This document shows positions 1 through 64,000 of a DNA stretch of 64,000 nt, in pieces; position 1 is the stretch's first letter, and each line of letters opens with the position of its first letter. The stretch is from Cristatella mucedo (lineage: Eukaryota > Bryozoa > Phylactolaemata > Cristatellidae): contig WPIO01000122.1 in the NCBI GenBank assembly GCA_009760855.2, positions 152,001 to 216,000 of the forward strand, written 5' to 3'. The notes under the pieces are model-generated. The model had not been told where the DNA came from. It saw only the letters and a list, made by a program, of their open reading frames with translations, and did no database searches. The translations under genes and the position numbers were made by a program.

Positions 1-588
1 AACGACAACGTTATTAAGAAAACAAATAGAAGGATTAGTTTGTCTATCAATTTCGTCCGGAACATTGTACTTACCGATTACTTCCTCTTAGCAATGTATA
101 TACATATGCAACCGGAGTTCATGAGAAAAACAAACTACACACTCGGCTAAAACTGCACAGTGACACCCATAAAAGTAAATAACCTGGAAATTTGACTTCT
201 CGATTAAAACACCCCTCAATAGGCCAAGTTAACAGAAGTGTTTATATATAGCAGGTAAATAGGTTTTGTGACTAAACCATTAACAAAAAAAACGATAAGC
301 ATAATAGGTGCACAGTAACTTATTTCGATCGTTCGATAAGAATATCGAGTATGCACACTACACTAGAAGAAATAGCTGTTGTGAAATCCAAAAAGAATGC
401 AAGCAAGAGCAGAAGAAACCAAAAAAAGGTGGCAGCAAGGCATGGTCAGCCTGTATGTTGGTCTTGGTCGTTGCAATTGGTCCACATTGCATGCAGCCTT
501 AGGCTAAACAGGGAAGTCGAGATCTAATTTCGTACAGTCTCTTCTGTTCTCATTATCGTCAATGACGCCTAAATCTTAGCTAGCAGAT
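1..588. other. Stretch with no recognised feature
   Basis: AT-rich sequence. A 64-codon reading frame at 308-502 has no recognisable motif, no splice context and a basic, low-complexity middle, so I do not call it a gene. The stretch ends where a LINE B tail begins. Confidence 0.5.
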
Positions 589-1925
589 AAAGTAATGTAA
601 TGTAATGGATCACTGTCAGTAACGCCATAAAGATATAAACACTATGTGGGTGTTACGCAGGTGAGTTTTGTATAGCGCACTCATAGCCAAAGGGGCTTTC
701 GGTAAACAATCGGTAGCCAAAAGACTTCGTCTCACCCAACGCAGAGAAAGTGAAAGCATATCAGAGTCAGGAGGGCAGTTGAGGTAGTGAGTAGCATGGA
801 AGTAGCATTTCAGGACCCCTGAAAAGGATGAGCCATAGTCGGCAGCAGGAGAGTAGTCGTCGTTGTGTAAGAATTGACAGCTAATTTATGGTCCATACAG
901 GACCTGGGGCGCAAAGAGACAGGTGGAGCAGTTCAGCTAAGTAAGGAGGACACAAGCCATGGCTGGTCTTGTGGGTCAGCATAAGAACTTTGCTTTATAT
1001 CCATTGCTCAAGCCGCAGCCATCCTAGCTCTTTTAGTAAAGGAGACACGTGCTCAAACATCTGGAAAATGAAGACTAACCTTGCAGCTATATTCATAGCC
1101 AGATGCACTGGCCTAGTTGCTTTCTTTGACAGCCAAGCCAAAAGGGAATTACAATAATCAACCCAGGGCAGAACTAAGAAGCTAAATGTATAATTTATTT
1201 ATATATTTAGCTAGTTATTTTTTGGAAGCTGCTGTGGAAGATAGTTCCTAATGTTAGATAGGGATCCGACTTGATGGCTAGCTGTAAAAGCAGTCTCCTG
1301 AATGAAGCTTTTAAAATGTACGCTGCTGTCGAGAACGAAATCAAAATTTCGAGCGGGCAGCGATTGCTGCACAACATCATCATCAATTACAAGAGACAAG
1401 CGTTTTAATGAAGATACAGGCTACAGTGTCTTCTGACCAGCAGTCAGGTTTTATCATCATTCAGTTTCAAGAAATTTTCCAGCATCCATGATCCAATGTC
1501 GGCAAGGCTAGCCTGCAGTTTTTCAGTTGCTGCAGCAGACTCGGCTGCTTTCAATGACAAATACAGCTGAGTATCGTCAGCATAAAAGTAATATCCTATT
1601 CCATCGGCCTGAATCACTTTTCCTAGAGGTTAAGTATGAATGGAGAACAGCAAGAGACTAAGGAGGGACCCTTGAGGGACTCCACAGGTGACCCGTCACG
1701 TGTGTGAGCCCCCTTCAACCATACGGATAGAACAAAATCAGACAAGTAAGATTTAAACCACGACAGTGCTCTGTCTGTCAGACCGATCGTTGTTCTCATT
1801 AGTTGAAATAAAACATCCTGATCACTATTGACGAATGTGGCTGACAGATCTACCAGAGTTAGGGCGATGACATTCCCAAAGTAACAAATGCCAATTGGGT
1901 ATAGTCGAACCACTTACTCTGCTTC
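589..1925 (-). mobile_element. LINE B (CR1/L2-type non-LTR retrotransposon), 5'-truncated, degenerate
   Basis: Read on the minus strand this is the RT half of a CR1/L2-like element. A degenerate LVDLSATF block (about 1840-1862) leads to WFKSYLSD (about 1738-1761), an intact YADD palm motif (1573-1584) followed by TQLYL, then the C-terminal region also seen at 62.2 kb. Stops and frameshifts break it into several frames (ORF fragments 1623-1913 and 1211-1399). The 3' end on the minus strand is a short ATTAC repeat at about 591-606, the tail type of this subfamily. A small AT-rich insertion sits near 1180-1215. The endonuclease half is absent, as expected for 5' truncation during target-primed reverse transcription. 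Its 5' side abuts a plus-strand LINE A. Confidence 0.85.
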
Positions 1926-1929
1926 TGGC

Positions 1930-3186
1930 CTATGCCTCGACACTCCTATGCTTGGTGCATTCGGAGTATTGACGTGAATGGACAAAGATCCTGTGAGGTA
2001 CCTCTGAAATATCGGGTACATCAGGGCTAAGTGCTAGGTCTGGTTCTTTTCACGGTTTATACTCTCCCACTTGCTGATGTGATTGCCAAGCACAGTCTAG
2101 GCTTTCACCTCTATGCATATGACACTCAGATGTACCTTTGCTTTGATCCCTCCCAGCCTTCGAGCACCTCAAATTCTCTCAACTCACTTGCTGCATGCAT
2201 TGATGACATATGCACATGGATGGCAGCAAATTCTCTAAAACTAAGCGATAATAAAACTAACTGCCTAATTAGGGCAAACCTAGTGTGACTCAGAGGTCGG
2301 AAAGGCTGACTCTCAAAATTGGCTCTGCTGGCATATCACCAGTTGAATCAGCTAGAAACCAAGGTGTCATATTCCAAAGCGACCTCTCGTTAGACGACCA
2401 CATCAGCTCCACAGTAAATCTGCCTATTTTCAGCTTCATAGCATTGCTAAAATTCGGGCTTTTTAGGTAAAGATACCACATCTAAGTTGGTCCATGCATT
2501 CGTGACATCCCGTCTCGACTTCTGCCACTCACTGCTTACTGGCCTACCAGCAGGTGCGATCAGGCGATTGCAGCTGGTGCAAAACTCGGCAGCTAGACTT
2601 GTCTGCCGTGAGCATTGCAGTTGCCTCATTATTCCACTTCTTGCCGACCTGCACTGGCCACCAGTCAAGCAACGGATTGACTTTAAGGTTTTGTCGTTCA
2701 CTTTTTGGTCACTTCATTCTATGGCTCCAACCTATCTCTCAGATATACTCCCCATCAGGCCAAGCATCGTACCAACAGCTTTTCGGAATCCAGCAGTCTA
2801 CAAATACCTCGTACAAACCTCAAATCCTTTGGAGACCGTGCATTAGTTCGTATGCTCCCAAAGCCTGGAACTCAATCCCGACTTGCATCAGAACATCCCC
2901 TGACTTGACCACATTTGAAAAGAACTTAAAAACACACCTATTTAGGACAGCATTTAGTGGGTCCCTGTGATTCGTCCCTCGTGTGTTTATGGGTGCGGAC
3001 ACTCTGTATGCTGCCACTAACTACATTTGCATGCTGACCATGTGCATGTCACCCCTAACCATGTCATTCATTTTGTTTATTAATCAAGCATGATATTACT
3101 CACCATTCAATCGCATTTCCCTACCAGCAAATGTAAAGCGCCTAGAGAGAGATTGAGTTCTCTGAGGGCGATTTATCAAGTGGCAC
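1930..3186 (+). mobile_element. LINE A (CR1/L2-type), RT palm to 3' end, degenerate
   Basis: Plus-strand LINE A starting near the RT motif (Y/G)VPQGSVLGP. The catalytic box reads YAYD instead of YADD near 2112-2123, so the element is dead. The C-terminal RT segment (VHAFVTSRLDFC, LQLVQNSAARLV, LHWPPVKQRIDFKVL) is spread over several frames between about 2490 and 2970. The 3' end carries the family hairpin with AAGCGCC and a damaged GGGCGATTT arm, then TTATCAAGT (about 3137-3180). A second LINE A follows directly. Confidence 0.85.
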
Positions 3187-4150
3187 GATACTTGTTATGG
3201 GCAAACCCAGTGTGATTCAGAGATTGGAAAGGCTGACTTACAAAATTGGCTCTAACAGCATATCTCCAGTTGAATCAGCTCGAAATCTAAGTGACATATT
3301 CCAAAGCGACCTCTCGTTAGACGACCATATCAGCTCCACAGTCAAATCCGCCTATTTTCAGCTTCCTAACATTGCTAAAATTCGGGCTTGTTTAGAGAAA
3401 GATACCACATCTAAGTTGGTCCATGCATTCGTGACATCCCATTTCGACTTCTGCAACTCACTGCCTACTGGTCCACCAGCATGTGCTATCAGGCGATTGC
3501 AGCTGGTGCAAAACTCTGCAGCTAGGCTTGTCTGTCGCGAGCATCGCAGATGCCACATTACTCCACTTCTCGCCGACGTGCACTGGCTACCAGTCAAGCA
3601 ACGGATTGACTTCAAGGTTTTGTCGCTCACTTTTAGGTCCCTTCATTCTATGGCTCCAGCCTATCTTTCATATATACTACTCCATCAGGCCAAGCATCGT
3701 ACCACCCGCTTTTCGGAATCTAACAGTCTAGAAATACCTCGTACAAACCTTAAATCCTTTGGAGACCATGCACTAGTTCGTATGCTCTCACAGCCTGGAA
3801 CTCCCTCCCGACCTGCGTCAGAACATCCTCCGACCTGACCACATTTAAAAGGAACCTAAAAACACACCTATTTAGGAGAGCATCTAGTGGGTTCTCGTGA
3901 TTCGTCCTTGATGTGCTTATGAGTGCTGACACTGTGCATGCTGCCACTAACCACATTTGCATGCTGACCCTGTGCATGTCACCCCTAACCATATTATTCA
4001 TTTTGTTTGTTTTTCAAGCATGATCTTACTTACCATTCAATTGCATTTCACTTTGCAACAAATGTAAAGCGCCTAGAGAGAGATTAAGTTCTCTGAGGGC
4101 GCTTTATCAAGTGTATTATTATTATTATATTATTATTATTATTATTATTA
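3187..4150 (+). mobile_element. LINE A, 5'-truncated, with 213-codon open C-terminal RT segment
   Basis: The element enters just after the RT palm. A frame is open from 3197 to 3838 (213 codons) covering the motifs LERLTYKIGS, SARNLSDIFQSDLSLDDH, VHAFVTSHFDFCNSL, RLQLVQNSAARLVCR and LADVHWLPVKQRIDFKVLSL, which is the RT thumb/C-terminal region of this family. A frameshift near 3680-3840 moves the remaining codons into another frame. The end is the hairpin plus TTATCAAGT and about 30 bp of ATT repeats (to 4150). It lies at the start of the first copy of a direct duplication whose second copy begins near 6.5 kb. Confidence 0.85.
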
Positions 4151-4871
4151 AAATCCTGAGGCTACACTTGCCTGCATTACAACTTGCAGCACCTATTTCC
4201 TCGACCAGCAGAGGCTTCCACTCAGCAGACTAGTCACTTTAAGGGCCGGTTAGTCACTCTTAGATAGGTAAATAATTTGGCTAAGGCCATATCACTTCAA
4301 ACACAAACCTATCAAACTTACCAAGACCCGTCCAGCTTCTCTTGTAGGGCCATAAGGGAGCCTGCATTCAATTTAAAACATTTTGGAGACTTTGGCTAAT
4401 TTTCTATGCTTTGAAACCATGAACATTGCTACCTGCTGACATTATTATGCCTGCCTTGAAGATCTTTTACAAGAAGCAAAAAATTCTTTTTTTTTCATCT
4501 ATACTAGCATATTATGATTTCATTATTATTTGTAGGGTTATAATTTCAAACAGTTAGGAGGTTACCATTAAGGTATAATCAGGCTTACTTTCAAACATAC
4601 TTCATGTCAAGCAGCTATACAGAAATTATATTCTCGGTGTCTTACGGAAATAGTGTATCGAATTTGGTTAATTATTACCATGATTAGAGTTAGAACTGCC
4701 TAGACCATTACATGGTAAGCCTCTGGTGACAGCTAAACCCTAAAACCATAATCTAAGCACACTACTTCAAAAAGGAAACTTAGATAAGTTGCCAGTGCCC
4801 TCAACTATCAGCAGTGTTTGCCATGTCAGCAGTTCATCATGCCTGTCAACAACAGCATAGCTACAACAAAA

Positions 4872-5015
4872 AACAGCTGATTTAACATCATCATTGGTAT
4901 AGCTGCTGAAGAGGTTTAACGGCTATTACTACTGCTTGCAGTAGGCAATAATGGATCGCCCAGTGCATGATTCGAACCTACCACCTCGGTCGTGAAGCAA
5001 GAGCAACTCAACTCA
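4872..5015 (-). mobile_element. SINE B (tRNA-derived), minus orientation
   Basis: Shares the SINE B body: on the plus strand, TAACGGCTATTACTACTGCTTGCAGT, then a GATTCGAACC box (the complement of a Pol III B box) and CACCTCGGTCGTGAAGC. It is part of the duplicated segment, and its partner lies at 8058-8240. The 5' end of the SINE is truncated here relative to that partner. Confidence 0.65.
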
Positions 5016-5159
5016 TTTTTAGTAGGGACCTTGCAAACGTCAAGACCTACTGGGACATGAGTTTAAAAGCCGATCTAGTTTAAGCAGCTTACAGCTTGTG
5101 TTACATCGTCTCTCCATTATTTATATTCCCTTACTTTAGGTATTCCCATCAGCTCCCTT

Positions 5160-5565
5160 AATCATCCTCACCAGTTGCAAAAGTCAAGTGTTCATCTTGT
5201 GTGTCGTCAACAGCCAAGCTATAACATTCTTCTGTTTCGGGCAAAGCTGCAGTGGCTCCCAATCCAGCATCGAATCGATGTCAAGATTCTCAGTCTGGCT
5301 TACATATCAGATTACCCATTAGCACTAGAAGACCTATCCAACCTAACATCCTATGCCAGAATGACCACTTATCGACATCTAGTCATCTTGCTGTCCCTCG
5401 AATCACATCAGAATATGTTAGTCGTCTACCTTCAGTTGTTGTGAACCAGAGGTCTTAAACTTGCCCATGGTAGAGTCACTGCCTGGCATGACCTTGCGAA
5501 GTACCACAATGAGACTAAGTTCTCTGGTGGCGCTATACAGACATATTAATATTATTATCGTTACC
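5160..5565 (+). mobile_element. LINE C fragment: C-terminal RT and 3' end of another CR1/L2-like element
   Basis: A frame at 5175-5444 contains LQWLPIQHRIDVKILSLAY, matching the position and pattern of LHWLPVKQRIDFKVLSL in LINE A but diverged enough to be a separate subfamily. The 3' end (about 5508-5560) keeps the family logic: GAGACTAAGTTCTCTGGTGGCGCTATA followed by ATT-rich repeats. It is 5' truncated and disrupted. Confidence 0.65.
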
Positions 5566-5575
5566 ATTGTTACTT

Positions 5576-6500
5576 TTGAGTGTCACTTTAATAGGCACCT
5601 TTTCCAGTCAGTTTTTCCTTTGCCCAAGTGATAATGGGTTTTTGTTTGCTTTAGGGCTTTCATATGTATTAGTATGTGACTCAGTACCAGCAAATACCCC
5701 CATGAATTATTAAAAGAAGGCCACGAGTGCCTTCATATTAACTTCAGCACGCTGGCCCTAAGCTTCGTGCTTGGTTTTGCATCCCTGTAAATAATCTTAA
5801 ATCGTAAATTATCTTTACTAGGACAAGGACAAGACTACAAGGAAAAAAAGTGTTTTCAGCTTTCCAAAGAAAAGATTGTATTAGAAAGTGAAGAAAGGGG
5901 CATACCAGATGGAGGCACAGCCTCAAAAAGAATTGAAGTTGACTTGACGAACAGTTATACGACACGGTCAGAAGAGCTAGCTGCATGAGGCCAAACTTGA
6001 TTTGGATGTGTTGCACTGAAGTAAGTTGTAGCTAGATATAAGGAGGTGAATAAGCTTGCATGACAGAGCCTAAAAAGTCGACTTGCTACTTGATAGAGAG
6101 CTAGTGTAGATCAATGGTAATTAGTGCAGTCTTGCAAGTTGATATGTAAGACCAACGAGCCAATAAGCAGAGCTTCGCACGAAAGCTTCCTAATGTGTGC
6201 GTAACTCATCACCGAGACTATTCAAGTGGAAGTAGCAGGTGCCGATATGCTTGTAGGGGCTCCCACTGACTATACACTAACACCGGCTATAGGTCTGACA
6301 CTTGCTGATTTGCAATTCTGAAAAAATCACACAGGTCGCTACCTCTAAATAATCCAAATAAATTCAAAAATTCTCGGAAATCGACAGTCAGCTAATGCTG
6401 TGGAAGTCAATGACTCAAAGCAAATCAAAAAATTCCCCCTATAGAAAAGTGCCTCTGTATTTCTACAAGGAGCATCACTGCCACTTGCAGCTTCGTCCAA
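5576..6500. other. Intervening stretch, no recognised gene
   Basis: No motif, splice-bounded ORF or clear repeat was recognised. A 90-codon minus frame at 5744-6016 is hydrophobic with no family signature and is probably chance. Confidence 0.4.
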
Positions 6501-6519
6501 ACAAATGAACTGACCATAA

Positions 6520-7312
6520 CAGCTCCACAGTCAAATCTGCATATTTTCAGCTTCATAACATTGCTAAAATTCGGACATGTTAAGATAAGGATACTACGTC
6601 CATGTTGGTCCATGCATTCGTGACGTACAGTCTCGACTTCTGCAACTCACTGCTCGCTAACCTACCGGCATGTGCGATCAGGCGATTGCAGCTGGAGCAA
6701 AACTCCACAGCTAGGCTTGTCTGTCGTGAGCTTCGCAGTTGCCACATTACTCCACTTCTCGCCGACCTGCACTGGCTACCAGTCAAGCAACGGATCGACT
6801 TCAAGGTTTGTTGCTCACTTTCAGGTCAATTCATTCTATGGCTCCAGCCTATCTCTCAGATATACTCCCCCATCAGGCCAAGGATCGTACCACCTGCTTT
6901 TCGGAATCCAGCAGTGTACAAATATCTCGAACAAACCTCAAATTCTTTGGAGACAGTGCATTTAATTCGTATGCTCCCAAAGCCTGGAACTCCCGACGTG
7001 CGTCAGAACATCCCTTGATTCGACCACATTTAAAAAGAACTTAAAAACACCTATTCAGGAGAGCATATAGTGGGTCCCTGCGATTCGTCCCTCATGTGCT
7101 TATGCGTGCTGACACTGTGCATGCTGCCACTAACCACATTTGCATGCTAACCCTGTACATGTCACCCCTAACCATGTTATTCATTTTGTTTGTTTATCAA
7201 GCAGGATATTACTAACCATTCAACTGCATTTCCCTTTGCAGCAAATGTAAAGCGCCTAGAAAGAGATTGAGTTCTCTGAGGGCGCTTTATCAAGTGCATT
7301 ATTATTATTATT
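6520..7312 (+). mobile_element. LINE A, 5'-truncated, degenerate
   Basis: C-terminal RT region of LINE A in broken frames: VHAFVTYSLDFCNSL near 6605, RLQLEQNSTARLV near 6690, LHWLPVKQRIDFKV near 6770. The 3' hairpin follows (about 7250-7290), then TTATCAAGTGC and ATT repeats. It is the LINE A of the second copy of the 3.2-8.6 kb duplication. Confidence 0.85.
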
Positions 7313-8057
7313 AAAATTTTGCGACTACACATGCCTGCATTACAACTTGCAGCTCCTATTTTACCTGATTTTTCCTCAACCAGCAGAGGCTTTCACTCAG
7401 CAGACTAGTCACTTCAAGGGACGGTAAGTCACTCTTACATAGGTAAATACTGTGGCTAAGGCCAACTCACTTCAAACACAAACCAAATTCGAATATCAAA
7501 TATCAAACTTAGCAAGACCCGTCCAGCTTCTCTCGTAGGGCCATTAGGGAGCCTTCATTCAATCTGAAGTACTTTGGAGACTTTGGCTAATTTTCTACGC
7601 TTTGAAACCATGAACATTGCTACCAGCTGCCATTATTAACCCTGCCTTAAAGATCTTTAACTAGAAGCACAAATTTTTTTTTTTCATTTATACTAGCATA
7701 TTATGATTTTATTATTATTTGTAGGATTATTGTTTCCAACATTTGGGAGGTTACCAAATACGTATAATCAGGCTTACTTTCAAACATACTTCAGGTCAAG
7801 CAGCTAAACAGAAATTATATTCTCACTGTCTTACGGAAATAGTGTATCGAATTTGGTTAATAATTACCATGATTAGTGTTAGAACTGCCTAGACCACTAT
7901 ATGGTAAGCTTCCGGTGACAGCTAAACACTAAAACCGTAATCTAAGCACACTACTTCAAAAAAAAAAACTTAGATAAGTTGCCAGTGCCCTCAACTAACA
8001 GCAGGGTTTGCCATGTCAGCAGTTCATCATGCCTGTCAACAACAGCATAGCTACAAC

Positions 8058-8240
8058 AACAAAAAACAGCTGATTTAACATCATCATTGGTATAGCTGCA
8101 GAAGAGGTTTAACGGCTATCACTACTGCTTGCAGTTGGCAATAAGGGATCGCTCAGTGCATGATTCGAACCTATCACCTCGGTCGTGAAGCAAGAGCAAC
8201 TTGCCTCCTAGGCTAGCATGGCCATATCGCCACATTTCTG
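8058..8240 (-). mobile_element. SINE B (tRNA-derived), minus orientation
   Basis: Duplicate partner of the copy at 4872-5015. It includes the complement of the B box (GATTCGAACC) and extends further towards the tRNA-like 5' end (CCTAGGCTAGCATGGCCAT, the complement of the A-box side). Confidence 0.65.
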
Positions 8241-9524
8241 GACAGGATGCACTAACTGCCAATCAAACACTGAATATACATCAAGATGATCAGTCTAATT
8301 TACAGGTCAGTGTGCTCACTATAGCCAGCATACCGATTCAAACCTAACATCGGGATCATTCATTTTTGCTTGCACTCATCTAGACGTCCTGCTGTTCCTC
8401 GGACCACATCAAAATATTATGGTCGTCTAGCTTTTGATTATTGAGAACCAGAAGTCTAAATAGAACTTGCTTGAGGTCACAGTCACTCTCTGCAACTGCC
8501 TTGCATCATTTTAGTATCAGGTCAAGACACATCTCTTTCACTTTCCCTTCACTAAAGTGAACTTGGCTTTTCTTGTTCCACTCGGATTTGCGTGAGTATG
8601 GAAATGTAATACGAGGCAAGATGTTTCCCCAATTTGTAACTAGCCAGAGGTCATGAGTACATTCGTGTGTACTTTAGCATTACGGCCTAAACATGCTATT
8701 TCGTTGCTTTGCTTGCTAGATAAAATGCTTGTAAATAATCAATTGGTACTGATTCATTAGCAGAGTGGCATAGCAATTACTGATAGAAAAGGTTCTCTTA
8801 CAAAGTAACATAAAATATATGCTATCATTATTGCTTTCGTTATTAATATTAACGGCAAAGAGTTGATGAATAAAACCGTTGGAAAGTACATTGAAGCTTT
8901 GGCCGGCAAGCTTTCAAGAAATGGTTGAACCGAAATGCTAATAAATGTCAACACTGCCGTTACCGCATCTGTTAGAAATGGAGTCTGGCATACTTGGAAC
9001 AAACAAAAGGCCTCAAGAGGATACAACCAATAGCAAGACAATTTTAGAGGACACTAAAAACGGTCAGACAATTTTAGAGCAACCCAAACGAGCCAAATTA
9101 ACTTCTTTTGGGATTTCATAAACGCTGGATAGGAACCATGCTCATTGGACAGCAGTACCGTGCACGATGCTAGCACATGGTAATAGTTCCACAAAACAAA
9201 TAATTACCAAAGCTAGAAACAGCCAGCAACGTCTGGTTCAAACTGAAATCAATCTTAACATAAACTACCTTCTCAGAAAGCCATAAGAAAAGATTAGAAA
9301 CCGAACAGTTTAAACTACGTTTGAGTCTATATTGCACTCAAACATGGGCAAAAAAAGTCGTGCTATTGGAATTGAACCTCGACAGCCCTATGACCAATCA
9401 ATCAAGGAGGAAGCAGAAAAGGAAAAGATGTAAAGCTAACGCAGCAGCAGCACGGTTTACATGTTACTGACAGTTTCAATGCACTAGCTATACAATACTA
9501 AATACGACAAAAGGTTAAACTCAC
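8241..9524. other. LINE C remnant (to about 8560), then no recognised feature
   Basis: The first 300 bp align by eye with the LINE C piece of copy 1 (AAACACTGAATATACATCAAG matches the RIDVKILS coding position) but carry no usable frame. From 8560 to 9524 I recognise nothing. A 94-codon minus frame at 8757-9041 encodes a strongly hydrophobic peptide with no known motif or splice context. Confidence 0.4.
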
Positions 9525-9650
9525 CCACTTGACAGCCAGGACCGTACCAGCCCTTATCGCAGCCGCTGGGACAGAAGCCATTGCTCTGGTCACATGGCGA
9601 GCTGTTCAGACAGTGGCACGTGAGTCCAGATGTCACGTCAAATAAATAGG
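9525..9650 (-). CDS. Internal exon encoding one EGF-like domain
   Basis: On the minus strand, TTCTATCTATGTTTCAG at 9651 and above is a good 3' splice site, and GTGAGT at 9524-9519 is a consensus donor. The 126-bp exon between them is 42 codons with both introns in phase 1, the classic symmetrical, shuffle-ready EGF exon. The peptide contains LTCHCLNSSPCDQSNGFC, PSGCDKGWYGPGCQVG: cysteines spaced C-x-C-x6-C-x5-C-x3-C-x8-C, with the aromatic-Gly-x-Gly-Cys end typical of EGF/laminin-type modules. Such modules belong to secreted proteins or the ectodomains of receptors. No adjacent exon is recognisable, so the introns must be long. The second EGF exon at 61565-61669 has the same phase but lies on the other strand, so the two are not in one transcript as arranged here. 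Confidence 0.75.
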
Positions 9651-11750
9651 CTGAAACATAGATAGAATACAAACTATCAGGTCAAGCTGCAATGATAACA
9701 CGAGAAGTACCTGCCTCTTTAAGACAATTTAATCTTCAGATAAGTATTGACCGATCCCAAAATGAAAGGCAGATAAATAATTGCATGACCACAGTCAAGT
9801 CACACCTTAAAAAAGCTATTGACCAGCCAGCCAGCACGTGCAACGACTAACTGCCGTGCAAATGTAGCAAAATATGCTATGATACTTGCAAAAACTGTCG
9901 TACTACGGCACCAAAATGGAATAGTATAACACTAGAGTCAGATGAAGCCTGTAACCACTTGATCATTCTAACCACTTGACTTCCTGATGGCTTTTCAATG
10001 CCCTTCAGCATTGAGTGACACTCATACACCAAGTGCAATTCATAGACCTCAGCTTACACTCCAGTGACATACTGTAAATTGTATAAGCAACTACTTGTGC
10101 TACACTAGCATAATTGACTAAGCAGGTGGCTTGTGACTAACAAAGGCAAACTAAAACAAAAACAAACAAAGGCAGGGGAAGCCAGGGGCAAGAGATGAGG
10201 CAGCTAAACGACATGTCAATTAGCCGAAAACACAGCTACGTGGCAGCTACGTATTGCAGAAGATCCGAAAGTAAAGGAAGCAAGGTCAAAGTGTGCGCCA
10301 TCCTCATGTACCTAGGGCGTAATGTAACTGCGAATCAGGTAGTGGAACAGCAAGCATGCTCAATAACGACAAATCTTATCACCGAGCAAACGCATACTCA
10401 GTGCCAAAAAAACTCGTAGAAATGCATGCATAAACCAGCCAGGTGGATATACACCAGCCTTGCCAAACTTTTCTCCCTAAAACGCAGTGACACCGATTAT
10501 TGCTACGCTGAAGCTGGCCGGGCAGCTAGGGAAAACCAGCGAAATAAATTCTGAGCTCAGTCACAGGATAGCTCAGAGCAAGAACGGCACTTCCAGAGAC
10601 AAATTTTGTGCTCGAGCTAATAATCTTACCAAGAATGATTGCAGCTGTAAGGACCGACGATGCTGCAGAGCTGTAGAGCTTCATCCGAGGAATCATGTTA
10701 AAACTGCATCGGGTTAGAGCAAATCTCCGCAGCAGCGCCGGCTGGGCACGGTCATCTATTAAACTAGCACGTTGAGATACCTTCAGATCTCTGGAAGCCC
10801 ACCGAAGCCTAAAACTCGTGCGGTTTAGCAGTAATCTGCTCCTGATTCAAGCTAAGGCTAAGTCTAGTAGCCAGCAGCCAACGTGCACGTGCCTCCGGGA
10901 CACGACCGCCGCAGGTGACGCCGGATGACCGAGATCCAGCGACCGCTCTGAGAATTCTGATGTTCCTTAACATACAACACAACACCAGCATCACCACAAA
11001 GAGGAAGTACCCGCGCCTGCTACTTCCTTGTCGGCGGTTCACCAATCGGCCGGTTAGGGGCGTTACCGGATGCGGCCCAGTCAAGCTAATTAGCTTCTGC
11101 GGGTGCTGGACTCCAAGCTGAGGGGCGGTTCTCCCTGGCTCTGGTTCCAGTAGCCCTTATTACGTGATATAGTTTGATTCAAACTTTAAAAAAATGAGAA
11201 AACTATCGATAGACGCTCTGTTTGTTCAGCATCAGCTACCAACTAGCAACAAGTGACGGCCCTCGTAGTCTTTAGGTGTTGCTCGAACGGCCAACCAGGA
11301 TGGAGTCCTCCTTGGCCTATTAACCAGCAGTGGCACAGCCCATGAGCACCCAGGCATCCCAGACCTGGTACGTCAGAACGGCCGCCCAACGACACTTACG
11401 CGAGCGCTCACCGGAGCTACTGCTTGCCGCTCTGTTCCGCTAGTCAAAACTTACTACTTACGAATGTGTAATTCTGAGAGGTACTTCGTCCTATAAACAC
11501 AGTTTTTGGTTAAAGGTTACACGGGTTCTCTAACTGTAGGCGTGTCTGAGATAAAGCAGTCACGGTTGGGGCGGCCTGACCGTCTCGTTATTCGATGCAC
11601 CGGAAGCTCGAGATCAGCCCGGTCTGCAAGCCTCAGAACCGTCAGTTTGGCAAATTACCGTTAATATGCGATTAGCTAAGTAGTGCCCTAACCATTGAAA
11701 AAGAAGTCTTCTGCGATAGGTGTCAAGTGGTCGCTATATGTTGTTAGGGT
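9651..11750. other. Intron or intergenic stretch without recognised gene
   Basis: Two kilobases with no RT, transposase or splice-bounded ORF that I recognise. Base composition becomes visibly GC-richer from about 10.85 to 11.65 kb, resembling the Gypsy-LTR sequence at 13.3-14.2 kb, but I could not align the two. Frames at 10195-10419, 10487-10717 and 10809-11084 have no motif. Confidence 0.4.
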
Positions 11751-11754
11751 AAAA

Positions 11755-11872
11755 TGTTGTTTATCAAGCATGATATTACTCACCATTGATTTGCATTTCC
11801 ATTTGCTGCAAATGTAAAGCACCTAGAGAGAGATTGAGCTCTCTGAGAGCGCTTTATCAAGTGCATTATTAA
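11755..11872 (+). mobile_element. LINE A, 3' end only
   Basis: Severely 5'-truncated copy containing TTATCAAGCATGATATTACTC, the AAGCACC...GAGCGCTT hairpin with AGAGAGAGATTGAGCTCTCT inside it, TTATCAAGTGC and a short tail. Confidence 0.8.
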
Positions 11873-11904
11873 AATACTGCTAAGATACACCCACTCAGAA
11901 GTAG

Positions 11905-12610
11905 TACCATTAAGTTTGTGTGAGCAATCGTCTTGGCTTCTGAAGCTCACTGCTTGCCAGTTTGCCGGCCTGTGCTATCAGGCACTTACAGCTGATGCAA
12001 AACTCTGCAGCTGGGCTTGTCTGTCATGAGCCTCGCAGTTGCCAAATCATACCGCTCCTCGCCAACCTGCATTCGCTACTGGTCAAACAAAGCATCGACT
12101 TCAAGGTTTTCTCACTCTCTTTTAGGTCCCTTCATTCTTTGGCTCAAGCCTACATATCACATCTACTGCCCTACCAGTACATCAGCTTTATGGAATCTAG
12201 CTGCTTACCTAAATGTCGTACAGACCTCCAATTTTTTGGAGACCGTGCCTTAAAATTGCTAGCTCCCACGGATTGGAACCTACTCCCAATTTCCGTCTCT
12301 ACATCCTCTGACTTGACCATATTTATAAGAAACTTAAAACGCATCCATCGATCACAGCACGTAGTGGGTCCCTGATATTCGTACTTAATGTGCTTGTGCC
12401 CACAAGCCCTGTGCATTGAGCCACTAATCATACTTGCATGCTGACCATGTGAATATCACCCCTAACCATGTTTATTCTTGCTGTTTATCAAGCATGCTAC
12501 CACTAACCATTCGATCGCGTTTCCTTTGCAGCAAATGCGAATCGCTTATAAAGAGCCTGAGTTATCTGAGGGCACTTTATCAAATGTTTTATTAATACCA
12601 TTATGATTAT
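11905..12610 (+). mobile_element. LINE A, 5'-truncated, diverged
   Basis: Contains PACAIRHLQLMQNSAAGLVC (11962 onward) and SIDFKVFSLSFRSLHSLA in one 137-codon frame (11962-12375), then the 3' untranslated region and a decayed hairpin (AATCGCTTATAAAGAGCCTGAGTT...GGGCACTT) followed by ATT-like repeats. It is more diverged than the 3.2 kb copy, so it is an older insertion or another subfamily. Confidence 0.8.
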
Positions 12611-12789
12611 TGTTGTTATTATTAGCAGTCACGAGCAGCACGACACGGATCTGAATGATGCCACTCACAAGTTTTGCCACATTTAAAGACGCTTAAATGT
12701 GGATCCGCTGTTCTCGTCCAAATGATATCTAACTGCTAGGCCTGTCAGGTAGATCAAAAATGCTGTGTTTTTACCTGTGGCTGATAAAG

Positions 12790-13165
12790 CGCCGGTCTCA
12801 AGGTACGACGTCCGGTAGGTATAAATGACTATGTGCTTGGTTTATACTAATCGAGTTGTACTTGTTTGGATTACGTCGGCAGCACTGCTGTCCGATATGA
12901 ATCCAGCTCAGATATTCGACGTACCTGCCACCAAATGCTCACGAGGTTTTATGGCGATGGGGCTGTGATAACCTGAGTAGTTGAACCAGTATCGAGGTAT
13001 AGCTGCGAGTCAGTACGGGCAATGGAAACGCTCAGCTGCTACGGTAGGACCTGGGCTGACTATGTCAGTGGCATGTGCCACAGCTTAAGTATTGTTCTTC
13101 GCACTAGCGTTACTGCTGTAACTGTAGTAGGTCTTCCTATTCTCGGGCCTTGCACATGTTGGGTG
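12790..13165 (+). repeat. Repeat D, third copy (also in blocks I and II)
   Basis: Colinear by eye with about 36560-36900 and 55880-56260. Shared landmarks are ATGAATCCAGCT, ATCGAGGTATAGC-GCGAGTCAGTA, CTCAGCTGCTAC-GTAG and CGCACTAGC-TTACTGCTGT. On the minus strand the best-preserved copy (56006-56344) is an open Ser/Asn/Thr-rich frame, and here that frame is broken. The family is not identified. Confidence 0.65.
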
Positions 13166-13199
13166 CAGCAACGCCTTCTGCTGTTGTAGTTAGATAAGA

Positions 13200-14166
13200 G
13201 CCCTGGCACTAACGTACATGACTCACTTGCGGCCAATAATTTAAGTCATTATCGCTGGGGAGTGCCATGCTACTAATGCATGTTATATTTCGCGTCGTCT
13301 GCAGCGATTGATCGAGCTCTTATATGTGGATGCATTGAGTGTAACAAAGGTAGAGTCACGCTTATCGCTCAAGTTCGCCCGCTGTGTCCTAGTGAGACTC
13401 CACAAGACCTGCCGCCGCCGGAGGACTTAGGTACCCAGGCTAGGTTCGGTTGGCTTGGACCAGGCAGCTATTATGTAGTAACGGTCACCGGCTTGGCCGG
13501 GGTCTGACCTACGCCGGATTTGCGGCGACGTGAGGTCACGGAGGCTCATGGGTAGGAGAAGTTGTCCGAGTAAGCCGTGGTGTTGGAAGCTCCCGGTCTC
13601 GCCGAGTAATGCACCTGGATAGTTGCAGGCATGCTCCGGTGATGTGGCCTTGTACGCAAGGCAACGATTACCCAAGGCTCGAGCGGTGCTGGATAGCACA
13701 CTTGTTGTTGAGACTTGTATATTCCGCGTTCCCCACGTAGCGTGTTCGTGGCGCCCGCGAGTTGGTGTCTTTCGGAGGACGCTCTTGACTGCGGTGGAAG
13801 TCGACAATAACTAGTCAAGCAGTTACTTAGCCAGCCGGATCTTTCACGGCGTACGCTCGTACTGTTGCAGCAGATTTGGCACAACGGCGGCACTGCAGAA
13901 GCCTAATGACCAACTAAATCGTTTGTTCGGGCTTGCTTTGTTGTCTTGCGCTCCTGTAGTGTACTTTGTGTTTTATCCTCCCTGCAGACTTGTGTAGTAC
14001 ACCTATTATTGTTGGCGCAAGCGATATTATAAAGAGGTCTAACCTGACTGCAGCTCGTCTTACCCTAGCTCGGCGGCATGGCGAGCGGCGGCGTGGCCGG
14101 AGTATGGCGGAGCTTGGTGGGAATATTCCTCTGACCCCTGGAACTCGGCTACACTGTTATGCAACA
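13200..14166 (+). repeat. Ty3/Gypsy LTR-like segment (plus strand)
   Basis: GC-richer sequence ending in ...GCAACA two bases before a primer-binding site. Two independent comparisons support it as an LTR. About 13540-14180 aligns by eye with 46546-47140 (GAGTAAGCCGTGGTGTTGGA / GACTAAGTCATGGGGTTGGA, and further down CTCTTACC-TAGCTC-GCGG), and about 13200-13405 aligns with 14610-14815, which also precedes a primer-binding-site-like sequence. The exact 5' edge was not found, and the large difference in length from the second LTR-like unit means insertions or rearrangement. Confidence 0.55.
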
Positions 14167-14168
14167 AC

Positions 14169-14179
14169 TGGTAGCAGAG
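14169..14179 (+). promoter_or_regulatory. Primer-binding site complementary to initiator tRNA-Met
   Basis: TGGTAGCAGAG is an 11-base complement of the CTCTGCTACCA 3' end of animal initiator tRNA-Met. Minus-strand DNA synthesis of an LTR retrotransposon would be primed here. It sits 2 bp after the LTR-like segment ending CA, the usual spacing. Confidence 0.65.
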
Positions 14180-14599
14180 AGTGATTTACTAGAGCCAAAA
14201 ATAGTAACAGACTTTCTATGGCCTAGATGGAACGGTTATATTGAGGTAGAAATGTTAAACGGCCGAGCGAACTTTATGCCTTGGCTTCTAAATTGCCATG
14301 CCGTTAAAATATAGTGCTCCAGTGTGTCTGGGCGATAATGCAATACACGGTTGGGGTCATCAGCCGGCCGTTGTAAACCAAGATTACCACAAGCTTCGAA
14401 ACGAGTGAATTACGATCCTCTTGTGGGTGACTATGATTAGGAGGCCGAGCTTGAGGTCCAGAAGTTTTTTTTCTATTATTGCAAAAGATTACTATGGCAA
14501 TTCTAGGTTATGCTTGCAGCATAAGCTATTGTGAAGCAAATTATGTTACTGACCAGCTGATTAATTGTAGTCGCAGTAATACCGATGTAGTGCATGCCT
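14180..14599 (+). pseudogene. Gypsy leader/gag 5' remnant, unit 1
   Basis: The sequence from about 14200 to 14465 aligns with 14890-15180 of the next unit (shared GACTTTCTATGGCC-AGATGG, CTTTATGCCTTGGCTTCTAA, ATGCCGTTAAA). A frame reads KIVTDFLWPRWNGYIEVEML, resembling the N-terminal part of Gypsy Gag (a basic/aromatic start leading into FxxYxE), then hits stops. The remaining bases to 14599 are unassigned. Confidence 0.45.
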
Positions 14600-14862
14600 T
14601 TAGTAATTATCTATGCACCTGACACTAGTGCACATGCCTCAACTAAGGCCAATTGTTAAGCCGTTGAAGCAGCACAGCACCAGGCCAGATTATATTTCGT
14701 GTCGCCTGCTGCGATTGATTGGATTATCATTTATGTGCTCATTGCGAGTAATAAAGGTGAGTTTAGTTCACTCGGCACGAGCGCCTGCAGTGTTTCCTTA
14801 AGACTTCCACTATTCTAGTGGGAGTCTTTCAGTGGCACTTTCCGAAGACATTTTCATACACA
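14600..14862 (+). repeat. Second Gypsy LTR-like segment with near-perfect primer-binding site
   Basis: Aligns with 13200-13405 and ends ...CATACACA. At 14866-14876 lies TGCTAGCAGAG, one base different from the initiator-Met primer-binding site at 14169. Sequence downstream matches the unit 1 leader. The two units therefore form a tandem pair of Gypsy 5' ends. Confidence 0.5.
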
Positions 14863-14879
14863 AATTGCTAGCAGAGAAT

Positions 14880-15545
14880 CGTTAAATCGTCGTGCCGAAA
14901 ATAATATCAGGCTTTCTATGGTCCAGATGGGATGCCTATACTGAGGTACGAAACATTTAACAGCGGACCGCACTTTATGCCTTGGCTTCTAACTCTTGAG
15001 AAGACTGTAGCAACGCTAAAGATCGTGATGCCGTTAAAGCATGTTGAAACAGTGCGTCTGGCCGATTACGAGATACACCTTTAGGATGAACAGCCGGTAG
15101 AAGTTAAGCAAGACTGCCATGACTTACCACAAGCTGCTAACTAAGTTGATTCTGACGTTCTCGTGTTGGACGGATGAGGAGGCCGAGGTTGAGGCCGAGA
15201 GGTTTCGGCTGGAGGAGGAGCAGATCGCCGGAGCCGAGACCAGGACAAAGATAGGCGACGAGCCAGCTTCCTCACAGGTCGATCACAATGTCAACTGCTC
15301 ATAAGAGCCAGACTGTCCAGCGAAACTCGTTCAGCTGCCGCTGCTATCCAACTGCAATACCGGTGGAGGAAGCGAGTGTGGGACCGCTTTCGACATAGTG
15401 GCCACGACAGCCGAAGAGCGCCAGAGCAAAGTAAATGAGCAGCTGTCGCAGACGAACGAGGGGCAACATGAGACGGTTTCCGGCGGCGAGACGGGAGTGG
15501 TCAGCAACGAGGTGGTACGAGCCTGCAACAAGACTGACCTGACCG
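14880..15545 (+). pseudogene. Gypsy gag-like region, unit 2
   Basis: Better preserved counterpart of 14200-14465. It starts with KIISGFLWSRWDAYTEVR and continues out of frame towards DLPQAANKVDSDVLVLDG (about 15120-15175), after which a purine-rich stretch (15170-15260) encodes Glu/Arg-rich peptide. I assign it to Gag from its position after an LTR and primer-binding site, not from a decisive domain hit. Open frames 15119-15304 and 15398-15733 are pieces of this region or its 3' flank. Confidence 0.4.
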
Positions 15546-16264
15546 GAGCGACATTCGTCTCGGCGGCGAAGTCTAAAGCCGCATTTCTCTCTGCTTACTG
15601 GGAGGCTGCCATATTGCAGTTATTCCCATACCAAAGTAAGATTATGCATGTGGGAAGTTGGTATTCCCTGTCACGAAAATATCATCCAGTTAGTACAGTA
15701 CATCAGGTAGTCAAGACAGCAAGTAGTCCATAGCCCTTTGATGAATAGCTGGAGCACAGGCAACATCAAAGGACAGGAGTTTTTATTTTATCAAGCAATT
15801 GCGTGTTCTAACTTCAACAAAAGCATCGGACGCTTTCTGAAGCTAGATCTTCTTAAATGCACGGGAAAGGTCTAGCTTTAAAATTAACTTATTAAAATTT
15901 AATTTATCCAGTAAGTCGCCTATTTAAGGCATTGGATATGAGTCAATTATTAGCTGCGAGTCCAGTATCGCTTTGTAGTCCCCTTAGAGGCGGATCGAGC
16001 CTCTGGGCAAAATTTCTTGCACCACTGGATTAGCCTATTTCTCGCTGCTCGACCCTCCCCCCCCCTACTGACCACCTCAGAGAGCAACAGGTTTGGCTCA
16101 CCCTCTGCCTCCTCACGTATTGTGAATGGCGCAGCATGATGTTTATTATGCAAGGGTACAGTATTTTCTACAACATGCGTTTTGGCCTTGATGCTGCTGA
16201 AATTACCCAGCGTCTGTGATAGAGATTATCATATTGTCATATATTAACCTGTAATTCTCACTGT
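15546..16264. other. Unassigned stretch within the Gypsy nest
   Basis: No domain recognised. It separates the plus-strand gag-like region from the minus-strand gag-protease piece, and its boundary with the latter is unknown. Confidence 0.35.
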
Positions 16265-16937
16265 TCAGTTAATAAATTCGCAGAAACTATCCTGCCGATG
16301 ACACAGTTGAAAGCTACCATCCATTCTGTCCTGAACAGCGATACGTGGGTTCCAGGAAGGACAAAAAGTCGAACATAGACCGTTATGCTTGGTATTCAGC
16401 TTCGGGCGAATTACGCCTACAGGAGAATCTCTGCAGTACCACCGCACAACCAAAATGTAATTTTTGCAGGCACCAATTTAAGACGAGGACAAACTTGTTA
16501 ATACTTCTGCAATGTGAGCGTAGAAGTGCTCGATTCCGTGTTAAATTTAATGAGAATGGGTGTTTCTTCATCATGGACTCAGCTCTTGCAAAGTTTGTGG
16601 TATGCACTCCTCGAAAAATGAGTGAAAACGACGTTGGCTGGTGCTTTTCTGACGTCCTCAAAGCTGTTGAGCTAATTGGCAGCCCAGGCTGTGGCCTGTC
16701 GTGCAGCTTGCGTTAGTCGCTGTTCTTTACTTCAACACACTTTTCGGACATGACCTTTCATCCCGCAGCTCTGAAATATGCTGTGGTAAGCAGGACATGT
16801 GGGGTGTTTGTGCTGCATTGAGCCGTAAGAAATGCACTTGCGTTCTTGCAGCTTATAATGCTGTTCACACATCCTGTCAACGGGCAAAGGTGCGGCCGTC
16901 GTATGCCGAGAACCCTTTATATCATTGTGATGTCTTC
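16265..16937 (-). pseudogene. Ty3/Gypsy nucleocapsid zinc knuckle and protease remnant (minus strand)
   Basis: Downstream of the gag ORF on the minus strand. Near 16820-16735 the translation gives KCISYGSMQHKHPTCPAYH and then CGMKGHVRKVC, a pair of CCHC-type knuckles in the Gypsy arrangement. The first Cys of the second knuckle is lost (Phe), and a stop follows KVC directly. About 16640-16300 carries a protease-like stretch (ILIKFNTESSTSTLTLQKY, then LKLVPAKI and LFVLPGTHVSLF), where the DTG catalytic triplet position reads NTE. Multiple stops are present. In a live element this region would package RNA and mature the polyprotein. Confidence 0.6.
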
Positions 16938-17405
16938 TTACGATTGTCCTGCCACTTTCTCAGCGACTAACGCTATCTCAAGTGTTTGATTTTTCACTGA
17001 CATTAGCCCCTGCATAATGGTCTTGCAAGAAAGGCCTATTATCAGCTGTTTTCCTAAAGCTTTCGGTAAGAATTTGTCGAATCGGCAATGCTGAGCCGGA
17101 AAACGCAAGGTGGCTAAAAATTCCCTTGACATTTCACCTGGCGGTCCATGACGACAGTGCAACTGACATGGTTCAGCAACTTTGAGCTGTGCCATATCTA
17201 GATGCTCCGAAAGCGCCTGTGTGAGTGCCAATAGGCTCTTATCCGACGGCTTCGCAGGGGATGAAAGGCTGAGCAGCAGTGCGTTTGCCTTAGTTCCGAT
17301 CGAACATACGACTTTATGGGGATTTATCGGAATCTCATGGCCTTGAACGTACTGTTCGAGCACATCCAGGTCGTAGCTGAATGCCTGTATGTTCTCTTCA
17401 AGCAC
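16938..17405 (-). pseudogene. Ty3/Gypsy Gag capsid region, open for 155 codons
   Basis: One frame without stops, running into the zinc-knuckle region. The pattern KPSDKSLLALTQALSEHL ... CQLHCRHGPPGEMSREFLA-TLR ... HCRFDKFLPKALGKQLIIGL followed by a Leu-rich helix matches the Gypsy Gag layout (retrotransposon gag family): a DKTY-type start, an R-x-PGES-like loop, then E-F-x2-LR-x-LA-x2-C-x-F and A-L-x2-Q/R-L-x2-GL. It would form the capsid shell of the retrotransposon particle. It starts 34 bp after a candidate LTR end and primer-binding site (17451-17439), the correct order for this strand, and lies opposite to the flanking plus-strand Gypsy pieces, which suggests a nested insertion. The frame is intact only locally. 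Confidence 0.75.
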
Positions 17406-17438
17406 GATGAAGCCACCTCAGGTCAAGAAAAAAGCCAG

Positions 17439-17451
17439 CTCGTCGCCACTG
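17439..17451 (-). promoter_or_regulatory. LTR end and candidate primer-binding site of the minus-strand Gypsy element
   Basis: On the minus strand the sequence reads ...CTTAACA then G then TGGCGACGAGC. An LTR ending in CA, a 1-base spacer and a TGG-starting primer-binding site directly before gag is the expected architecture. The primer tRNA is not certain. Confidence 0.5.
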
Positions 17452-18060
17452 TTAAGTTTAAGCGAGCAGTCGCACACAGCGCAAGACAGCTCTGACAGAT
17501 GCTGTTTATTAAGGAAATGAGGAACTGGCCGCGACGGCCAACCGGCTAGCTTAGGAGCGCATGACAATGCCCAAAAAGGGCCGGCTGCTCTCAACCAGAG
17601 GAGGGCGGTGACTGGAAATTTCCGGTGGACCCCAGCGGTAAATTTTAATGAGTATAACAGAGCGCCTAGCAGTAGCTCAGAATAGCATGCTCGTGCGTGT
17701 ACACGTGTGCATTCCCGAGTGAGTTTGGTAATTAGAGTACTTGGGTCGCGTGCTGGCCCTCTGCAGCCTCTGCTTGGACGAACGTCTTCTAGAGTGCGAC
17801 GGTAATGAGCTGTGGTCCTGCGTGACTTCAGCAGCTGGAGTGTAAACGTTTCGAATAGCCGCTTTGGTGAGAGCCTTGCAGTAGATCGTTTCGTTGTTAC
17901 AAGATTTTTTTGACTAGGCTAGTTATAGTGATTCAATGTCATCACACTTGCTGGCTAATTGGCTTGTTAAACTTTAAGTTCTAGCTCGCCACTGGAACTT
18001 GTTTTTTCCGCAATTTCAAAGTCGGGCATATAGATGAAGTACAAGAGTATATTCTTGTAG
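17452..18060 (-). repeat. Probable LTR of the minus-strand Gypsy element and flank
   Basis: Minus-strand sequence upstream of the candidate primer-binding site. An AATAAA lies about 50 bp before the LTR end (minus strand, near 17500), as expected for the R/U5 polyadenylation region. The outer LTR edge could not be placed, so part of this interval may belong to the older plus-strand element. No other gene was seen. Confidence 0.4.
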
Positions 18061-18064
18061 CTAA

Positions 18065-18960
18065 CTTTGACGTTCTTTCGGCATGTAATAGATGCCACAG
18101 GTGCCCGATCATAAGACAAAGTATAGAAGCTCTCCCTGACCTCCATGATCCCCCCAACATAGCCGAGCTAAAGAGATGCTGTAGTTTGACGAACTACCTC
18201 GGCTGGTTTATGCCAAATCTGGCCACTGTCTTAAACCTAATACACGATTTGCTCTCGTCTGACTAAGTCTGGTAGTGGGAGCACAATCAGAACAAAGCAT
18301 TCTGGGAAGCGAAGTAGCTTTTGACCACTGCAGTGGTATTTGCTTATTATTAGCCACACAAATCGCTTACTGTCAGTGCCGATGCCAGTAGATATGATCT
18401 TGGTGTTGGGGCCATCTAGGTCTCTCCGGTTTCATTTCGGTGGGAGTTCCATTGATCGGGAGAACACGATGTGTGACCTGTTGCATTTGCATCCCGAAAG
18501 TTATCTGACGCAGAACTGAGATTCGCTCAGATCGATTAAGAGTGGCCTGGGGCGGTGTGGGCTTACAAGAATTTTAGTTAGTTCCTTGTTGGTTTGCCTT
18601 CTTTCGAGCTTCGCACTTACCATAAACTGCCTATTCCGTTACTGATGACTAAGCTCATTGACGAGGTTCCTATTAGATGCCAACTCTATTAACGAAAACA
18701 ATGTGTTTAACGCTTGCTCCGTAAATGTAACTGGGAAGAGACTGGTGATGGCTAATACGCTGCCAAGAGTGTCACTGAATAGGAGTGAGGAGCACGACCA
18801 CGCTGAAGTCTCTAAGCTCTCAATAATCACCGTTGCTGCTAACTTACGTTCAGGAGCTCGCTTGAGCAAAGTAACGCAGGCATGTTTGGACGGCAGCAAG
18901 CTTCAGTCTGGCAGTGAGTATTCGCTGCCAGAGTTGCCTAAGTCAAGGGAGGGCCTACCG
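18065..18960 (+). pseudogene. Ty3/Gypsy reverse transcriptase C-terminus and RNase H (plus strand)
   Basis: HVIDATGA (about 18078) is the RT thumb motif. After a frameshift come IEALPDLHDPPNIAELKRCC, LTNYLGWFMPNLATVLN and KAFWEAK (18125-18320), the connection region. RNase H follows: SLTVSADASRYDLGVGAI (about 18365-18420) with the first catalytic Asp in ADAS, then PVAFASRKLSDAELRFAQID and FLVGLPSFELRTYHKL-IPLLMTKLIDEVP (18480-18675). The His in TYHK is kept, while the TDHK Asp has become Tyr. The tether after RNase H (VTGKRLVMANTLPRVSLN, open frame 18658-18972) resembles PGKxLxxADTLSR. At least four stops and two frameshifts show it is dead. The RT palm is missing. Confidence 0.8.
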
Positions 18961-18984
18961 AAAATGTTGTGAAACTGCTTTGCC

Positions 18985-19700
18985 ATAAGTAACCACATTT
19001 CTTCGTGGAATGTATGACGATCTCATAGATATCCTTCAAAACCTGGATGCTTTTCTTTTATAACGGATCTACGAAGGCCACCAGGGGGTAACAAAATGTT
19101 GTGACTGAGCAAGTTCGTGTGTATACTGGCTAGACATTAGCCAAGGCGTTAATACATTTGTCAGTGCTTGCAGCTTCTGTCAAAACAATTAGAGGAGACA
19201 ACGGCATGAACCACTCACCAAGACATTGTGGCTTAGTGTTCCTCGGCAACAGGCCTCAGCCAATTTTTTTTGAAAACGAGGTTGACCTCACATTATTGTA
19301 ATCAAATTTTACTCCTGATATACGTTAATTAATCTAAATCGCCGACCAAAGAATTGGCGACCGAATTACAGACCACATTCGCTTTTTGGTGCATAGCAGA
19401 GTCAATGCAGTCTGAAAATTCTCCACAATTCTTATTTTATGAATTGGCTTATTTCGCGAGATGAAGCAGGTTCAAGCACGTTACGGCCAGCCCGAAATTC
19501 CCACAATTGAACTGAGAAGTAGGAAGAGCAGATTGAGCAATCTATTTAGAGGCAGCCTGATATGCGCCCGGCTCTAATGATTCAGAAGTCAACGGCTTTT
19601 GCCTCAAGAGGCTTCAGCCCAGCACAAACTGATCATGGGACGACAGAATAGGACGAAGCTGCCCGTGCTCTCTCGGAGCCGGTCGAACCACAATGGTAGG
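18985..19700 (+). pseudogene. Ty3/Gypsy integrase remnant (plus strand)
   Basis: Continues from the RNase H. RIYEGHQGVTKC (about 19060) and VSACSFCQ (about 19165) are the histidine and CxxC parts of the integrase zinc domain, and a HEPL-type linker follows. A core fragment with MKQVQARYGQPEIPT (about 19460-19505) matches the segment before the second catalytic Asp. LIMGRQNRTKLPVL (about 19630-19675) matches the PAQLLMGRRLRTxLP block near the integrase C-terminus. Catalytic residues cannot be read reliably through the frameshifts. In a live element it would insert the cDNA. Confidence 0.75.
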
Positions 19701-20224
19701 CGAAATAAAAAGGGCCACATAACGACGGAAGCGAATAAGATATTTAACGGCACGCCATCATCTCCGCCAGTCTTCTTGTAAGCTTCCTCCACTTCAAATT
19801 GGCCAAAAAGCATCAGTGTGGACTGATGGCGAAAGCAGCTGGAGCAAACATGCAGTTGTGACAGCTGAAGCAAGTAAACCTTGGTCTTTTGTCGTGCGGA
19901 TTGACGGTAGCAGCACACGTCGGTGGAACAGAAGGCATATTTGACCGATTAACACCTATCTGCAGGTCACTAGCGGTGAATCTCCTGGTACATATCTAAT
20001 CTACCGAACCCAACAACTGCAGTTCAAGATCAGTCTTTAATTACTGCCAATGGAATGAACACTTCTCGATATCAAATTATACCACGAACGTCTGTCAGGA
20101 TGGTAAAACAAGTACGAATGATAGATATTTGAAAATGAATCTTTTTATTTTTGAACTGCAGTTGGGCTAGCAGAGCGACCGATAATAAATGTAGTGCCAA
20201 CCCGGGTTTCAGGCCGGAGGTGGG
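19701..20224. other. Unassigned stretch after Gypsy integrase
   Basis: Possibly the 3' untranslated end or LTR of the plus-strand Gypsy element, but no match to the 13.2-14.2 kb LTR-like sequence was seen. No gene recognised. Confidence 0.35.
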
Positions 20225-20360
20225 GTGCTGGCTCTTTACGACCACGGTAGTGGGTTCGAGTCCTGCAGTAGGCGGTCCTTAATTGCTCACTGCAAGAAGT
20301 TGTTACAGCAGTAATGGATCTTCTATCTCTTTATAAATGAGGCTGTAAAGTTGCCTAACC
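20225..20360 (+). mobile_element. SINE B, plus orientation
   Basis: The tRNA-like half has the B box GGTTCGAGTCC (about 20247-20257), followed by CTGCAGTAGGCGGTCC and the SINE B body (CACTGCAAGAAGTTG...AGCAGTAATGGATCTTCT...TTTATAAATGAGGCTG). It is a diverged copy. Confidence 0.65.
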
Positions 20361-20916
20361 TTTATTTAATTTATCTGTGATCTGATGTAACCTTTATTTA
20401 ATTTATCTGCTTTCTCAAATTACATAATGTAAGACCCTTCGCTATCCCCACTCCGGGAGACGACGACCGGTGGCTTCACCACGCACTGAAGTACGTCGCC
20501 CACTCCGTACTATTCGGAGCTTAAGGTCTGCGATAAGTAAATTGCTATGCTTGGAGCGTCTCAGGCATAATCTGACCTATCGTTACCTTACGGGTCAAGT
20601 GGTCGTGGTCATGTAATAGATCAAGAGCAAATCACCAACATTCTACTTTACCGACAACTATTAGAGGACACGCAGTGCCATTTAACATCAAGCTCGGTGT
20701 TAAAACTGCACATCTCGAGCTGTAAATGAAAGAAACACAGTCATGGGGAAAGTACCTCCTCGGAAACAGGTCACATGCCTGTAGATTGGGACGAAATACA
20801 TAGAGAGCCCGAATGATAAAGAGCTTGCTTGCGGTTACCTATGTTGGCTTAGTCGTGCATTGGCCTCCAAATAAAGCGACGATTGCCCGATAGTCACTAA
20901 ACAAAAATTAATATCG
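20361..20916. other. Unassigned stretch
   Basis: A short tandem duplication of TAACCTTTATTTAATTTATCTG lies at about 20350-20410. Otherwise no gene or repeat was recognised. Confidence 0.4.
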
Positions 20917-21060
20917 TAGCTTATTAAACAGAAGAGCCTTTATGGCTATCACCACCGCTTGCAGTGGTGATACAGAATCGCCCACTGCAGGAATCGAACC
21001 CACGACCTCGAGACCGAAGTCGTGAAAGCACCCACCTTACCTAATGTGCCTACACGAAAT
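20917..21060 (-). mobile_element. SINE B, minus orientation
   Basis: Well preserved. The plus strand reads GGCTATCACCACCGCTTGCA, CCCACTGCAGGAATCGAACC (the complement of a perfect GGTTCGATTCC B box), CACGACCTCGAGACCGAAGTC and CCTTACCTAATGTGCC (the complement of the A-box side). The best-preserved B box of the family is here. Confidence 0.75.
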
Positions 21061-21309
21061 GAATTAAAAAATGGAAGAGGCTTCTACTTATAAATTATTC
21101 GTGAAGGCAGGTTAAGTGTAGGTTTTTGCTAGAGAAAAACCATCCCTCCGTCAGGCACTTAGCCTGAGGCTGGTCGATTTAAATTCCATCACATAGAGCC
21201 AAGTCCTTAGCCGGACCGACCATCCGAGCACGAGCATATACACGCACACCCATGCGCACACTCCCATGCTCGCAATCTCGCACCCACACATGCATGCACC
21301 GAAAGGCAC

Positions 21310-21360
21310 GCAAATAAGCACACACATACACACACACACACACATATACACACACGCCCA
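21310..21360 (+). repeat. (CA)n microsatellite
   Basis: CA dinucleotide run with a few interruptions (ACATACAC, ATATAC), flanked by C/A-rich sequence from about 21240. Cys/Val-rich frames on the minus strand here (for example 21151-21438) are by-products of the repeat. Confidence 0.9.
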
Positions 21361-21446
21361 CTCACAAAAAATGAGCAAGCTGGCATTGTACATGTTCAGT
21401 GTCATATACCGGATTGTCCTCACGAGTCTGCCCCTCACCGTTTGGA

Positions 21447-21685
21447 AAGAATAACAATAAATATTTTGTTACACCCACAGAGAAATCAATCTCTTTCTAG
21501 GCAGTTTACACTTGCAGTAAACAGTTAGCAGTAGAATAATCAATCAACGACAAGAAAAACATGGCTAGATAGGACATGGACAGGATCAGCATGCAAATAT
21601 GCTTAGTGGCAGAAGGGGAAGTGTCAACAAGCAGACGCTCATAAAAATAAATCACGCGGACCTAACAAATACTTAACTTGATAGA
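21447..21685 (-). mobile_element. LINE A 3' end, minus orientation
   Basis: The complement of the LINE A hairpin appears as GAAATCAATCTCTTTCTAGGCAGTTTA, followed by the family 3' untranslated sequence (CAGCATGCAAATATGCTTAGTGGCAG) and 5' truncated. A short AATAAA-type tail is on its left. Confidence 0.75.
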
Positions 21686-21769
21686 TACACTTTTAGTTTC
21701 TTTCAACGTGGCGTTGTCACTGGAGGTCGCGACTCAGGTCGAAAGTGAGATCCTGGCTGTTGAAGCATA

Positions 21770-23115
21770 AGAACCCTAACTCTGCAAGATCTGTCAGACG
21801 CCGTCGACACCATTGATGGCGATGTTCTACTTGAACTATTGAGAGCAACAATTGGTCTGGCAGATGGGGCACTGGCGTGGTTTAAATCGTACTTGTCCGA
21901 TCGTGTCCAATCCGTACCTTGTGGGGGTCAGACCTCACACACGAGACGGGTCACCTGTGGAGTCCGTCAAAGGTCTGTATTCGGTTCCTCACTGTTCTTA
22001 ATCTATACTCGACCTCTGAGAAAAGTGATTAAGGCCTATGGAATAGGAGATCACTTTTATGAGGATACGCAGCTGTATTTGTCATTAAAACCGTCGGAAT
22101 CAGCAGCAGCAACTGAGAAACTGAATGCTTGCCTTGCTGACATTCGATCCTGGATGTCGGAAAACTTACTGAAACTAAATGACAATAAAACAGAACTGCT
22201 TCTCTTGGGACACTGTTAGCATGTGGCTGGATTAAAAGGCTTTGCTCGTCTAATAGGTGATGCTGCTGTGCGACCTCCAATACATGCACGAAATGTAGGT
22301 GTCGTCTTCGACAGCTGCCTAAATTTTAAAAGCTTCATTCTGAAGACTGCTTCTACAGCTAGCCATCACGTCCGATCCATATCCAAGATTAGGAGCTGTC
22401 TTCCACAGTTTCTTGCAAAAAATTTAACTAGCTGCTTAGTTCTGTCTCGGATTGATTATTGTAATTCCCTTTTGGCTGGGATACCAAAGAACTCAACGAA
22501 GCCACCGCAGCTGACTATGAATATGGCTGCAAGGCTAGTTTATAAGTCTCAGAGGTTTGAGGACGTGTCTCCTTAGCTAAATGACCTAGGGTAGATGCAG
22601 GTTGAGCAAAGGATTCAGAGCTTCCTACTCCAGATTCAGAAGTTCCTACTCTGACCAACAAGGCCTGCCACGGCATGGCTGCTTCGTACCTAGCTGAAAT
22701 GCTGCAACAGTTTCTGCCTCTTTGCGCCCTCAGATAATGTGTGGACATTAAATTACCTGTTCTATTCTTCTGCTTAAGGACTGTTGGCCCCAGAAGCTTT
22801 AGCTCTGCAGGTCCTAGACTGTGGAACTCACTTCCACAGTTCTTATGCAACGATAACTTCTCTCCCGCTGCCGACTGTAGCGTATCCTTTTCAGCTGTCC
22901 TGAGCTAGTACTTCTATGCTACTCACTACCTCAACTGCTCTCCTGACCTTGCTTTGCTTCCCACTTTCTCTTTGTTGCGTGAGACGAAGTCTGTTGGCTA
23001 TCGAATGCGTACCGAAAGCCGCTTAGGCTGTGAGAGGGCTATGCAAAACTCTCTCGAGTAACAACCGCATAGTCTCTATGGCTTCGTGGAGTTACAGACA
23101 GAGTTACAAGAACCA
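21770..23115 (+). mobile_element. LINE B, RT palm to 3' end, degenerate
   Basis: Starts at the RT palm with LQDLSDAVDTIDGDVLLELL (about 21778-21840). A frame open 21839-22219 then carries GLADGALAWFKSYLSDRV, GVRQRSVFGSSLFLIYTRPL, DHFYEDTQLYLSLKP (YADD reads YE-D, one residue lost) and LKLNDNKTELLLLG. After a stop, 22223-22576 continues with FARLIGDAAVRPP, VGVVFDSCLNFKSF and VLSRIDYCNSLLAGIPK. The last third is frameshifted. The 3' end GGAGTTACAGACAGAGTTAC (about 23090-23110) matches the other LINE B ends. The endonuclease domain is absent. Confidence 0.85.
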
Positions 23116-23191
23116 AAGGCACGGCCTTCAAAGAATTTAGGGTTCGCTTGAAGTATATTCACAGGATAAGATTGTTAAAAGCAGGCGGTAC

Positions 23192-23490
23192 TGTAGGGGC
23201 CCATGGGCGTGCGATGGCGGCTCGACAGAGAGCGAAGCCCCCACAAGCGAGTCGTGGCGCTGTCGACGAGAGCTGTATTATGTGATCTAGCAGCCGTCGT
23301 GCGTGCTGCTCCAGAGCACGAGGTATTAAGAGAGAGAAGAGAGTGGATCTCGTGCGTGCAGTCCGACGCACAGGCAGAAAGTGAATTGTGTGGCTACGAA
23401 CGCGTCACGTGCTGGCAAGGAGCGTCCCCCGTTGGGCGGACAGAACGTCGGCTGGGGGCGGAGCCACGTGATAGCGATGACACGCCCACA
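23192..23490 (+). repeat. Left direct repeat (candidate 5' LTR)
   Basis: 299 bp from TGTAGGGGC to CGCCCACA. Includes CACGTG-type boxes and GATCTAGCAGCCGTCGTG, shared with the right repeat. Confidence 0.6.
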
Positions 23491-23863
23491 AAGGCTCCTC
23501 CCAGTCGAGCGGCGTGGGCCCAGCGACGTTACGCCAAGCGGCGCGACGAACGCAGCAAACAGGCGAGGACGAAAATGTCAGGCGAGTTGGAGCCTGGTAC
23601 TTGGCCCAGTGGTCGGCTGCCGTAAGCGTCGGTGTAGTGGCCTTTCAGCGCCCACGTTGAGGCAGGAGTCTCCGAAACAGCACATAGTGGCGGCGTAGAG
23701 ACGTAGCCGACAGCACACATGTGGAGGGGAGCGTTGCCGACGAGCGCCAAGTGGCGGCGTAGTAGTGAAGGGCCTAATGTACCAGTCGATGGTTGTTGGT
23801 TTGTCGCCGAGTTTGAAGTAGAGTACGTTTGCGTGTTCGAGTCAATCGTCAGGTTCGCCAATT

Positions 23864-24161
23864 TGTAGGGGCTCGAGGGCGAGCGATGGCGGCGCGACCT
23901 AGAGCGAAGCCCCCACAAGTAAGTCGTGGCGTTATCGATGACGGCTGTATTATGTGATCTAGCAGCCGTCGTGTGTGCTGCTCCGGAGCACGAGGTGTTA
24001 AGAGAGAGAAGAGAGTGGATAGCGTGCGTGCAGTCCGACGCACATGCAGACAGTGAATTGTGCCGCAAAGAACGTGTCACGTGCCGGCAAGGAGTGTTCG
24101 CGTTGGGCGGACATAATGTCGGCTGTGGGCTGAGCCACGTGACGGCGATGACACGCCCACA
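23864..24161 (+). repeat. Right direct repeat (candidate 3' LTR)
   Basis: 298 bp, same termini as the left repeat, with many scattered substitutions, so the pair is old or evolved separately. Confidence 0.6.
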
Positions 24162-24244
24162 GTAAGATGCTAAACGTGGTTGGGGAGCAGATCTGATAGT
24201 TAGGCTGGAGCCGAAGAAGGAAAGGACCTGAAAGTCTGTGGCGC

Positions 24245-24386
24245 CGAGTTGGTTTGGTCTTGCAGTTAGAGCGCTAGCCTCGACCATTGTCTTACTGAGG
24301 TCATGGGTTCTAGCCCCTAGGCATGTTTTAAGCGCCTTAGTATAGATTAATTTCTCTCGGGCTGCAATACAAATGACTTCTATTAA
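24245..24386 (+). mobile_element. SINE A (tRNA-derived with LINE-like tail), plus orientation
   Basis: The tRNA-like head has A-box-region GGTTTGGTCTTGCAGTTAGAG and B box GGGTTCTAGCCCC (about 24305-24317). The tail AAGCGCCTTAGTATAGATTAA...CTCTCGGGC has the LINE A-type hairpin, then an AT-rich end. It is a diverged copy. Confidence 0.7.
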
Positions 24387-24387
24387 T

Positions 24388-25445
24388 TTTTTCGCGTGAC
24401 TGGTAGCCAGTGCAGGTTTAAAAGCAGTGATGTGATTTGACAACTGCAACGCCAATGACAGACAATTTCAACTGCAGATTTTTGCACCGGTTATAAGCGC
24501 CTGATTGCACACGTCCTTTGACCACCAAGCAGTGAGTTACAGAAGTCAAGGCGGAATGTCAAAAATGCATGGATTACCTTAGATGCTGTATTCTTGTCTA
24601 AAAAAGCATGCTGAGCTAATTACTATGGAAGCAGCTAGCTCTTGCAGCATATATTCGGTGACAGTGTAGCTGAAGAATGTAGTAATCAATGCTACCTAAT
24701 TACTCAAATTAGCATCTGGGTGCGGCATAAAAATGCAGTGCATTGAGTTACAGAAGTCTAGACTGGATGTCGCAAATGCAAAGAAAAAAATAGATGTATA
24801 CTTGCCTAAGCAAAGATTAAATATAAATATAAATGTAATTCATTTATGTAGCGCCCCAAGAAAACTTAATCTCTATTCAGGCGCTTCACATATGCCTTAG
24901 GGCTCGAGCCCACGACCTAAGCCAGACCTTGGTCGGGGCGAGCACCTTAACCGCTGGACGAAACCAGCTCGATTAATTGAATGAATGCGATGTATCTGAA
25001 AGTAGGAAGACTTGACTGTGGAGCTGATGTGGGCGTCTATTGAAAGGTCACTTTGAAACAGGACACCTAGATTTCGTGCAGATTCAAGAGGAGAAATCCT
25101 GGCAGAGATGATTGGGACAGTTGCATTTTTCAATTAGTTTATTCACACTGGTTTCCCCATAACCAGTTAGCTTTTCATTATCATTCAATTAAGAAATTTT
25201 GCTGCCGTCGATGAGCGGATGTTTTCTATACGTGCAGCAAGTGAGTTGAGAGAGTTCAGAGTGCTTGAGCGCTGTGACGAATCGAAGGAGAGATACAGCT
25301 ACGTGTCGCGTGCATTGAAATGAAAGCCTAGATTGTGCCTGACAATCATTTCGGCTGTAGGGGTAGTATAAATCGTGAAAAGAGCGTGACCAAAAACTGA
25401 GCCCAGAGTCAATCCATATTGCGGAGGTTTCTCAGATGACCTTGG
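24388..25445 (-). mobile_element. LINE A, internal and C-terminal RT, minus orientation, split by a SINE A
   Basis: The minus strand shows the LHWLPV region near 24400, then earlier coding blocks. A frame at 24897-25133 includes IISARISPLESARNLGVLFQSDLSIDAHISSTVKS, and 25200-25445 covers the palm-to-thumb part. The 3' hairpin is missing at the left edge, where a SINE A lies. A second SINE A (24822-24971) is inserted inside it, so the LINE predates that SINE. Confidence 0.75.
24822..24971 (-). mobile_element. SINE A, minus orientation, nested in LINE A
   Basis: The complement of the SINE A consensus: AGCGCCCCAAGAAAACTTAA, TCAGGCGCTTCACATATGCC, GGGCTCGAGCCC (B box), CACGACCTAAGCCAGACCTT and CCTTAACCGCTGGACGAAACC (A-box side). 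It lies between two parts of a LINE A. Confidence 0.8.
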
Positions 25446-25451
25446 TCCATT

Positions 25452-26880
25452 AACATTAATAATAATAATAGTAATTCTATTTTTTATACAGCGCCCTCAG
25501 AAAACTCACCGTCTTACTAGGCAATGTATATTCGTTGCAGAGGAAGGGCACGTGAATGATGGCAATACCCTGAAGTCTCCCCCTGAGATGGGACGTGAAC
25601 CTAGGCAAGGCAGTGGCATTCAGGACCAACTGAGATAAGAGGCGCTGAATAAGGATTAGGTGATCGATAACATCCAAATCTTCTGAGAGATTGGGCAAAA
25701 TAAAATATTGATACTTAAAATAAAAATACATTCTTATGTAGGCCATTATATACCAAATGGAATGCCGACTCTGTGCAAGGATTAACTAATACTCATAACT
25801 GAAATAACTGGCAAGTTTGAAGTTTCAATTTCTGAGTTCAGCTCGTCCGCTACAACTTCCTATAATGTGTTTGAATTAAATAGCGGAAGGAAGAATCGGC
25901 AGAATTTGCATAGGTTTTCTTGCTCTAGAGTTATTTTTAGTAGTGGCCCTAAAAAACCTTTTCAAAAAGTACTAACCCATGTTCAGAGACTAATGACATA
26001 TTTAGAATGCTGGTTGTGCACGCCAGCTGCAAATTATTGATTCATAGAAGCTGGAAAGTAGGTATAGTATCGAGATGACTAAATTTCTTCTTTGATTGGG
26101 GTGTGAACTTCATAAAGACTTCACTAGATGCCTCCTTCAATGAAGACATTAAGGTGCCGCATGGAATTAAGGAACAAGAATTGATGGGGCAAGCCATCAG
26201 CCTAGGAATTGAATCATTGATCTTATCTATCTTGTTGTCAAACACTCTTGAGAAGCGATCCGCTAGATCGTCACAAGAATCACTTCGTAAATGTATTACC
26301 TGAAAGGTGTTGAGGAGATGGTTGACTGTCAGCATCGGAATGTGCGTCTGTGATTCAACCATGTTTTATAGAAGCAAGAGATGACCTTTGCTCGGATGGA
26401 TTGGTAGGATCTACAGTAGTCCTAGTATGCCTGTCGACGGACACCTAGTCCGGAAATTTTGCATGAGTTACGAAGCTTGCGATTAGTACACTTAGCTAAT
26501 TTAATGCTTATGGAAAAAGAAAGAAGTTTCGGGAATGAAGCACAGTGTGCATAATCAGATAGCAAATGCATCGAGTCGGTCAGCTACTGTCGTTTCGTAG
26601 CAATCTTCCGATGGTACAAGTTCTAAGGAAGCATTAAGCAACATAAGCGAAGTGTATAATCTCGCATGGACTGCATCGATGTCAAAAGTCTAAAGGTAGA
26701 TCGATTTGCAGCTAATTTTAGATGGGTAGGAGCAGGACACACGTTGGAAACTGAATGTAAGGCACATATGGTCAAATTACCAGAATTTAGTAATATTTTA
26801 TAAAGTGCAGTTGTAGGAGAACATTTAGGTGAGCGCGTGACGCCTATTATAAGTAGGCACATGCATAAGAGCCAAAAGAT
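25452..26880 (-). mobile_element. LINE A, minus orientation: 3' end joined to RT N-terminal and pre-RT region
   Basis: The left edge is a complemented 3' hairpin (CAGCGCCCTCAGAAAACTCA, about 25490). Immediately right of it the sequence jumps to the N-terminal RT region of LINE A (GAGGCGCTGAATAAGGATTAGGTGATCGATAACATC, the FDxIDHxILLxRL segment), so an internal deletion or a separate short insertion joins them. Further right, the frame 26042-26362 carries SDSCDDLADRFSRVFDNKIDKI and the frame 26623-26862 carries the linker between endonuclease and RT (LAANRSTFRLLTSMQSM). This is the most 5'-extended LINE A in the window. Confidence 0.7.
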
Positions 26881-27585
26881 ACGATCAGTAAGTCAGTGTG
26901 AGAAATTACTTTGGTGCTGACGGCGTCGGGTAAGATATAAAATAAATGTTGAAATCATGCATAGTGAGAAATGATCTTTTTTTGCACATAAAATCGATAG
27001 CAATCAGCGAAAACAGGCGTTATGACCATAAGTATATTTTCCCAACCTCCAAGTGGTATTAGTGTTTCTTGTGAGTTTCAGAAATCTCTTCCGAAAATCG
27101 AAGTTCCTGAAAACATGGTATTCGTAAACAGATGCAGCTAAGACCTAATTAAAGCTTAACATTTTTATTGTTTAACCGTACCGGGTATTAAGTTACTTAC
27201 CTATGGGCATCTAAAGGCTTAGAGTTTCGGGCTGGCTCTACCAAGCCAGACGCGACGTTACATATGCCTTCGGTGGTGTTAGACACGCATTCGGGTAGTA
27301 ACCTCCGTATTACTTATAAATGCGCATATCGCTTCGTTATTGTCGTTCAGATTAAACCTTTGATGTTTTTGCTGGGGCTAGGATAATTGAATTTTACATT
27401 TACCAAAGAAAAGCGTCCGGAGCAGACGCCAGTTCATGATCTGAGAACCTGCTCGCTTGGCGAGAGGAGCGAGTTGAGTACAGACAACTTTGCTTATGAG
27501 GAACCCAACATCCTATGCAAAACGTGTCCTATAACCAAGGTTGCTTATAGGTGATGTTCAAGCGTTATTTTATTAAACCAGTTTT
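26881..27585. other. Unassigned stretch
   Basis: May include decayed endonuclease sequence of the adjacent LINE A, but no motif is readable. No gene recognised. Confidence 0.35.
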
Positions 27586-27705
27586 TTATAATAACAATAC
27601 ACTTAATAAAGAGCCCTCAGAGAACTTAATCTATTTCTAGGCGCTTTATATTTGCTGCAAAGGAAACGCGATCGAATGGTGAGTGGTATCATGCTTGAAG
27701 AAACA
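27586..27705 (-). mobile_element. LINE A 3' end, minus orientation
   Basis: Complemented hairpin (AGAGCCCTCAGAGAACTTAATC...AGGCGCTTTA) and the adjacent 3' untranslated sequence with TGCTGCAAAGGAAACGCGATCG. Severely 5' truncated. Confidence 0.8.
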
Positions 27706-28022
27706 GTTTAAGTTTATCGTAAAATGTACCCTAAGGAGCCAACATTCTGTGTTTTCCTTTGAATGCGATTCTTCAAAGTGATTTTCTCAATCATGCCTTC
27801 AACAATATAACAAACATCGTACTAGTTGAAATGTTCTCCCAAAAACTGATGGACTCTGACTAGTGATTCATAGCGTCCGAATGAGAAATTTTCTGTGAAA
27901 TCTTCAGACACATTGTTATATTGAGATCTTCTTCGTCTTCAATTCCACCTATCGTATTAATAAGCTTTTGCTGTATCTTATCGTAAATCTCCAGTTGGTC
28001 GTTATGTAAATGCAATAAATGC
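27706..28022. other. Unassigned stretch
   Basis: Nothing recognised on either strand. Confidence 0.4.
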
Positions 28023-28165
28023 CGAGCTGGTTTGGTCGAGCGGTTAAGGTGTTCGCCCGACCAAGGTCTGACTGAGGTCGTGGGCTCGAGCCCTGAGGCA
28101 TAAGTGAAGCGCCCGAATAGAGATTAAGTTCTCTTGGGGCGATATATAAATGAATTATATATTAT
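28023..28165 (+). mobile_element. SINE A, best-preserved copy
   Basis: tRNA-like head with A box TGGTCGAGCGG (28033-28043) and B box GGCTCGAGCCC (28083-28093), 50 bp apart start to start as in a tRNA internal Pol III promoter. After the head comes GAGGCATAAGTG, then a hairpin AAGCGCCC...AGAGATTAAGTTCTCT...GGGGCG, then an AT-rich tail. No protein is encoded; it depends on LINE machinery. The tail has the same design as the LINE A 3' end. Confidence 0.85.
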
Positions 28166-28454
28166 ATATTAAATCTCGTTTTTCTTGTGTAAGTATGCGG
28201 CGAAATCGTTCAATGTTAAAGCACAGGCTTTCTTGAGCATGAACTTCGTATTCATCGTTCGTTTGTTTCAATCGATATATTTGCAGGCTTAAAATATCGC
28301 CGCTTTTTGAAAGAAGTTGGCCCAAAAAGGTTGTTGTGGCAAGAAACGAATAGCATTTAAACTTGAAAAGCAATTATAAGCATCCACCGACTTTGAAATA
28401 CAACGTTGATGTCTTGTTTTCGAGTGCTTGCAAAGTTTTTAACAGAATTTGCCT
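28166..28454. other. Unassigned AT-rich stretch
   Basis: No feature recognised. Confidence 0.4.
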
Positions 28455-29695
28455 TAGATAGTGAGACTTCGCAGCTCAAAAAGTCTCTTGACAGTGCTTT
28501 ATGGGGTACCTCAGGACTCTGTGCTAGGTCCGGTTCCTTTCACGGCTTATTCTCTCCCTCTTGCTGATGTGATTGCCAAGCACAATCTAGGCTTTCACTT
28601 CTATGCGGATGACACTCAGTTGTACCTTTGCTTTGATCCCTTCCATACTTCGAGCAACTCAAATTCTCTCAACTCACTTGCTGCATGTATTGATGACATC
28701 CACACGTGGATGGCAGCAAATTTCTTTCAATTTAAACGATAACCAAACTAACTTATCAGTCATGGTAAATCGCAGTGTGACTAGGAAATTGGAAGGCTGA
28801 CCCTCAAAATTATTTCTGCCAGCATATTTCCTGTTGAAATCGAAGTGTCAAGTTCAAAAGTGACCTCTCGTTAGACGACCACGTCAGCTGCATGATCAAG
28901 TCTGCCGACTTTCAGATACGTAGGATTGCTAAAATTCAGGCTTGTTTAGATAAGCATACCATGACTAAGTTTGTCCATGCATTTGTGACATCCTGTCTTG
29001 ACTTCTAAAACTCACTTCTTGCTGGCCTACCGGCATGTCCGATCAGGCGATTACAGATGGTGCAAAACTCAACCCCAGCTAGGCTTGTCTGTCGTGAGCG
29101 TCGCAGTTGCCACATCGCACCACTTCTCACCGACTTTCACTGGCTACAAGTCAAGCAACGGATAGACTTCAAGGTTTTGTCGCTCACTTTTAACTCACTT
29201 TATTCTTTGGCTCCAGTCTATCTGTCTTATCTACTCCCCCACAAGGCCAAGCATTTTACCACCCACTTTTCGGAATCCAACGGTTTACCAATACCTCGTA
29301 CAAACCTCAATTTTGTGGAGACCGTTCACTTACTTTGTGGGATACCAAAGCCTGTAACTCACTCCCGACTTGCGTCAGAACATTCATTGACTTGGCCACA
29401 TTAAAAATCACTTAAAAACACACTTATTTGGGACAGCATTTAGTGGGTCCCTGTGATTCATCCTTCATGTACTTATGCATGCTGACACTGCATGTTGCTA
29501 CTAACCACACTTGCTTGCTGACCCTGTGCATGTCACCCCTAACCATGTTATTCATGTCGTTTATTAAGTACGGTATTATTCACCATTCAATCACATTTCC
29601 TTTTGTAGCAAATGTAAAGCGCCTAGAAAGAGATTGCATTCTCTGAGGGCGCTGTATCAAGTGCATTATCAATGATATTATTATATTTATCAAAC
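28455..29695 (+). mobile_element. LINE A with intact YADD palm motif, 5'-truncated
   Basis: Frame 28461-28742 carries YGVPQDSVLGPVPFTAY, LADVIAKHNLGFHFYADDTQ (YADD at 28602-28613) and SLAACIDDIHTWMAAN. A frameshift follows, then the frame 29057-29404 carries QNSTPARLVCRERRSCHIAP and VKQRIDFKVLSLTFNSLYSLAP. The hairpin (about 29618-29660) is followed by TATCAAGTGCATTA and ATT-type repeats. It lacks the endonuclease and N-terminal RT, so it is a dead 5'-truncated copy with fairly good sequence retention. Confidence 0.85.
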
Positions 29696-29739
29696 GTTTT
29701 ATTTATCTTACGTGAAATTTAAATAGTACTTGCTGTATT

Positions 29740-30760
29740 AGGAGACACTTTTATCCAATTGATGACAAACAATTGTCATTGCATGTAATGCTTCTTTGTG
29801 TGTGACTCTTTGTACCTCTGGCAACTGCATCTTCTCAAGTTCTTCTGTGTGGCTGTCAACCTCACAAGTTTGGTCCTTACTTTGTACTTAGAAATTCTAG
29901 TGTCGGTTAATGTGTCATGACAACCGAGTTCATTACTGCAACTTTCAAAAGCCTCAAAAATCTTCTCGGATCACTTTTTCTCATAGTTCAGCAGTCACTG
30001 CTGGAGTTATCTGAACGTCGTCTTCGTCGTAATCCGAAACAACCACGGGAAAGCCAGCTTTTCTGAAACAATTTCAGATCGTAACTGACAATTCCTGCAA
30101 CTATGGCTTCATAATGTGCAAGGGAATTAGCAAATACATTGGACTTTGTGTACTCAATAACTTAGCGTCCTTATTTGGTGGTCAGAAGCATATGTCGCAT
30201 CACTTGCGTTGTGTAATGTACTTTCACGTGATCCAGTGGCTTTATAAAAATGCCGGTTTCGGCAGCATACAAAGTCCAGTCTGACGTAGTTGAGCTGCCC
30301 CTCTACTTCATACTAAGCCAGGTTATCGGCAAACACAATGATTTTCTGGTTGCCCGGTTCCCGATAAAATTTAAGAATATCGGTGCAAATTCAACTATTT
30401 ATCCAAGTGCTGTTACTGCTAAAATACGGTAATAGCAGTTGAGAAGTTCAAAAGCACTGTAGGTTTGAAAATTTCCTCATTACGTCTGCTTTCTTTTTGG
30501 TGCCAATATATTTGCAGAGAAAAAGCACTGTCAATCTTTCTTTCGGCATCTTTAATTCAGTTGGTTGAGTACCGGTGACAGCTAATGTGCAAAGAGTGAC
30601 ACTTTGGCGAATAGGCCTGTTTCGTCGGCGTTGGAGATATCAGATGCATTGTAACCGTCAATCAACGCCGGTAAGACGTTAGTAATTCATTCGTCGGCTT
30701 TGGTGTGATCTGTAGCAGCTCTTTAACACCACTATTCATAAGGGTAATGAGCAAGTGGTG
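29740..30760 (-). pseudogene. pogo/Tigger-like DNA transposon transposase (DDE), degenerate
   Basis: On the minus strand, DGYNASDISNADETGLFAKV (30660-30601) is the ADETGLF block with the first catalytic Asp of pogo/Tigger DDE transposases. Then come a segment like KERxTVLLCANATG, the block NQKIIVFADNLA (about 30350-30310) at the position of the second Asp (LLLVDNC in relatives), a degraded PPNTTSxLQPLDQG region, and the C-terminal KAGFPVV motif near 30055, followed by an acidic tail. Frameshifts and stops throughout. Members of the family cut and paste DNA at TA sites. Terminal inverted repeats and a CENP-B-like N-terminal domain were not found, so the ends are open. Confidence 0.65.
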
Positions 30761-31854
30761 TCGTGTAAGACCGATCAAGTGTGAAAGTGGACTCGACAAA
30801 TTGAGGGCATGAGGCTATTGGGGTTAGCACGGTTGGATCGTGGATGCAAATTACAGAAAATGTAGCTGTATTTGCAGATGACATAAAACAGGTAGGCTGA
30901 TCTAAGAGATCTCGATGTCCAACTGCAGTCTGGAGATATGGTTTGGCTCTCTAGCCCTCGAGGTGGGAAAAAGGGGCAAGAAACTAAGCTGATGAGCACT
31001 GCGGAAAGTCAAGATACTGCTGAAAATCGGCATTCAGGTGTGACTTTTTGCATTCACTTTTCGCCACTGGCAGCTGCAAAAACACCTCATGATAATTGCT
31101 TATGGAAACACTACGGGTCCTATCATTTCAATTTATTCTATGGTGAGCAAGGCAGTGATTTGGACTGCTAAGGTGACGTTGACGACACGAGTCTCACTGA
31201 TGATGAGATAAGTTGGTTCTGCTCAGCAACATGGCAAGGCAACTGATGATTCACAACGTGTGCATGATACTGAAGATTGTCTGGTTGGATTGACACCAAG
31301 CAGCACCTAATAATGACTGACTCTGTGATGGACGGCGAATCCACATGATTCGATTACCTACGACCAGCTTAAGTGGCATGACTTGTTAGCCACATTGCCT
31401 TCAGCGTTCGCGTCCAAATTCTTTAAAAAGCGATTTATTGTCCGTGGTTTTCATTGTTTACAGTATTTTTAATTAACCGATTTAGAATTGGAGTTTGGTT
31501 GCAAGTGTGACTGTGGCGCCTGGTGCTCAGTGAAACAAGTTCCGCTAACTTGGAAGCAGTTATAAGCCGGCATCAGTAGGGCATTTATAGGATAGATTAT
31601 AAGGATTCATTCGAACAACGCTTGCTCAAGCAGAAGTAATAGTATATTTTTAGAGTCGTGATAGAAACACGCCACTCTGAGTAATCAATGCTGCTCAGTC
31701 TTCGAGGTAGTTAGTGTAGAGGCATGTGCTCCTGTTTATCTCGACATGCATATTTACGTGCTTTTTTGAGCTAAGCATGTCAAAAAAGAAATAAGGATTG
31801 AAATAGTGTAACAGCTGAATTCTCAAATCTAGGATGCGGTTCGAGTCTGTGTCG
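30761..31854. other. Unassigned stretch, possibly 5' part of the Tigger-like element
   Basis: Would hold the transposase DNA-binding domain if the element were complete, but I could not recognise a helix-turn-helix. Small frames at 30775-30999, 30938-31171 and 31695-31928 have no motif. Confidence 0.3.
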
Positions 31855-33756
31855 AGCATCCTAAAAACCCGAGCTCGGTTCACACTGTCAGATTTTAGAG
31901 GGCTGCATTTATTATCACACATGTCCATTGAACGTTCGGAATCAGTATTCGAGTTTGTGAACGCTTGGTTAGTCTTTCGACGGGTAGATTTGGTCTAAGC
32001 TTGTTTGTAGGAACTTCTTGAGGTTCCGAAAATCGAAGATACCTCAAATTATCTGGCCAGCCTCTAGTTTAAGATACACCTTGTTTAGATATAAGAAATA
32101 TTAGCTAGGTCTTGCAGCAAGATTCGAGGTTATGATTTCCGGCCCGAATGCCGGTCAAATCAATAGGCTAATGTATGGTTTGAAATATGTGATTGACTTA
32201 GTTTAAATTGTGTTGTGTATTATGAAACTGGTGAACTGTGTGTCCAACTTTTGGATTGAACATTGAAAAAAGCTCCATGTTGATTTAAACATGCAGCTTG
32301 TATAGTTTCTGATCTGCTAGATCGGATTTGTGTGAACCTGTTCTATAACCATGCGTCGGTTTCTTACTTAGTCGGTCTTGGAATGGTGTGGTTGGGATTA
32401 AGCCCTCAGCCGCTTCAGTATCTCTGTCTTTATGTGGGTACTAGCAACCTTGAAGCACCATTGGAAACCATTTAGTTGTCATCGGAGCCTGATTTTAAGT
32501 GAGTCATATGTAGTTGTTCAAGTGGGGATTTCGGAATCTTTCCTAGAATGGTGCGAGATTAGTTCTAGATTTTACCGTTATGAATGATATTGGCAGACCT
32601 TCTTTGTATTGAATTCTTTGTGCTCCGGGAATTTTGATATGATCAAAAGTGGTAATTTTTTCTTGTGTAATAAAAAGTATTTAGCAAACACGGACTAATA
32701 AAAGTATGTAATAAATAAAAAAATAGATATAATGTAATCTAATATAAAAATAGCATGATAATCTCCCCCTTAGTAAACATGAAAGCTACGGGATGTGTGC
32801 AGGTTGCTAGAGTTTGGAGCAGAAACTCTTGATGTCGCTGGAGATGACTGTTTAATCCTTCACATCTGGCGACAATTCGCAAAATTTAAGAAACTTCTTT
32901 TGTCTTTTGCGTCTTTATGTTCTTGGTATAAAAAGGATGATGGTTATCGACCCGCTTGTGTGAGTTCGATGAAGATGCCTTTGGTTAACCGCTGTCTGAT
33001 CATTTAAAGGTTAAATTTGCACAAAGTCAAATAAATCTGTTGTTTAGAATATATTTATTGAGCGTGTCACATATTAAGAGTATGCCTTCATCGTTAAGCA
33101 TTAAACCTCTTGTGCTACAGCACGTTTAATTTTTAAGTAAGGTTCACATGGCTCATATTGACTTTTTGTCTTGGTAATTAAAAAGTCGGTGTCAACTGTT
33201 GCTCTTATTTTTCCACGTCTTGCTGTATCCCTCGTTCCATGCAAAACGTAAGTCATTCTTTGAGTTCTATTGAGCTGCGTCTGTCATTTGTTGTAAAACA
33301 GGCAGAGAAAGCTCCATTCTGAAGTTTTGTTTCTTCATCGGGGCATTCATTTATTCTTGTTTTCATTATACGAACTTTTCTGCGCGTTGTTGCACGAAGA
33401 CCGTTTTTTGGTACCTTAAGAAAATGATGAGAAGCCTGACGATTAAGGCAATCTTCGTGATCGTTCTCAGTTGAAGCTGCCGACGTTCAACATTGAGATA
33501 CGGACGGTGAGCTTAAAATCGTGTATGACCTTATTGATGGCTAGCGGCAGCTGAAAGTATGACGTTAAAGCTAGCTTCATAAAAATGGTCTCATTCCGGC
33601 ATGGCACTGATCCCAGCTCAGATCAACAGCCCAAACAACATCTGGACGCTGCAAGCTCGATTGATGCCGTCTCACGAAATATAAGTCCACGAGCCACCAA
33701 GTATCCAAGGAAGGACATGTTTTCAAGGCGGGAGTAATATTAAGCCTACGACTTTT

Positions 33757-33925
33757 TGTGGTGCCGTGGTTGCCAACTAGGCAAGATGGTTGCTTTTCGC
33801 GGCATATTTTCTGAGGTCGTGAGCTCAAATCCTGCGGCAGACAATATTTTACTGCAGCTGAAAGTGGGGGTGATAGTTGTAAAATCTCATCTGTCTCTAT
33901 TAAAATATGCTGTCTAATCAGCTAG
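33757..33925 (+). mobile_element. SINE B, plus orientation, shared by both blocks
   Basis: Head GTGCCGTGGTTGCCAACTAGG, degraded B box (GAGCTCAAATCC), body GCAGCTGAAAGTGGGGGTGAT and tail. The same insertion with the same flanks (ATTAAGCCTACGA before, ATTATTGTTTATGGACGATG after) is at 49593-49766, so it predates the duplication. Confidence 0.75.
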
Positions 33926-34337
33926 TATTATTGTTTATGGACGATGACCCTGACGGCTGAACCTGAATTACTGTCAATAATTTGGTTGTGACTTGCAAGG
34001 GAGCAGTTGTAAAATATCCATCGTCAGCTAAGGCTCACGAGTAGAACTATGTATAATTATATGAACTGAAGTGATTATCGTCAAATGTATCATTTGGCTA
34101 CTAGATAAGGCGTGTGTATGACGGCTGTTGCTTTCTTAGAGCAACGGTATCCCAGCCGGTGAGTCCCAGCGTTCAGAGGTAGCTGTTGTAAGCCTGGTTG
34201 TTGGCTGAAAGTCGCTTAGTACCAATTAAGTTTATTAAATAGGCTACTGTTGTGTGTTTTTTAATAAGGTGTTGTTTTTGGAGCGGCGTGTAAAACGTTG
34301 GCACTGTTTTATTAGCATCAGCTTATAAATTAATAAA

Positions 34338-34517
34338 TAACAAAATCCTAGCCGATTAAACTGCCTCTTTGTATAGCGACAGCATGACCTTTACGGCTAT
34401 CACCACCGCTTGCAGCAGCGACAAAGGATCACCCACAACATTAATCGAACCCACGACCTCGGGAACGAGGTTGTGAAAGAAAACGCCTTACCTGGTGTGT
34501 GCTATCATGGCTCATAG
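34338..34517 (-). mobile_element. SINE B, minus orientation, block I only
   Basis: Tail AATAAATAACAAAATCCTAGCC, body GGCTATCACCACCGCTTGCA, complement of the B box (AATCGAACCC), ending ATCATGGCTCA. Block II continues past the corresponding point (near 51.08 kb) without it. Confidence 0.75.
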
Positions 34518-35089
34518 GGAACATCAAGTTGGGTTGCTAGTTGCTGCTCGACCACAAGAATTCCAACAGCTGTTACTGTCACATATGCGGTGTTTGCCTT
34601 TAAGTTAAAGTACTTTTGTACGGACCTGGATTTCACTTTCATGACATAAGAATAATTTTTCCGAGAGGTCCAATTGAAGAATAGTCTGTAGCTTGCACTG
34701 TACGTTGCATACCGTAGCATGCATTTTTATTTCTTGATTTCTTTCATCGTTCAACCAAGGTATTTTATTGTAACACAGGTGCTGAGTCCTTAGAAATCTT
34801 CGCTGTCAAATTTATAAGAAGATTAGTAATGCCAGAGCATTGAGCACTAAATGGAACCAGCTTGTACATTAAAGTACGGACGCTCCTGTAGTCTCGTTTA
34901 TGCAAACTCCAGCCTACGACAGTGCCGCGCCTAAATGTTGTTGTCTGCTGGTACTGAGTTGGAAGGCCCTCCGACCACCAACTAGCCAATCGGAGCGCAG
35001 CTAGGCGTTATCAAAAACGTTAGCGAATCAGAGCGCAGCGTTCCGATACAGCGGGCTACCGAAGCTAAAAATAAATTAATAAACAAATC

Positions 35090-35260
35090 CTAGCTAGCGG
35101 CTTAAACAGCCTCTTTTTGTATAGCGACAGAAGAGCTTTTACGGCTAGGACCACCGCTTGCAGTGGCGATAAAGAATCGCCCACCGCAGGAATCAAACCC
35201 ACAACATCGGGACCGAGGTCATGAAAACAACCACCTTACCTACAGCTAGGATGGATTTCT
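35090..35260 (-). mobile_element. SINE B, minus orientation, inside a block I-only insertion
   Basis: Tail AATAAACAAATCCTAGCTAGC then GCTTAAACAGCCTCTTTTTG and the SINE B body to CACCTTACCTACAGC. It lies within a roughly 490-bp segment (about 34885-35375) missing from block II, where CAATAAGAAAATGTATGGG joins directly. Confidence 0.75.
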
Positions 35261-35999
35261 GCGGGACGTGAGTTGTGCTCCCCCCCCGGCTCGGGACGTA
35301 ATCGAATAAACTGGTGGTGTTGCTTGTCGGCTGGCGCTGTATGCAGTGTGCGACGGCAACCAAACTAAACTCCAAGAGGAAATGTATGGGTTTCTTGCAG
35401 TATTACCGATTTCTCACCCGGACTCAAGCAACTGTTTTTCCATGAGCTCTTAGAGTAAACAACTGTATGTCTCTAAGATTCATCAATCCTGAAGAAACTT
35501 TAAAAAATGCTTGTTAAAAATGCATTCGGGCTTTGGCATACCAAATCTTATTAGGCGGTGCTATGACATAATTTTGTTTGAAAACCGGAACTACTTTGAA
35601 ATGCTCGATATGATTTAAGCAAGCTTTTATATCATGATTTCCTCATCATGCAGACTAAGATATGCGGTAGCAGATATCGGCTGCGATGAATTATGATTGT
35701 TTTACTAATCTTATAAATTGAAAGTTGAAATTGAAATAAAAATTTTTTAGTAGTTTGTGCTCTAATTTTTATTTACTTTATGCGCTTTTTAGGATTTTAC
35801 TCTACACTCACAGATTAGTTTTTAGGCCAGTACCTTAACTCCATTCTTTGCCGTCTTCTTGGGATGTATCAAAAGGATTGTGGGAAGCTGTAACTTACTA
35901 TGACTTGTAGTAACTCAGAAATATAATGGCTCGTTAACCATCAAATTTCTATTATTTTCAAAAGTTTATCTGGTTCATTTTCTCAAGAATAGTAGCTTT

Positions 36000-36290
36000 T
36001 CATTGCTCAGACTTGTTCGCATGTAAATCTGCTTCACGTTCCAGGGGCAAATTCATTAGTCTTCTCCCACAGCCATCCAACACAGCTATCGCAAGTGTTG
36101 CCGCATCAAGTTTAAATTTTGATAGTGTCAACTTTGTGCAAGCAATCACGCACAGCTGAAGAAGGCTCCAACATGTGCCATTTATGAAGGAAAAAAGGAA
36201 CCAGGCCGTGATGGCATCGACACTAGTTTTGGAGCATCTGAGAATGCCACAAAGTTGGTCCTCTTTTCTCGGCTGAATAAAAAATCCTAG
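36000..36290 (-). other. Unidentified minus-strand reading frame conserved between blocks
   Basis: A frame open 36000-36395 includes GILRCSKTSVDAITAWF and AVLDGCGRRLMNLPLEREA. Block II (about 55.44-55.80 kb) gives the same pattern in broken frames (GILRCS, ERTDELALE). The frame leads, on the minus strand, out of the Ser/Asn-rich repeat D frame. It could be one decayed mobile-element protein. No family recognised. Confidence 0.3.
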
Positions 36291-36463
36291 CTGCTTAAAC
36301 AGCTTCTTTTTGTATAGAGACAGAAGAGCCTGTACGGCTATCACCACCGCTTGCAGTGGCGATAAAGGCTCGCCCACCGCAGGAATCAAACCCACAACAT
36401 CGGGACCCAGGTCATGAAAGCAACCAACTTACCTAGTGTGCCATCATGGCTCACCAGAAATGG
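36290..36463 (-). mobile_element. SINE B, minus orientation, with empty site in block II
   Basis: Full-looking copy: tail AAAAAATCCTAGCTGCTTAAAC, body, complement of the B box (GGAATCAAACC), A-box side CTTACCTAGTGTGCCATCATGG, ending GGCTCACCAG. In block II the flanks TTCTTGGCTGAAAAGG...GGTGGCAGG are adjacent near 55.82 kb, so the insertion postdates the duplication. Confidence 0.8.
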
Positions 36464-36559
36464 TGGTACCAGCGTAAGTCCGGCGGATCCAACATAACAT
36501 CTTCTCATTAATGACCAATCAAGTTCTGGTCTCACGGTACAAAGTCCTGTAGGTAGGTA

Positions 36560-36900
36560 TGACAGCATCTTTGGTTTGTCATCATCGATGTACGCAGTGC
36601 GAGTAGGCTTAGGTCACTGTCTCTGCAGTCGAATTTAATCCAGCTCAAATTTTCGATGCATCGCCTACAATTGCATACGGGGCACTCCGTCAATATGATC
36701 TGCAATATAATTTTAGTTACAGGAGTATTAAATTATAGCCGAGAGTCAAAACGGGCCATGGTACTTTCACCTGCTATGGTAAGGGCCCTAGCTGACTATG
36801 TCGGTAGATTCTTCCACAGCTGAAGTATTATTATTCTCACTAGCATTACTGCTAAAACTGGTAGCGGGTCTTTCTTCTGTTGGGCCCTGCTCACATCTTC
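36560..36900 (+). repeat. Repeat D, block I copy
   Basis: Counterpart of 12790-13165 and 55880-56260 (shared AATCCAGCT, GAGAGTCA, CTATGTCGGTAGA-TTCT, CACAGCTGAAGTATTATTATTCTCACTAGC). The minus-strand frame is broken here. Confidence 0.6.
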
Positions 36901-36929
36901 ACTGGGAAACTTGGTCAGTATATGGAATT

Positions 36930-37385
36930 AAATGTTGAAGGTGGTTTTGGTGACCCTGTCTAGCAAGGCTCCGACCATAAGAATTTTACTTACTTTTAAT
37001 GCCTTCATTCCTTCTGTCAATATTACCAATAATATCTGCTCCTCCACCAAGCTAAGCATTGTAATATGCTTTTTTCAGAATCTAAATGCTCACTTATACC
37101 TCCTAAAAATCTCAAATCCTTCGGATAATTTTCCTTTGGTTCGTATGCACCCAAAGCCTGGAAATCCTTCACAACTTGCATGACGACATTTCCTGACTTT
37201 TTCGCAGTGAAAATAAACTAAGATGTACCTATGTGTCACAGCATTTATTGGGTCCTTGTGATTTTTCATGTATGTGTTTCTGTGAGCTGACACTGTGCAA
37301 GCTGCCACTAACCATACTAACTTGCTGACTATGTGCATGCCACCTCTTACTATGTTATTCTTGCTCTATAATAAGATGTATTGTT
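36930..37385 (+). mobile_element. LINE A, diverged, shared by both blocks
   Basis: C-terminal RT and 3' untranslated region (CACCCAAAGCCTGGAAATCC, CTGACACTGTGCAAGCTGCC). Its partner at 56600-57115 has the same neighbours, so it predates the duplication. The terminal hairpin is lost here. Confidence 0.7.
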
Positions 37386-37479
37386 TTCATTTAGCCGTGT
37401 GGTATTCTTGTTTAAAGTTTACGAGGAATTTAAGGTGTACAGAAATAGAATTATGTCCTTCTAGCCATTTTAATTTTAT

Positions 37480-38915
37480 TAATCTCGCCCCACTTTTTGA
37501 TTTTAACTTTAGGCAAGGTAGAGCAATTGTATCTAAATGTTGCCATGCTGTGTGTCAAGGAGTTGCCTACGGTAGCTGACTTTGACCCTACTGTTTGTAC
37601 TTAGGAAATTTTTGAAACCGCTTTGCGAGGCAGGTATTCTCAATCTGCACTCAGAATTTACCGACAGCCTTGATAACTTTATGAATGCAGTGAACATTAC
37701 AATTGCTTCTCTTGACTTGCATGCTTACCCACATTCTGTCCGTCTACAAAGTCACACGGAAGTGGAGTATCCTTCAGTTTACGAAATCACTTCAAAAGAT
37801 AAGCTTTGTTGAGCGCTGCCTTTTAAGCCATTTGAAGAATTATGGTTCTTATACAAGCCAACGTGGAAGACTTCCTCTCTTGAGTCGGTAAATTGATGCT
37901 TAAAAAAGCCGGTGGATTTTTCCACACGAAAAATTAAGTCCTGCCTGTCAGACCCAAACAGATTTGCAAGAAGGTAAACAAATTGTTAGCCTGTAGTCTG
38001 GCGTTTTACTACCCCCCTTCGGATATCGCCAGAAAAGCCAAACTGTTGTCACCTTTTTTTTCTAAAAAAATGTTTTTTATCGTCCCGCTACAAAGCCTCC
38101 TTTGGCTAAAGCAGCTGAATCGCATTATGTGACCTCTCTTAACAGATTTTCCGAGATCAGTTCATGCGATGTGGCTAGATTAATAAGTTATAGATAAATA
38201 GCTCTCTCTGGAAGACCCTATACCATCATCTCTATGATCATCGCTGGTATACAAACATAGCCCAGCTATAACTGAGATTTTAAATGCTTCTCTAGAAAAA
38301 AGGGTTGTACCCAAGTCCTTCAAATCGCTAATAGCCAGACCGATACTTACAAACACCGGACTAGAAAGAGAGGCTATTGCAACCTTTCACCCAGATTTCT
38401 TTTCCATTTCTGGTCCAAGATTCTTGAAAATATTTTCTCTAATCACTAGCAGCACACTTCGAAAAAATGAAATTTCTGATGAGATTCAAAAGCAATCTTA
38501 GATGCAGTACTTCATTAAAACTACCCTTCTCCGATTTACCAATGCGACCCAGTGCATAGTGATGACTGTAATGTAACTGCTCTAAAGATACTAGATGTTC
38601 CAGCTGCCTTCAAAATCATTGATCACGATATAGTTCTGGAAAGATAGATAACAAGATCATTCTTGCAGTCAAGGCCCAGATGTGGTTTAAGTCGTAGTTG
38701 CCCTATCATTTTGAAATCTGTGTTGGCGAAGGTGTTAGGTCTCACCCACTCACGCAGTCACCTGTATAATCCATTAAGAGTCCGTCGTCGGCTCTTTGCT
38801 ATTCATGATTTATACTCAAACTTCGGATCAAGTGATTTAGAGCTATCACATATGGTACTTCTCACATGCTGACGATATTCAGTTGTATTTATGAAAATAA
38901 TACTAATATTTTTTA
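37480..38915 (+). mobile_element. CR1/L2-type LINE, pre-RT linker through YADD, degenerate, block I only
   Basis: Contains the endonuclease-RT linker (DNFMNAVNITIASLDLHAYP, frame 37582-37812), RT N-terminus (FLFHFWSKILENIFSNH, near 38400), the palm (ILDVPAAFKIIDHDIVLE, near 38590-38645) and a degraded Y-A-D-D-x-QLYL (TCTCACATGCTGACGATATTCAGTTG, near 38860). It stops abruptly there, where a minus-strand LINE A end begins, so the C-terminal half is missing. Many stops. Confidence 0.75.
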
Positions 38916-39115
38916 CATTTTATACAGTACCCTCAGAAAAATTGATCTTTTTCTATGCGCTCTAAATTTGCTGAACGAGAAGCACGATCGATAATTTAGT
39001 GTTATCATTCTGGATAAACGACAAGAATAACAGGATTAAGGTGAAGTAAAACGGGTTAGCATGCAAATGTGGTCAGTGGCAGCATGCATAGTGTCAATAT
39101 GCTTTAGCACGTAAT
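38905..39115 (-). mobile_element. LINE A 3' end, minus orientation
   Basis: Complemented hairpin (CAGTACCCTCAGAAAAATTGATC...ATGCGCTCTA) and 3' untranslated region with TTAGCATGCAAATGTGGTCAGTGGC. Confidence 0.75.
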
Positions 39116-39116
39116 A

Positions 39117-39185
39117 ACAATCATAATAACAATAACACGCTTGATAAAACGCCCTCAGATGACTCAGTCTTTTTGTAGAGATTAT
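39117..39185 (-). mobile_element. LINE A 3' hairpin only, minus orientation
   Basis: ATAACAATAACACGCTTGATAAAACGCCCTCAGATGACTCAGTC: the ATT tail and hairpin of a very short copy. Confidence 0.65.
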
Positions 39186-39339
39186 TTCAATCGCACTCAC
39201 TAAATGCTGTGATTATAGGATGCATTTTTAGTTTATATTTACTTGTGGTTAAGTCACGAGATTTTTCGCTACAATTCAGAAGTGAGTTTTGGGCTTTGGA
39301 CTTAAACGAAATAAAGGCTAGGTCTTTTATGTATTAGTG

Positions 39340-39531
39340 CAGCGGTTCTTAACCAGTGGGTCGTGACCCGTTTTGGGGGCGGGTCAAATGACCCACTTAC
39401 AGGGATCCCCCAAGACGTTTGGAAAGCATGCATTTCTACACTTCGCACGTACTAGTTTTACGGTCAGAAGTCGCCACAACACAAGCATTTTTGTTATAGG
39501 GTCGCAGCATTAGAAAGATTGAGAGCCGCTG
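39340..39531 (+). mobile_element. SPIN-like non-autonomous hAT element (MITE)
   Basis: 192 bp with terminal inverted repeats CAGCGGTTCTTAACC (39340-39354) and GATTGAGAGCCGCTG (39517-39531), 12 of 15 positions matching. Next to the left end is the subterminal palindrome GTGGGTCGTGACCC and then GGGCGGGTCAAATGACCC. Before the right end comes TAGGGTCGCAGCATTAGAAAG. These ends are strikingly like the SPIN family of hAT transposons known from several vertebrates. No transposase is encoded, so it would have depended on a full-length hAT in trans. The expected 8-bp target duplication is not visible. It lies in a block I-only region. Confidence 0.7.
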
Positions 39532-39664
39532 GATGAAAAGAATGTGAGTGGTGTAGGTAAACGTTAGAATTGCTAAAACGCTCCGGCTACGATGCTGAGC
39601 CTGGTGGGAAGGAGAGCTTATAGGTAAGGTGGAGCTAAAGAATAATATAACCTAAAATTAAGTG

Positions 39665-40470
39665 AATCAACATTAATATTAGAACAATTATAATACTCAA
39701 ATGACACTTTAGAGAACTCTGTCTTTTTCTAAGCAATATACATTTGCTGCAAAGGAAGCACCATCAAACGGTTAGCGGTAGCATGCTCGTTAAATAACAG
39801 GAATAACATGGTTAGGGGTGACATGAAGTTGGTCAGCATGTAAGTACGGTTAGTAGCAGCAGGCATAGAGTCAGCACCCATAAGCAAGTAAAGGACTAAT
39901 CAGAGGGACCCACTAATCACGGTGATAAATACATACGTTATTAGTTTGAGGTCGAGTCAGGAGATGTCGTGACGCAAATCGACAGTCTGTTACATGCATT
40001 GGGTGCACGGTCTCCAAAGGCACGGTCTCTAAAGAACTTGAAGTTTATACGAGGTATAAATAAAGAGATAGATTCTGAAAAACCTGTGCTTACGATACCT
40101 AGCATGGTGGGGTAGACCTACCGTGGTGGAGGAGTAGATCGGATAGGTCAGCTGGAGCCCAAAACTGAAAGGACCTGAAACGGAGAAACACAACTTGGAA
40201 GTGGTTTTGGTGCTTCGTTGGAAGCCCGGAAAAGTTGGCTAGAAGTGGGGGAGATGTGGAAACTGCAAAGCTCACAATAGACAAGCCAAGTCGCAGAGTT
40301 TGCTCCAGCTTTAAGTATCCGATTTCGCAGTCTTGTAGACCGTTGACTGACAAAAGTAAAGATAGCTCCGAAACGCCTTAAGCAATTTAGACGTAGTATC
40401 CCTGTCTAAACTAGCCTGAATTTTAGCAACGCTATGTAGCTGAAAGTAGGCAAACTTGACTCAGGGCCCA
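39665..40470 (-). mobile_element. LINE A, minus orientation, degenerate
   Basis: ATT-like tail (39665-39700), damaged hairpin, 3' untranslated region with AACATGGTTAGGGGTGACATG, then the C-terminal RT frame 40099-40353 (LEQTLRLGLSIVSFAVSTSPPL region). The SARNLG-type block is absent. Confidence 0.75.
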
Positions 40471-40610
40471 ATAATAATAATAACAATGCACTCGACAAAG
40501 CGTCGTCAGATAACTCAATCTCTTTCTAGGCGTAAATATGTTAGTTATTAAAGGGTCACTTTGGAACATGACACCTAGATTTCGTGCAGATTCAATTGTT
40601 GTAAGCTTTC
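40471..40610 (-). mobile_element. LINE A fragment, minus orientation, with internal deletion
   Basis: ATT tail and hairpin (GCGTCGTCAGATAACTCAATC) followed after about 60 bp by GGTCACTTTGGAACATGACACC, which belongs to the mid-RT region. The intervening C-terminal coding part is deleted. Confidence 0.65.
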
Positions 40611-40639
40611 ATTGTTGTAAAAAGTCCAAAGCAGGTGCA

Positions 40640-41600
40640 GCAACTGATAAGCGCAATGTTTTCCTCCCCGAAATTCGATCCTGAATGTCGCAAAAATGCC
40701 TTAAAGTTTACGGCAATACAACGCAATAACTGCTATCTGGACACCCCAAGCGTGTGACTGACTAAAGGCTGTACTTTTAGAATAGGTGAGCTGTTGTGCG
40801 ACTACCACAATGTTTTGGTTTTTAGGTGTCCTCTTCAACGGCTGCGTACATTTTGAAAAACTCTTTACGACGACTGCTGCCATAGCTAGCAATCGCGTCT
40901 GATACGTAGACGAGATCAGAGACTGTCTATTATATTGTCTTGCAAAGCATTTAAATAGCTTCTTAGTTTTGTCTCGTCTGAATTATTATAATATCCTTGT
41001 GGCTTGGATATCAAACAAGGCCACTAGGTCACGTTAGCAGATGGTTAAATTGACCGCAAGACTAGTTAACACATTTTACAGATTTACCCCTGTGTCTGTT
41101 TTGGTGAAAGAGTTTGGATGGCTGCCTTTTTATAAAAGGACACCAAACAAAGATCTTACGCTGACCCAGACCTCAAAGCCTTTGTTCGTTCATACCTGGC
41201 TGAACCGCCATTTTTTGAGACTCCTCGTGCCCTCAGGTCTTACATGGATAATATATTAGCTGTTCAATTTCTCAGCCTTAAGGCAGTCGGCAAGAGAAGC
41301 TTCGACACTGCTGGGCTTGGATTGGGGAACGCACTTTAAAAAGTGCTACGCAACGAGAACTTCTTTCCCGCTGAAGAGTATTGCACATCTTTTCCAGCCG
41401 TCGTGGGCAGCTGCTTTCATACCAATCACTACGTCACCAGCTCTCTTAAGTTATGCTTCTCACTTTCTATTTGTTGCGTGATATGAAGTCCGTCGGCTAC
41501 TGAATGCGTAGTGAAAGCTGCATTGACTGTGAGTGTGCTATGCAAAAATCTCCTGCATAATACCCACATAGTCTTTTTGGCCTTGAGTGGTCACAGATCG
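40640..41600 (+). mobile_element. LINE B, 5'-truncated, strongly decayed
   Basis: LINE B landmarks in order: the LKVYGNTT(Q)-like position near 40700, GVLFNGCVHFEKLFTTTAAIASN near 40830, VLSRLNYYNILVAW near 40970, a remnant of the VSVLVKEFGWLPFYKR block (41093-41140), and the 3' end ACTGTGAGTGTGCTATGCAAAAATC...GTGGTCACAGATCGTGATACATTACATT (41525-41615). Confidence 0.75.
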
Positions 41601-41973
41601 TGATACATTACATTGAGCTATAGAACTCACAAGAAGCCATTAAAGTTTTAATGCTGACTGTCCGCGCGAAAAGTTGCAATACTATAACATGTAAATCAAT
41701 TAGTGTGAATTATAATATTCTACACATGTATTAATATATACTAAAATTTCAATTGTACGTTTATGACTAATTACAAGAGGCAGAACGAGGAAGTACTAGT
41801 AGTTCAATTGCTTCATTAGTCTTCTTGGTTGAAAAAAGTATTAGATTTTTCGGAAATTGAAAGAGCTTAAACACCAAAGACGATTCTCATGTTGATTTGA
41901 AGATCCATGTTATATTAATGGACTGATCTATCTAGCTCAAGGTTTTGCAAATACCTTAATAAATCACAGAATT

Positions 41974-42288
41974 TTGCACTACTGCTGTGGCACTTGGCTA
42001 CGTATCAAATTAAAATCCTCACGTTGGGATGTTCCTGAGCTGCCGCCTTGCAAAGGTTCCGGTAGTACAGTGACTGTACATTCAGCCAAATGCGAATCAC
42101 TGGACAATGCATATAACGTTTCCCAAATGCAAATTGGTTCACTTACATATTATTTCGATAGCGTTGTTCTTTGGCTTAGCTATGCTTTTTGGGATATGAA
42201 GAGGTTGCCTTGGGCTGGGGCATATGCTCTGACAATAACGTGCACTACTCTAGTGGCCACCAAAACTGATGTGAAATGCAGTTCATGA
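41974..42288 (+). other. Unidentified 104-codon frame, decayed in block II
   Basis: An open frame with several Cys (CCGTWL, PPCKGSGSTVTVHSAKC). The homologous stretch in block II (57150-57470) is clearly related (TTCCTGAGCTGC, TTTCCCAAATGCAAAT) but frameshifted and has stops. It is either a former exon or part of an old transposon, and I do not recognise a family. No good splice sites frame it. Confidence 0.25.
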
Positions 42289-43299
42289 AAGAAAGTTAGC
42301 GGGATCTCTAAGGAACAGGCAACCATTTTCAAGCACAGGATATGTATAACAGTACTAATATGGCTTACTCTCTCCGTGTAAGACCATTCTTAGTTAATTC
42401 TCATTCGGGCAAACTAAAAATATTGATTTAATTAAATCCTCTATGTGGCTGTCCGTAATTTGTATCTTGCGAAATTTTGTGCAATAGAAAATTTTTCCTC
42501 GTTTACTTTTGTACAATACTGCATAAACTAGAAACCGGTACTGAATTCGGAAGGTAAGCAATTACGGGAACATATAGATTTGGCACTTATAAGAAAGTGT
42601 GCTATGCTGGTAACTATCTTTGTGGGAATATAAATGAGCCACCCTGCACTGCAGTTGAAAACTGTCTTGGAAAGTTGTGGCATGATAACAAATTTGACGT
42701 CCTTTTAACTCTTTATCTGGGTAAGCGTTAGCAAAGTCAAGATAGACTTAGTAAATTAATCGGCTCTCTTTTTTTTAGTCGGCACCCTTAGCTCAACTTA
42801 TAATTCTCATTTGTCATTCCCGATCACCTTTTTGCATTGCGAAAAAGAGAGTGCTGCTATATTTCTACAATAGGTAGAATCACTTAAAAAAGCAACGCTT
42901 ATAGCATAATAATAATCAAAGTGAATGTTTCAGGGCTACCACTAGAAGCTTCTAATCGAATTCATTAGCCTCTAATCAAATTAGTCAAGTTATTTTTATT
43001 GTAGGCGAACTTACTTACGACCCCACGGCACATCTGCAACTATATTCCTGACAGCTACTATATTCATTTCAGTTGACTTTATGAGCTGATATGAAGTGCA
43101 ATATCTTCCTCGTTTGCTGAGTCTGATTACATATTTCAATTAAAGACGAGTAATTTATTTCCAAATATGAAGAAATACTGGGAGGAATTTTATCCATGAG
43201 CGTTTCAACTTTAGAAAATTGAACTATTTTACATGTACAAGCACATAGAGGTTTTTAACTTCTGGCTAATCGGCTCCAACTGATCTTGTAGGCACAATG

Positions 43300-43605
43300 T
43301 CATAGCATATGACGGACCTTCAAGACATCCGATTACTGACAAACTCAACACACCATTTATCGCAACCTATAGTGGGTACCTGTAATTTGACCTTCGTGTG
43401 CTTATGCATGCTGACTCTGTGCATGCTGCCACTAACCATACTTGCATGCTGACCTCGTGCCTATAACCAGTGACCACGTTGGGTATTGAGCATGCTACCA
43501 CTAACCGTTTGATTGTGCGTCCTTTGTAGCGAATGTAAAACACCTAAACAAAGTTTTATTTCTCTGAGGGTGCTTTATCAAATGCATTATTACGCTTATT
43601 ATGAT
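43300..43605 (+). mobile_element. LINE A 3' end, shared by both blocks
   Basis: GGCACAATGTCATAG to ATTATTACG with CATGCTGCCACTAACCATAC and a decayed hairpin (AAACACCTAAACAAAG...GGGTGCTTTA). The partner in block II is 59560-59825. Confidence 0.75.
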
Positions 43606-43924
43606 CGTTATATTGGTAATGTGGCTAGTTTTTGAGTAGCCTGGTTACTTTTCATATCGCTAGATGAAGGGGCAGTTCCAATAGGCTTAATACACATTCT
43701 ATGGGCCAGCCTTAAATATTTAAGGTACGAAATGCACGTATTATGGGCATGCTAGTTACGTAAAGATATATCACTTCATATTTAAGATGAAGCAATATTA
43801 ATTCTAAACAAAAATCCGCTGTAGTACTTATGGACGCTTTTCTACTATAACTAGACTTCCAAAAATATATGAGCCGAAAAAATGTATACCCTGAAGTTGG
43901 TTTGATGTTGTTAATTGGAATAGT

Positions 43925-45545
43925 AATAATAATAGTAGCAATCGTGCACTTGTTAAAGGGCCCGAGGAAAACTCAACATCTTTTTAGGCACTTTAAATTT
44001 GCTGCAATGGGAGTCGCGATTGAATGAAGAGTAATATAATTCCTGATAAACAACATGCATAACATGGTTAGGGGTCACATGCAAACGGTCAGCTTGTCCG
44101 TCTAAATACTGTCTTAAATCGCTGTGTTTTTATGTTCGTTTTAGATGTGGTCAAGTCAGGGGAGGTTCTAACACAAGTCGGGAAGAAGTTCCAGGCTTTT
44201 GTAGCATACGAACTAAATGCACGGTCTATTAAGGATTTGGGGTTTGTACGAGGTATAAAAACTTTGGATGCTGAAAAGCAGGTGGTATGATGCTTGGCCT
44301 GATGGGAGAGTAGATCTGTATGATAGGCTGGAGCCAAATAATGAAGTGACCTAAAAGTGAGCGACAAAACCTTGAAGTCAATCCCTTGCTTGACTGGTAG
44401 CCAGGGCAGGTTAGCGAGAAGTGGTGTGATGCTGCAACTCCGATGCTCATGACCAACCAGCCTAGCTACAGAGTTTTGCATCAGCAGTAAGGGCCTGATT
44501 GTACATGCCGGTAGGCCAGTAGCAGTGAGTTACAGAAGTCATAAAAGGATGTCACAAATGAATGGATTAACTGAGACTCGGTATCCTTATCTGAAAAAGG
44601 CCGAATTTTAGCAACGTTATTTATCTGAAAGTTGACAGACTTGATTGTGGAGCGGACGTGGTCGTCTAACGAGAGGCCTCTTTGGAAAAGACAACTAGAT
44701 TTCGAGCTGATTCAACTGAAGATATGCTGGCATACTCAAACTTGAGCGTAACTTTTCCAATTTCTGAATCACACTGGGTTTCTCATTACCAATAAATTAG
44801 TTTCATCGTCTCATTTAAGAAAACATTTGCTGCCGTTCATTTGAGGACGTCATCAATACATGCAGCAAGTGAGTTGAGAGAATTTGAGATGCTTTAAGGC
44901 TACGAGTGATCAAAGAAAAGGTATACATGAGTCTCATCTGGGTTGAAGTGAAAGCCTAGATTGTGCTTGGCAATCACGTCAGCAAAAGGGCCAGAATAAA
45001 CCAAGAAAAGAACCGGCCCTAGCACGGAGCCCTGAGGTACCCCATATTTGAGAGTTAACTCGGATGATCTTTGTTCATTCGCGTCAATTCTCTGGATTCT
45101 TCCTCTGAGAACCTGAACTGTTTCAGAGCAGTGCCTGTGATGCCCAGGCAAGACGTGAGGCGCTGTAGAAGAATTTGGTGATCAATAATATCAAATGCTG
45201 CCAAAAGATTGACCTAAAAATTCAGAGATTATCTACCCATGTATGCATTCCTTAGTAGGTCATTATAAACCCTATGCAATGCCTATAAGGTGGAGTGATT
45301 AGCTCTAAAGCCAGACTGGTACATTCTAGCAATGTTTGAAGTTTCAATATGTGAGTTCAGCTGGTAGGCCACGATCCGTTCCGATGTTTTTGATAGTTAT
45401 TTTAGAAGTGAGACTAGGTGGTAGCTGCTTAAGTTATCTCGGTCTATTGTAGCTTTCTTGAGCAGTAGCCTGACTACAGCTTCTTTGAAAGGTGCTGGGC
45501 ATGACCTGAGGCTAATGGCATATCAATTATGTTTGTTATGCATAG
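43925..45545 (-). mobile_element. LINE A, RT nearly complete, minus orientation, block I only
   Basis: On the minus strand, from the right: AVVRLLLKKATIDRDNLSSY (about 45475), YQSGFRANHS (about 45310), LLAAFDIIDHQILLQRL (about 45225-45170), then 45151-44900 open with VLRGRIQR and LKYGVPQGSVLGPVLFLVYS, and FHFNPDETHVYLF where YADD should be (dead palm). The C-terminal frame 44481-44089 is open for 130 codons with QNSVARLVGHEH, LPWLPVKQGIDFKVLSLTF. The tail is the complemented hairpin and an ATT-type repeat at about 43925-43995. It is one of the longest RT copies here, and block II lacks it. Confidence 0.85.
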
Positions 45546-46360
45546 GGATTTAAAATAGAGCTTTACAACCGCATATTGTGTCGAGAAGCACGACTGTGAT
45601 AGCTGAAAGGTGGAGAAATAGACCAATAAGGCCGAAGGTGTAGATATGATTCTCAGTTGTATCATGAGCTTTCGATTCAGTCCGGCGACACAGCCTTCAG
45701 GTTAACTCTGGTTTGATCTAGTGGTACGATTTCTCCCCTCACTCAAGGCCAAAGTGAACGTATTCATGAACCCAGATGGCCAGCTGGAGCAAAGCGTACA
45801 TGTGAATTGCATGAATTGAGACCAAGTTGTCTTATGGTGCTGTACAAATTAGTTTTACTTTTATAATAACAGTACTTTGAGACTATATTGGCTAAGCAGT
45901 CCTTCACCAATAATTGAGAGCAGGAAGTTTGCAGCCATTTACAGTAGTTGTTGGTTGCAGATGACGAGCACACTAATGATTAAAATATATAATTGAGTAT
46001 TTCCTATATAGCTTCTATATAGTTTGTTGCTGATTTTTGTGATTGATCAAGTATAAATTGGTTAGTGCATGAAAGATGATTTTTGCATGCAACTTTTTGG
46101 CATGACCTTGAATTAGCATTGTGAACAATATTCGACAAATAGTGTGATTGCTCTGTGAAGCTTACATGCAACAGCAAAACTAATTGTACATAAAGAAAAA
46201 ATAGACTTTTTAAGAATGTATGAATGAATGAATCTAAAAACGAGCGAAGTATGTTTTGGATTCTAAATTGTATACCCGGGGATTTTCATAACCAGTAACT
46301 CTCAATAGTTACTTCAGCTTTATCATGCACGCCTGGAATGAAACTTGATTGCTTTCTGAT

Positions 46361-46545
46361 AATAAAAATAATATCAGTAATAGTTTCTAAAAACTCTCAG
46401 AGAACTCAATATCTTTCAAGGCGCTTTAAATGAGCTGCAAAGGAAACATAATTGAATGGTTAGTAGTGGCATTCTCAATAAACAACAAGAATAACATGAT
46501 TAGGGATGACATTCACTGGGTCAGAATGCAAGTGTGGTTAGTGGC
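46361..46545 (-). mobile_element. LINE A 3' end at the right edge of block I
   Basis: ATAATAAAAATAATATCAG tail, complemented hairpin (CTCTCAGAGAACTCAATATC...AGGCGCTTTA), 3' untranslated region up to CAAGTGTGGTTAGTGGC, where a Gypsy-LTR-like sequence abuts. Confidence 0.75.
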
Positions 46546-47140
46546 CGACTAAGTCATGGGGTTGGACGCTCCCGATCACACCCAGTTGTGCATCTGGAAG
46601 GGTGCAGACTTGCTCCTACGATGCGGCCAATCACGCTAGGCAAGGATTACTCGGGGCCCGATCAGAGCGAGATAGTAACCTCGTTGTTACGCATTGTATA
46701 TTTGGTCTTCCCCCTGTAGCGATTTTGTCGTGGCACTCCTCCGCGAGCTTTCGCTTCGGCGAGCTGAGATGTACCATGCTAGCGAATCCCGGTTACTTCA
46801 GCCATCATTGTATCTACGTTGTCTTGGCTGATACTTGTGTTGACTTTCGCTAGTTCTCAAGGATGCTCCTACCCGAAATTGTCCTCCCCTTCAGGAGAGT
46901 TGGTCTAGTGTTGTCCTCCCTTTCAGGAGTGTTGGTCTAATGCCCCCCCCCCGTAGCAGAACTTACCTATGGCCCCCAGTAGTTTTGAATCGTTCCCCTT
47001 TTGTTGTTTTCGCATGCGATTTTTTATAAAGAGTTTAAAAAAATGGCAGCTCCTCTTACCTTAGCTCAGCGGGTTGGCGAGCGGTGACGTAGCTTAAGCC
47101 TGGCCGGCTGGGCGGGAAATAGCCTCTGCCCGTGGATATG
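46546..47140 (+). repeat. Gypsy LTR-like segment between the duplication blocks
   Basis: Aligns by eye with 13540-14180 (the LTR preceding the initiator-Met primer-binding site). No primer-binding site follows here, so it is a solo or partial LTR. Inside it is a 32-bp tandem pair (46879-46942). Confidence 0.5.
46879..46942 (+). repeat. Tandem pair of 32-bp units
   Basis: TTGTCCTCCC-TTCAGGAG-GTTGGTCTA-TG occurs twice head to tail with four differences. Each unit holds a small palindrome, CTCC...GGAG. A C-run follows. Confidence 0.8.
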
Positions 47141-47475
47141 GGTTACGAAATTGCACCACATTTATACATACCAATCCGGCACCGTACCACATTTCCCCTC
47201 AATATCAAGAGGCCAGCAGCAGGCGGCTCACCTCGATGGTTCCAATGAACCTTTAAACACGAGGACGACAATGTTTGAGCTCGGCTTCTACGGTCTGCAC
47301 GTGGCATCGTCACGAGTGCACATTTCGTTCGTGCGCAGCTAACTTTTGTGCCCTGTTGAATGAGTTTTGTGTTTTCTGTTTTTCGTCGATTCCGGAGCTG
47401 ATAGAAGGAAATAATTGTTCCCGCTTTCGCGGCCACCTCTCCCCAGGACCGCAGCGTCCGTCAGTAATCTATTAA
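47141..47475. other. Unassigned GC-richer stretch between blocks
   Basis: Overlapping frames on both strands (47143-47436 minus, 47151-47342 plus, 47275-47475 plus) have no recognisable domain. It may be Gypsy-internal or LTR flank. Confidence 0.35.
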
Positions 47476-47690
47476 AATTTATCTCCGTCTGTCACTCCAC
47501 AAAGCTACGAAGACTATCACGGTGTTAAGTAGGAGAGCTCTGTACAGGTCACCCTCAGCCTAAGCTGCTTTCGGTATACATTCGGTAGCCAATAGACTTC
47601 ATCTCACCGAGCAAAGAGACAGTGGGAAGCATAGAAGAGTGAGGAGAGCTCTTGAGGTTGTAACGCGGAAGTAGCAGCTCAGGACAGAAT
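47476..47690 (-). mobile_element. LINE B 3' end, minus orientation, at the left edge of block II
   Basis: TTTATCTCCGTCTGTCACTCC and the C-terminal coding region up to GGAAGTAGCAGCTCAGGAC, then a jump into block II sequence at about 47690. Heavily 5' truncated. Confidence 0.75.
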
Positions 47691-49592
47691 ATCAGCTTAG
47701 ATTTTAGCGAGCTGCATTTACCGTCTCGTATGTATATCGGTTGAATGGTTAGAATTAGTATTCCGAGTCACATGACGTTTAGGTATTCACTTGATGGGTG
47801 GATTTGGTCTGAGCTTTGCTACTTGCTACTTACAGCTTTGCTACTAACAATTTTCGATGAGCTAAAAATCGAAAGTACCTCAAATTAGCTGGCCAGCTTC
47901 TGGTTTAGGATACAACTTGGTAAGGTATGAGACATGATGGTTAGGTCTTGCCGCAAGATGAGAGGTTATGCTTTCCGGCCTGACTACTAGTCAAGCCAGT
48001 ATGCTAATGTGCGATTTTAAATTTGCGATTGACTCAGCTAAAATATTGTCGCGTTCTATTTTAGTGGTGAGCTTTGGTCCAATTGTGGGATCGGGCATTG
48101 AAAAAGAGATTACCGTCATATTGATTTGAGCAAACAACTTGCATGTTGTTAGACCTGTTTAATGGAATTTGTGTGATCCCGGTCAGTTGCTCTACGCGGG
48201 TTTCTTACCTTGTCATTCTAGAAATAGTGTGGTTGAGATTGAGCCCCCAGCGGCTCCTGTAAATCTGTCTTTGTATGGGTTCCAGCATCCCTGAAGCGCC
48301 CCTGGGAACACTTGTGTTGTCATCGGAGTCTTATTTTAAGTGATTAATATGTATGTGTTTGAGCTTTGATAATGGAGTTTTTTTTGAGGGGTGAACGATT
48401 AGGTCTTGACTTGAGCCACAATGGATGCTTTTTCAAGACCTTGTTTGTATTGAATTCTCTGAGCTTGGACAATTTTGACATGATTGAAAGAAGCAATTTT
48501 GGCTCGTGTCATAAAAACCATATTTTAAATGTCCGCTAATAATAGTCTATCATAAATTCAATAAAATAAATATAATACCATACACTATAAAAATAGCATT
48601 CCACTCTGTCCCTTCTTGAATATGGAAGCTACGGGATGTACGCTGGTTGTAAGAGTTTGGAGCTGCAACTCGTGATAGCACTTGGGATGACCAGCTGAGC
48701 CTTCATATCTTTAGAGCTGCAGAAATTTACCAAATTCGGGAAACTGCTTTTTGTCGCTTAGTGACTCCATTGTCTTGGTTGAGAAATGAGGATGGTTATC
48801 GACACTTTTGAGTGAGTTTAGTGAAGGTGCCCTATGGTAGTCACTGTCCGATCGTTTAAATGTGAAATTTGTCCGAATTTGAATTATTCGTTACTTCAGA
48901 ATAGATTTAGGGGATATGTGGTATAGTAATAGTATGAGATCGTGGTTAAACAGGAGAAGTCTCTGGCCTTGACACGTTTACTGTATAAGTAAGGTAAGCA
49001 TGGCTCAGACTGACTTTTTAGCTTGGTTATTAAAAAAACCGACGTCAATCGTTGCTAATATTTTCCGGCTGTTGCCGTATCCCTCGATCAATGCGAAACA
49101 TATTTTGTTCCTTGCGTTCGATCGAGCTTCGTCTGCGGTTCGTGGTAAGCAAGCAGAGCCAGTTCCATTCCAAATTCACGTTTCTTGATCAGGGCTAATA
49201 TTCTGTCTTCATTTTCTGCATTTCTTTTCTGTGTGTGGTTGCATAAAACCGCTTTTGGCGCCTGGAATAAAATGACGAGAAGCCGGATGATTGAGACAAT
49301 CTTCATAGTTGTGCTCAACTGAAGCTTTCGGCATTCGAGATTGAGAAACAGATGGTATTCTTAAAAGCTTTTACGACTCTGTTGATGGCTAGTGGCATAT
49401 TGGGGTATGAAGATTCAGCTAGCTTCATGAGTAGCATGGCACTGAATCTCATATCGGATCAACTACCCAAATGACATCTGGACGCATCAAGCTCAATTGT
49501 TGCTGTTTCACAAGATTTAAGTCTGCTAGCAACTGAAAATCCAAGGAGGGGTATGTTTTAAAGGAGGGGTTACTTTTAAGCCTGCGAATTTT

Positions 49593-49766
49593 GGTGAGCC
49601 GTGGTGGCACACTAGGTAAGGCAGTCGTTTTTAACGACCTCAATCCCGAGGTCGTAAGTTCAAATCCCGTGGTGTGCAATCCTTTTTTGCCGCTGCAAGT
49701 GGTGGTCATGGCTGTAGAATGTTATGTTTCGCTATACAAAAGAGTTTTTCTAGTCTGCTAGTATTA
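49593..49766 (+). mobile_element. SINE B, plus orientation, shared by both blocks
   Basis: Head GAGCCGTGGTGGCACACTAGGTAAGG (A-box TGGCACACTAGG), B-box region AGTTCAAATCCCG, body GCCGCTGCAAGTGGTGGTCAT, tail GCTATACAAAAGAG. Better preserved than its partner at 33757-33925. Confidence 0.8.
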
Positions 49767-50027
49767 TTTTTTATGGACGATAACTTTGACAGTGGAACCG
49801 GGATTACTAGCAATGAGCTGGCCCGTGATTTCGAAGGGAACATTGATGAAATAGTCATCGTCAGCTAAGTCTTATTAGCAAAAATATGTATAATTGTATG
49901 AACTGAAGTGATTACTGTCTGACTTATCACCTGGCTACTGCATAAGGCTTGTGCATGAATGCGATCGCTTGCTTAGAGAAACGGTCTCCCAGCTGGTGAA
50001 TACAAGCTGTTAAAGTGAGCTGCTGTA

Positions 50028-50955
50028 AATAATGTATCTCGGCCTGTAACTCCACAAAGTCATAAAGACCATGCTGGTGTTACGCAGGAGAGTTTTGTAT
50101 AGCACACTCACAGCCTAAGCGGCTTTTGGTGCACATTAGGTAGCCCACAGACATCGTCTCACGCAACAAAGAGAAAGTGGGAAGCATGGCAAAGTCAGGA
50201 GAGCAGTTGAGGTAGTGAGTAGCATAAAAGTAGAAGCTCAGAACCGCTGAAAAGGATGTGCCATAGTCGGCAGCAGGAGAGTAGTTGTCGTTGCATAAGA
50301 ATTGGGGAAGTGAGTTCAACAGTCTAGGACCTGCAGAGCTACAGCTTCTGTCGCCGACTGTCTTTAAGCGGAGAAATGGGACAGTTCATTTATTGTCCAA
50401 ACAGGACCTGAGGGCGAAAACAGGCTGAAACTGATGCAGCAATTAGCTAGGTATGAAGGAGCCAAGCCGTGGCGGCATTTGTGGGTCAGCGTAAGAACTT
50501 TGTTCTGTATCCTTTGCTCAACCGGCAACCATCCTAGCTCCGTCAGCAAAGGAGACACGTGCTGTAACCACTGGGACTTGAAGACCAGCCTTGCAGCAAT
50601 ATTCATTCTCTGCTGTAGTGGCATAATAGCTTTCTTTGGCAGCCCAGCCAAAAGGGAACTACAAAAAATCAAGCCGAGACAGAACTAGAGAGCTAGTTAA
50701 ATTTTTTACAAGCCACTGTGGGAGAGAGCTCCTGATCTTGGACATGGATCGGATGTGATGGCTAGCTGTAGAGGCAGTCTTCTGAATGAAGTTTTTGAAA
50801 TTGAGGCAGCAGTCGAACTCGATACCTAAATTTCGAGCAAGTGGTGATGGCCGCATAATAACATCACCTATTAGAACCGAAAAGCCTTTTAATCCAGCCA
50901 CACGCTTAGGGTGTCCTATGAGCAGCAGTTCGGTTTTATCATCAGTCTGCTTTTA
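50028..50955 (-). mobile_element. LINE B inserted in block II
   Basis: Left edge AATGTATCTCGGCCTGTAACTCC (3' end), right edge near the DDKTELLLIGHP codons. Frames 50901-50659 (AGLKGFSVLIGDVIMRPSPL, LGIEFDCCLNFKNF, VLSRLDF) and 50672-50364 (LAGLPKKAIMPLQ, ELGWLPVEQRIQNKVLTL) are open over long stretches, so the copy is comparatively young. Block I reads through this point (about 34.2 kb), which gives an empty site. Confidence 0.85.
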
Positions 50956-51099
50956 GAGGCTAGAATTAGCCTGTCGCTATAGGCTATATTATATGAGCTA
51001 TTGTTTCTTTTTGTAATATGGTGTGGCTCTTGAAGCTGTGTGCAAAACATTACCACTGCCTTATTAGCATCGCTATAAAGTGAGTATTAAGTCTTAGCG

Positions 51100-52037
51100 C
51101 ATTGCAGGGGTTTAGCAGCTACCAGTGTTAGATATAGTCGAGCGATTGTAACATCCCTACTTGTCGCAGCTGTGGTTTGATGATTAGCTGTTTTTTTAGA
51201 GGAGTACCACTACATTGTCTTCAGCGACCATCAGTACTTGGCCTTGGTCTTTACAGGCAGTGGCTAATTCAAATCACTTAGCCAATTGGAGTCTGGAGCT
51301 TTAAGAGTTCGGCATAGGCATATTCAGAGCCATCACATGGTCTCTCGCAACTCTTAATAAAACGGACTTCCTTGTGATTTATAACCACCCATTATTGGGT
51401 CACTGGCAGTTCGTCCCGTTGTCTATGCCCACCCCTTTGGCGGGCGCCAGGGTGCAGCTCCCAAAACTTTGATTGTGACTCTTGCCTCGCTGAGCCAGAC
51501 GCCATTACCACAAGCAACCTAAAAACACTAGGCCTTGCATATAGCATATCACTTGACCTGCCATTCTCGACGGGCATTAATTATATAGCAATTACGTGTG
51601 TTCCGATACGTCTGAGCACTCTGGCTACACCTACGCATGCTTGGCAGGTGCCCTACATGCAAATCGCTGACTACTTGTGGCAAAGTTCCGTTAGTTTTGC
51701 CGTTGTTGCTACTACAACCTCAAGCGATACAATATTGAAATTTAGTTGCATTTAAAAACCGGTGGTTTGTGCAATGACCATGTTGGTATTTATTGAAATA
51801 TTAAACTCTTCATGTACATTTATACTTTCACTCATAACGAGCACTAGCACCTACAATAAAGCAGGCCACAGTTGGTATGCAAGATAGCCAAAATACATGC
51901 AACTTTAATGAGGTAAAAACGTTGTTACATTAAGCACACAAGCCCCGTAACATAATCCTTTAAAGTGAGCCTGTGTCTAGCTTGCTTTGCTCTTGTATGC
52001 AGATCGTAATTAAAAAGTGAATTTATCGAGACAGCCG
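51100..52037. other. Block II-only stretch; possible 3' untranslated region near its right end
   Basis: No ORF or repeat family recognised. A 61-codon frame at 51392-51577 has no motif. The part from about 51780 to 52037 would be 3' untranslated sequence if the candidate exon at 52038-52250 is real. Confidence 0.35.
51789..51794 (-). terminator. Possible polyadenylation signal AATAAA
   Basis: AATAAA on the minus strand, in TTTCAATAAATACC, downstream of the candidate terminal exon. Confidence 0.25.
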
Positions 52038-52250
52038 TCAACTTTCTGACATTTGAGGAAGGAGGTACTGACATGCCTTGGAGAAGTAAACCGTTCTGCC
52101 CTCAGCCGACTGGGCTGAAGCAACTACATGAGTCAACGTGTAATATTTTTGTAAAAGCAACTTTTCAGGGTCAGAATCGTATTTTAGTATCAGGCGTGTC
52201 CTTTCTTTAGGAGGAGATATTTTAATCGGAATTTCAGGACAGCTAATACT
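52038..52250 (-). CDS. Candidate terminal exon of an unidentified gene
   Basis: Minus-strand open frame ending in TGA at 52038. The possible acceptor CTAAACAG at 52251 has a poor pyrimidine tract, and an in-frame TAG lies about 10 codons further upstream, so any exon must start between the two. The peptide is neither low-complexity nor transposon-like: it has PEIPIKISPPKERTRLILKY, then KLLLQKYYTLTHVVASAQSA and RTVYFSKACQYLLPQMSES at the C-terminus. An AATAAA on the same strand lies about 245 bp past the stop (51794-51789), consistent with a short 3' untranslated region. No family recognised. It could also be chance or a decayed mobile ORF. Confidence 0.3.
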   Translation of the reverse strand, partial: SISCPEIPIKISPPKERTRLILKYDSDPEKLLLQKYYTLTHVVASAQSAEGRTVYFSKACQYLLPQMSES

Positions 52251-52996
52251 GTTTAGCACTTTGGTCTCCGATGCTCGTTGTTTGCGTTGCTATTTTAAAT
52301 GGTGAAATCAAATCTGCGCCCAATATTCATCTATGACTTAATTCAATAGGTTCGCCGATTATTATCAATTGTCGTGTGCCTCAATGTATAATGATTATGT
52401 GATTATAATTGCTATCGGGAAAGTTCGGTCTGTTTCACAAGAAAGCCAATAATAAATTCAGCCTGAGCAGAACCGCATTGTCCAAATATGACCGTATAAT
52501 AAGATTTGCTTATATGGTTAGAAATATTAGGTGTCTATTATAAGATGAAGAAGTCTCACCACTCTCAATGACCTATATTCGCTCACTATCTGTGAACAAT
52601 ACAATGATAACAATCCAAAAACTGCTTAGCGTTTTTCATAAGGACGTTGCGATCACAGACGCGTTTATTTCTGGTGGTTGAGCCTCTGTGAGTTCCCAAT
52701 TCTGCAGCAGAAAGCCACCAAAAAGCAATGCAATGGTTTTTTCTACGTATAAAAGCCACTTTCTGGATGTCCATGCTTGTCGACGACTCGTGTAAGATAT
52801 GAGCACTCTTGAGCACCATTGTTATTTTTACATCGTGTGTAGTAGTTCAAAAGGCTTGAGTATTCATATGACTGAAAACGCAACATGCGAGCCCCTTCTA
52901 GAAACGCCACGTTCATGCAACAAGGGGCGAACGCTGTATTTAATAGCATGCACGCCCCTTGATGGATTCTGTAGCTGTGCATTCGGCTGCACTGCA

Positions 52997-53023
52997 ATAT
53001 TACCAACTATCAATTGGTAATAT
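52997..53023. repeat. Perfect 10-bp inverted repeat with 7-nt loop
   Basis: ATATTACCAA, 7-nt loop, TTGGTAATAT. The role is unknown; possibly a MITE terminus or chance. Confidence 0.7.
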
Positions 53024-53213
53024 CCGCTAAAAGGTATGTGATTAAAAGCGCCAGTGAACTTGTAAGACGTCTTTATATAGACGCAAACCACGTTTGTGTG
53101 AATAGTGTCGTTTAGAACAAGCTGCTTTAATTCTTCTTATCTAATATGCCTATGGCAATAGTCTCTTTCAATTCTAGGCTTTATTTTTCTTTTCGTGTGC
53201 TGACGCAATTTTT

Positions 53214-53290
53214 GCTTTGGCCTAAGAGAAATATAGTAATTGAGTATTGTGCTTTGGCCTAAGAGAAATATAGTAATTATAGTAATTGAG
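53214..53290 (+). repeat. Short tandem duplication (37-bp unit)
   Basis: GCTTTGGCCTAAGAGAAATA plus TAGTAATT occurs twice, 37 bp apart, followed by a further 9-bp repeat ATAGTAATT. Confidence 0.85.
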
Positions 53291-53549
53291 TCTCCAATAG
53301 TTAAGAAACCTCACCATTTTATGGCCTTACATTAGGAGCTGAACTAGGCCGCATACTGCTGAACTATATTCACGCCAAATATAAATACTAACTACTTAAC
53401 AGATAGTCAAAGAGAACTTGTGATGGGGCTACGCAAGCAAAGGTAAATCATTCTTACGATGATATGTTTATACATCACGGTATGATTTATACGAAATTTA
53501 GGTGTAGCGTGGAACTATATTTTAGGCATCTCTTTTGCGATGTTATGTA

Positions 53550-54215
53550 ATTTATCTCTGTCTCTAACTTCACTTAGCCGAAAAGACAATGTGGGTTTGA
53601 CACAGGAAAGTTTTGCTTAGCATACTCACAGCCTAAGCAGCTTTCGGTACTCTTTCGATAGCCATCAGACTGCATCTCGTAAACAAAGAGAAAGTGGGAA
53701 TCATAGCAGAGTCAGGAGAGCAGCCGAAGTATTGAGTAGCATGGAAGTAGCAGCTCAGGACCGCTGAAAAGGATGTGCCATATTAGGCAGTAGGAGAGTA
53801 GTTATCGTTGCATGAGAATTGGAAGCGAGTTCCGTAGTCAAGGACCTGCAGAGCTAATGCTTCTATCGACAACGGCCTTTAAGCGGAGGAATGAAAGAGC
53901 AAATTTATTTTTAAATACAGGACCTGAGGGATCGAGGAGGCTGAAACTTGTGCAGCAGTTCAGCTCAATATTGAGGAGCCAAGCCGTAGCGGGCCTTGTG
54001 TGTCGGCGTATGAACTTTGCTTCAAATCCGTTGATCAACCGCAGCTACATTGGCTGTATTTGCAAATGAGACACGTGGTCTAATCTCTGGGATTTGCGAA
54101 CTAGCCTTGCTGCCATATTCAAAGCCATCTCCAGTGGCCTAGTTGCTTTTTTCGGTAGCCCAGCCAAAAGGGAATTACAATAATCAAACCAACACAGAAC
54201 TAAGGAGGTGTAAGT
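53550..54215 (-). mobile_element. LINE B, minus orientation, block II
   Basis: Left end TTTATCTCTGTCTCTAACTTC. The complement of the SSAGPxLWNSLPQ region (54038-53838 frame with VDRSISSAGP) continues up to GGCCTAGTTGCTTTTTTCGGTAGCCCAGCC, the complement of the LAGLPKKAI region, where it is truncated. Degenerate. Confidence 0.8.
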
Positions 54216-55139
54216 AGGCATTCAAGTTGGACTGGTTGATAAACACAAGAGATCCATAACCTGCTACTCACTGTCAAATCACGGTTATGTGCATTAAATT
54301 ATACGTCCTTTCGGTAGAGCAGCATTCCCAAAGTCATTACGTTAGCAGATGTTTTTTTCAAAAGGTCCAATTCAAGAATAGATAGTAGCTTGCACTGTAC
54401 GTTGCACGTATTAGGCCTCTTCTCCTGGAGCATTTTAAATAGGCACCTGGCTCTGGGCACCTCACAATTTATTTCTTTCCTCGTTTGACTAACGTTTTTT
54501 TATGTAATGCAAGTGCGCAGTAATTATAATTTTCGTTGTAAAATCAATAAATTATGAGGTAATGCTGAAGTATTGAGCACTAGATGGCAACAACTTGCAC
54601 AATAAAGTAAAGACACTTCAATAAGAAAATGTATGGGTTACTGCAGCCTCAATCCCCCCCCCCGAGACTCGAGCAACTGTTTTGGCATGACTTTGAGAAA
54701 AAAAACAAATTTATTCAAAATTAAATTTATCTAAAACTGAACAATCTCACAGAAACTCCATATAGTGCTAGTTAAAAATAGATCCATGCTAGAATTTACA
54801 TAATACAGTAATCTGCATGCGTATCTATATACGCATTTACAATAACCTTTATATATGTATGCAATTTAATCATTTAAATTCTATGTGTATAATATAATTC
54901 GATGCTGCATGACAATATATTGTTTGAAAGCCAAAAATAATCGAAATGCTTGATATAATTAGGCAAGCTCTTATACCATGATTTCCTCATCGTGCAGACT
55001 AAGGGGCGCCGTAGCAGATATAAGCTTCTATGAATTATTGCTGTTTTACTAATCGTAAAAAACTTTACGTTTTTATTAAAATTCATGCATTTCTTCGGTG
55101 TTTAATTTCGACTCCCACTAATCTGCATAAGTGTATAAC

Positions 55140-55269
55140 TCATTTGTATAACACCAAAGAAAACTTAATCTTTATTAATGTGCTTCACATATGCATCTCG
55201 GTTTGAGCCCACGACCTCAGCCATGACCTTAGTTGGGCGAGTACCTTAACCACTCCACCAAACCAGTTT
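55140..55269 (-). mobile_element. SINE A, minus orientation, block II only
   Basis: Complement of SINE A: CACCAAAGAAAACTTAATC, GTGCTTCACATATGCATC, CGGTTTGAGCCC (B box), CACGACCTCAGCCATGACCTT, CCTTAACCACTCCACCAAACC. Block I has no SINE at the corresponding point near 35.8 kb. Confidence 0.75.
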
Positions 55270-55688
55270 AAGTCTTAGACTACTACTGTAACTTTAGTTT
55301 TTCTTTTTTCGCTGGCTTATCGGGATGTGTCAAAGTGATTGTGGAAAGCTGTAACTTGATATGATTTGCACCAAGAAATATCGTGGGGAGGGAGTAAATC
55401 ATCAATTTACTATTACTTGCTAATGTTAATGTCGTTTCAGCCTCTCAAACACAGTAGTTTTTCATTGCACATGCCTGCTCGTATGTAAATGTGGTTCACA
55501 TTCCAGGGCCAACTCATCAGTCCTCTCATATCGCTATCTAACACAGTTCTCCTACGTGTTGCTGCATCAAGTTTAAATTTCGTTAGTGCTAAGATTGTAC
55601 CAGTAGTCGGGCACAGCAGAAGATGGCTCCGACATCTGCCGTCTATTAACTAAGGAAAATTGGAACCGGGCCATGATAGCACCAACAC

Positions 55689-55753
55689 GCCTAGAAAGAG
55701 ATTAAGTTCTGTTAGGGTGCTTTATCGAGTACATTATTATTATTATTATTATT
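55689..55753 (+). mobile_element. 65-bp LINE A insertion with target duplication
   Basis: Contains only the terminal hairpin and tail: GCCTAGAAAGAGATTAAGTTCTGTTAGGG...TTATCGAGTACATT and ATT repeats. Flanked by AACAC on both sides (55684-55688 and 55754-55758). The empty site in block I reads GCATCGACACTAG near 36212. Confidence 0.85.
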
Positions 55754-56005
55754 AACACTAGCTTAGGAGCATCTGAGAATGCCAAAAAAGTGGGTCCACT
55801 GTTCTTGGCTGAAAAGGGCGGTGGCAGGGCGTCAGCCGGATCCAACATCAACTCTTCCCATCGATGACTGATGAAGCCCAGCTTTCACGGTATCAAGTCT
55901 AGTAGGTAGATAATATGGTGTCCGTAGTTTTTCACCATCGATGTACTGATGCACATCGGGTTTAGTCAGCGGCACTGCTTTTCAAGATGAATCCAGCTTC
56001 GTTGT

Positions 56006-56344
56006 TCAATGCATCTGCATTAAAGTGTTCTCAGAACTCTCTGTCCATGGATCTGCAGTAGCATTGGTAGTTACAGGAGCATCGAGGTATAGCAGCGAGT
56101 CAGTATGGGCGATCGTACTCTCAGCTGCTACAGTAGAGCCTTGGCTGATTATGTCAGTGAGTTCTGTCACAGCTGAAATATTAATATTCGCACTAGCATT
56201 ACTGCTGTGGCTGGTATTTGGTCTTCCTCCTCCCTGCTCACCTTTTCCTTGGGTCACCCGGTCAGTTAATGTCATTAAACCTTGATGACAAAGCTTGATT
56301 TGATGGCCCTGTGGCCCAAGCATCGACCTCGAGGTTTTTTGCAC
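56006..56344 (-). other. Ser/Asn/Thr-rich 112-codon frame in repeat D
   Basis: Best-preserved copy of repeat D. The frame contains NTSHSSNASANINISAVTE and STVAAESTIAHTDSLLYLDA. The same words appear in broken frames in the other two copies (SSNAS in all three; TVAAE and LYLD in the 12.8 kb copy). On this strand the sequence continues past a stop into QEQWTHFFGILRCS near 55.78 kb, shared with block I. Probably a remnant of a mobile-element protein or a decayed gene exon; not identified. Confidence 0.35.
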
Positions 56345-56599
56345 TCAATTCTAGGCTCTGTTGTGTGACAGTGTCTCCGGCTGCTGCTGTTCTTGTGGAG
56401 TTTCACCGAAACAGGAGCAGGCGAACATGAGAGGTAAATGAGACTCTCTTTATTCCCTCAGCCGGTACGTGAGACGTGAGATGAGGGGGGCTGACTAATC
56501 ACAGATAAGGAGAGTGCATCTGTGGTGGACCACATACTTACATCAAAGGCAGGGCTGTGCACCGAGTCAATTACAGAACCACCTGCTGCAGGTACATAC
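56345..56599. other. Unassigned stretch upstream of LINE A in block II
   Basis: Shows GC-richer sequence and a TTTATTCC that could be a complemented polyadenylation signal. There is no counterpart in block I, so it is probably a fragment of another insertion. Confidence 0.3.
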
Positions 56600-57115
56600 A
56601 CCAACGGCCGAGGCTGCTGTGCTAATTACAATAGCAGACCCAGACAGCATCCCCTTTAACTATTCCCCACTAGCCTACCTATCAGATCTCCCCTACCAAG
56701 CTAAGCATCATACCATCTGCTTTTCAGAACCTGAATGTTCACCTATACCTCCCACAAGCCCAAAATCCTTTGGAGACCGTGCCTGTAGTTCTTATGCTCC
56801 CAAAGAAGGGAACTCACTCCCCACCTCAGACACGAAATCCGCTGACTTGACTACATTAAAAGAAATTAAAAACGCACCTATTTCTTGCAGCACTAAGTGA
56901 GTTCCCGTGATTTTTCTTTTATGTGCTTATTTTTACGGACACAGTGCATGATGCTACTAACCACACTTGCCTGCTTACCCTGTGCATTTCACCCTAACCA
57001 CGCTATTTTTGTTGCTTATCGAACATGCTACCACTAAAGATGATTCCTTTGCAGCTATTGTAAAGTGCTAAGAGATGGAACTCTCTAGATTAAATATAGC
57101 ATTGTTATTTTTAAT
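56600..57115 (+). mobile_element. LINE A, diverged, shared by both blocks
   Basis: C-terminal RT (frame to 56900 with LSDLPYQAKHHTICFSEPE and SFGDRACSSYAPKEGNSLP) and 3' untranslated region. The terminal hairpin is decayed (GTAAAGTGCTAAGAGATGGAAC). Same neighbours as 36930-37385. Confidence 0.75.
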
Positions 57116-57764
57116 ATAAATTGACTCGCTGGGCTACAACAATGTTAGAGATCTGGCCACTGGTAAAGCGTTCAAAATTAAGCGCCTTCCTTTCGGACGT
57201 TCCTGAGCTGCAGCCTTGATGAGGTTCCGGTCACAGTGACCGAAAATTCAGAAATATGGAAATCATTGAACAGTGGAAATTTTCATTTCCCAAATGCAAA
57301 TGGTGCAATAAGGACTCATTTTGATAAATTTGTTCAACTTAGTCTATTTTGTTCTGGCTAGGAAGAGGCTGCCTAGAACTGGATCTTATGTTTTTGTCTT
57401 ATATTTTGTTCTTATGTATGCACTGCTATAGCGATTATCAACAATGGATGTGAAACAAAGTCCATTAAAGAACGATGGCGGGATCGATTAGTAGAAAGCA
57501 CTATTTTTAAGCTTTGGAAATAGATAACAGTAATACTATGGCTTAACCTCTCCGTTCAATACAATTCCAAGTTCTTTCTCTGTCTGGCCAAATCAAAAAA
57601 ATAAATTTAAGTAGACTATAGTAAAAGGTAGTTGATTGTACCTTGCAAAATGTTGTACACGAGATAATTTTTCTTCATTTAGGTTTTTAGACCCTTGGAT
57701 AAACTCAAATCCGTCATTGAATTCCGAAAGTAAAATTTCTACGAAATTAGTGAGTACCAAAATG

Positions 57765-57870
57765 CACTTGATAAAGCGCCCTCAGAGAACTTAATCTCTT
57801 TCTAGGCACTTTACAGTAGCTGGAAAGCCCTGCAATGCAATTGATAGCTTTCTGAGAAATTTGTGAAATA
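57765..57870 (-). mobile_element. LINE A 3' end, minus orientation, block II only
   Basis: AATGCACTTGATAAAGCGCC then CTCAGAGAACTTAATCTCTTTC: a nearly consensus hairpin, hence young. Block I lacks it at about 42560. Confidence 0.85.
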
Positions 57871-58109
57871 GTCAAACAAGTTCCCAGCCTTATAACTCCT
57901 CAAAATTTTTTCTCTGGGAAAGTGGTAACAAAGTAAAGATAGGCTTCGGAAAGTAATCGCTTAGCTTCACTTCTGCATCGCGACCAATGGCTCAGTCTTT
58001 AAGTCTTCGGTGTCATTCCCGATTATCTTTTCCAAGGCGAAACAAAAAAGTAGTGCTATATTCATGAAAATGTAGGATGTCACTTCTAAAAAGTAACGTT
58101 TATACGTCC

Positions 58110-59220
58110 ATTATAGTTTGAATACAATTTTTGGAGGAATGCCTTGACAAAATAGCCAATTTTAAAGATCATCCACGGAAAGACGATGTCCACCTGCGTT
58201 TCCATACCATATAGGCTAAATAAATCCTTAGAAATAAAAATGATTACTGCAAGTATAGTCGACGTAGCATTCAACCTTATAGACTGGTGAAGCCCAATGG
58301 TTCAAATCTGCGATAGAATGCAGACTGAAAATGGTTTTGCTCGCTGTTGGTCTTAGTTGAAAATTGCAAAGCATTGTCACTGCTATCTTAGCTTAGTTTA
58401 CCATAATGTATAAGCGATCTTGAAGACTCGTTTACCAGAGTGCTGCTGAATTTCTTGCTGTTATTTAAATGCAGTTGCAAATTTAGATAAGCACTTAATA
58501 TTTTAAAGAGAATGAAGCAACAGCTTGAAATTTTGTGGATTTAGTCCAAAAGGTAGCCCGCATGTGCGAGTACTATAAGCAAATGCTCGCAAATACTTTC
58601 ATATGCATTGATGTAGCATTGAGTTATAGCTCACGAGGCAGCGGCTGCCGAGCATCTGCCCTTGACTTGCGTGGTATCTCCCTGGACCTATCATGTAAAC
58701 AGTTTTAGGTTGCGTCAAAACGCTCAGTCGCGAGCAGATGCAATTAAATTATCACGTTGCCCATTTTCGTTTCGGTAAACGTGCGGTCAAGGTTGCCCGG
58801 CTAAAATAAGTGACATGCTGGCTTCAATCGGTTGGATTTATTATGTTTACCTTCAAAAATCCGCTGCCCACGTCATTCGCTTGCTCAGCGACGGTTGCAC
58901 CCGCAACGGTTCTTCTGAAGCTGTTGCTACGTTCTAGCCACTTTTAGGAGAAAATTCTATAGTGACTGTAGCTGATCGTACAAGCCGTGCATGCTGAGCC
59001 GACCACTTCGCGTTCCGGCGATAAGGTTAAAAATGAAAACAAAAGAGCACTACCACAAGCACCAGCTGTGCCGTCGTTGGTCTTCTTGCTGATGCTACCG
59101 AAAGCAACCTCGACGTTAAATTTCAGCGTTACGGAAAGGCAGCTTATAAATACTGAAAATAAATTTGTTAACCACGATCGCTAATGAAAGGAGCCTCTCG
59201 TCAAATTCATCCAGTAACTG
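58110..59220. other. Block II-only insertion of about 1.1 kb, unidentified
   Basis: Block I goes directly from the AAAAAGCAACGCTTATA-like sequence (about 42890) to CAGTTGACTTTATGAGC (about 43080) with only a short spacer. The inserted part is GC-richer at 58.6-59.1 kb. The frame 58987-59184 has no motif. Confidence 0.45.
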
Positions 59221-59559
59221 TCCTAATCAGATAACGTACTTGCAAGCCTAGAGTAAATTTGTGACTACATTCCTCCAGAAACCGTACTCAATTTCCATAG
59301 ACTTTATGAGCCGACCTGAAGTCCAATGTCTTCCTCTTTTATTGAGTTTGTATCAATATTTTCAGCGACATAAGCATATCCCTTTACAAAAATTTACAAA
59401 TACTGGGATGAGTTTCTGCAATCAGCAATTTAACTTTAAACAAGTTGGTCTATTTGCAAGCGCATAGAATCTTTGGATTTCTGGGTAATTGACTTAAACC
59501 GAAATTGTACGTGCGCACACAATGCATACGGCGGTTCTTCAAGACATCCGTAGTGACGA

Positions 59560-59825
59560 ACTCAACGCATCTTTTTATCGCAGCGTTTAGGGGTCTCTGC
59601 GATTCAACCTTTATATTCTTATTCGTCCCGACACTGTGCATGCTGCCACTAACTGTACTTGCATGCTGAAGCTGTGCATGTCACCCTAACCATGTTAGTC
59701 AAGTAGTTTATTGAGCGTGCAAGCACTAACTAGTGGATTGCACTTCCTTTGTTGCAAAGGCAAAGCGCCTAAAAATAGGTCGATATCTCTAGGGCGCTTA
59801 ATTAGGTGCATTGTTATTATTAGTG
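59560..59825 (+). mobile_element. LINE A 3' end, shared by both blocks
   Basis: CATGCTGCCACTAACTGTAC, AAAGCGCCTAAAAATAGG...AGGGCGCTTAATTAGGTGCATT and ATT repeats. Partner of 43300-43605. Confidence 0.8.
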
Positions 59826-60738
59826 ATAATATTATTATCTCAATATTTGAGAAACGGCCTGTATTTGAGTGACCTGGTTGCTTTTACATTTGCTAGGCAA
59901 AGGCGGCAGTTCCAATAGCTTGAATTAAACTTGTTATGGGCTAGCCTGGAACATTAAAAGCGCAAAATTTGAGGTGTCGCGGGGTGATAGTTATTTCCAG
60001 TTTTATTAAACGTCTAAAAACAAAAACTTGCAATTCTAAACGAAATCTAGTTGTAGACTTTATCTACGCATTTCCACAATCACCTGACTAAAGTTTCAAG
60101 CGATGAGTCAGCAAAATATGTACCTCGGATTTGGCTGGACGGTTATAGTTGTGATTTACAATGAAGCTTCATAACCGCATCTTGAGAGCAGATGCACGAT
60201 AGAAAGGTGGAGCCGCAGACCAATAAGGCAGAAGGTGCGAATATCTTTCTCACTTGACCCAATGGTCAAGGTTCTCGTCTTAACCAAGGTCTAAGTGAAT
60301 GCAATAAGTGAATTCAATAACCAAAGTGGTCATCTGGAGCCACGCTGGTATGCAAATCGCGTGAATAGAGATCAAGTTTTTTATGGAGCTGTACGAATAA
60401 ATTATTGTTTTTTTCAATATTTGTGAATTGAGACTACTTTGGTGGCTATGCAGTCCTGAAGAAATCATTGGGAGCAGGAAACTTACTGTATTTTATGGTC
60501 GCAGTTGAAGACCACATAATACTGATAAACGTGTCAACTTGAGTATTTCCTATATAGCATCCATAGAGTTCACCGCTGATGTTTGTGATTGATCAAATAT
60601 AAATGGGTTGGTGCATTAAAGAAGGGGAATTTTTCTGTACAACATTTTTGGCTTGAATTTAAATCATCGTTGTAGAACGAGATTGCACACAAATTCATTT
60701 GATCGGTTCTTGAAGCTTACATTCAACAGCAAAACTAG

Positions 60739-60852
<114 letters not shown>

Positions 60853-61344
60853 AGACTCATTAAGAATTTGTTTGTACATCTTAAGTAAAACTGAGCAATG
60901 TCCGTCCTTTAATCTAGAGTGCATACCCAGTTTCTTTCTAACTAGTAACCCCTATCAGTTACTATTGTGCGTCCTCATGCAAGCCTGGCGCGAAACCTGA
61001 CTGGTTTTGATGCTGTTCAGAATAATATTATGTGCATATAACTAACCACTGACATTGAATATATCGCAGCATTTTGTAAACCCCCTAATTAAAGTTTAGT
61101 TCTATGAAGAACCTATACGTAGACAGATTTTAATTTCGTACTATTTAAAACAAATTCGTTAGTGGGAAAGCGAAATTTAAGTTCAAGCATTTTCTCAATC
61201 GAACCTTTTTCACCAAAATAATTTCTGCGGCAGAAGAGTGGTCAAATAAGCAACAATTTACATGCTAATTCACAGACTCAAGAGTGTGACCGCGAATTTT
61301 TATTTTACTTGGAGTGCTAACTTTTAAGCCTACTCAGACGTTAG

Positions 61345-61503
61345 TATCTCAGCTGGCAGGTTTGACAGGATTTTAATAATTTCTGTCCTTGCAGCATTGA
61401 GTACTCCACTGACGGTTGATTGGCTATTTCAGCTGGCATGTTTGACGATATTTTAAAAAGTTCTGTGCTTGCAGCTTTGAATACCAAATTAATTGTTGAT
61501 TGA
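61345..61503 (+). repeat. Tandem pair of about 79-bp units upstream of the EGF exon
   Basis: TCAGCTGGCA-GTTTGAC...TTCTGT-CTTGCAGC-TTGA...GTTGATTG occurs twice head to tail. Each unit ends in a CTTGCAG that could serve as a 3' splice site. Confidence 0.8.
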
Positions 61504-61564
61504 GACGCGTAATGCCTATCGTAAGTCCTAAAAATACTTCCAGGTTTATATTTAAGCGTGTCAG

Positions 61565-61669
61565 CACTGGTTTGTCATTGCATGGACGACGAAATATGTT
61601 CACCTAATGGATACTGCAAAAAAGGATGCGATTTAGATTGGACAGGACCAGGATGCCAGGTTGGAAATA
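61565..61669 (+). CDS. Internal exon encoding one EGF-like domain
   Basis: The acceptor TTTAAGCGTGTCAG ends at 61564 and the donor GTAAGT begins at 61670. The 105-bp exon is 35 codons, phase 1 at both ends. The peptide includes LVCHCMDDEICSPNGYC, KKGCDLDWTGPGCQVGN: the same C-x-C ... G-x-C-x2-GCD ... W-x-GPGCQ pattern as the exon at 9525-9650, so both code for the same class of EGF-like module. This suggests a multi-EGF or mosaic extracellular protein with large introns, or two related genes in opposite orientation. It lies just past block II. No flanking exon found. Confidence 0.75.
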
Positions 61670-62154
61670 GTAAGTGGCTGCCCAACTTCTTGTTTCATGC
61701 ATTTCTGTGCAGCCACGTGAAATACCAACACTCATATAAAGCGTGCTACTAAAAAGAGAGTTAAGGCTTTAAAATTTTTACTACAAAATTGTAATTGAAT
61801 GGGGCTACTAAAACCGACAAGCTTTCGTCAGAATTAGAGTTTATTACTCCATTGGCAGTAAGGTACTATTTTAGACAATCTCGGATGCATCACGATTTAT
61901 AGTGGCAAAGCCGGCCAGGATTTTATTAAATGTGGGCAAGAGCAGAAAACATTGCTAAAGGTGAGGCAAGACCACGAAAATGTATAGGTTGGCGTTATTA
62001 TACCTGCAATTAATCAAAACAGTTATAACGCGCAAGTATAGTTTGTACGTGAATAGTTCAGCTCAACGTTGAGTGAAAGACAATCTATTATTTCATCATT
62101 GGTAATGGCTTTAGACTTAAGAATATGGGGAAGCTTGTGTTTCTGCCGTGCTTT
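61670..62154. other. Intron-like stretch after the EGF exon
   Basis: No feature recognised. Confidence 0.4.
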
Positions 62155-63030
62155 AGGCAGTGGCTAAAGCTCACAGCCCAGCAATAGGTGATGTTATTGT
62201 GCGACCTTCACCACGTGGTCGTAATCTAGGTGTCGTGTTCGACAGCTACCTCAATTTCAAAAGCTTCATTCAGAAGACTGCTTCTACAGCTAGCCATCAC
62301 ATCCGATCCCTATCCAAGATTAGGACCTGTCTCCCACAGGGGCTTGTAAAAAAATTATCTAGCTCTTTAGTTCTGTCTCGGCTTGATTATTGTAATTCCC
62401 TTTTGGCTGGGCTACCAAAGAAAGCTATTATGCCACTACAGCTGACTATGAATATGGCTGCAAGGCTGGTCTTCAAGTCCCAGCGGTTTGAGCACGTGTC
62501 ACCTTTGCTGAAAGAGCTAGGATGGTTGCCGGTTGAGCAAAGGATACAGAGCAAAGTTCTTAAGCTGACCCATAAGGCCCCCCACGGCTTGGCTCCTTCA
62601 TATTTAGCTAAACTTCTGCATCAGTTTCAGCCTGTTCGCGCCATCACGTCCTGTGTGGACAATAAATTAGCTGTCCCATTCCTCCGCTTAAAGACAGTTG
62701 GCGACAGAAGCTTTAGCTCTGCAGGTCCTAGACTGTGGAACTCGCTTCCACAATTCTTACACAACGAAATCTACCCTCCAACTGCCGACTATGGCACATC
62801 TTTTTCAGCGGTCCTGAACTGCTACTTCTATGCCACTCACTACCTTAACTGCTCTCCTAACTCTGCGATGCTTCCTACTTTCTCTTCGTTGCGTGAGACA
62901 AAGTCTGTTGGCTACCGAATGCTACTGAAAGCCGCTTAGGCTGTAAGTGGGCTATACAAAACTCTCTTGCGTAATACCCACCTGGTCTTTATGGCTTTGT
63001 GGAGTTACTGACGGAGATACGATACATGTA
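62155..63030 (+). mobile_element. LINE B, 5'-truncated, with open 259-codon C-terminal RT segment
   Basis: One uninterrupted frame 62160-62939. From the N-terminus: AIGDVIVRPSPRGRNLGVVF, YLNFKSFIQKTASTASHHIR, SLVLSRLDYCNSLLAGLPKK, LQLTMNMAARLVFKSQRFEH, LLKELGWLPVEQRIQSKVLK, VGDRSFSSAGPRLWNSLPQF. It ends TAG after the LLKAA codons. This is the post-palm C-terminal domain of a CR1/L2 RT, without the catalytic YADD, so it makes no active enzyme. The 3' untranslated region ends TTTGTGGAGTTACTGACGGAGATACGATAC. The lack of any stop over this length marks it as the youngest LINE B here. Confidence 0.9.
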
Positions 63031-63644
63031 TATTAATTCTTATCAAGCTGACAGGGGCTGCTAAAATTTCAATTCAAAATCATTCTCATTTCACAATAAC
63101 CTTAGTTATGGTATCGCGATCAATGTTTATGATTGAGTAAGCAACTTGACCGTAGCTCAATGTGTTTTTTCCATGAAACTCGATTTAAAAACCTGATTTC
63201 CAAATACATTGATCTGAGGTTTATGGGTAAATTGAACGTCGCATGGTATTGCTTATTAGGGTTTCCTTAAGCTGTATTGTTACCAAATGTTTGCGTGACA
63301 AAAAAGATAGCTCTGCTTGCAAGGCAATCATTTTAAAACCAGCTGATGTCACTGAACCTTCAAAGAGTAAAAGTAATCGGGCCGGCCGTTAGCTCTGGTT
63401 ATCAATTTAAGTTTAAAAACTAAATTTTACTGTGCATTAATCCCAACATCTAAAAAAAACGATGCGATCTCTCACCAATAGATAAGCCTCTTTAGCTAGT
63501 TTATCTCTAAAGCCCTTCATTAAGGTTTTTTATGGGCCATCTATTCAACTAGAAGAAATTCACAAGGAGCTAAAATCCCATACGTTTGTCTAAGCATTTG
63601 GGCAGTCGGCGTGTGTTGTCGCTTATATTCTTATTACCCCATTA
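63031..63644. other. Unassigned stretch
   Basis: AT-rich, no gene or repeat recognised. Confidence 0.4.
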
Positions 63645-63855
63645 CACTTGAGATAATAACAATAATAAAATAGATAAAGCGCCCTCAGAGAACTCACAAT
63701 TTTCTAGGTGCTGTACATTTGCTGTAAAGGAAACACGATCGAATGGTGAGTGGTGGCGTGCTCGATAAACATGAATGACATGGTTACGTGTGACATGCTG
63801 AGGGTCAGCTGGCAAGTGCCGTTAATATTAGTAACCAACTAGCAAAGGTCCATGA
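63645..63855 (-). mobile_element. LINE A 3' end, minus orientation
   Basis: ATAACAATAATAAAATAGATAAAGCGCCCTCAGAGAACTCAC hairpin and tail, then CTGTAAAGGAAACACGATCG and 3' untranslated sequence. 5' truncated near 63855. The rest of the window to 64000 holds nothing recognised. Confidence 0.8.
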
Positions 63856-64000
63856 AATATCGAGTCAAAAGCATCTAAAGAGAAATCATTGTAGTGTCTC
63901 ATCTAATGTTTTCTCATTTTTATTAAAATCATCTGTAATGGGAGCAGCAGAAGATTTAGTCTATATCGGATAATAACTCACGGAAAGTGGTGGCATAGCT

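What the first reader, a model, noticed from the sequence alone, without database searches (positions are those of the whole stretch)
39340..39531. SPIN-like hAT MITE: candidate horizontal transfer
Terminal repeats CAGCGGTTCTTAACC / GATTGAGAGCCGCTG, a subterminal GTGGGTCGTGACCC palindrome and a GGGTCGCAGCATTAG block near the other end closely resemble vertebrate SPIN-type hAT elements as I remember them. SPIN is an established case of horizontal transfer among animals. An invertebrate-looking genome carrying such ends is worth dating.
Basis: partly seen in the sequence, partly recalled or inferred. Interest (0 to 1): 0.75.

Follow-up and report, generated by a model that had tools for sequence, protein, structure and literature searches.

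The report
SPIN transposon relic in an invertebrate
A 192-base fragment of a cut-and-paste jumping gene in this invertebrate genome appears to belong to a family known from mammals and reptiles, which points to DNA having crossed between distant animal groups, as already reported for a few bugs and snails.

Summary
At 39340-39531 lies a decayed 192-bp non-autonomous hAT element. It sits inside an older LINE copy; compared with seven empty LINE copies in the window, 200 bp (192 + an 8-bp target duplication) are extra.

The own genome (572 Mb; mitochondrial code read as invertebrate) holds about 1,800 related copies by estimate: 1,313 right ends within 3 mismatches, 0 in the control. A longer 482-bp copy, L090, matches a SPIN right arm at 126 of 132, including interior sequence absent from the window. 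Similarity therefore runs far beyond the termini. Target duplications prefer nTCTAGAn.

The 56 aligned copies lie 4-16% from their consensus, suggesting one old burst; the window copy is an outlier (23%). No autonomous SPIN transposase was found and no vertebrate SPIN record was available, so the family name and horizontal transfer rest partly on recall. SPIN in invertebrates is already in print. I judge this a new member of a known kind: a strong horizontal-transfer candidate, donor and direction unknown.

The parts
39340..39531 (+). Non-autonomous SPIN-type hAT element (MITE), 192 bp, 23% diverged from the genome family consensus
39340..39354 (+). Left terminal inverted repeat CAGCGGTTCTTAACC
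39517..39531 (-). Right terminal inverted repeat (CAGCGGCTCTCAATC on the minus strand; 12 of 15 match the left)
39356..39369 (.). Subterminal GTGGGTCGTGACCC, decayed from the consensus palindrome GGGTCGCGACCC
39499..39513 (+). Right subterminal block GGGTCGCAGCATTAG
39332..39339 (.). Left 8-bp target-site copy TATTAGTG (decayed)
39532..39539 (.). Right 8-bp target-site copy GATGAAAA (decayed; 3 of 8 match the left; the empty-LINE consensus reads GATTTGAG here)
38896..40300 (-). Old LINE copy that received the insertion (the right limit is the end of the query, not of the LINE)

Best explanation
39340-39531 is an internally deleted, non-autonomous SPIN element (hAT superfamily, Buster type; both names recalled). 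A SPIN transposase supplied in trans would have bound the matching ends and subterminal palindromes, cut the element out and pasted it into a LINE copy, duplicating 8 bp of an nnnTAnnn-like target. SPIN entered this invertebrate lineage by horizontal transfer, and several deleted forms (sizes about 187, 320, 480, 610 and 920 bp) then amplified to an estimated 1,800 copies; the 56 aligned copies are decayed. Shown: boundaries, target duplication, right-end counts, consensus, mitochondrial code. Inferred: the transposase and trans-mobilisation, and transfer as the reason for the identity with vertebrate SPIN, which was recalled, not looked up.
For: The empty-site test gives 192 + 8 bp. 24 of 40 copies (the window's included) have target duplications matching at 6 or more of 8; mean 5.68 against 3.51 for shuffled pairs (maximum 4.1); consensus nTCTAGAn with T at position 4 in 63 of 80 and A at position 5 in 70 of 80. 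Consensus of 39 copies against recalled SPIN: 178 of 187; of 17 copies: 179 of 187, but those 17 were picked by an exact 29-nt right end. L090 right arm: 126 of 132, score 224 against at most 23 in 300 shuffles; 29 of the 132 were fixed by the same selection, leaving 97 of 103 free positions. The recalled letters were typed, before L090 was fetched. Right ends: 924 within 2 and 1,313 within 3 mismatches, control 0. Longer forms: all 10 loci fetched of 40 scored have the SPIN left end (one of them, L104, is L090 again). Mitochondrial code.
Against: No vertebrate SPIN record could be compared: 0 matches in viral contigs, genome contigs, plasmids and phages, collections of viruses and prokaryotes where none need be expected; the founding papers are not held; six SPIN snippets occur in 0 papers. 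No SPIN-type transposase was found. The window copy itself is only 144 of 187 identical to recalled SPIN, and its own target duplications match at only 3 of 8.
Confidence: 0.85

Rival explanations
1. A SPIN-related hAT lineage inherited vertically from early animals, resembling vertebrate SPIN only because transposase-binding ends are conserved.
For: Many animal hAT families share CAGnGGTTCT-type ends (recalled).
Against: Similarity covers 178 of 187 aligned positions and 97 of 103 unselected positions of a longer arm including interior sequence, while individual copies have themselves drifted 4-16% from their consensus. Non-coding DNA would not be expected to stay this similar since the split of protostomes and vertebrates.
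Confidence: 0.06
2. The copies are vertebrate contamination in the assembly.
For: The consensus is nearly that of a vertebrate repeat.
Against: The window copy is nested in a LINE that has at least seven other copies in the same 64 kb. The 40 scored matches lie on 32 contigs, each over 1 Mb, and the genome bears a mitochondrial contig that reads in the invertebrate code.
Confidence: 0.02
3. A different, unnamed hAT family of this host whose ends happen to resemble SPIN; the SPIN label is a misattribution of a recalled sequence.
For: The SPIN sequence and its name were recalled, and no library confirmed them.
Against: The recalled sequence contained an interior stretch that was then found in L090 (126 of 132 over the arm), so it is a real sequence that exists outside the window. 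A published mollusc genome reports about 1,000 copies of a hAT with identity to SPIN (PMC5440852, passage).
Confidence: 0.07

Closest known systems
SPIN (Space Invaders) hAT transposons and their SPIN_NA deletion derivatives in vertebrates
   Same: Ends, subterminal palindrome, right block and right-arm interior (178 of 187; 126 of 132, against the recalled sequence); 8-bp duplications; many short non-autonomous copies
   Different: Invertebrate host; the 187-bp form has its own central deletion; no autonomous copy found here
hAT family with identity to SPIN in the snail Biomphalaria glabrata (PMC5440852, passage read)
   Same: About 1,000 copies; DNA transposons described as not recent there, with no intact transposase detected
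   Different: Different genome; sequences could not be compared here
SPIN elements of Rhodnius prolixus (PMC11614815, passages read) and hAT transfers among chordates, arthropods, molluscs (Lymnaea stagnalis named) and flatworms (PMC4344730, passages read; its reference 26, which I take to be Gilbert et al. 2010)
   Same: hAT transposons shared between vertebrates and invertebrates, SPIN among them in Rhodnius
   Different: In Rhodnius the passages call the transfer recent and report fewer than 5 SPIN copies within piRNA clusters (genome-wide number not seen); here the estimate is 1,800 copies, 4-16% diverged
The host's own young hAT family (L054-L083; Hermes-like transposase)
   Same: hAT superfamily, same genome
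   Different: No SPIN consensus match in 30 of 30 loci; these loci include the shared right boundary but not the left end. Main aligned pieces 98.9-99.8% identical

Membership tests
hAT superfamily | 8-bp target-site duplication | tested here: met
   200-bp excess = 192 + 8 at the window site; 24 of 40 copies match at 6 or more of 8
hAT superfamily | Short terminal inverted repeats beginning CAG | tested here: met
   CAGCGG at both ends, 12 of 15 match
Buster-type hAT (definition recalled) | Target preference nnnTAnnn | tested here: met
   nTCTAGAn consensus; T4 63 of 80, A5 70 of 80
SPIN | Sequence identity with SPIN over the whole element, beyond the termini | tested here: met
   178 of 187 and 126 of 132, of which 29 fixed by selection, against a consensus recalled from memory, not a library entry
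SPIN | Autonomous partner encoding a SPIN transposase with the same ends | tested here: inconclusive
SPIN | Dfam/Repbase assignment | not testable with these tools
   No repeat library on hand
Horizontal transfer | Element divergence between hosts far below that of host genes | tested here: inconclusive
   Element consensus nearly identical to recalled vertebrate SPIN; no vertebrate genome was available to measure gene divergence

The most novel reading that the evidence does not exclude
The window copy (23-25% from consensus, K2P 0.28-0.31) is a survivor of a SPIN presence in this invertebrate lineage about three times older than the main burst (8-10%), so that invertebrates of this kind could have been a long-standing reservoir of SPIN rather than late recipients from vertebrates.
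Probability: 0.15. Interest if true: 0.75.

Novelty: new member of a known kind. Interest (0 to 1): 0.5.

Why it matters
It adds an invertebrate genome with an estimated 1,800 SPIN-type copies to the few invertebrate cases I saw in print (a blood-feeding bug, freshwater snails, and hAT transfers involving flatworms). A host with abundant, dateable, multi-form SPIN makes the direction and timing of transfer across animal phyla testable, by checking presence or absence in close relatives.

Tried and rejected
Rejected: similarity only in the terminal repeats. Not supported: the abundant 640-aa hAT transposase as the autonomous partner (no SPIN consensus match in 30 of 30 loci; the loci hold its right end, about base 2181 of L073, but not its left end). 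Not supported: an abundant older subfamily sharing the window copy's right-end changes; 10 other copies lie within 2 mismatches against 10.5 (sd 3.3) expected from one star-like burst, so the copy's right-end changes look private. That simulation used 0.23 for the share of A at the variable site, counted by eye in the listing; my recount gives 22.

Led nowhere: patterns in viral contigs and genome contigs, blastn in plasmids and phages, and sequence snippets in papers, each 0 matches. Rfam on the window: 0 matches at gathering score. Pfam on 10 of the 32 listed window ORFs: only a reverse transcriptase above its cut-off. A first pairwise empty-site script used unsuitable gap penalties and gave scattered gaps or none; it was replaced. 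One search printed no reading because it used one strand only; one search replaced it.

Sampling biases: the 39 copies were those scored most like the window copy, and the 17 copies (and L090) all have an exact 29-nt right end; both favour less-diverged copies, and the second fixes 29 positions of each comparison. The LINE divergences are from a consensus made of the seven empty copies, which lowers those seven.

Full report
Observation. Its ends match as inverted repeats at 12 of 15. It is the only clear copy in the window: the genome consensus hits this place with E 4e-33 and the next with E 0.03.

Boundaries and insertion. The element sits in a LINE copy that runs on the minus strand from about 38896 past 40000. 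Seven other LINE copies in the window that I aligned cover the same stretch and lack the element; joined flanks show 8 extra bases against all seven. In a scan of removal lengths 180-215 against the consensus of the seven, 200 bp fits best (score 184; the next lengths 180), with 39340-39539 one of three tied placements. So the insertion brought 192 bp plus an 8-bp target duplication, now decayed to TATTAGTG/GATGAAAA. The LINE copy is 36.7% from the LINE consensus (the seven others, of which that consensus is made, 4.5-33.3%) and the element 23.0% from its own, which fits the nested order.

The family in the genome. The own genome (572,011,866 bases, 688 contigs) returned 307 candidates, 40 scored, one being the window copy; the 39 others are 73-78% identical to it. 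Aligned, those 39 give a 187-bp consensus from which they differ by K2P 0.084 on average (0.044-0.136); the window copy differs by 0.285. Of 19 loci taken from 100 listed exact right-end matches, 17 are the 187-bp form, one is a 482-bp form (L090) and one (L103) is a copy split by about 3.6 kb. The 17 lie at K2P 0.102 on average (0.040-0.161), measured outside the right-end anchor; the window copy at 0.311. The right end occurs 924 times within 2 and 1,313 times within 3 mismatches; the pattern read backwards occurs 0 times. A Poisson fit gives about 9% divergence per site and about 1,780 copies, assuming one homogeneous burst. A search with the 130-nt right arm of L090 gave 1,864 candidates, 40 scored, the 39 others at 87-93%. 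The 10 loci returned, one of which is L090's own place, all have the SPIN left end, at total lengths of about 320-920 bp. Target duplications prefer nTCTAGAn.

What it matches. The window copy matches it at 144 of 187 aligned positions (score 132; best of 300 shuffles -20). The consensus of the 39 copies matches at 178 of 187, with the 37 gap columns in the centre; that of the 17 copies at 179 of 187. L090 then showed the right-arm interior that the recalled sequence has and the window lacks: 126 of 132, of which 29 positions were fixed by how L090 was picked, leaving 97 of 103. This validates the recalled letters as a real, shared sequence; that they are SPIN of vertebrates remains recall, since no repeat library or vertebrate record could be searched.

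Host. The 21,008-bp contig C688 holds cox1 with TGA as Trp; AGR at serine, ATA at methionine and AAA at lysine positions fit code 5, judged by eye against remembered cox1 conservation. The vertebrate code breaks the frame, and the residues speak against the tunicate and flatworm/echinoderm codes. Gene order nad1-nad6-cob-nad4-nad5 on one strand and cox3 followed by tRNA-Lys, Ala, Asn suggest a lophotrochozoan, perhaps a mollusc; genes were named by eye and the orders compared from recall. The mollusc marker PF14830 could not be tested.

Mechanism. Matching ends, subterminal palindromes, fixed-length target duplications, several sizes with the same ends and no room for a transposase in this 192-bp copy fit trans-mobilisation by a hAT transposase. 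No partner was identified: the young, nearly identical hAT family in this genome shows no SPIN end in 30 of 30 loci, though its left end lies outside them.

The outlier. At 43 of 187 differences the window copy is far outside a 9% burst (binomial 1.6e-8 at 0.092; 3.5e-5 even at 0.123). Its right-end changes are not shared beyond chance: 10 other copies within 2 mismatches, 10.5 expected. It is either an older insertion or a copy that changed fast; I cannot separate these, because my sampling favours less-diverged copies.

Literature, all seen as passages only: Rhodnius SPIN (PMC11614815); about 1,000 copies of a hAT with identity to SPIN in Biomphalaria glabrata (PMC5440852); hAT transfer among chordates, arthropods, molluscs and flatworms, Lymnaea stagnalis named (PMC4344730); 385 SPIN elements in the painted turtle (PMC4054807); DNA-transposon transfers over about 45-15 My (PMC3621081). 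The original SPIN papers are not held. SPIN in invertebrates is thus known; how new this host is depends on its identity, which I could not establish.

Noticed in passing
L054-L083 (G000, many contigs): A very young hAT family: dozens of places with equal PF05699 scores and open frames of 640 aa in many; the 29 other fetched loci align to L073, main pieces 98.9-99.8% identical; Hermes-like transposase. It looks recently active; no SPIN end was seen in it.
   Followed up: partly
window 2583-4138, 6711-7312, 12001-12614, 29079-29703, 37044-37371, 43370-44475, 56684-57073: Many fragments of the LINE family that received the insertion, 4.5-37% from its consensus in the eight compared copies; seven of them serve as built-in empty sites.
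   Followed up: yes
L052-L053, L084 (G000:C688): Mitochondrial contig of 21,008 bp in which reading frames recur at a spacing of 2,115 bp; either real repeats or an assembly effect.
   Followed up: no
L049-L051 (G000:C166, C83, C549), also C299: Partial cox1 matches on other contigs, probably nuclear copies of mitochondrial DNA.
   Followed up: no
L103 (G000:C61:669621-673949): A SPIN-type element split by about 3.6 kb near its base 138, apparently by a later insertion.
   Followed up: no
window 60740-60849: (TA)38 followed by (AG)17 microsatellites.
   Followed up: no
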